From IMG/VR virus record IMGVR_UViG_3300006192_000337, positions 1 to 27,077 of that record: DNA of 27,077 nt; one strand, 5' to 3'. Every line of letters begins with the position of its first letter. The stretch's first letter is position 1. Below the pieces are notes generated by a model. It ran no database searches, had not been told where the DNA came from, and saw only the letters and a program-made list of their open reading frames with translations. Below, piece after piece: positions 1 to 27,077 of the stretch. This DNA comes from a virus. The translations under genes and the position numbers were made by a program.

Positions 1-123
1 GAATAGGATCATCTCGAGGTTTCTTTCGGGTGCACCTGATGCGAGCACCACATCAGGTTCGGTTGGTGTAGGCGGCAGCTGTTCAGGTGCTTTGTGCGCG
101 TGCCCTGCCAACCGCAACCGTTT
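1..123 (-). other. Window-edge stretch, possible partial coding sequence
   Basis: On the minus strand the frame directly after the TGA of the nucleotidyltransferase gene stays open for 41 codons to the window edge. It reads like protein, with a proline-rich segment (PPTPTEPD) followed by VVLASGAPERNLEMILF. The other two minus frames contain stops. No ATG with a clear ribosome-binding site is visible before the edge. It could be the start of a downstream gene using a rare start codon, a former C-terminal extension of the upstream gene, or chance. Confidence 0.25.
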
Positions 124-1182
124 TCAGCAGTAATGAGACCATTCCTCATCCTCGATGCTTAAATCGCGGTCGAATGCTTTCGTCTTGATCTCATGCATCT
201 TCTCGAGCCATCCATCATTGCGGAGGATCTTGAACACAAGGTTCTCTGTGCTGAACTCCCCTTTACTAGACAGACCAGCCTGTCGCATCTTGCGGATTTT
301 TTCCATCAACTTCTCAACAGCCTCTGCCTTGTTCGCAGAGAGAACATCAGTAATCTCGCGGATCATTTCAGCAGCCTTTGCCTTGACAGCGTTGTCGTCA
401 ACAGATGGTTCTTTGTGTTGCGGCTCGACAACCCATTTGTCATCGCGGACAGAATATATCCCACTAGATACATGCTCGTCACCTGATCCTTCCACATAGA
501 ATTCAACAGGAAACCCACGAATTGTAATGTCGTGAAGATCGTTCCACAATCGTTTCTTCGTATCAAAGTATTCCTCGACCAGTTTGCCGTACTTCTTCTC
601 TGCTGCCTTCTTGTCAACAACAATGTGAAGATCAACATCGCTGTTTTCTGTCCAGTTGAAGTTTGCTGCGCTGCCGGTGAGAACGACATCTTCCACTTCC
701 ATATCTTCCATCTTTAAAAATGAGAAGAATGCTTCTGCGTTTGCCATCAGTTTATTACGAACTTCGGGATCGAGTTTATAACTATCGCCATCCTTGATCC
801 ACAGTTCGTCCGTCAGCTCATCGTGATATTGGTGCGTTAGTTCTATGTCTTCTGGTTCTGGAGCACCATCATACGAAGCGTAACGCTCCATCAGTGATTT
901 CACTTTCTGCAGAGCGTGTGTGCTCCCGCTGAATGTCAATGATGTTTTGTAGACAGAAGGGTTGTCAGCGCTCTCAACGAGAACACCGCCACGATGGCGG
1001 TAATCGTCCCACATCAAGCCGTCAGCAGTTTTAGTGGCGCTCCAATCTTCAGTGATTAACTTGTCAATCTCCATTGCTTCCATAAACGCACCGAAGCTCT
1101 TGCGAAACTTGACATTGGTGTATGTGATTTGCTTGGATGTAGCGATTTTGTACGAACGATCCAGCTGGCGGATAAACTTCAT
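124..1182 (-). CDS. Pol-beta-type nucleotidyltransferase
   Basis: The protein (352 aa) carries a nucleotidyltransferase core about 170 residues in: LTGSAANFNW followed by SDVDLHIVV. This matches the family pattern hG[GS] then DxD, and a later acidic strand (GFPVEFYVEG) fits the third metal ligand. The N-terminal third and the charged C-terminal helices match no family I recognise. An ATG lies four codons upstream at 1194, but I chose 1182. GGAG sits 6 nt before it, and the late promoter at 1205-1212 would leave almost no leader for 1194. The family transfers nucleotides to RNA, protein or small molecules; the substrate here is unknown. It is the third nucleotide-transfer fold in this late block. 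The frame stays open after its TGA to the window edge. Confidence 0.75.
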   Translation of the reverse strand: MKFIRQLDRSYKIATSKQITYTNVKFRKSFGAFMEAMEIDKLITEDWSATKTADGLMWDDYRHRGGVLVESADNPSVYKTSLTFSGSTHALQKVKSLMERYASYDGAPEPEDIELTHQYHDELTDELWIKDGDSYKLDPEVRNKLMANAEAFFSFLKMEDMEVEDVVLTGSAANFNWTENSDVDLHIVVDKKAAEKKYGKLVEEYFDTKKRLWNDLHDITIRGFPVEFYVEGSGDEHVSSGIYSVRDDKWVVEPQHKEPSVDDNAVKAKAAEMIREITDVLSANKAEAVEKLMEKIRKMRQAGLSSKGEFSTENLVFKILRNDGWLEKMHEIKTKAFDRDLSIEDEEWSHYC

Positions 1183-1204
1183 TGCATTCTCCATTGTGTT
1201 CGCT

Positions 1205-1212
1205 TATTTATC
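1205..1212 (-). promoter_or_regulatory. T4-type late promoter, GATAAATA
   Basis: GATAAATA on the minus strand, one base off the T4 late consensus TATAAATA. It lies just upstream of the nucleotidyltransferase gene and within the 3' end of the denV remnant. Related ATAAATA octamers precede several other genes here, which supports the reading. Confidence 0.6.
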
Positions 1213-1510
1213 GCTTCCACAACGCCATAGGCGCGAGTAGTTGTAGTTGGACTTTTGGTTCCAGTTCAGTTAGTTTGACACCGTTGTAGCGGTACCAATG
1301 CCACTTCTGGTTGATTCGTTCGATGATCCGCTGAACGTTGACTGCAAGAGCATTCGGATCAGGGTGCCAGTCTTTGTCTAGCATGTTTTCTTTGAACACA
1401 TTGAAGTCGGCGACACGGTTTGGATCGATCTCGTATCCTCGTCGTTTCAGCTCAACACACAGTGCTCGGTAACGGTCCTCAAGAAACTTCCCCTTGTTGT
1501 AGAAGAACCT
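1208..1510 (-). pseudogene. C-terminal remnant of a second denV-like gene
   Basis: The minus frame from 1510 to the stop at 1208 encodes about 100 residues that align with the C-terminal two thirds of DenV. It opens with RFFYNKGKFLEDRYRAL, where T4 DenV has FFYDKLEFLRKR. It continues through an ELKRRGYEI segment and a paired WHWYRYNGVKLTEL, matching the conserved aromatic WYKYYG end. It is clearly paralogous to, but diverged from, the complete denV at 2341-2817. The reading frame is closed by TAA at 1511-1513, exactly where the intergenic DNA of the neighbouring homing gene begins, so the N-terminus with catalytic Thr2 and Glu23 is missing. An internal GTG (1399) could start a 63-residue peptide. 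I read it as a remnant left by homing endonuclease invasion. Confidence 0.75.
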
Positions 1511-1511
1511 T

Positions 1512-1519
1512 TATAAATA
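1512..1519 (+). promoter_or_regulatory. T4-type late promoter TATAAATA for homing gene
   Basis: A perfect TATAAATA on the plus strand, 26 nt before the start codon at 1545. It sits inside a short inverted repeat (CCTTTA at 1508-1513, TAAAGG at 1518-1523). AGGAGG follows at 1531-1536. Confidence 0.65.
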
Positions 1520-1544
1520 AAGGTGCACTGAGGAGGAAATGACA

Positions 1545-2381
1545 ATGAACATATACATGATTATAAATGAATACCACTTAAAAAACAACACTAACCCGTT
1601 CTTGTATATAGGCAGCGACGCCAAGGACAGAATTATGATCGAACAGTATTCTGGATCAAGCAAAACTTTAACATCTGATATAACACGCCTCGGTCTGCAA
1701 AACTTCTCAAAAAGCATTATATGGCACGGTGATACAACAGATTTAGGTAATATGGGGTTTTCTAGTTTGACTGAATTGGAGAAAGAAATTCACGTGTGGC
1801 TCGATGTTGCAAGAAATGAAGCGTTTTACAACATAGTCGCAGCTGGTGAGCGGTTTTCGACTGTAGGAAAAGCAGTGTATTACCTCAATGGCGATCCAAC
1901 AAAGACCAACGTATTGTTGCCTATTTCTGACCCCAGAGTGGTGTCAAAAGAATACGTTGGGAGAAACACAGGAAAAGTGATTTCCAACGAGACGCGCGAA
2001 AAGCTCAAACTCCGTCCACATCCATCAGAGTTTATGGACTGGCATGCCATAATGGCGGGCCACCGAAAAAACAGTACGGAAAATTACAGAAAACCAAAGA
2101 GTGACGCTCACAGGACGAGCATCAAAGCCGCTATAGTTAAACGATACGAAGATCCAAATTACAGAGCGAAGATGTCTGCTGTCAGCGGAAGAAAAACCCC
2201 AGTGATCCAAATGGCAATTGATGGAACTGTTATAGCACGATTTAGTACAATTAAAGAAGCGGCTGATGCTATAGGTGGTGGGAACAGGAGATGTGACATA
2301 TCAGCGTGTTGTAGAGGTAAGCAGCACACAGCGTATGGATTTAAATGGATGTATGACACCAGCCAGCTGCAGGGTACATAA
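1545..2381 (+). CDS. GIY-YIG homing endonuclease with NUMOD1-like C-terminus
   Basis: The predicted 278-residue protein begins MNIYMIINEYH and then FLYIGSDAKD, the two strands of a GIY-YIG nuclease core. The last 60 residues (PVIQMAIDGTVIARFSTIKEA..., then ISACCRGKQHTAYGFKWMY) match the NUMOD1 DNA-binding repeat of phage and intron homing enzymes. The frame opens at ATG 1539, but AGGAGG ends at 1536, so ATG 1545 with 8-nt spacing is the better start. The gene lies on the strand opposite to its neighbours. Its 3' end overlaps the 3' end of the complete denV gene convergently by about 40 nt, and a diverged denV fragment lies on its other side. It is therefore a free-standing, Seg-like homing gene targeting denV. 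Transcription is probably late. Confidence 0.85.
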   Translation: MNIYMIINEYHLKNNTNPFLYIGSDAKDRIMIEQYSGSSKTLTSDITRLGLQNFSKSIIWHGDTTDLGNMGFSSLTELEKEIHVWLDVARNEAFYNIVAAGERFSTVGKAVYYLNGDPTKTNVLLPISDPRVVSKEYVGRNTGKVISNETREKLKLRPHPSEFMDWHAIMAGHRKNSTENYRKPKSDAHRTSIKAAIVKRYEDPNYRAKMSAVSGRKTPVIQMAIDGTVIARFSTIKEAADAIGGGNRRCDISACCRGKQHTAYGFKWMYDTSQLQGT

Positions 2382-2817
2382 TGAATTCCGCGCACGGTAG
2401 CTGGGTCAGTGGGGTTCCTTTGTATCGGTACCAATAAGGTTTTTGCAGTATCCGCTCAGTTATTCTGAGAGCGTTTGTTTTTACGTCAACGTCTGATGGT
2501 TCCCATTCTATTTGAGGGACCTCATCAAACACACCCCAATCGATACGCCGCTCTGTTGGGTTCACACAATATCCTCTGTGAATGAGGTCATACACCAATG
2601 CATTGAATCGTTTAACCAGAAATGTTTTTTTGTTTGTGAAAAAATAAACATGACCGTGATTTAACGTATACTCTTTTGGGACCTTGCTTGGTTGCCACCC
2701 GTTCTTCGATTTCAGAGAACGACGGAGCGACCCCATCACCATCGGGAGCTCACGGTATTCTGCCATCAGGTGCTGATCTGTCAGCATCTCTGGATCTACT
2801 ACATTGATTCGTGTCAT
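2341..2817 (-). CDS. denV: Pyrimidine dimer DNA glycosylase (T4 endonuclease V)
   Basis: DenV nicks DNA at UV-induced pyrimidine dimers through glycosylase and AP-lyase activity. The product begins MTRIN and continues LTDQHLMAEYRELP, nearly identical to T4 DenV, including the catalytic N-terminal Thr2 and Glu23. The enzyme needs Thr2 exposed after Met removal, so the start must be 2817, although the frame is open to an ATG at 2850. The C-terminal aromatic patch is KPYWYRYKG. T4 DenV ends a few residues after this patch; here about 20 more follow. The last dozen or so are read antisense through the final codons of the convergent homing gene, so that insertion rewrote the C-terminus. It sits in a late minus-strand row, 29 nt after the DUF3820-like gene. 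A second, truncated denV-like copy lies beyond the homing gene. Confidence 0.92.
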   Translation of the reverse strand: MTRINVVDPEMLTDQHLMAEYRELPMVMGSLRRSLKSKNGWQPSKVPKEYTLNHGHVYFFTNKKTFLVKRFNALVYDLIHRGYCVNPTERRIDWGVFDEVPQIEWEPSDVDVKTNALRITERILQKPYWYRYKGTPLTQLPCAEFIMYPAAGWCHTSI

Positions 2818-2846
2818 ATTACCAAAACCCCATGTTTCCACCACCA

Positions 2847-3158
2847 TCAAAACTCGTCTGGACCCCAGTCGCTGATGAGATCGTGATCATAATCACAGTA
2901 TCTGTATGACCCTCTGTGGCGAGGCACATGTCTGTAGTTGGCTGCTAGTTGCTTTAGATGCCCTTCATATGCCAGCTTCTGCACGTTTGGTGTGAACACA
3001 AGCGATGTGTTATTGATCAACCAGTGGAGGTAGCTAACGTTTATGCTCAACACAACACTAACAGTACACCCTTTGTATCTGCCAAAGGGGAGAATATCTT
3101 TCTTACCTAAAACGCCGAAGGCGCTACGTAGCGCCTTCAGTTGTTTGTTTTTGCCCAT
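2847..3158 (-). CDS. Small DUF3820-like protein
   Basis: A 103-residue protein whose core, ILPFGRYKGCTVSVVLSIN followed by VSYLHWLINNT, matches the 'PFGkykGk...yLhWl' signature of the DUF3820 family found in phages and next to some exonuclease domains. Its biochemical role is unknown. The start at ATG 3158 is preceded by GAGAG and a GATAAAT sequence. The C-terminus is rich in Tyr, Asp and His. A 22-bp perfect palindrome lies within its first codons. Its stop is 29 nt from the denV start, so the two are probably cotranscribed. Confidence 0.65.
   Translation of the reverse strand: MGKNKQLKALRSAFGVLGKKDILPFGRYKGCTVSVVLSINVSYLHWLINNTSLVFTPNVQKLAYEGHLKQLAANYRHVPRHRGSYRYCDYDHDLISDWGPDEF
3117..3138. 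repeat. 22-bp perfect palindrome
   Basis: Two 11-bp arms, GAAGGCGCTAC and its exact complement, meet without a loop inside codons 7-14 of the DUF3820-like gene (KALRSAFG). On the plus strand the palindrome is followed by a T-rich stretch (TTGTTTGTTTTT), so it could end plus-strand transcripts coming from the left. It could also fold in the mRNA near the start codon, or bind a protein. Confidence 0.5.
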
Positions 3159-3215
3159 TTATCTCTCACAGAAGGTTAGTATTTTGGTCAACTATCCTTC
3201 CAAAACATATAAAAG

Positions 3216-3800
3216 TCAACTTGGTGCTAAAACATTACGGCACAGTTCAAACATTTGACGAGCATCATCTTCTGTCAGATTGCCTTTGCCAATCGGCGAT
3301 GCGGCAGCAAATGTTGCGAAATCACCAGCGACAACTGCTCTGCGAAGATCAGAACCGCTGATCCCTGGTGTACGATCTCCGGAACTTTGTGCTGTCAGCT
3401 CAACGCCGTGCTGAGCTGCATATGACACCAGACGACTGAACATTTTGTTCTCTTCGCTGCCTTCCTCGAAGTAGTCACCGCCAGCAAAGTAGATGATCCG
3501 CTTGTATCCCTGTGGCAGCAGTTCATCAAGCAGCTTGAACATATTGATTGCTGGCGCTATTTGCAAATCAGGGATAGCCTTTTTGATATACGCGATCTTC
3601 GCATCAACAGGGACAGGGTTCTTCTTGTTATCAACCGACCGTGATGTATAAACCATGTATGGGACATTATTCGCAGTTGCAAACTTTTTGATTGCTTCAA
3701 AGTGAGCAATATGTCCAGACGTGGGCGGGCTGTATCTACCAAAACAGTATACAAACGTATCACTGTTGCTCTCCAATAGGTATTGCTTGAATGTCTTCAC
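3216..3800 (-). CDS. Nucleotidylyltransferase (NMNAT/cytidylyltransferase-like) with head-targeting N-terminus
   Basis: The 194-residue protein has the Rossmann-type nucleotidylyltransferase signature: FGRYSPPTSGHIAHFEAI (the HxGH region, here TSGH) near residue 20, and GISGSDLRRAV near residue 150, the counterpart of ISxTxxR. T4-like marine phages carry similar proteins annotated as NMN adenylyltransferase or cytidylyltransferase; the substrate here is not decided by sequence. The first residues, MKTFKQYLLE, resemble the T4 internal-protein capsid-targeting peptide (MKTYQEFI.E type) and end in LLE-S, close to the gp21 protease site [LI]xE. The protein may therefore be packaged and injected. 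Its first 41 nt overlap the end of a GIY-YIG homing gene, and a remnant of a second copy of its N-terminus lies at 4662-4727. Confidence 0.8.
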   Translation of the reverse strand: MKTFKQYLLESNSDTFVYCFGRYSPPTSGHIAHFEAIKKFATANNVPYMVYTSRSVDNKKNPVPVDAKIAYIKKAIPDLQIAPAINMFKLLDELLPQGYKRIIYFAGGDYFEEGSEENKMFSRLVSYAAQHGVELTAQSSGDRTPGISGSDLRRAVVAGDFATFAAASPIGKGNLTEDDARQMFELCRNVLAPS

Positions 3801-4602
3801 AGGTTTCCTCTAAAAATTGCCACCCCATCTCTCGGGGCGTTTTACCAATATCGTTTTTGCAGAACAACGGGCACGCAGCTGCACACTGTCTATTTATAGG
3901 TTTATCTGCTTGCTTGAGAACATTGCGCAACCCGTTTGCTGTGATAATACTGTAAACTGATACAAAATACTCCGCGCTAGCGAAATCGCCGTATGGTGTG
4001 CGTATTGCTTTCCTATTAGGGTTGTTCATCTGGATTTTTGCTCGTGTTGCAACACCAGGGTGCCGACCTAGATTGTTTTTATTGCCCTTCTTTAAGGTTG
4101 CCAACAGTGCTTTTACTTCTTCGGTATGTGTTTTACCATAGAAAGGATTGTTTACTCCAACTTGTTTCTTGCTTTGTGCCAATATACGATCTTTACGTTT
4201 TTGTCTTTCTTCTTCGCTTATATTCAGCTTCTTGCCATAATTTGGGCTATCTTTACCTTTAGGTCTTGCTACACCTTTATTGTTTGGCGGTCTTTGGTCT
4301 ACACATATGTTGGTTAATATTCCGCCATCATCCAAATCTCGTCTGCCATAATGTTGTATGAGCTGCTTTTCAACATCATACGCCTCTGCTTCTGTTAAAC
4401 CTGTTTTGTAAAATTCAATCCTAGGCGTCAAACCAGCACCAAAAATAGCCTGTATTACAGCATATTTTTTCTTGTTTTCGGTGTTGGTGCGCGTTTCCGT
4501 GAGATGGTGCTTATATCTTATATCCCGTCCCTTCCCAACATAAAAAGGTGTAGGTTGGTCTTGTCTGGTGTCATAATACACATAAACATAATAATCATTC
4601 AT
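3760..4602 (-). CDS. GIY-YIG homing endonuclease with NUMOD3-like region
   Basis: The 280-residue protein starts MNDYYVYVYYD and continues PFYVGKGRDIRYKHHL, the GIY and YIG strands with the conserved basic residues of the GIY-YIG nuclease core. The middle holds SPNYGK and NPFYGKTHTEEVKALL, typical of NUMOD3 DNA-binding repeats. This is the Seg family arrangement of T4. AGGAGA precedes the ATG by 8 nt and lies in the loop of an 8-bp hairpin whose stem includes the start codon. The 3' end overlaps the first 41 nt of the complete nucleotidylyltransferase gene in the same direction. A 21-codon copy of that gene's N-terminus lies just upstream. It therefore appears to have homed into the 5' part of this gene. 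Confidence 0.9.
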   Translation of the reverse strand: MNDYYVYVYYDTRQDQPTPFYVGKGRDIRYKHHLTETRTNTENKKKYAVIQAIFGAGLTPRIEFYKTGLTEAEAYDVEKQLIQHYGRRDLDDGGILTNICVDQRPPNNKGVARPKGKDSPNYGKKLNISEEERQKRKDRILAQSKKQVGVNNPFYGKTHTEEVKALLATLKKGNKNNLGRHPGVATRAKIQMNNPNRKAIRTPYGDFASAEYFVSVYSIITANGLRNVLKQADKPINRQCAAACPLFCKNDIGKTPREMGWQFLEETCEDIQAIPIGEQQ

Positions 4603-4622
4603 ATCGGTTCTCCTGATATGAA
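4598..4622 (-). promoter_or_regulatory. Hairpin enclosing the ribosome-binding site of the homing gene
   Basis: TTCATATC and GATATGAA form a perfect 8-bp inverted repeat around a 9-nt loop (AGGAGAACC on the minus strand). The Shine-Dalgarno sequence is in the loop and the ATG at 4602 is in the 3' stem. In mRNA this would block initiation. CACAAATA about 15 nt upstream of the SD resembles a weak late promoter. Confidence 0.5.
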
Positions 4623-4661
4623 GTATTTGTGCTTGCGGTCGTTATAGACCTCCAAAACTAT

Positions 4662-4727
4662 TTAAGACAAAGCATAAACGAATGTGTCGCTTTCAGCTTC
4701 TGCTAACCATTGCTTGAATGTTTTCAT
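4662..4727 (-). pseudogene. N-terminal remnant of a second nucleotidylyltransferase copy
   Basis: From ATG 4727 the minus strand encodes MKTFKQWLAEAESDTFVYA, then L, S and a TAA at 4662-4664. This matches the first 19 residues of the complete nucleotidylyltransferase (MKTFKQYLLESNSDTFVYC). Similarity stops just before the GRYSPPTSGH active-site segment, where the homing gene's upstream region begins. The peptide carries WLAE-A, a textbook T4 gp21 cleavage site, which supports reading the N-terminus as a head-targeting peptide. Its ATG lies 2 nt after a TGA that ends the frame of the preceding gene's tail, as expected for the original operon spacing. Confidence 0.8.
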
Positions 4728-4729
4728 AA

Positions 4730-4837
4730 TCAATCTCTCGTGGGTAGTTTTGCGCGAAGTTCTTTCGCCATTTGCATCAAATGTTGCTTCTTTATATCAT
4801 TCTTTGTTGCTTTAGCACGCTTTTCGTAGTCTTCAAT
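4730..4837 (-). other. In-frame continuation of the internal head protein gene after an amber codon
   Basis: Directly after the TAG at 4838-4840 the same frame runs on for 35 codons to a TGA at 4730-4732. The peptide is lysine- and glutamate-rich and clearly protein-like (IEDYEKRAKATKND, then MQMAKELRAKLPTRD). It ends 2 nt before the ATG of the nucleotidylyltransferase remnant, which is normal phage gene spacing. It is most likely the original C-terminus, now behind a nonsense mutation or a readthrough stop. Confidence 0.6.
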
Positions 4838-5794
4838 CTAAGCACGGATCGCATTAACTTTGCGTTGGTCGCTTTCCAACACAGTTTCCTTGTGTTGCGT
4901 TTTCATTTGTTTGGTCAGTGCACTGTACAGCGCTCTGCCCAACAGGCTTGTGTGAGGATTTTTGCTGTCCGATTCTTGAAGCGGAACCATTTGAATCGAC
5001 ATGTGCTCGCGGCCCGGCTGCACAGCACGGAACTGAACAGCATCTGCTTGTGAGCGAAACACCTTGCCGATATACTGCCGAGATGTCCCATCATACACTT
5101 GGAACCCCATCGGCTTCTTCTCAATCTGATCATCCAGTTTAGATTGGCGATACTGTTCGTACTCATCATCCTCATTGCGGCCTGATGGGCGGCGGTCGTA
5201 GCGTGGGTCGTCCCAGCCCCATTCACCTTCCGACACTTCTTGCTTCTTTTTCCCTAGCATGCCCGCAACTTTGTCATATACTCTGTCAGTTGCAGCAGCG
5301 ATAGGATCTTCACTCCACTTTGTTTGCTTTTTTCCTGCCTTTTTCGCTTCAGCCTCCTGACGATCTTTACTCGGCTTATTGGCATCCATATAATGCTGTG
5401 TGTGTTTGCCTTCCGCCACACCTTGTTGTTGAGCGACCATTGCCATTTTCTTTTTACTGCTAGTGATAACCTCTTTGCCGTCGTGTCCTTTGACGCGGTA
5501 AATAGGCTGCTCGTTTGGTCCCCATCCGTGTATCTGCACTTCCCCAGGCTTCAACTCAATAGGTGTTTTAGTATAGTTGTGTACTACAATCCCGTCTACT
5601 AACCCTTCCGATACTTTCTGTTTAGCTAACAGCTTTTTACCTGCCTCAGCAGCTTTATCTTTTTCCATTCGCTGTTTTTGCTGTTCGGCAGCGGCTTTAT
5701 AAGCAGGACTGTTAATATCCCTAAATGGAGTTTTTTGTTTTTCTTTGGGGCCAGAGCCTTCAAAAACATTTTGTTTGATTTGATTCAGTTTCAT
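4838..5794 (-). CDS. Predicted internal head protein with repeated protease sites
   Basis: The 318-residue hydrophilic protein begins MKLNQIKQNVFEG and contains VxEG at residues 10-13, 61-64 (VSEG), 126-129 (VAEG) and 187-190 (VSEG), plus LQES and VLES near the end. These resemble T4 gp21 prohead-protease sites (small hydrophobic-x-E before G, A or S), spaced 51-65 residues apart. I infer a core or internal head protein cut into several peptides during capsid maturation. A possible small fold lies around residues 230-275; no enzyme motif is seen. The frame is open upstream to 5860, but ATG 5794, directly after the TAA of the ligase-like gene, is the coupled start and removes a spurious hydrophobic leader. 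The gene ends in TAG, after which the frame continues for 35 codons. Confidence 0.7.
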   Translation of the reverse strand: MKLNQIKQNVFEGSGPKEKQKTPFRDINSPAYKAAAEQQKQRMEKDKAAEAGKKLLAKQKVSEGLVDGIVVHNYTKTPIELKPGEVQIHGWGPNEQPIYRVKGHDGKEVITSSKKKMAMVAQQQGVAEGKHTQHYMDANKPSKDRQEAEAKKAGKKQTKWSEDPIAAATDRVYDKVAGMLGKKKQEVSEGEWGWDDPRYDRRPSGRNEDDEYEQYRQSKLDDQIEKKPMGFQVYDGTSRQYIGKVFRSQADAVQFRAVQPGREHMSIQMVPLQESDSKNPHTSLLGRALYSALTKQMKTQHKETVLESDQRKVNAIRA

Positions 5795-5795
5795 A

Positions 5796-7052
5796 TTACC
5801 AGTCCTTAGGAGCGTTAAAGTTTTGGCGAGCAAAGTCAAGACGATCAACAATCTTGGCAATCTCGTGCGTCTTGGTATCAGCGATCACCAGACCTTCACC
5901 AGCGGTTCGTGTATATTTATCGCCTTCCTTATAAAACGCCTCAAGTCCTCCAAACCCTTTGATCTTTGATAGCAACGCTGCTTTAATCTCCGTTAGGTGG
6001 TTGAAAAACGCAAACATCTTAGCAAGCTGTGGGCGGAGCTGTGCAACCAGTTGGTTGTAATGTTGTTGTTGAGCAGCAACTTGTTGTTTCTTAGCAGCTG
6101 TTTTGAACTTCTCAATGTCTTTCGCATGCCTTGTGTCAATGAAACCAGCCAACTGGTCTAAGTGATCTTCAATGTGTCCAACTAGTTGGTTCTGACGAAC
6201 TTTTGAGTTCAGGTGTATTTTGATGAATGATGCAAGCTGTGGGTTCTGCTCCATCGCAACAAACAGTGATGGGTCAATCTGCTGCAGCTCTCGTTGAGCA
6301 ACCGCTAGTTTTTGTTTCAACTGCTCAACATCTTGAACGCCGTGTGGCATCTCTGCACTATAATCCTGGATACGATTGGACTTCCACCAAACATCAGGTG
6401 TTTCCTGCAGTTTAGACAGGTCAGGGTTGAATGTTGCATGCATGTCAGCAATCGTGTTGCCTGTGTAAACTGTGTGAAACACAATCCCCATCTTTGCGCG
6501 GCGAACTGCTTGACCTGTCTCACTGTTTGCTTCAACAGCATATAAGATTGTATTCGGCTTGAATGTGATGTATGTTTTGCCGCCAATCGTTTGCTCTTTC
6601 AGATCTCCCGGTGTGAATAGAAAATCACCCTGATAGATTTCCTTCATCCCAAGCGCAGGTAAGTACTTGAGGGCAGCAGTCAGTTTTTCAGCAAGACCTG
6701 GGGAGTTTTCTTCTGCAATCTTACTCGCATTGAGCCGGGTGTATCGCTTACCTGTCGGGCTGAGGGCAGATTTCGTTCCAACGAAGAACTCACCAGCGTT
6801 TTCTTCGCCTGGCGGCAGAGGGCCACATGTGAGAGATGGTGCGCCATCAACCTTGACGTTAACAGCAAGATTTGTGTCTTTACTGCCAGAAACAACAGCG
6901 ATCAGACGGCTGATGAAGTTGATTGCTCGTTGTGCGCCTTGGGGACCTTCGTTAACGATTAGTTCCTCGATGTGCTCAAGGTGTTTCAGTTTTGCTTTTA
7001 CCTCAGGAGAACCATCATCCTCCAGCAGGTAGTATTGTTTGAATGTTATCAT
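5796..7052 (-). CDS. Ligase-superfamily nucleotidyltransferase with head-targeting N-terminus
   Basis: The 418-residue protein has the covalent nucleotidyltransferase motifs of DNA/RNA ligases and capping enzymes in order. These are motif I NVKVDGAPSL (KxDG, about residue 68), a motif III-like EIYQGDFLF, a IIIa-like ILYAVEA, motif IV GEGLVIAD and motif V EIAKIVDR near the C-terminus. About 130 residues of glutamine-rich helix are inserted between IIIa and IV, which is not usual for a ligase. No OB-fold follows motif V, so it may be a minimal RNA-ligase-like enzyme or inactive. Similar phage proteins carry a DUF name. The first residues, MITFKQYYLLEDD, resemble a capsid-targeting peptide with an LLE cut site. 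A late promoter lies 23 nt upstream. Confidence 0.65.
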   Translation of the reverse strand: MITFKQYYLLEDDGSPEVKAKLKHLEHIEELIVNEGPQGAQRAINFISRLIAVVSGSKDTNLAVNVKVDGAPSLTCGPLPPGEENAGEFFVGTKSALSPTGKRYTRLNASKIAEENSPGLAEKLTAALKYLPALGMKEIYQGDFLFTPGDLKEQTIGGKTYITFKPNTILYAVEANSETGQAVRRAKMGIVFHTVYTGNTIADMHATFNPDLSKLQETPDVWWKSNRIQDYSAEMPHGVQDVEQLKQKLAVAQRELQQIDPSLFVAMEQNPQLASFIKIHLNSKVRQNQLVGHIEDHLDQLAGFIDTRHAKDIEKFKTAAKKQQVAAQQQHYNQLVAQLRPQLAKMFAFFNHLTEIKAALLSKIKGFGGLEAFYKEGDKYTRTAGEGLVIADTKTHEIAKIVDRLDFARQNFNAPKDW

Positions 7053-7075
7053 AATACACCATACGTTGTTTGGCG

Positions 7076-7083
7076 TATTTATG
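7076..7083 (-). promoter_or_regulatory. T4-type late promoter, CATAAATA
   Basis: CATAAATA on the minus strand, 23 nt before the ATG at 7052 of the ligase-like gene and after the stop of the PAS gene. Confidence 0.6.
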
Positions 7084-7097
7084 GCAACAGTTGAGGG

Positions 7098-8423
7098 TCA
7101 GCAGTCAATACATCGCTGTATGCAAATAAAGTACGATACTTCCAAACGGTCATCAACAATCGGCAGGATTGATGAGTCAACCGTGATGTCGCGACCCATT
7201 GCGTCACAGTTGACGATCACCCCCTCCCATGATTTACCAGTAAGCATCACTTTCCACATTTGCTCATGCACGTCCGATGTTGTTCTATCCGATTTGATGA
7301 TTGACATCTTTTGACCGATGACATCACGAATATCGGCAAATCTGTACTTGATCATAAACATCTTGTTAGCAAAAATGATCGTTCCCATTCTGTCTGCTAT
7401 CGCTATGATATCTGATGCTGCGTTTAGTGCTTTATGGGCTGCAAGGATGTGCTCACGCTTTTCACGAAGAGATGTTATGTTTCGTGCTGCAACAACGAGA
7501 ATGTCACGATGTTTGGCATCACTGTAAATTGGCGTCTTCAAAACATCAAAATATTGTCGCTGTTCGTTTTTATCAATAACAACTTCTTCTGTGCGTGTGG
7601 TTCTTCTCAGTTTCCACGCTTGCTCATCTGTTGTTTCACATTCAACAAAACTTTCCGCAAAGTACGGAAAATCTTCAGCAAGCTCCATGTTCGTTTTACC
7701 AACATAGTCACGTTCAGACGTAAAACTATACAAATCATGTGCTGCTTTGTTTGCTAAAACCCATTTCCCGTCACCATCTTTAACCTTCACAACGTCCGAA
7801 ATCGAGTTCAGCACCGCAACCATCAGCTTTCGTTCTTGCTCTCTGGCTTTAATTTCGCGCTGGGCAACTGTAACATCTCGCATGATCGCGATAGTTCCCG
7901 GTGGGGTGTCTGTACCATCCGAGAATGAGTTGATTGACATTTCAACCAATACTTCTGAACCATCTTTACGTTTGCAGGTGATCGGTTTGATTTTGTTGAT
8001 GTTGCCATTTTCTGTAAGGTTGAGTTTATCAAACTTTTGAGCTATTTGAAGGGTGTTGGCATCTGCAACTATGATGTTTATGTTTTGTCCTAGCGCTTCT
8101 TCTTTAGAGTACCCGAAAATGATTTCCGCGCCAGTATTCCACTCTTGAATGATGTTATTGTGGTCTGTAATCACAATTCCCTCTGTCATAACATAAAGGA
8201 TTGTGTGCAGCTGCTGTTGTGTTACACGCAGTTTATTTTCCAGCTGGGACGAAATGCTGCTAGCAAGTGCAGAAGTTTCCTTTACAGCACTCTGTAACTC
8301 GTTGAATGTTGTGTTCAACACATCAGCATTATACCAGGAAGGCGTCTTCACCTTCACCTTCTTGCACGGATCCGATTGAGACGCTGAGCGCGTGAACAAG
8401 TTCTTAAACAAGTTCTTAAACAT
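7098..8423 (-). CDS. Triple PAS-domain sensor protein
   Basis: The 441-residue protein has three PAS domains. PAS1 spans about 72-185 (EGIVITDHNNIIQEWN, then AEIIFGYSKEEALGQ, with a PAC-like CKRKDGSEVLVEMSI). PAS2 spans about 200-317 (ISDVVKVKDGDGKWVLANKAA). PAS3 spans about 332-437 (SDIIAIADRMGTIIFANKM, with a degenerate C-terminal half). Short coiled-coil-like linkers join them. There is no kinase, GGDEF, EAL or methyl-accepting output domain, so it can only sense or dimerise and must act through a partner. No membrane segment is evident; the N-terminus repeats FKNLFKNLF and could be amphipathic. It ends the row EAL, HDOD, TM protein, PAS, with only 4 nt between it and the TM gene. Soluble PAS arrays are rare in phages, so acquisition from a bacterium is likely. 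Confidence 0.85.
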   Translation of the reverse strand: MFKNLFKNLFTRSASQSDPCKKVKVKTPSWYNADVLNTTFNELQSAVKETSALASSISSQLENKLRVTQQQLHTILYVMTEGIVITDHNNIIQEWNTGAEIIFGYSKEEALGQNINIIVADANTLQIAQKFDKLNLTENGNINKIKPITCKRKDGSEVLVEMSINSFSDGTDTPPGTIAIMRDVTVAQREIKAREQERKLMVAVLNSISDVVKVKDGDGKWVLANKAAHDLYSFTSERDYVGKTNMELAEDFPYFAESFVECETTDEQAWKLRRTTRTEEVVIDKNEQRQYFDVLKTPIYSDAKHRDILVVAARNITSLREKREHILAAHKALNAASDIIAIADRMGTIIFANKMFMIKYRFADIRDVIGQKMSIIKSDRTTSDVHEQMWKVMLTGKSWEGVIVNCDAMGRDITVDSSILPIVDDRLEVSYFICIQRCIDC

Positions 8424-8427
8424 GGCT

Positions 8428-8709
8428 TTATAACAACCGTCCTTGAATTGCAGCTAGCACAACTTTAATTTCGTTAATCGCTTGCACCATCGTCAGGTTC
8501 CCCTGGTGGTACTTTTCGATGATCTCCAAAATCACTTGTTTCTCCGCTTCTTTAGCGTCAAGTGTTTGTTTCAAGGATTCAGACAGCCTGTTGAGCAACT
8601 GAATGCGATCGTAAACCAAAAAGCCGACAACCAACAACAAGACAGCGATAACTGCTGCAGCACCGCCGTCTGTCATTAGTGTTATCAGCGATTGAATTAC
8701 GCCTTCCAT
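8428..8709 (-). CDS. Small single-TM coiled-coil protein (holin-like/BhlA-like topology)
   Basis: The 93-residue protein has a short N-terminus, one clear membrane helix at about 18-33 (GGAAAVIAVLLLVVGFLVYD) and a charged helical C-terminus rich in Leu, Lys and Glu that suggests a coiled coil. The layout resembles BhlA/UviB-type holin-like proteins, but the sequence is too short and divergent to assign. The endolysin lies 5 kb away, so a lysis role is only one option. Its position between the HDOD and PAS genes allows a role as a membrane scaffold for the signalling proteins. A late promoter lies about 30 nt upstream of its start. Confidence 0.65.
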   Translation of the reverse strand: MEGVIQSLITLMTDGGAAAVIAVLLLVVGFLVYDRIQLLNRLSESLKQTLDAKEAEKQVILEIIEKYHQGNLTMVQAINEIKVVLAAIQGRLL

Positions 8710-8739
8710 ATGATATTCGCTATCTTTGTGTGGACTGCT

Positions 8740-8747
8740 TATTTATG
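8740..8747 (-). promoter_or_regulatory. T4-type late promoter, CATAAATA
   Basis: CATAAATA on the minus strand between the HDOD gene (stop 8760) and the TM-protein gene (start 8709). It should drive the TM protein and PAS genes late in infection. Confidence 0.6.
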
Positions 8748-8759
8748 TTTAGCAGCAGA

Positions 8760-9551
8760 TTATCGAATCAACTTTAGAAATTCTTCTATGCTATTCCTAT
8801 GCACATGGAGCAAGTTTCCTATCTCAACCGCTGTTTGTTGATCAGTGTGACCTCTGTCATGCAGCCTTGCCAATATTGCAACATCTTTATATGTTTTCAC
8901 TGACCGAACCGTGTCACAAACGCCGTCACTAAACGCAGCATCAATGATTGGTTGTGGCATCCCCCACCGTGTTAAAATGCTACGCCCAACTCTAGGGTTA
9001 ACCAGATTGATAACATCGTGTATGTACATTCGCTCAATTTGGTCAGCAGAATAGTTTGCGTCAATGTATGCTAATGCTGCCATTTTACCAATATTGCTCA
9101 TCAAACCAACAAGAACAGCAACATCCGTTTTCAACTTAGCGTGTTCTTTACTGATTGCGCCACAAATGCCGGCAATCAGCGATGTTGACCTTGTCACTTC
9201 GTTCATCACCTCTTCTAACCTAGAATGTTGTGTGTTAAACGCGTTTTTGAGCAAGATACACATTGCTAGATTTCGCACTATTGACATTCCAAGCCTTGAT
9301 ATGCCGTCATTGAGTGAAGAGCACGGTTGTAAACACAACAAAGCACTGTTGGCAACTTGCATTATCTTAGCCGCAAGAACGGGCTCTGTCCGTATTACTT
9401 GCGCAACATCAAATATGCTCGTAGTGTCTTGAGCAAGAACATTGTTTATTTCTGCTATTACACGAGGATCTGTAGCAACATGCAGGCAGCCGTTTTGCGA
9501 CGCTGCAATGATATCGTCAACAGCGCGTTGTGTGATGTCGTTACCCAGCAT
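8760..9551 (-). CDS. HDOD-domain signalling protein
   Basis: The 263-residue protein is essentially one HDOD domain. It shows DPRVIAEINNVLAQD, then FDVAQVIRTEPVLAAKIMQVANSA, then DGISRLGMSIVRNLAMCILL, the order of helices conserved in the family. The place where true HD hydrolases have HDIGK reads LVGLMSNIGKMA, so it is non-catalytic, as is normal for HDOD. In bacteria HDOD domains occur in regulators of motility, stress and c-di-GMP, often fused behind an EAL domain (YuxH/CdgJ type). Here it starts 11 nt inside the end of the EAL gene, with GAGGG at 8-nt spacing, which looks like a split version of that fusion. Phage HDOD proteins are uncommon. Confidence 0.87.
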   Translation of the reverse strand: MLGNDITQRAVDDIIAASQNGCLHVATDPRVIAEINNVLAQDTTSIFDVAQVIRTEPVLAAKIMQVANSALLCLQPCSSLNDGISRLGMSIVRNLAMCILLKNAFNTQHSRLEEVMNEVTRSTSLIAGICGAISKEHAKLKTDVAVLVGLMSNIGKMAALAYIDANYSADQIERMYIHDVINLVNPRVGRSILTRWGMPQPIIDAAFSDGVCDTVRSVKTYKDVAILARLHDRGHTDQQTAVEIGNLLHVHRNSIEEFLKLIR

Positions 9552-10584
9552 GCTTGTGCCCTCTTGTTGTTTTTAACCACGCGCAGGCTTGGTCAAAAGT
9601 CATTGGTGGAGCGACAGCATACCCTTGAACAAAATCACACCCAACTTCCCGCGCTTTGTTTAGAGCAGCGCCTGTTTCTATATGCTTTGCAGTGACAAAC
9701 GTCCCAGCACTGTGTGCTGTATAAACGATTGCTTGAACTATTTCTGCATTCTGTTGATTGATGTCCATCCGTTTGGTCAGCGAACTGTCCACCTTGACAC
9801 CATCAATCAGGAAGTTTTTAAAGTGCATGAACGACGCTACTGACATTCCGTAGTCATCCAAACATATCTTAACATCTATTGCGTCCAGCCCAGCTATTAC
9901 TTTCAAAGCAGAAGGTAGATCCCCGCGTAGCGTAGACTGAGAGATTTCAACAGTCAGCCTGTCAACAGGCATTCTGTGATTCAACAACGTTTTTGTGATT
10001 GTTGAAATAACGGACCCGTCAGTCAAATCTTCAGCAACAAGCTTGATTGACATCTGAAAATCATATCCTTCTTGTTTAAACTTATCGTAAAACTCTGCTG
10101 CGCGATCAACAATGTGAGCAGTTAACTTCTTAATCGCTTCAGGATTCGCGTCTTCGATTGTAGTTGTGTGGCTAAACGGCGTAACAACACCGTATATTGG
10201 GTGGTGCAAGCGTGTTAGTAACTCAAACCCTGTAACCGTGTTGGTTGACAGTTTGTACACCGGCTGTAGTATCACTTCAATTTTATCGTTTGCAATCGCT
10301 TCAACAATGTCATCTGGTGTAATAATTACCTTGCGTTCCGACAGACGGAACCTGTGAATTATGACAAACGAGACATAAGCAAGTGCAAGAATCAACAAAT
10401 CTGCAGCTTTAATGGTGCCAATATCTTTGTCCAATCCGACTTGCGACAAGTAGTATTGAACTTCGCCAGTGTGTGCTGCTACCAAAAGCAGCAAAACCGA
10501 TAGGCCGTAATATACAGCCTTGATCTTTTTTGGGATTCCTGTCTTAAACAGGATGTGTGTGAGTAGTGTTTTCAATTTCAGCAT
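9541..10584 (-). CDS. Membrane-anchored EAL-domain protein, degenerate active site
   Basis: Two N-terminal membrane helices (about 22-38 and 60-77) precede an EAL domain at 92-340. Recognisable motifs are LQPVYKLSTNTVTGFELLTRL (E121 of the EAL motif), TVEIS (E213), CLDDYG (D243, D244), GVKVD (K264) and FVQGYAVAPPM (Q320). Two metal or general catalytic positions differ. The usual Asn in SVNLS is Lys181 (MSIKLV), and the Glu of AEGVE is Lys300 (TAKHIE). EAL domains hydrolyse c-di-GMP; with these changes this one more likely binds c-di-GMP or proteins without cleaving. The signalling face is cytoplasmic. It overlaps the HDOD gene by 11 nt and is probably translated with it. No strong promoter or Shine-Dalgarno is visible directly upstream. 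Confidence 0.88.
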   Translation of the reverse strand: MLKLKTLLTHILFKTGIPKKIKAVYYGLSVLLLLVAAHTGEVQYYLSQVGLDKDIGTIKAADLLILALAYVSFVIIHRFRLSERKVIITPDDIVEAIANDKIEVILQPVYKLSTNTVTGFELLTRLHHPIYGVVTPFSHTTTIEDANPEAIKKLTAHIVDRAAEFYDKFKQEGYDFQMSIKLVAEDLTDGSVISTITKTLLNHRMPVDRLTVEISQSTLRGDLPSALKVIAGLDAIDVKICLDDYGMSVASFMHFKNFLIDGVKVDSSLTKRMDINQQNAEIVQAIVYTAHSAGTFVTAKHIETGAALNKAREVGCDFVQGYAVAPPMTFDQACAWLKTTRGHKHAG

Positions 10585-10655
10585 AGCAATAAGCGGTTGT
10601 CCTTAACGTAGTAGTGTGCTTCATTTTGTTATGGATATCTCTTCTGCTATACTAG

Positions 10656-10675
10656 AGGAGGGTGAATACCCTCCT
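10656..10675 (-). terminator. Terminator-like hairpin after the acidic protein gene
   Basis: AGGAGGGT and ACCCTCCT form an 8-bp stem with a 4-nt loop, 5 nt after the stop codon at 10681. There is no T-run on the minus strand, so it may act only as an mRNA 3' stabiliser or weak terminator before the EAL gene. Confidence 0.5.
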
Positions 10676-10680
10676 TCTTC

Positions 10681-11745
10681 TCACCGTTGTTCACGCTTTG
10701 CGTTGAACAAGTCTTTCAGTGTTGGCTTCGCACCGCCTGAATAAATGAACTTGATAACAGAAGGCGGAATGTTGTTTGTGATCGGGCTCATGTAACTTGA
10801 CAGTTTGATGTTCGCTGCTTTAACGCCAGCAACCGTTCCCTTAGACAGCTCATCGCGCAACACCTTCATTGCGTCTGCTGCCGTCAATGCAAATGACGCA
10901 CGATGCTCATCCGATTTCTCAAAGTTTTTCGCTTCTTTCTCGTACTTAGCGATTGCTGTTCCGAGGTCAGACATCACTTCTTGAGGGACACGAACTTTGC
11001 CTTCATGGTCACCCGCGTTGTCACTTTCATCCTTGCCTGTTACAGCAGGATCTTTGATCTTCAGTGGTTCAACCTTGATGTTCGATGTAGCAGCAGTTGT
11101 CTTGTTTTCTGATGGCTGTGCATCGCCTTCTGGACGCTTTGGCATCGAGAACGCTTCACCGACGGTGCGACGGAGAGATGACATTGGAGCCATTGATGCC
11201 ATGCCAAGATTGCGGCCTGCACCAGGAACAGCGTTCGGATCAAAATCGTCCTGCTGCTCGCCATCAAGACCGAGATCAATGTCGTCAGCGCTGTCAACTT
11301 CCATACCAGAATCGGTGTCCATGTTCATTTCACCGTCCATCTCGCTATCCATTTCGCCATCACAAGTGCAAGGCTCATGCTCACAATCTGGGCACAGGTC
11401 ATCGTTTTGCTCAGCGGCTTGCATTTCTGGCTCTTCACCATCTTGCTCTGCACCCATCTCAACAGAAGTATCTCCGTCCGTCTTGCTGCCGAGTTCCTCT
11501 GGAGGCATCTCGTCTTCAGGTCGCTCAATCGGTGCAAACGACAGGTTCATTTCTTCTAGCGACACAATGCTGGCATGGAACGCACCATTCTTGTACAGTT
11601 TCTTTGCAGCGCGGTCGGCAAGTTCAGCAGTTGGGTAGACGGTTGCTTCACCTAGTGGCAACCATGTTGGTCTGTCGTATGCGCTAGAGGCTGTAAAAAA
11701 CTCCTTGCGCATTTTGTTTTTGGCGATTAAGAATCCGCTTTTCAT
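10681..11745 (-). CDS. Acidic CxxC-containing phage protein, probably structural
   Basis: The 354-residue protein has a basic N-terminus (MKSGFLIAKNKMRKEF), a short ordered part to about residue 70, and a long Asp/Glu/Met-rich low-complexity stretch to about 170. This stretch includes DLCPDCEHEPCTCDG, a possible small zinc site. A more regular C-terminal domain ends SPITNNIPPSVIKFIYSGG and then KPTLKDLF. I do not recognise the family. The acidity and the late promoter 36 nt upstream suggest a virion or assembly component. AAGGA stands 7 nt before the start. A long frame antisense to the acidic repeat is a codon-bias shadow. Confidence 0.65.
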   Translation of the reverse strand: MKSGFLIAKNKMRKEFFTASSAYDRPTWLPLGEATVYPTAELADRAAKKLYKNGAFHASIVSLEEMNLSFAPIERPEDEMPPEELGSKTDGDTSVEMGAEQDGEEPEMQAAEQNDDLCPDCEHEPCTCDGEMDSEMDGEMNMDTDSGMEVDSADDIDLGLDGEQQDDFDPNAVPGAGRNLGMASMAPMSSLRRTVGEAFSMPKRPEGDAQPSENKTTAATSNIKVEPLKIKDPAVTGKDESDNAGDHEGKVRVPQEVMSDLGTAIAKYEKEAKNFEKSDEHRASFALTAADAMKVLRDELSKGTVAGVKAANIKLSSYMSPITNNIPPSVIKFIYSGGAKPTLKDLFNAKREQR

Positions 11746-11781
11746 GTGGTGGTCCTTATGACGTGAATACGTTTGTCTGCT

Positions 11782-11789
11782 TATTTATG
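11782..11789 (-). promoter_or_regulatory. T4-type late promoter, CATAAATA
   Basis: CATAAATA followed by AGC on the minus strand, 36 nt before the ATG of the acidic protein gene. Its flanks are nearly identical to the site at 8740. Confidence 0.65.
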
Positions 11790-11810
11790 TCTGCTTGCTT
11801 GTTGGAACCA

Positions 11811-12041
11811 CTAAACATTACCCAACAGCGATAGCGCGATCTGGAAACTGTCGTTTGATGTTCTGTGGATAAAATCCCTCACATCAGAATAAACATATAC
11901 AGTTCTATTTTGCTCAGATTTGACATTTTCTTTGCATATAAAGTACCCATACCGCCCGTCTTCGTGATATGCTCCTATCACACAATAACCATGATGTTGG
12001 TATAACGCTATCGATTTTTCGTATGTTGTTCGTGCTAACAC
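11811..12041 (-). CDS. Small uncharacterised protein
   Basis: A protein of about 76 residues, VLARTTYEKSIALYQHHGYC and onward, with a vague resemblance to the C-terminal end of GNAT acetyltransferases (ALYxxxGY..vG) but too short to be one. The frame is open from a TTG at 12053. I prefer GTG 12041 because GGAG lies 6 nt upstream; that ribosome-binding site directly follows the terminator of the upstream gene. No family or membrane helix is recognised. Confidence 0.5.
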   Translation of the reverse strand: MLARTTYEKSIALYQHHGYCVIGAYHEDGRYGYFICKENVKSEQNRTVYVYSDVRDFIHRTSNDSFQIALSLLGNV

Positions 12042-12057
12042 TCCACTCTCCAAAATA

Positions 12058-12078
12058 AAGGGAGGGCAACCCTCCCTT
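12058..12078 (-). terminator. Rho-independent terminator
   Basis: On the minus strand, AAGGGAGGG, loop TTG and CCCTCCCTT form a 9-bp stem followed by TATTTTGG. It lies 3 nt after the stop of the zinc-ribbon gene (12082), which it should end. Confidence 0.85.
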
Positions 12079-12081
12079 CAC

Positions 12082-12885
12082 TTACACGATTTCTAGCCCC
12101 GCTCCACAGTCTGAACAAAAGCGGGCACGCGCTTTGTTCTTATGTCCGCACATTTTACAGACAGGCTGGTGCTTGACTGTAATCGGTTGCTCAATCTTCT
12201 TTCCTTGCTCTGTCTCGCCAAGCAGTTTCATCACAATCACGTGCGTTTCTGATTCCGTTAGAAACGATGCAACCTGTTGAAACTTCTGTGTTGAGATCGA
12301 TCCAGGTGCCGTGATCCCTGCAGGAGCAACAGATGCTACACTGAGACTTTGCGTTGTTGCACCCACGCCTTGCGCAAAGTAACTGTGTGTGTCATGCGTC
12401 ACAGAACGGAGCAACCCTGTGGTTTTCACTTCGTGGTTCGTTGAGAATGTTGTAGGCCAATGGTCCATGCATGGGCTGCCTGTGTGAGGCTCGCGCCACA
12501 TTGGTGTGTTAACAACGTTTGTGATCCCGCGATAAACAGGAACTTGTTTCTCGTATTGATACGAGATGCGAATCAGACCGTCATCAACTTTGATCCCACG
12601 GTGCTTCTCAATACCAGCAGTCCGCTCAATGAACTTAAAACGGTTGCCCTTGGATAAGTCTTTGACAAACCGCTCCAACTCAACCTCGCGACCAGCGTCA
12701 ATAACAAGACCGCCGGGAACAACATCTTCGCCGTCAATCGTGATATTGACTAGTGCTCTGGTTCCGTTGAGATTTTTCAGCAAGATGTTGTATTCTTGAC
12801 CGAACGGAACATACACGATCTCTCCAAACTCACGGAGAACCTTACCATTTGCCTTCAGGCAGGCAGCCATCTTTTGATTGTACAT
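12082..12885 (-). CDS. Conserved large-phage protein with C-terminal zinc ribbon, probably virion
   Basis: The 267-residue protein has a beta-rich N-terminal region (NGKVLREFGEIVYVPFGQEY, then ILLKNLNGTRALVNITIDG, then a segment around RFKFIERTAGIEKHRGIK). I recognise this pattern from uncharacterised proteins of large T4-related myoviruses, where it is probably structural. The C-terminus is a zinc ribbon, CKMCG and FCSDCG separated by a short basic loop. Three ATGs follow one another (12891, 12888, 12885). AGGA is too close to the first, so 12888 or 12885 is preferred. It is preceded by a structured leader with three hairpins and followed by a strong terminator, so it is a self-contained transcription unit. 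Confidence 0.7.
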   Translation of the reverse strand: MYNQKMAACLKANGKVLREFGEIVYVPFGQEYNILLKNLNGTRALVNITIDGEDVVPGGLVIDAGREVELERFVKDLSKGNRFKFIERTAGIEKHRGIKVDDGLIRISYQYEKQVPVYRGITNVVNTPMWREPHTGSPCMDHWPTTFSTNHEVKTTGLLRSVTHDTHSYFAQGVGATTQSLSVASVAPAGITAPGSISTQKFQQVASFLTESETHVIVMKLLGETEQGKKIEQPITVKHQPVCKMCGHKNKARARFCSDCGAGLEIV

Positions 12886-12912
12886 CATCATTTTCCTCGC
12901 TTTGTACGGCAC

Positions 12913-12991
12913 GCAGAACAAGTGCCCATTATTCAGTTCTGCTAGTTATCTGCTCCACCACGGAGCAAATTCGGAACACTGCTTTCGCAGT
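12913..12991 (-). other. Structured 5' leader with three hairpins
   Basis: Between a TATAAT-like -10 (13000-13005, minus strand) and the start of the zinc-ribbon gene lie three inverted repeats. They are ACTGC/GCAGT with a GAAA tetraloop (12978-12991), TGCTCC/GGAGCA with a 5-nt loop (12951-12967), and GCAGAAC/GTTCTGC with a 16-nt loop (12913-12942). No cloverleaf or known riboswitch fits. It may stabilise the mRNA or control the gene. The -35 region of the promoter is poor. Confidence 0.4.
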
Positions 12992-13000
12992 TGGTGTCTA

Positions 13001-13564
13001 TTATATATGCTTGACGATGTCATGTTGGCGTATGATCTCCATAGCCTTGTCAAGCGACCCGTCTCCTGCCATCACCGTGTGATAAGGCAAGTTATATTTG
13101 TGTAAAACATCAATCACTTGTCGATCTTTAACCGTTGCTTCTGTGTATGTTTGATTGCGGCCTGCTTGTTTATAAGTGAGTTTGGGGTTGCGTTGGATCA
13201 CAATATTGATGTTGTCATACGAGTTGTATTGTTCCATCAAAAAAGTAAAGTACGAACGTGGAAACCAATCAGGCGCGTATATCTCCGCCAGAAGCAATGA
13301 ACTATCAACAACCGCATAATCAACATTGTGGCGGACAAGCCTGCGAATTAAACGGTGTTGATGTGCTGTAATGTAGTCTTGTTCAGGGAAGATGTGCTCC
13401 CAATCTTCCCACGTAAAGTCTTTTGCACTCTCGTGAACCAACTCTACGTTAAAGTTTTCTATTGACATTTGCGCAAACAGGCGGGCAGCTAGGACAGATT
13501 TCCCACAGCCTGCGCCGGCCAACAGATTGACTACGGTTAGTTTTTTGTTGTCGTCGAGTGTCAT
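13001..13564 (-). CDS. P-loop NTPase (NadR/AAA-like)
   Basis: The 187-residue protein starts with a strand and Walker A motif, VVNLLAGAGCGKSVLAARLF (GAGCGKS at about 17-23). A Walker B-like strand, DYAVVDSSLLL, follows near residue 85, and a C-terminal region with NIVIQRNPKLTYKQAGRNQT resembles the lid region of phage NadR-like or kinase-like ATPases. Likely activity is NTP hydrolysis or phosphotransfer; the substrate is unknown. No Shine-Dalgarno precedes the ATG. CGTAAATA at 13593-13600 is a weak late-promoter candidate. Confidence 0.7.
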   Translation of the reverse strand: MTLDDNKKLTVVNLLAGAGCGKSVLAARLFAQMSIENFNVELVHESAKDFTWEDWEHIFPEQDYITAHQHRLIRRLVRHNVDYAVVDSSLLLAEIYAPDWFPRSYFTFLMEQYNSYDNINIVIQRNPKLTYKQAGRNQTYTEATVKDRQVIDVLHKYNLPYHTVMAGDGSLDKAMEIIRQHDIVKHI

Positions 13565-13633
13565 TTTTTGTTATTGTTATGAACGTACCATCTATTTACG
13601 ATCACACAAATAACAGAAAAAGTCAACATCAGT

Positions 13634-14497
13634 TCAGCCAAACATTGCCCTAAACGTTCTAGGGCCTGCAATACCATCTGCGGTCAGGTTGTTCGCACGT
13701 TGCCATTCTCTCAGCGCTCTGTCTGTTATAGGCCCAAACACGCCGTCTGCATTGACGCCAAGAACACGTTGCATTTCAGCAACATCTTGACCTCTCGCTC
13801 CTTGTCTAAGAACTCGTCTTGTTTGTTGAGTCGTTGGTTCTGTTGGGGGAACGATATCTGGAGTTAGTGCTGGAGCAGCCGACATATCAACAGACAGTAT
13901 CTGCTGTGCTGCTGTATATAGTTCCATGCGGTGGGCAAGGCCGTTGAAACCACCGTTGATACGCCTTGTTAGCGTTCTCATATCACGAGCGTCAGCAAAC
14001 ACGTTCAAGTTGTTAACTTCCCAAAACCACCCTGCACTGACGACAGCACCCTCAATAGACATTAAATAATCAGGGTCAGCAATAAGGTCTCGTCCGAGAT
14101 ATCTGCCGCATGCAGTGTAGTTGTTTCTCCCTGTCAGTTGGATGTATCCACGACCGCGGAATTTCCACCCGTCTTGTGAAGCTTCATCTCCGTTGCCCAT
14201 CCTATTAGCATACACACGACTCGCAATTCTAATTGGTTGACGTGCATATTGTTGAGCGATGGCGTCGGTTGGAAAATGGCGAGCAAAAATCTTCCTGAGA
14301 CCGTTTGCTGAATAGTTTAAATTCTCTACACGATGAACAAAATAGCCCGATTCATGTCCGAGTTGAGCAAGGAATGCGCACACGCGGTCATGGGTATTGA
14401 TGTTGTAGCGCGGCATCTGTTCGTTTAGAGCGTTGACGATTGCTTGTGCTTCTTTTACAGTGCCAAATATTTGTGTGAATTGTTGTAGTGTTAGCAT
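13634..14497 (-). CDS. Endolysin: GH19 lysozyme/chitinase-like domain plus peptidoglycan-binding domain
   Basis: The enzyme should cut peptidoglycan glycan strands at lysis. Residues about 20-200 are a GH19 domain: RVCAFLAQLGHESGYF with the catalytic Glu in the HES segment, GWKFRGRGYIQLTGRNNY, and SAGWFWEVNNLN. A proline-rich linker follows, then a PG_binding_1 domain over the last 65 residues (LRQGARGQDVAEMQRVLGV, then DGVFGPITDRALREWQ). No signal peptide is seen, so a holin is expected; the 93-residue TM protein is the only candidate in view. GGAGGG precedes the ATG, and two overlapping late promoters lie 27 nt upstream, fitting late lysis timing. It is the first gene of the leftward block. 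Confidence 0.92.
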   Translation of the reverse strand: MLTLQQFTQIFGTVKEAQAIVNALNEQMPRYNINTHDRVCAFLAQLGHESGYFVHRVENLNYSANGLRKIFARHFPTDAIAQQYARQPIRIASRVYANRMGNGDEASQDGWKFRGRGYIQLTGRNNYTACGRYLGRDLIADPDYLMSIEGAVVSAGWFWEVNNLNVFADARDMRTLTRRINGGFNGLAHRMELYTAAQQILSVDMSAAPALTPDIVPPTEPTTQQTRRVLRQGARGQDVAEMQRVLGVNADGVFGPITDRALREWQRANNLTADGIAGPRTFRAMFG

Positions 14498-14524
14498 ATA
14501 CCCTCCGGCTGTATCGTTGTAACC

Positions 14525-14536
14525 TATTTATTTATT
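14525..14536 (-). promoter_or_regulatory. Tandem T4-type late promoters, AATAAATA twice
   Basis: Two overlapping AATAAATA octamers on the minus strand (14525-14532 and 14529-14536), 27 nt before the endolysin start. They lie back to back with the plus-strand promoter of the rhodanese gene. Confidence 0.6.
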
Positions 14537-14537
14537 G

Positions 14538-14566
14538 TTGTCCGTTTTCTGAGTTTGTGGTACACT
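14538..14566 (+). promoter_or_regulatory. Sigma70-like promoter for the rhodanese gene
   Basis: TTGTCC, 17-nt spacer, TACACT, followed about 40 nt later by the ATG at 14608. It marks the divergent boundary between the leftward late block and the rightward early block. Confidence 0.55.
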
Positions 14567-14607
14567 CATCCAACAAACACCGTATTCAACTTTCGTGAGG
14601 TTCAAAA

Positions 14608-14895
14608 ATGTATAGCTCAACCAAAATCACTGGTAAAAAAGCAAAGAAGCTGGTAGAAAAGGGTGCCATCTTGCTGGACGCACGCAGTCCTGTTGCGTTC
14701 CGAGACGGAACGCTTCCCGGCGCTGTTAACATCTCCACACGTCAGATTTCTATGCTCGGCAAATATCCAAAGACGACGAAGCTCGTGTTCTTTGGTGATG
14801 ATCAACAATCTGTAAGCACGATGTTGAACTATGCTTTCAACATGGGGTTTACAGACGCGTTTACGTTTGGTAATATCGACGAGTGGGATAAGTAA
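14608..14895 (+). CDS. Rhodanese-like single domain lacking the catalytic cysteine
   Basis: The 95-residue protein has the rhodanese CH2A-like start, GAILLDARSPVAFRDGTLPGA, then VNIS, and the terminal GFTDAFTFGNIDEW that matches 'G...v..l.GG...W'. The active-site loop should carry Cys (vvyCxxGxR); here it is LVFFGDDQQS, without Cys. It therefore cannot transfer sulfur and may be a binding or regulatory domain. It is the first rightward gene, from a sigma70-like promoter. Confidence 0.75.
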   Translation: MYSSTKITGKKAKKLVEKGAILLDARSPVAFRDGTLPGAVNISTRQISMLGKYPKTTKLVFFGDDQQSVSTMLNYAFNMGFTDAFTFGNIDEWDK

Positions 14896-14915
14896 CACCC
14901 TGTGTTTACACGGCG

Positions 14916-14946
14916 TTGACCTCGTTTTCATAAACGAGTATAAATA
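14916..14946 (+). promoter_or_regulatory. Combined sigma70 and late promoter with palindromic spacer
   Basis: TTGACC, exactly 17 nt, then TATAAATA, which is at once a sigma70 -10 (TATAAA) and a perfect T4 late box. A palindrome, CTCGTTT-TCAT-AAACGAG (14921-14938), fills the spacer precisely and could be an operator. It is upstream of the small ORF at 14979 and phoH. Confidence 0.65.
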
Positions 14947-14978
14947 ACTTTGAAGCCCGTCAACAGACGAAGGATTTA

Positions 14979-15299
14979 ATGAAGGTTTATACTCCTTTAC
15001 AGATTTGTGCTTCCGCAGCACAAAGTGCCATTCAGGCACGTCTCGCAGGCAGTTCGTCCGCAACTGCCTTACTTCCCACTATGAAAACAACAAACCGAAG
15101 GGAGTCTCTCTATGTCCAGAAAACGCAGGTCTGTCTCTACACACCATCACAACAACATTGTGGAACTAACACAAGCGTTGTATCTAAATGGCAAAGCGGT
15201 ACAAGAAGGACCGAAGCGGAAGACGTGGTCGCGACACGATCTAACACACGTCAAACCTTTAACCCCTGCTCAGGAGGAGATGTTCGAAGCATTTGCTGA
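14979..15299 (+). CDS. Possible small protein overlapping the phoH start
   Basis: An ATG with GAAGGA about 6 nt upstream opens a frame of 106 codons beginning MKVYTPLQICASAAQSAIQ. The first 44 codons are not covered by another gene and have a plausible composition. The rest lies out of frame within phoH and looks like shadow sequence. It fills the leader between the double promoter and phoH. It may be a short coding leader or a gene whose 3' part overlaps phoH; no family is recognised. Confidence 0.3.
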   Translation: MKVYTPLQICASAAQSAIQARLAGSSSATALLPTMKTTNRRESLYVQKTQVCLYTPSQQHCGTNTSVVSKWQSGTRRTEAEDVVATRSNTRQTFNPCSGGDVRSIC

Positions 15300-15888
15300 C
15301 GGCCAACACATCTTTGCTCACGGAAGCGCAGGTACAGGCAAATCATTCGTTGCTCTCTATCTTGCTTTAACAGAGTATTTCCGACCAGAATCAGAAATAG
15401 AAAAAATCATCATTGTCCGCTCTGCTGTCCCAACACGCGAGATAGGTTTCACTCCAGGAACCGAAGCGGAAAAACTCGCTGTGTATGAACAACCGTATAA
15501 AGACATCTTTAGCGACTTGATTGGTCGGTATTCCACTTACGACGACATGAAAGAGGCAAGGATTGTTCAGTTCACTTCTACATCATTCATCAGAGGCGTG
15601 ACGTGGGACAACGCAATCATCGTGTTTGATGAGATCCAGAACGCGAACTGGGAAGAGATCAATACAGTGCTGACACGCGTTGGTTCTAACTCACGGATCA
15701 TTTTGTGCGGTGACGTTAAGCAAAACGACCTGATCTACCGTAAAGCAGATAAGTCAGGTATCACCACTCTGCTTGACGTGACAAAGAAAATGCCATCGTT
15801 CTCCACAGTGACATTCTCACGGCACGACATTGTTCGTTCGGAGTTCGTCAAGCAGTTTGTTATTGCTTGTGAAGAAGTAGGCGTCTGA
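15112..15888 (+). CDS. phoH: PhoH-like ATPase
   Basis: The 258-residue protein contains LTPAQEEMFEAF (Q-motif-like), Walker A HGSAGTGKS at 70-78, IIIVRSAVPTREIGFTPG, Walker B AIIVFDEIQNANWEE, and SRIILCGDVKQNDL. This is the full PhoH ATPase order also seen in T4-like and marine phages. The role is uncertain; an RNA-linked ATPase/helicase-type function and phosphate-stress association are known for relatives. A poor Shine-Dalgarno (GGGAG) precedes ATG 15112. It is driven by the double promoter and closed by a strong terminator. Confidence 0.92.
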   Translation: MSRKRRSVSTHHHNNIVELTQALYLNGKAVQEGPKRKTWSRHDLTHVKPLTPAQEEMFEAFADGQHIFAHGSAGTGKSFVALYLALTEYFRPESEIEKIIIVRSAVPTREIGFTPGTEAEKLAVYEQPYKDIFSDLIGRYSTYDDMKEARIVQFTSTSFIRGVTWDNAIIVFDEIQNANWEEINTVLTRVGSNSRIILCGDVKQNDLIYRKADKSGITTLLDVTKKMPSFSTVTFSRHDIVRSEFVKQFVIACEEVGV

Positions 15889-15891
15889 CTC

Positions 15892-15914
15892 AAAAGGGGC
15901 TTTTAGCCCCTTTT
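15892..15914 (+). terminator. Rho-independent terminator after phoH
   Basis: AAAAGGGGC, loop TTTTA, GCCCCTTTT: a 9-bp stem followed by a T-rich tail, 4 nt after the phoH stop. Confidence 0.9.
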
Positions 15915-15920
15915 CTTTTG

Positions 15921-15949
15921 TTGTTTTTTTGTTTGAGTTGTTGTATAAT
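15921..15949 (+). promoter_or_regulatory. Sigma70-like promoter for the thyA unit
   Basis: TTGTTT, 17-nt spacer, TATAAT, directly after the phoH terminator. AAGGAGAT precedes the next start at 15984. Confidence 0.6.
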
Positions 15950-15983
15950 CGCAATGGTTATATAACAAGGAGATCACATCACC

Positions 15984-16169
15984 ATGAGTGACGAAAAAAC
16001 ATACGTGTATGAAAACACAGAAGTCGTCCTAACAGGACGCAGCGCCTCTAAAACTCTGCGAAGTGGCAGAGTGGAAAAGTTGTATGAGATTACCCCAAAG
16101 CATTCAACTTCCGGTGTGTGGAAGAAGTGGGTTGATATCTCTGCTCTCTACGAAGTAGAAGACCAATAA
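15984..16169 (+). CDS. Small conserved phage protein
   Basis: A 61-residue protein: YVYENTEVVLTGRSASKTL, then LYEITP and WKKWVDISALYEV. I know this pattern from small uncharacterised proteins of T4-like phages; the fold is probably a small beta-barrel. The strong ribosome-binding site (AAGGAGAT) and own promoter show it is real. Its stop lies 1 nt before thyA, so they are cotranscribed. Confidence 0.75.
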   Translation: MSDEKTYVYENTEVVLTGRSASKTLRSGRVEKLYEITPKHSTSGVWKKWVDISALYEVEDQ

Positions 16170-16170
16170 A

Positions 16171-17088
16171 ATGATGACACGAATCAACACGCTTGCTGAT
16201 AAATCTTATCACGACATCCCATATCTCAATCTCGTCAAAGACGTTCTGAAAAACGGCGTAGAAAAATCTGACCGAACAGGTGTTGGTACGATCGCTGTGT
16301 TCGGTCGTCAGATGCGGTTTGATCTCTCTGACGGGACGATTCCCCTGCTTACAACGAAGAGGATTCATTTACCGTCGATAATCCACGAACTGCTGTGGTA
16401 TCTAAAAGGCGATGGCAACATCAAGTACCTACAAGACAACGGCGTCCGTATCTGGAACGAGTGGGCTGATAAGAACGGCGATCTTGGTCCTGTATATGGA
16501 GTGATGTGGCGTAAGTGGCCGTACTATTGGTGGAGCGATCAAGTTAACGGTTACATCAAACGTGAGATTGACCAGATTGCATACGTGATTAACCAACTGA
16601 AAACAAACCCAACGAACCGTCGTTTGATTGTTTCGTCGTGGAATCCAGCATTGCTTCCTGACCCTTCAATGTCGTTTGACGACAACGTCAAGAAGGGGAA
16701 ACAAGCGTTACCTCCATGCCATTACACGTTCCAGTTCTTTGCACAACCGTACCAAGATACGCACAAACTCTCTCTGTTGCTTAATATGCGGAGCAACGAC
16801 GTTGGCCTTGGCAATCCGTTTAACATCGCGCAGTACAGCATTCTTCTCCGTATGGTCTGCGAGGTTGTTGACATGGTTCCTGGCGACTTTGTTTATTCAG
16901 GTGGTGATGTTCACATCTATACAAACCACGTTGACGCATTGAAGGACCAGCTGACGCGCGTTCCGTTCCCGTCACCAACGCTGCGGTTTAGCCGCAAGAT
17001 TGACAGCATTGACGACTTTAAATTTGAAGATTTCGTCATTGAAGGCTACCAACACCATCCCCCTATAAAGATGACTGTTGCCGTTTGA
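16171..17088 (+). CDS. thyA: Thymidylate synthase
   Basis: Converts dUMP to dTMP with methylene-tetrahydrofolate, raising the thymidine supply for phage DNA. The 305-residue protein shows SDRTGVGT near the N-terminus (phosphate-binding Arg), IHELLWYLKGD, WNEWAD and LGPVYGVMWR. The catalytic motif is ALPPCHYTFQF with Cys183, and RSNDVGLGNPFNIAQY follows. No intron is present, unlike T4 td. DHFR, which regenerates the folate, is encoded 1.8 kb downstream on the same strand. Confidence 0.97.
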   Translation: MMTRINTLADKSYHDIPYLNLVKDVLKNGVEKSDRTGVGTIAVFGRQMRFDLSDGTIPLLTTKRIHLPSIIHELLWYLKGDGNIKYLQDNGVRIWNEWADKNGDLGPVYGVMWRKWPYYWWSDQVNGYIKREIDQIAYVINQLKTNPTNRRLIVSSWNPALLPDPSMSFDDNVKKGKQALPPCHYTFQFFAQPYQDTHKLSLLLNMRSNDVGLGNPFNIAQYSILLRMVCEVVDMVPGDFVYSGGDVHIYTNHVDALKDQLTRVPFPSPTLRFSRKIDSIDDFKFEDFVIEGYQHHPPIKMTVAV

Positions 17089-17106
17089 TGAAAAACAGGG
17101 TACAAT
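17078..17106 (+). promoter_or_regulatory. Possible sigma70-like promoter before DNA ligase
   Basis: TTGCCG, 17-nt spacer, TACAAT, with the -35 inside the end of thyA. The ligase ATG follows 31 nt later. The match is moderate. Confidence 0.4.
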
Positions 17107-17137
17107 ACACACATCACTGACCAAACTAGGACAATAA

Positions 17138-18496
17138 ATGATTAACCAACTGTTTGAACAACTTGCTACCGATGCTGGCCGCAAGTTCAAGGAAGATCTG
17201 CTCGGGCTGCACAAAAACAATGTGGTACTCAAAGAGGTTGTGCGGTTGGCGCTTGACCCTGCGATTAATTTCTACATCAAAAAAATCCCAGCCTACTGCC
17301 CGCGAATGGGCGGTGGGGTACGAGATCTGTCTTGGGCGATTGCCGAACTTGATCGTCTGGCAGTTCGGGAAGTTACCGGCAAGGATGCGATTGAGTTTTT
17401 GACGGCTGTGTTGGAACAGTTGAGTTCCGATGATGCAGAAGTTATTGAGAAGATCATCCAACGCGACTTGCGGTGCGGTGTGTCAGAAGCAACAGCAAAC
17501 AAGGTGTGGAAGGGGCTGATTCCAGAGTACCCATACATGCGCTGTGCGTTACCGAAGGCCGCTAAGCTGGATAAGTTTTCATGGACTCAAGGTGTATTCA
17601 GCCAATTGAAAGCTGACGGTATGTTCGTTAACATCAACCACCTAGAAGACGGTACGGTTGAACTGATTTCTCGCTCTGGATCTCGTTTCCCAATTGAACA
17701 GTTTGCAAATCTTGCAGACGAAATCCGCATGACGTTCCCTGCTGGTACACAAACACACGGTGAACTAATTGTCGAAGTTGGAGGTGAGCTACAATCTCGT
17801 GAAATCAGCAATGGTCTACTGAATAGTGTACTGAAAGGTGGTTCGTTTGATCCAACAGATTTCCCTGTTCTGTTCGCATGGGATCAATTGCCAATTGAAG
17901 CTGCTGTACCTGGTGGCAAATATAATGTCCCATATGCAGATCGCTATCGTGAGCTCGAACAGCAGATTCACGCAGCCGCTCCTCATGGAATCACACTGAT
18001 TGAGACGAAGATTGTTCACTCATTGGAACAGGCTCACGAACACTATGCTGAGATGCTCGCAGCTGGTTACGAAGGGACTATTATCAAAGACCGCAATGCG
18101 ATTTGGGAAGACACTACAAGTAAACGTCAAGTCAAATACAAGTTGGAAGTTGATGTTGATCTGAAAATCACCGGGTTTACTGCTGGTAACGGTAAGAACG
18201 CTGAACTGTTTGGCTCTATCACGTGCGAAACAGAAGATGGCGAACTTGTCGTCAATGTTTCTGGGTTCAAGGACAAGAAACAGAAAGGGATCCTTACCCG
18301 TGCTGAAATCTGGGAGATTCGTGATCAACTGATTGGCACTGTGATGACCGTCACTTCCAACAATATTATGAAACCAACGAAGTCTAACCCAAAGTACTCG
18401 CTGTTCCTTCCTCGCTTTTGCGAATTCAGAAGCGATAAGTCCATCGCCGATGATTTGCAGCGGGTTCAAGAGCAGTTTGAGAACGCTGTAAAATGA
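17138..18496 (+). CDS. lig: ATP-dependent DNA ligase (T4 gp30-like)
   Basis: The 452-residue protein seals nicks during replication and repair. Motif I is FSQLKADGMFVNI with the adenylated lysine at residue 158, almost the same place as Lys159 of T4 ligase. ELISRSGSRFP is the motif Ia region, THGELIVE motif III, GYEGTIIKDR motif IV and RQVKYKLEVD motif V. The OB-fold region follows. The N-terminal helical domain (SWAIAELDRLA and the following residues) is of the gp30 type. Its stop overlaps the ATG of the next gene (ATGA). Confidence 0.96.
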   Translation: MINQLFEQLATDAGRKFKEDLLGLHKNNVVLKEVVRLALDPAINFYIKKIPAYCPRMGGGVRDLSWAIAELDRLAVREVTGKDAIEFLTAVLEQLSSDDAEVIEKIIQRDLRCGVSEATANKVWKGLIPEYPYMRCALPKAAKLDKFSWTQGVFSQLKADGMFVNINHLEDGTVELISRSGSRFPIEQFANLADEIRMTFPAGTQTHGELIVEVGGELQSREISNGLLNSVLKGGSFDPTDFPVLFAWDQLPIEAAVPGGKYNVPYADRYRELEQQIHAAAPHGITLIETKIVHSLEQAHEHYAEMLAAGYEGTIIKDRNAIWEDTTSKRQVKYKLEVDVDLKITGFTAGNGKNAELFGSITCETEDGELVVNVSGFKDKKQKGILTRAEIWEIRDQLIGTVMTVTSNNIMKPTKSNPKYSLFLPRFCEFRSDKSIADDLQRVQEQFENAVK

Positions 18497-18942
18497 TTTC
18501 TGAACAACTTGATATCGATCGGCTGCATCGTTGTGTGGCCGCTATTCAGAACGGAGAGTATCTTAACCGAGCAGCAGGAGCAACGACTGCTCGGTTGTTG
18601 ATGTTGTTTGGCGACATTGAACTCGGCAACCGCACGAACATCTACGTTTATGTCGGCGACACTAGGGTTGTCTGTGATATGGTCAAGCGAAAGCTGATAG
18701 ACTTGCTTGCTGACAGCGGATACCTAATCACACACGCCACGAAAGACCGAGTCACAGTGGAAGGGAGCACTATTGTTCGGTTCATCACAGCGGATCAGTT
18801 CTTGACATCATACAGCCTCCGTGGATTGAAAATCGCGCGGGTCTATTTTGACGTATCTCAACACACACTCGCACAATATGATCAAGAGCAGATTGGTTAC
18901 GCGATTGGTTGTGTCAGGGCGACAGGAGCGGACTTTGTCTGA
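18493..18942 (+). CDS. Unknown protein, degenerate P-loop ATPase-like
   Basis: The 149-residue protein has a layout like phage ATPase cores. AAGATTARLLMLFGDIELG stands where a Walker A would be, NIYVYVGDTRVVCDMVKR where the second strand would be, and SLRGLKIARVYFDVSQ where RG...vyiDE would be. The GKT and the Walker B Glu are missing, so it would not hydrolyse ATP. The alignment is by eye and tentative. It overlaps ligase upstream by 4 nt and DHFR downstream, so it is translated in a coupled row. Confidence 0.55.
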   Translation: MISEQLDIDRLHRCVAAIQNGEYLNRAAGATTARLLMLFGDIELGNRTNIYVYVGDTRVVCDMVKRKLIDLLADSGYLITHATKDRVTVEGSTIVRFITADQFLTSYSLRGLKIARVYFDVSQHTLAQYDQEQIGYAIGCVRATGADFV

Positions 18943-19426
18943 TATCTCCATCATCGTTGCTGTTGATAAACGAGGCGGGTTTGCCAAGCAGCATAAGATC
19001 CCTTGGTATTATAAGGAAGACTTTGCCCACTTCAAGAAAATAACAATCGGTCATCCTTGTGTTATGGGACGGAATACGCACGCTGAAATCAACGAAAAAC
19101 TAGGCGAAAAGGCACATCCGTCCGTCTTGCCTGGCCGCACTTGCTACGTTGTCTCAACAACGCTAAAAGAACTACCGAATGCTGCCGTTGTCCGATCACT
19201 GAACGATGTTCCAGAAGACAGGATGTTTGTTATTGGCGGGAAACAATTGTACGATCAAGCACTCCGTGTTGCCAACACCGTATATATCACACACATTGGT
19301 GTTGATTATCAGTGTGACCAGTTCTTCGATCTTGATTACGTCGCAAGCAACTTTACAGCCATTGAGGCAACAGCAACAGTCAGTGGAGAACTGACGTTTA
19401 TTACATACAAGAGGACATTTCTGTGA
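18935..19426 (+). CDS. frd: Dihydrofolate reductase
   Basis: Reduces dihydrofolate after the thymidylate synthase reaction. Conserved parts are ISIIVAVDKRGGFAKQHKIPW, HPCVMGRNTHAEI, LPGRTCYVVST, RMFVIGGKQLYDQAL and YITHIGVDYQCDQFF. This is complete and close in length to E. coli FolA. The frame is open from ATG 18848, but DHFRs begin right at the first strand. TTG 18935 with GGAG 6 nt upstream is the likely start, overlapping the previous stop. It shares a 4-nt overlap with acb1. Confidence 0.93.
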   Translation: MSDISIIVAVDKRGGFAKQHKIPWYYKEDFAHFKKITIGHPCVMGRNTHAEINEKLGEKAHPSVLPGRTCYVVSTTLKELPNAAVVRSLNDVPEDRMFVIGGKQLYDQALRVANTVYITHIGVDYQCDQFFDLDYVASNFTAIEATATVSGELTFITYKRTFL

Positions 19427-19926
19427 AACTGTACGAATTGAAAAATGCTAGGGTGAAGGGAACATACGCCGGAGTTAAGTTTAGCAAAGAGACCAAGCAG
19501 GCGATTGAGGACTATATGCGCGAAGCACAGATTCCAAACATGCTTGACAAGGAGAAGTTACACACAACGTTGTTGTACAGCCGTGTGCATTGTCCGAAAT
19601 ACAAACCAGAGAGTTCCGTTTCGTATAAAGGAACGCCAGGCGAATTTGATGTATGGGACAACGAGACGGGTGGTAAAAAGACAAAATGCCTCGTTCTCAA
19701 GATCGATTGTCCTGACCTTGTCAAGCGTCACAACCAGCTGATGAAAGATCACAACGCAACATATGACTACGAGGAATATCGTCCTCACATCACGTTGAGT
19801 TATGATATCGGTAATGCTGATCCGAAATCATTTCCTGACATCCGCAAATACGTTAGCACGATTGAGGCTGTCAGCGAATATGGCGAAGATTTAGATTTGG
19901 AATGGAGTGCGAACAAGAAGAGTTAA
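19423..19926 (+). CDS. acb1: Acb1 anti-CBASS cyclic nucleotide phosphodiesterase (T4 57B-like)
   Basis: Acb1 cleaves the cyclic di- and trinucleotide messengers made by CBASS defence systems. The 167-residue protein is a 2H phosphoesterase with two HxT motifs, KLHTTLLYSR (His47) and YRPHITLSYDIG (His122). It also has the Acb1-specific frame known from T4 57B: GTYAGVKF, CLVLKIDCPDL, HNATYDYEEY and EYGEDLDLEW. The start is GTG 19423, overlapping the DHFR stop. It sits in the early block, as needed to act before CBASS responds. A lone convergent minus-strand gene overlaps its stop codon. Confidence 0.88.
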   Translation: MKLYELKNARVKGTYAGVKFSKETKQAIEDYMREAQIPNMLDKEKLHTTLLYSRVHCPKYKPESSVSYKGTPGEFDVWDNETGGKKTKCLVLKIDCPDLVKRHNQLMKDHNATYDYEEYRPHITLSYDIGNADPKSFPDIRKYVSTIEAVSEYGEDLDLEWSANKKS

Positions 19927-20384
19927 TTCATCTTCGCTTGTTGGATCTCAAGAGTGCGGCGGTATACAACGAAATAGTTTCGGTCTTGGTATACTTCCCA
20001 CTCTAATTTTTTGGCGAGTTTCTTTGTTAGTTTCTCAAACACTTCACGTCGCCGCGGCGACGATGAGTGCATATAGACAAAATGGAGACGCTGATCTTTC
20101 GCTTTTGACGCAATTGCCGAGACGACCTTATCCATCACATCGTCGACGCCAGCAAACGATTGACGGTTTTGTTTCAGCGTCAATTCAACAAACCGCCCAC
20201 TCTCCATGTCATCCTGCTTGATGATAACGCGCGTAATCCACCCTGCAATGTAGTCAGCCATAGGCCTATTACCGCGGATCACGAGTTCATAGGTGTGATC
20301 TTCGGTCTTGATTGTGGCAGTCGACTTTGCATCTGTTGATGCTGGATTCCACTTTACGGTAGGTGAGACTTCGAATAGTTTCAT
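19923..20384 (-). CDS. Unknown minus-strand protein, late
   Basis: A 153-residue basic protein, beginning MKLFEVSPTVKW, with alternating strands and helices (YELVIRGNRPMADYIAGWI, then LHFVYMHSSSPRRREVF, then LEWEVYQDRNYFVVYRR). No family is recognised. It is the only leftward gene inside the rightward early block and overlaps the acb1 stop convergently. A perfect TATAAATA ends 5 nt before its ATG, which puts the predicted transcription start on or next to the start codon, with no room for a Shine-Dalgarno. Confidence 0.7.
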   Translation of the reverse strand: MKLFEVSPTVKWNPASTDAKSTATIKTEDHTYELVIRGNRPMADYIAGWITRVIIKQDDMESGRFVELTLKQNRQSFAGVDDVMDKVVSAIASKAKDQRLHFVYMHSSSPRRREVFEKLTKKLAKKLEWEVYQDRNYFVVYRRTLEIQQAKMN

Positions 20385-20389
20385 ACATC

Positions 20390-20397
20390 TATTTATA
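20390..20397 (-). promoter_or_regulatory. T4-type late promoter, perfect TATAAATA
   Basis: TATAAATA on the minus strand, followed by GATGT and the ATG at 20384. The spacing implies a leaderless or nearly leaderless transcript. Confidence 0.65.
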
Positions 20398-20476
20398 TCC
20401 CCCGCATTTGACCCTCCTTTCCCTGTTATTTTGCCGCGTAAATAAAATCGACTGTGTCACAAGGAGAGTCAATCAT

Positions 20477-21196
20477 ATGAAAAACTTTACATACGCTTAC
20501 AAACCCAGAGCCGCTCGCGACGATGACGATGGTGACGCTCCGTCTTGGCCTATTGCAGGACTACCGAGAAAGAAGCCGTACCAACACTACGAGCACACAC
20601 ACACAGCACAACATATTCATTTTTACCTCAGCGGGGATGTTGGCGCACCAGAAGAATACACAGACATGATCCACAGGATCTATGCTGCAACAGAGAACGA
20701 CGTTGTGTTTATCCACCTGAACACTCCAGGTGGTCGTCTTGACACTGGCGTTCAGTTAATCAACGCTATGCAAAACAGCGATGCACGGATCGTCACGATC
20801 CTTGAATCGGAAGCACATTCTCTTGGCACATTGATCTTCCTTGCCGGGGACGAACTTGTTGTCAATGATCACTGCATGATTATGTTCCACAACTTCAAGG
20901 GTGGTGTGGTCGGTAAAGGTCACGAACAGTTGGCTCAGTTGGATGCAACAATCAAGTGGTTCACAGAACTTGCTCGCAAACTGTATATCCCATTCCTCTC
21001 AGAGGCCGAATTTGAGCGTATCATCAAGGGCGAAGACCTGTGGATGCACAGCGCTGAGATCCGTCAACGGATTGAGAACATGATTGAGATCTACGCCAAA
21101 GAAGCAGAAGCAGCCGCAAAGGCTGCAGAAAATGGCGAGAGCGAGATTACTGAAGAGCAGCCTGTCAAGCGCCACCTGAAAAAAACAGCCAGTTGA
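20477..21196 (+). CDS. ClpP-type serine protease
   Basis: The 239-residue protein from ATG 20477 (AAGGAGAG 8 nt upstream) contains HIHFYLSGDVGAPEEY, VVFIHLNTPGGRLDTGVQL, the nucleophile segment ESEAHSLGTLIFLAGD with Ser, and MIMFHNFKGG with His. These follow the ClpP/SppA (S14/S49) fold in order. The C-terminus is a Glu/Ala-rich charged tail. Clp-like proteases occur in large T4-like phages; whether it acts in head maturation or host takeover is not shown. The frame is open from 20363 but the upstream 38 codons are not coding. Confidence 0.85.
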   Translation: MKNFTYAYKPRAARDDDDGDAPSWPIAGLPRKKPYQHYEHTHTAQHIHFYLSGDVGAPEEYTDMIHRIYAATENDVVFIHLNTPGGRLDTGVQLINAMQNSDARIVTILESEAHSLGTLIFLAGDELVVNDHCMIMFHNFKGGVVGKGHEQLAQLDATIKWFTELARKLYIPFLSEAEFERIIKGEDLWMHSAEIRQRIENMIEIYAKEAEAAAKAAENGESEITEEQPVKRHLKKTAS

Positions 21197-21221
21197 CTTT
21201 ACCCCTCTTTGAGTGTATGAT
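21193..21221 (+). promoter_or_regulatory. Sigma70-like promoter upstream of homing gene and primase
   Basis: TTGACT, 17-nt spacer, TATGAT, starting at the stop of the ClpP-like gene. Transcripts from here pass through the hairpin at 21264-21312 and on to primase and topoisomerase. A 16-codon ORF at 21228 lies at the predicted start site and has no recognised function. Confidence 0.65.
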
Positions 21222-21263
21222 CGCGTTATGCGTAAAATCACACTCAACACATTGGTTTTTATT

Positions 21264-21312
21264 GCTCCAACTGTATAACTTTGATAAATACATATGTTAC
21301 AACAGTTGGAGC
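21264..21312 (+). promoter_or_regulatory. RBS-hiding hairpin with a late promoter in its loop
   Basis: GCTCCAACTGT (21264-21274) and ACAGTTGGAGC (21302-21312) form a perfect 11-bp stem with a 27-nt loop. The 3' arm contains GGAG, the Shine-Dalgarno for GTG 21318. The loop contains a late promoter, GATAAATA (21283-21290). Early read-through mRNA would hide the SD; mRNA started at the late promoter lacks the 5' arm and exposes it. The same design is known for T4 I-TevI, e and soc. Confidence 0.75.
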
Positions 21313-21317
21313 TTGCC

Positions 21318-22247
21318 GTGCCTGCAAAAATATCAAACGATCAGTTTTTACATCTCGTAGAAGCAAGAAACGCCACGTTACCACCAATCAAACCTCTTGA
21401 GCTCTATAAAGGACGACACACAAAAATACTGTTTCAGTGTCACGCTGGACACCAGTATTTGACCACACCCAACAACGCTCTTCGCAGCAGTGGATGTTTG
21501 GTGTGCTCCGGGAAGGGCGCTAAAACGCACAAGCAGTTCGTGGATGAGCTTGCGGCTCTCAACGAAATAAGAGATCGTAAAGTTTATGTGGATGACGGAA
21601 GCACATACACTGACGCATTTACCCAAATGACCTTTGTGTGTGATTTAGGACATAAGTGGGTTACAACACCAAGCAACATTATAAACAGCAAGCATACGTG
21701 CAGAACCTGTGCCGGTAAAGTGAAGAAATCACACAGTCAGTTTGTGCAAGAGATGAAAACCGCACGGCCTGACGTGAGTATAAAGGAAGGTCAAACTTAC
21801 ATCACTGCGCACACCAAAATGTCTTTTGTGTGTGAAAAGCAACACGTTTGGGAGGCAAGGCCTGTGGATCTTTTGTTGGGTGGTGGTTGTCCTCATTGTG
21901 TAAAGAAAGGATACTCAAGAAAGTGTGTCAATTGGCTGAAGTCTATAGAGGCCCAAACAGGATGTCGCATTCAACACGCCGAACAAGGTGGCGAGTTTCT
22001 GATACCTGACACTCCCTTCTATGCCGACGGTTGGTGCAGGGAGACTAACACTGTTTATGAATTTTATGGCGATGTGTATCACGGAAATCCTACTTTATTC
22101 AGTGAGGGTGATAGATGCCATCCATACAACAAGCAGATAACAGCAGGAACACTATACAGACGGACTCTGGAAAGAGAACAGCAAATAAGAGATTTGGGAT
22201 ACAACGTAGTGTCAATTTGGGAAAGCGAATATGACAAACTGGTTTGA
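21318..22247 (+). CDS. Homing endonuclease: zinc-finger repeats plus Vsr/EDxHD-like nuclease
   Basis: Three repeats of the type 'h.F.C..gH.W.t.P......C..C' occupy the first 200 residues (FQCHAGHQYLTTP with CLVC; FVCDLGHKWVTTP with CRTC; FVCEKQHVWEARP with CPHC). The C-terminal domain, FYADGWCRETNTVYEFYGD, then VYHGNP and DLGYNVVSIWESEY, has the Vsr-like nuclease pattern of phage homing enzymes. The frame is open from ATG 21294, but GTG 21318 has GGAG at the right distance and survives late transcription. The 3' end overlaps the primase start by 17 nt. Homing is inferred from the architecture and position. Confidence 0.82.
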   Translation: MPAKISNDQFLHLVEARNATLPPIKPLELYKGRHTKILFQCHAGHQYLTTPNNALRSSGCLVCSGKGAKTHKQFVDELAALNEIRDRKVYVDDGSTYTDAFTQMTFVCDLGHKWVTTPSNIINSKHTCRTCAGKVKKSHSQFVQEMKTARPDVSIKEGQTYITAHTKMSFVCEKQHVWEARPVDLLLGGGCPHCVKKGYSRKCVNWLKSIEAQTGCRIQHAEQGGEFLIPDTPFYADGWCRETNTVYEFYGDVYHGNPTLFSEGDRCHPYNKQITAGTLYRRTLEREQQIRDLGYNVVSIWESEYDKLV

Positions 22248-23247
22248 GCGGGTAATCCGAACAAATATACCCCTCGGAAGGCCAAATCCGCAAGGGTGGC
22301 ACCCCGTGTTGTGTAAGGTGTGCTCGGATCACGGAAAGAAAGGACCGAGAGCAGCGTTTTTGTTTACCAGCGAGGGTGGATCTTACCACTGCTTCAACTG
22401 CGGGCATTCTACCGTCTATGATCCCGACAAGCACCGCAGCATGCCTCGCAAGATGCTCGAGGTGTTTCAAGCATTTGGCATTCCAGACAGTGAATGGCAG
22501 CCGGTGCTTTTCTACAATTTGGACCGCGTTATCACGAACGCTGACGGTTCCAAAAAGCAGTATGTCTCGATCGAGCCTGAGCGCGTTGAGTTACCGTCTT
22601 TCTTCACCAAACTGACCGACCAAACAGACGACGAGGTTGCGCTGTATGCGATTGAGTGGTTGCGCGACGAGCGTGGGATTGACTGGCGATCGTATCCATT
22701 CCACGTTGGGTCGTATGACGGAACGCCTCAGTCAAAGAGATGGTTTGGCAGGCTGATTATACCTGTATTCAAGGATGGACGTCCTGTCTATTATCAGGGT
22801 AGAGATTTGACTGGGACTGCTGAGAAGAAATACCTCAGCCCGTCTATTGACCGCGAGCGAGTTATCCACGGTTACGAGTATTTGCACGCAAACATCGATG
22901 AGCCGCTTTACATCACAGAAGGGTGGTTCGATGCGTTCCAATTAGGTGGCGTTGCTGTTTTTGGCAATAAATTATACGAACCGCAAATAAAGTGGCTGAA
23001 CCAATCGCGGAGACAAAAAGTTGTCATTCCTGACCGTTATGGTGATGGTGATGTGCTAGCAAAGCAAGCGATTGATTTAGGGTGGGCTGTCAGTACTCCT
23101 GACGCACCTGGCTGCAAAGATATCAGCGATGTTGTGAAAAAGTATGGAATGTTGTACACTTTGAAAACTATCCACGACAACACCGCGGAAGGGTTTGCTG
23201 CCTCCACGAATGTTGCTCTATACTGCAAAAAAACAAAATGCCTTTAA
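22231..23247 (+). CDS. 61: DNA primase (T4 gp61-like)
   Basis: Makes RNA primers for lagging-strand synthesis with the replicative helicase. The 338-residue protein starts with a four-cysteine zinc ribbon (CKVC at 28-31 and CFNC at 54-57), typical of phage primases. After a linker (WFGRLIIPVFKDGRPVYYQG), it has a TOPRIM core: LYITEGWFDAFQL with the catalytic Glu, and VVIPDRYGDGD with the DxD. The N-terminal 17 nt overlap the homing gene. No Shine-Dalgarno is obvious, so translation may depend on coupling. It overlaps the next small gene by 10 nt. Confidence 0.88.
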   Translation: MTNWFERVIRTNIPLGRPNPQGWHPVLCKVCSDHGKKGPRAAFLFTSEGGSYHCFNCGHSTVYDPDKHRSMPRKMLEVFQAFGIPDSEWQPVLFYNLDRVITNADGSKKQYVSIEPERVELPSFFTKLTDQTDDEVALYAIEWLRDERGIDWRSYPFHVGSYDGTPQSKRWFGRLIIPVFKDGRPVYYQGRDLTGTAEKKYLSPSIDRERVIHGYEYLHANIDEPLYITEGWFDAFQLGGVAVFGNKLYEPQIKWLNQSRRQKVVIPDRYGDGDVLAKQAIDLGWAVSTPDAPGCKDISDVVKKYGMLYTLKTIHDNTAEGFAASTNVALYCKKTKCL

Positions 23248-23471
23248 TTGAAGATACCCCCGAAACAATGCTACGCGCTGACTTGTGGCACACAATGACC
23301 GCCGGTGAACTTGCTAAGCAACGGGATTTAATGACGCAGAAAATTACTGCAATTATGAACTTGATGGGTCCTCAAACGTCACCGTCTGTTCTCGCAATGT
23401 ACAGCGCATTACAGATGGGGATGGCTGACCTGAACAAACTTCTTGAAACGAAAACAACAGCAGAAAAATGA
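23238..23471 (+). CDS. Small helical protein between primase and topoisomerase
   Basis: A 77-residue protein predicted to be all helical (WHTMTAGELAKQRDLMTQKI, then MYSALQMGMADLNKLLE). No family is recognised. It overlaps both neighbours (primase by 10 nt and topoisomerase by 4 nt, ATGA), so it is translated with them and may be a replication accessory factor. Confidence 0.65.
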   Translation: MPLIEDTPETMLRADLWHTMTAGELAKQRDLMTQKITAIMNLMGPQTSPSVLAMYSALQMGMADLNKLLETKTTAEK

Positions 23472-25363
23472 CGAAAGCATATACCGCAAAAGATATTCGG
23501 GTCCTTAGCGATGCAGAACACGTCCGAATGCGGACGAACGTTTATCTCGGCAATACCAACATCACAACTTACAGCGTCCCTATCCTAACAGGTGAGGAAC
23601 TGGAAGTCAAACAATTCTCGTTTGTTCCTGCTGCATACCGCGCCGTCGAGGAAATCATCGGCAACGCACTGGACGAGTTCACTCACATCAACCAACGGGT
23701 CAAGCACCTAAAAATTGATGCATCGCCAGCAACTGGCAAATTCACAATTTCCGACAATGGAAGAGGAGTTCCAATTGACAAACACGAAACAGGCAAGCAC
23801 ACTCCGGAAGTGGTTTTCGGATCTATGCGATCGGGCCGCAACTTTGATGACACCAATCGCACCGCTGGTGTCATCGGAGTCAACGGTGTTGGCTCTAGTT
23901 GTGTTAATTTTTGTTCTTCTGAGTTTGAGGTAACTGTTCACCGCGACGGCAAGAGGTATTACCAGAAGTTCGTTGATGGAGCAAGCAAGGTCTCAACACC
24001 AAAGATTGTTGCTGCTACTGGTGACAAGACGGGCACTGAGATTTCGTTCCAGTTGGATCCTGATGTGTTCAAGCACATTGAACTGCCTGAAGAACTGTTC
24101 CGCAACCGTGCCATCGAGATTGCAATGACGAACCCTGACGTCACTGTTGAGTACAACGGTGAGAAGTTCAGGTTCAAGAAAGGGATGGCTGAGGTGATTG
24201 GCGGGATCGCTGCCGATCGGATGATGTACAAGTTTGACGTCAACACTGACACGGTGATTGGCGAGGTTTACGTGATCCTCGATGGTCACGACAACGACGA
24301 CGAGCAGATGTACACGTGGGTCAATAACACGTTGCTGTTTGATGGCGGTAAGTGTAACACACAGTTCCTTAATGCTCTGTACGACAAGACGATCAGCCAC
24401 CTCGAAAAAGAGGCAAAGAAGACGAAGAGTGAAGTGACACGGAACGATGTTCGGCACGGTCTGCTCGTGATGGCTAATCTGAAACTGAAACAGCCTGAGT
24501 ACGACAGCCAATCGAAGACGCGGTTGACAGGACCTGATATGCGCAAGGATTTTGTTGCGTGTGTCGAAGAGCAGTGGAAGTCGTTCAGCAAGCATGGTGA
24601 GAAATGGCTGACGATTGTTCTTGAGCGAGCGATCCTTCGCCATCACCGCACAGAGAACAAGAAGGCGATTGACGAGCACCAGAAGACAATGCGTAAGCGC
24701 GTTGAGGGATTGCTTGATGCGACGAGTAAAAACCGTAGCATCTGTCAATTACTGATTACCGAAGGGTTGTCAGCGAAGTCGTCTATCTGTGAGGCTCGCA
24801 ACCCAGAAACAACTGGTGCTTTTGCTTTGACAGGTAAGATCAACAACGTCTATGATAGCACTCCAGCACAAGTGTTGAAGATGGGTAAGGTAACCGATCT
24901 GATGTCTGCTATCGGCCTGACGCCAGGTAAGCGTGTTGACCGCAGTGCGCTAAACTTCGGTAGGATCGTGATCGCAACCGATGCTGACGTTGACGGTGGT
25001 GACATCTTCACGCTGCTCGTCAATCTGTTCTACAAGTTCTGGCCAGAGTTGTTTGACAAGAACTATGAGCCTGTCGTATACCGTCTTGTCTCTCCAAACG
25101 TTGTTGCCTCTAAAGGCGACAAACGCGTTCACTTTACAACCCGCGCGGACTACGAAAAGGTCAAGGACAAACACAAGGGTTGGTCGATCGAATACATGAA
25201 GGGTCTCGGCTCTCTGTCAATGAAGGACTGGGAAATGATCCTTGCGACCGACAGCGCTGTTTACATTCCAATTGTCGACGATGGCAAAATGGGCGAAACA
25301 ATGAAACTGCTATTCAGTGACGACGCAGATGTGCGGAAGGCGTGGCTCCAGGCATCCGTCTAG
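23468..25363 (+). CDS. 39: Type II DNA topoisomerase large subunit (T4 gp39-gp60 type, single chain)
   Basis: The 631-residue protein joins the ATPase and TOPRIM parts. The GHKL ATPase has EEIIGNALDEFTH, ISDNGRGVPID, GSMRSGRNFDD and GVIGVNGVGSSCVNF. TOPRIM has LLITEGLSAKSSI with the catalytic Glu, ATDADVDGGDIFTLLVNLF with the metal-binding Asp residues, and EYMKGLGSLSMKDWE. In T4 the C-terminal part is a separate gene (60); here it is one chain, the ancestral state seen in most relatives. The cleavage-and-religation subunit (gp52 type) appears to begin at 26015. Confidence 0.95.
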   Translation: MTKAYTAKDIRVLSDAEHVRMRTNVYLGNTNITTYSVPILTGEELEVKQFSFVPAAYRAVEEIIGNALDEFTHINQRVKHLKIDASPATGKFTISDNGRGVPIDKHETGKHTPEVVFGSMRSGRNFDDTNRTAGVIGVNGVGSSCVNFCSSEFEVTVHRDGKRYYQKFVDGASKVSTPKIVAATGDKTGTEISFQLDPDVFKHIELPEELFRNRAIEIAMTNPDVTVEYNGEKFRFKKGMAEVIGGIAADRMMYKFDVNTDTVIGEVYVILDGHDNDDEQMYTWVNNTLLFDGGKCNTQFLNALYDKTISHLEKEAKKTKSEVTRNDVRHGLLVMANLKLKQPEYDSQSKTRLTGPDMRKDFVACVEEQWKSFSKHGEKWLTIVLERAILRHHRTENKKAIDEHQKTMRKRVEGLLDATSKNRSICQLLITEGLSAKSSICEARNPETTGAFALTGKINNVYDSTPAQVLKMGKVTDLMSAIGLTPGKRVDRSALNFGRIVIATDADVDGGDIFTLLVNLFYKFWPELFDKNYEPVVYRLVSPNVVASKGDKRVHFTTRADYEKVKDKHKGWSIEYMKGLGSLSMKDWEMILATDSAVYIPIVDDGKMGETMKLLFSDDADVRKAWLQASV

Positions 25364-25391
25364 TCAGCATATCGCCAGTAGAACCCACACT

Positions 25392-25399
25392 TATTTATG
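25392..25399 (-). promoter_or_regulatory. Possible antisense late promoter, CATAAATA
   Basis: CATAAATA followed by AG on the minus strand, in the gap after the topoisomerase gene. It has the same core as the true late promoters at 8740 and 11782 but points into the topoisomerase gene from its 3' side. It could be chance. Confidence 0.3.
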
Positions 25400-25410
25400 A
25401 TAACGCCCTG

Positions 25411-25439
25411 TTGACGCCAACATAAACATAGGGTATAAT
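25411..25439 (+). promoter_or_regulatory. Strong sigma70-like promoter
   Basis: TTGACG, 17-nt spacer, TATAAT, with the ATG of the phosphoesterase gene 7 nt after the -10. The predicted transcription start falls almost at the start codon, so its mRNA would be leaderless or nearly so. Confidence 0.75.
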
Positions 25440-25445
25440 ATACGG

Positions 25446-26015
25446 ATGACTACTAGAACTTTTTTCACTTCGGATTTACATCTGGGCCACGCAAACATCA
25501 TCCGGTTCTGTAACCGTCCGTTTGCCACTGTCGAAGAAATGGATGAGACAATCATCAGCAACTGGAACTCCGTTGTTGGTCAACACGACTACGTCTATAT
25601 CGTCGGCGATGTGTTCTTCCACAACGCTACGAACGCGCTGAAAATCGCCAAGCGACTAAACGGGATCAAGGTCCTGATCTACGGCAACCATGATAAAGTG
25701 ATCCGCAACAACAAGGAACTGCGCGATCAGTTTTCTGAGACGCACGAATTGTTGGAGCGACGGTTTGTCTCTGGTGACACGAAAGTGACGATCACAATGT
25801 GCCACTTTGCTATGAAGGTATGGAACAAATCGCACCACGGTGCTCTGCACCTGTACGGTCATAGCCATGGGTCAATGCCTGATGATGGCACACGATCTAT
25901 GGACGTTGGGATGGACGCGGTGGGGTTCTATCCAATCTCGCTAGAAGAAGTGATCAACAGGATCGGTAGTCGGCCTCTAGTTGCTCTTGATCACCACACA
26001 AACGAGGGTCTGTAA
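25446..26015 (+). CDS. Calcineurin-like metallophosphoesterase
   Basis: The 189-residue protein has the full metallophosphoesterase motif set: TSDLHLGH, IVGDVFFHN, IYGNHDK, MCHFAMKVW and LYGHSHGSM. It binds two metal ions and cuts phosphoester bonds; the substrate (nucleic acid ends, cyclic nucleotides or phosphoprotein) is not determined. It has its own sigma70-like promoter and sits between the two topoisomerase genes. Its stop TAA overlaps the ATG of the next frame (TAATG). Confidence 0.88.
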   Translation: MTTRTFFTSDLHLGHANIIRFCNRPFATVEEMDETIISNWNSVVGQHDYVYIVGDVFFHNATNALKIAKRLNGIKVLIYGNHDKVIRNNKELRDQFSETHELLERRFVSGDTKVTITMCHFAMKVWNKSHHGALHLYGHSHGSMPDDGTRSMDVGMDAVGFYPISLEEVINRIGSRPLVALDHHTNEGL

Positions 26016-26098
26016 TGGTTATTGTTGCTAGTAAATACATCGAGGAGCAGCGCCGCGAGTACTCGCTGTATGTTACATCAGTGATTGAATATATTTGA
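26015..26098 (+). pseudogene. 52: N-terminal fragment of a topoisomerase II gp52-type subunit
   Basis: ATG 26015 overlaps the phosphoesterase stop and encodes MVIVASKYIEEQRREYSLYV, then TS and five more residues before TGA. YIEEQRREYSLYV resembles the conserved start of GyrA/ParC/gp52 proteins, just before the 'RAIP..DGLKPvqR' segment, and the partner subunit lies directly upstream. The frame is lost inside the 3' end of the minus-strand homing gene. I infer that the gene was interrupted there; the rest, or a complete copy, should lie beyond 27038. The identification is by eye from a short segment. Confidence 0.55.
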
Positions 26099-27038
26099 CA
26101 TCAACGCGGTTCGTAAAGCATTCGGTATAACCACCTATCTTTATTGTTGGAACATACCGCTGGTCTTTGAACGCGTTGATGATATGCTGTTCTTTTACCC
26201 ACGCATCGTATATTGACATGTGGTGTTCTGCTATAACATCAAGATTGTAAGCGGTGTACCCCCAATGAAAACGATGTTTGACGGATTGTGTTGTTATACC
26301 TATTTTATAAAACTCTTCAGTTGGTGACGAGAATCTTATAAGGTATAACACACCAGTTCGGTTTCGTTCTTCTGGATTTTCATCAAAATACCGTGCACAA
26401 TATCCGCCTTGTTCTGCGAACCAGTTTTGACGACCACATTCAGGACAACCTTCGCCGCGCATGTGTTGGGTTGGACGTTGCATAAAGGGGCCGTGGTCTG
26501 GACATATTATTTGCACTTTAGTTTTTGATGTCGTGTAGACTACATAATCATACACGTATCGGTTTTTGTGTATGTCGTTAGATTTGTCTATGAACGTGCT
26601 GGTTGTTAGTGTATTTTTTGCATTGCGGGAAATGATACCACACTTTTTACACCCCTGACCCTGTCTGTGACTATATGGTGCTATCAAGAAATCACCGTGA
26701 ATAGGGCATGTCACAATCACTTTTGTGTGAGCGTTTTGATATTGGGTCTTTTCGTATGTGTATTTGTCGCTGTGTACGGCTTTACATTCCTCAACAAACG
26801 ACACAGATGCTGCTACACGTTGAGTATCTCCCGATTTGCTTCGAGCGCATGCTGGGCAACCTGATTTGTTGGTTATATGATTGTTCGGCGTTACCCAGAA
26901 ACTGCCGTGAGTAGGACATATGACCTCTACTTTATTCTTTGTGCCACTATACAACGTGCGACCGTAGTCGTACACGGCGCCGTGTACGGAGATTGCCCGG
27001 CGCACAAAATCTTCCGTTGTTATTGTGTTACGTGCCAT
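26073..27038 (-). CDS. Homing endonuclease: zinc-finger repeats plus C-terminal GIY-YIG
   Basis: Three cysteine repeats (VICPTHGSFWVTP with CPAC; VTCPIHGDFLIAP with CKKC; IICPDHGPFMQRP with CPEC) are followed by a GIY-YIG core, GVLYLIRFSSPTEEFYKIG, then ITTQSVKHRF. The repeats resemble those in the homing gene at 21318, but the nuclease domain is of a different family, so modules have been swapped. It lies opposite to the surrounding genes. Its stop falls within the short topoisomerase subunit fragment. No late promoter facing it is visible in the 39 nt upstream that remain. Confidence 0.85.
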   Translation of the reverse strand: MARNTITTEDFVRRAISVHGAVYDYGRTLYSGTKNKVEVICPTHGSFWVTPNNHITNKSGCPACARSKSGDTQRVAASVSFVEECKAVHSDKYTYEKTQYQNAHTKVIVTCPIHGDFLIAPYSHRQGQGCKKCGIISRNAKNTLTTSTFIDKSNDIHKNRYVYDYVVYTTSKTKVQIICPDHGPFMQRPTQHMRGEGCPECGRQNWFAEQGGYCARYFDENPEERNRTGVLYLIRFSSPTEEFYKIGITTQSVKHRFHWGYTAYNLDVIAEHHMSIYDAWVKEQHIINAFKDQRYVPTIKIGGYTECFTNRVDVKYIQSLM

Positions 27039-27051
27039 GTTGTCAAATTCT

Positions 27052-27059
27052 AATAAATA
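27052..27059 (+). promoter_or_regulatory. Possible late promoter facing right, AATAAATA
   Basis: AATAAATA followed by C on the plus strand just beyond the homing gene. It could drive the resumed topoisomerase subunit gene outside the window. Confidence 0.4.
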
Positions 27060-27077
27060 CTATAGACTATACACTGT

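What the first reader, a model, noticed from the sequence alone, without database searches (positions are those of the whole stretch)
7098..10584. Phage-encoded EAL, HDOD, single-TM and triple-PAS cluster
Four neighbouring genes encode bacterial-type signalling parts. They are a two-TM protein with an EAL domain, an HDOD protein overlapping it, a one-TM coiled-coil protein and a soluble triple-PAS protein with no output domain. None is a known T4 gene. Together they could sense redox or a ligand (PAS) and act on c-di-GMP or membrane events of the host, for example motility, biofilm state or lysis timing. Late promoters at 8740 and 7076 surround the group. The combination is seen in the sequence; the shared function is inference.
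Basis: partly seen in the sequence, partly recalled or inferred. Interest (0 to 1): 0.85.

Follow-up and report, generated by a model that had tools for sequence, protein, structure and literature searches.

The report
Phage membrane and PAS-sensor gene pair
The four neighbouring phage genes are two separate units; one of them, a tiny membrane protein paired with a PAS sensor protein, recurs as a linked pair in many large phages (two of them cultured) and may let a phage sense the state of the cell and time its lysis.

Summary
The four ORFs are real (EAL, HDOD, single-TM, triple-PAS; all minus strand), but "one four-gene cluster" is not supported. A T4-type late promoter at 8740-8747 lies inside the group and splits it into EAL+HDOD and TM+PAS.

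TM+PAS is a conserved phage module: in 14 non-redundant loci a PAS gene starts -4 to +27 bp after the TM gene, including cultured jumbo phages Sinorhizobium phage Phosso and Agrobacterium phage Atu_ph07. A search seeded with PAS alone returned only contigs that carry the pair.

The EAL is degenerate: its catalytic-base Glu and a metal-ligand Asn are both Lys, so c-di-GMP hydrolysis is unlikely.

Best reading of TM+PAS: a late-expressed split sensor (membrane anchor plus cytosolic PAS) that most likely regulates lysis timing. In one phage it heads an overlapping operon with spanin-like genes and an endolysin; in four other lineages it follows tail-fibre genes; four lineages have a late promoter just upstream. 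Function is inferred: no holin family matches, and in the two cultured phages the detected lysozyme gene is far away. I found no earlier description in the papers searched.

The parts
8428..8709 (-). TM gene: 93-aa single-TM protein with long cytosolic helix; first gene of the conserved TM+PAS pair
   Evidence: One TM segment; all-helical AF2 model, pLDDT 75; homologues in 13 further non-redundant loci
7098..8423 (-). PAS gene: 441 aa, N-terminal coiled-coil-like helix then three PAS domains, no output domain; starts 4 bp after TM
   Evidence: Pfam PAS, three stretches; PAS2-3 well modelled, PAS1 poorly; always directly downstream of TM in relatives
8740..8747 (-). T4-type late promoter core CATAAATA, 30 bp upstream of TM; divides the group
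   Evidence: Motif search; same core within 70 bp upstream of TM in 4 of 14 lineages, 0.08 expected
9541..10584 (-). EAL gene: membrane-anchored degenerate EAL domain; neighbouring accessory unit, not part of the TM+PAS module
   Evidence: Pfam EAL E=4e-47; catalytic positions substituted
8760..9551 (-). HDOD gene, overlapping EAL by 11 bp; neighbouring accessory unit
   Evidence: Pfam HDOD E=4e-27
11782..11789 (-). Late promoter core upstream of ORF 10681-11745, candidate promoter for the EAL+HDOD unit by read-through
   Evidence: Motif search; read-through is inference
7076..7083 (-). Late promoter core of the next gene (DUF6267, 5796-7052); downstream boundary of TM+PAS
   Evidence: Motif search

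Best explanation
The locus holds two neighbouring units. Unit 1, TM+PAS, is a conserved two-gene phage module: a small inner-membrane protein (predicted N-out, C-in) and a cytosolic PAS protein, encoded by adjacent or overlapping genes and expressed late. I infer that the conserved C-terminal helix of the TM protein and the N-terminal helix of the PAS protein bind each other, that a cytosolic signal read by PAS changes the state or oligomerisation of the membrane protein, and that this sets the time of lysis (TM as holin, antiholin or holin partner; PAS as the gate). Unit 2, EAL+HDOD, is a lineage-specific accessory pair whose EAL probably cannot hydrolyse c-di-GMP and at most binds it or acts as a scaffold. 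Shown: the split by a late promoter, the conserved linkage of TM and PAS, a late promoter in several lineages, membership of a lysis operon in one phage, substitution of EAL catalytic residues. Inferred: physical interaction, ligand, topology, and the role in lysis.
For: Linkage: PAS starts -4 to +27 bp after TM in all 14 non-redundant loci; a PAS-seeded search returned six contigs, all carrying TM; TM and PAS similarity correlate, Mantel r=0.81, 0 of 5000 permutations (shared phage ancestry contributes). Independence from EAL/HDOD: none in 14 TM+PAS records, including complete Phosso and Atu_ph07. Late expression: CATAAATA within 70 bp upstream of TM in 4 lineages against 0.08 expected. Lysis context: L046 has TM, PAS, phrog_3342, small hydrophobic ORF, Rz-like spanin, Rz1-like lipoprotein, endolysin (phrog_7, E=3e-52) in one mostly overlapping run. 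Tail-fibre genes lie upstream in L011, L013, L038/L039, L040, the place where T4 has holin gene t (own knowledge). The EAL substitutions: with PMC5301497, PMC12900916, PMC12943098.
Against: The lysis operon is seen in one of 14 loci, and its spanin calls are weak (E=4e-4 and 0.006) and another small hydrophobic ORF there could be the holin. TM matches no holin family; comparison with BhlA gives 13.5% probability. In Phosso and Atu_ph07 the detected lysozyme gene is about 57-69 kb away. In Atu_ph07 the pair (CDS 48-49) lies in a region rich in virion proteins. No interaction, ligand or phenotype is known.
Confidence: 0.4

Rival explanations
1. TM+PAS is a late membrane-anchored interference device: PAS pairs with host PAS sensors, or the complex alters the envelope for superinfection exclusion or host signalling, with no role in lysis.
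For: PAS domains commonly form dimers (own knowledge), there is no output domain, and most loci lie away from identified lysis genes.
Against: Late promoters in several lineages make host take-over less likely; one locus is a lysis operon.
Confidence: 0.25
2. TM+PAS has a virion or morphogenesis role, for example a membrane-associated assembly factor or a protein carried in the particle.
For: Pairs lie among late structural genes in T4-like contigs and in the Atu_ph07 cluster CDS 31-76, in which 29 proteins were detected in virions (PMC6102473).
Against: Membership of that cluster does not show that CDS 48-49 themselves were detected; the supplementary table could not be read here. A membrane helix and a variable number of PAS domains do not suit a structural role.
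Confidence: 0.13
3. One reading: all four genes form one circuit that senses a ligand and acts on c-di-GMP.
For: All four are adjacent on one strand and of signalling type.
Against: TM+PAS occurs without EAL and HDOD in 14 records, two complete; a late promoter splits the group; the EAL lacks the catalytic base.
Confidence: 0.05
4. EAL+HDOD is a membrane-tethered c-di-GMP-binding effector, a split and anchored form of the EAL-HDOD architecture, that reads host c-di-GMP.
For: ExLxR, the DD pair, Lys and Gln are kept, so nucleotide binding may survive; the genes overlap by 11 bp.
Against: No relative of this pair was found in other phages, and there are no functional data. It concerns the neighbouring unit only and can hold together with the other explanations.
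Confidence: 0.35

Closest known systems
T4 lysis-inhibition system (holin T with antiholin RI); lysis inhibition also reported in ICP1 and N4
   Same: If the inference holds: a small membrane protein gated by a partner that senses a condition; late genes; place after tail-fibre genes as for T4 gene t (own knowledge)
   Different: The sensor would be a cytosolic PAS protein, not the periplasmic RI; no sequence relation was found
BhlA/UviB single-TM holins (PF10960)
   Same: Single N-terminal TM followed by a charged helix; similar size
   Different: Profile comparison not significant; no PAS partner; found in Bacillus and Paenibacillus phages next to an amidase
PAS sensors FixL, DosP, MmoS, NifL
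   Same: PAS fold; sequence and structure matches
   Different: No kinase, EAL or other output domain; haem His replaced by Ile in PAS1; anchored, by inference, through a separate TM protein
Bacterial EAL-HDOD (YuxH-type) proteins
   Same: Same two domains in the same order
   Different: Here two overlapping genes, with a membrane anchor on the EAL part; membership not tested

Membership tests
Active EAL c-di-GMP phosphodiesterase | ExLxR motif and DD metal pair | tested here: met
   ELLTR and DDYG align with EALLR and DDFG of MorA
Active EAL c-di-GMP phosphodiesterase | Asn ligand of metal M1 | tested here: not met
   Asn to Lys (SIKL against SVNL of MorA); role of the Asn from PMC5301497
Active EAL c-di-GMP phosphodiesterase | Catalytic base, first Glu of EGVE/ExxE | tested here: not met
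   AKHIE in place of AEGVE; domains without it are classed inactive in PMC12900916
HDOD domain (PF08668) | Profile score above curated cutoff | tested here: met
   95.5 bits, cutoff 22.9
YuxH-type EAL-HDOD protein | Both domains in one polypeptide | tested here: not met
   Two ORFs overlapping by 11 bp
FixL-type haem PAS | Proximal His that binds haem | tested here: not met
   Ile aligns with the FixL His in PAS1 (alignment; identity of the haem His from own knowledge)
FAD-PAS of NifL/MmoS type | Bound FAD | not testable with these tools
   PAS3 matches MmoS and NifL, but the matching segment is poorly conserved in relatives
BhlA holin (PF10960) | Profile match | tested here: not met
   No hit of the family in the window; hhalign 13.5% probability over 20 TM columns
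Phage holin/antiholin (functional class) | Small membrane protein encoded in a lysis operon | tested here: inconclusive
   Met in L046; not seen in the other loci; lysozyme distant in Phosso and Atu_ph07
Phage holin/antiholin (functional class) | Triggers or delays membrane permeabilisation | not testable with these tools
   Needs expression and lysis assays

The most novel reading that the evidence does not exclude
Large T4-like and jumbo phages share an undescribed split sensor, a PAS protein plus a small membrane protein, that reads an intracellular signal (redox, flavin or another ligand) and gates lysis: a cytosolic control of the lysis clock distinct from T4 lysis inhibition.
Probability: 0.3. 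Interest if true: 0.85.

Novelty: new variant of a known kind. Interest (0 to 1): 0.6.

Why it matters
How large virulent phages choose when to lyse is little known outside a few well-studied phages, and the authors of Atu_ph07 left its lysis mechanism open (PMC6102473). A conserved membrane/PAS pair present in two cultured jumbo phages is a specific, deletable candidate for a phage-made sensor of cell state. The case also shows that adjacency of signalling-type genes in a phage need not mean one pathway.

Tried and rejected
Haem sensing by PAS1: rejected, Ile at the haem His position. FAD in PAS3: not excluded, but the matching segment is poorly conserved in relatives. TM as a BhlA holin: not supported. 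phrog_3342 as a lysis marker beside the pair: rejected; elsewhere it mostly sits by tail-fibre genes, though beside a pinholin in Caulobacter phage Percy. HDOD in Phage NCTB as a linked homologue: rejected, its neighbours are not TM or PAS. Defence system: only one marginal hit, E=0.0097. Bacterial genomes: two scans found no TM relative, but both used one pattern, [VI]QA[IL]NEIK, so divergent forms could be missed. AF2 models of TM and PAS say nothing on the interface. EAL hits in the phage collection are mostly unannotated metagenome contigs or records that look bacterial. DNA-level search of the phage collection with the window: no match.

Full report
What is there. The window is a 27,077-base IMG/VR virus record with T4-like genes: DUF6267/phrog_455, PhoH, thymidylate synthase, DNA ligase, topoisomerase II and a GH19 endolysin. 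The four ORFs are as described, on the minus strand. A second contig, 99.95% identical over 10,318 bp, carries them too, with the EAL cut at the contig end. Domain calls are strong: EAL E=4e-47, HDOD E=4e-27, three PAS stretches; the 93-aa protein has one hydrophobic segment.

Two units, not one. YATAAATA, the core of T4-type late promoters, occurs 8 times against 1.0 expected. The copy at 8740-8747 lies between HDOD and TM, 30 bp before the TM start. So TM+PAS has a late promoter of its own. EAL and HDOD overlap by 11 bp and follow ORF 10681-11745, which has a late site at 11782-11789; their expression from that site by read-through is inference.

TM+PAS is a conserved phage module. Starting from the TM protein, searches found viral contigs L003-L005, L010-L014, L017, L028, L038-L041 and L046, and two cultured jumbo phages: Sinorhizobium phage Phosso, whose next gene is annotated 'PAS domain S-box protein', and Agrobacterium phage Atu_ph07, whose next gene is annotated 'multi-sensor signal transduction histidine'. 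Counting the window and merging near-identical contigs there are 14 loci. In all of them the PAS-type ORF starts -4 to +27 bp after the TM gene. PAS content varies: one weakly scoring PAS in the metagenomic jumbo group, two in most T4-like contigs, three in the window. For the one-PAS type, the member scanned (L017) scores below the Pfam cutoff, so that assignment rests on position and on alignment with the window protein. A search seeded with the PAS protein returned six contigs, all of which carry TM. TM and PAS similarities correlate (Mantel r=0.81, 0 of 5000 permutations); common phage ancestry contributes to this. The TM C-terminus (Y..G ... NEIK) is the most conserved part.

EAL and HDOD travel separately. 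Profile searches found neither in 14 records carrying TM+PAS. Most are fragments, so the absence weighs most for the two complete genomes, Phosso (469 kb) and Atu_ph07 (490 kb), and for the 345-389 kb contigs. A lone HDOD gene in Phage NCTB has unrelated neighbours.

The EAL is degenerate. Against MorA the ExL Glu, the DD pair, Lys and Gln are kept, but the metal-ligand Asn is Lys, the second Glu of ELTE is Gln, and the first Glu of AEGVE is Lys. The Asn is a ligand of metal M1 (PMC5301497). Domains without the EGVE base were classed as inactive in PMC12900916, and its Ala mutant abolished activity in TBD1265, as cited in PMC12943098. Hydrolysis is therefore unlikely; binding remains possible.

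What TM+PAS does. In L046 the pair heads a mostly overlapping run: TM, PAS, phrog_3342, a small hydrophobic ORF, an Rz-like spanin, an Rz1-like lipoprotein, and an endolysin. The endolysin call is strong (3e-52); the spanin calls are weak (4e-4, 0.006) but fit their order. In four other lineages (L011, L013, L038/L039, L040) tail-fibre-type genes lie upstream, as for holin gene t in T4 (own knowledge). A late promoter core lies within 70 bp upstream of TM in four lineages (0.08 expected). Size and predicted topology fit a small holin or antiholin. Against this: no holin family match, the detected lysozyme gene about 57-69 kb from the pair in Phosso and Atu_ph07, and in Atu_ph07 the pair is CDS 48-49 inside the cluster CDS 31-76 that is rich in virion proteins. 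I give lysis timing 0.4, interference with host signalling or the envelope 0.25, and a virion role 0.13.

Signal. PAS1 is FixL-like but has Ile where FixL has its haem His. PAS3 is closest to the FAD-PAS domains of MmoS and NifL (fold match). A flavin or redox input is possible but unproven, since the matching segment is poorly conserved in relatives.

Novelty. Searches for PAS domains with holins, with jumbo phages and with auxiliary genes found no description of such a pair. The library holds open-access papers only, so this is weak evidence of novelty. The Atu_ph07 paper counts 40 TM proteins and leaves the lysis mechanism open.

Noticed in passing
L004:3592-4970 and 7413-7925, L005:5773-7748, L017:4541-5994, L028:1390-3737: In four metagenomic jumbo contigs TM+PAS is divergent from a conserved set: cpYpsA/SLOG protein (PF12694, E=3e-19 in L004), HD phosphohydrolase-like protein, and in L004 and L028 a bactofilin (PF04519, E=6e-20 and 5e-16). 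Phage-encoded bactofilin next to nucleotide-signalling genes.
   Followed up: partly
L017:7801-9351 (also L005:9089-11447, L028:4934-6556 by eye): A TROVE-domain (Ro60-like) protein lies downstream of TM+PAS on the opposite strand; PF05731 E=3e-25 in L017, the other two read from sequence only.
   Followed up: partly
L010:378-620, L013:5603-5908, L046:5490-5696: A phrog_3342 protein of unknown function flanks TM+PAS in three lineages; elsewhere it sits by tail-fibre genes and once beside a pinholin.
   Followed up: yes
L018:8944-9792: Phage NCTB (258 kb) carries a lone HDOD protein (E=2e-31) with no EAL.
   Followed up: yes
window 13634-14497: GH19-type endolysin with a C-terminal peptidoglycan-binding domain.
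   Followed up: no
window 20363-21196: ClpP-like ATP-dependent protease family protein (phrog_1827, E=2e-57).
   Followed up: no
window 1539-2381 and 3760-4602: Two homing-endonuclease-like genes (phrog_314), the first preceded by a TATAAATA late site.
   Followed up: no
phages collection records CAKLQH/CAKLQF ('Acinetobacter phage MD-2021a') and AGRM01/AFYI01 (Salmonella enterica): EAL/GGDEF hits in 'phage' records up to 691 kb look like bacterial contigs filed as phage, so such hits overstate phage carriage of EAL genes.
   Followed up: no
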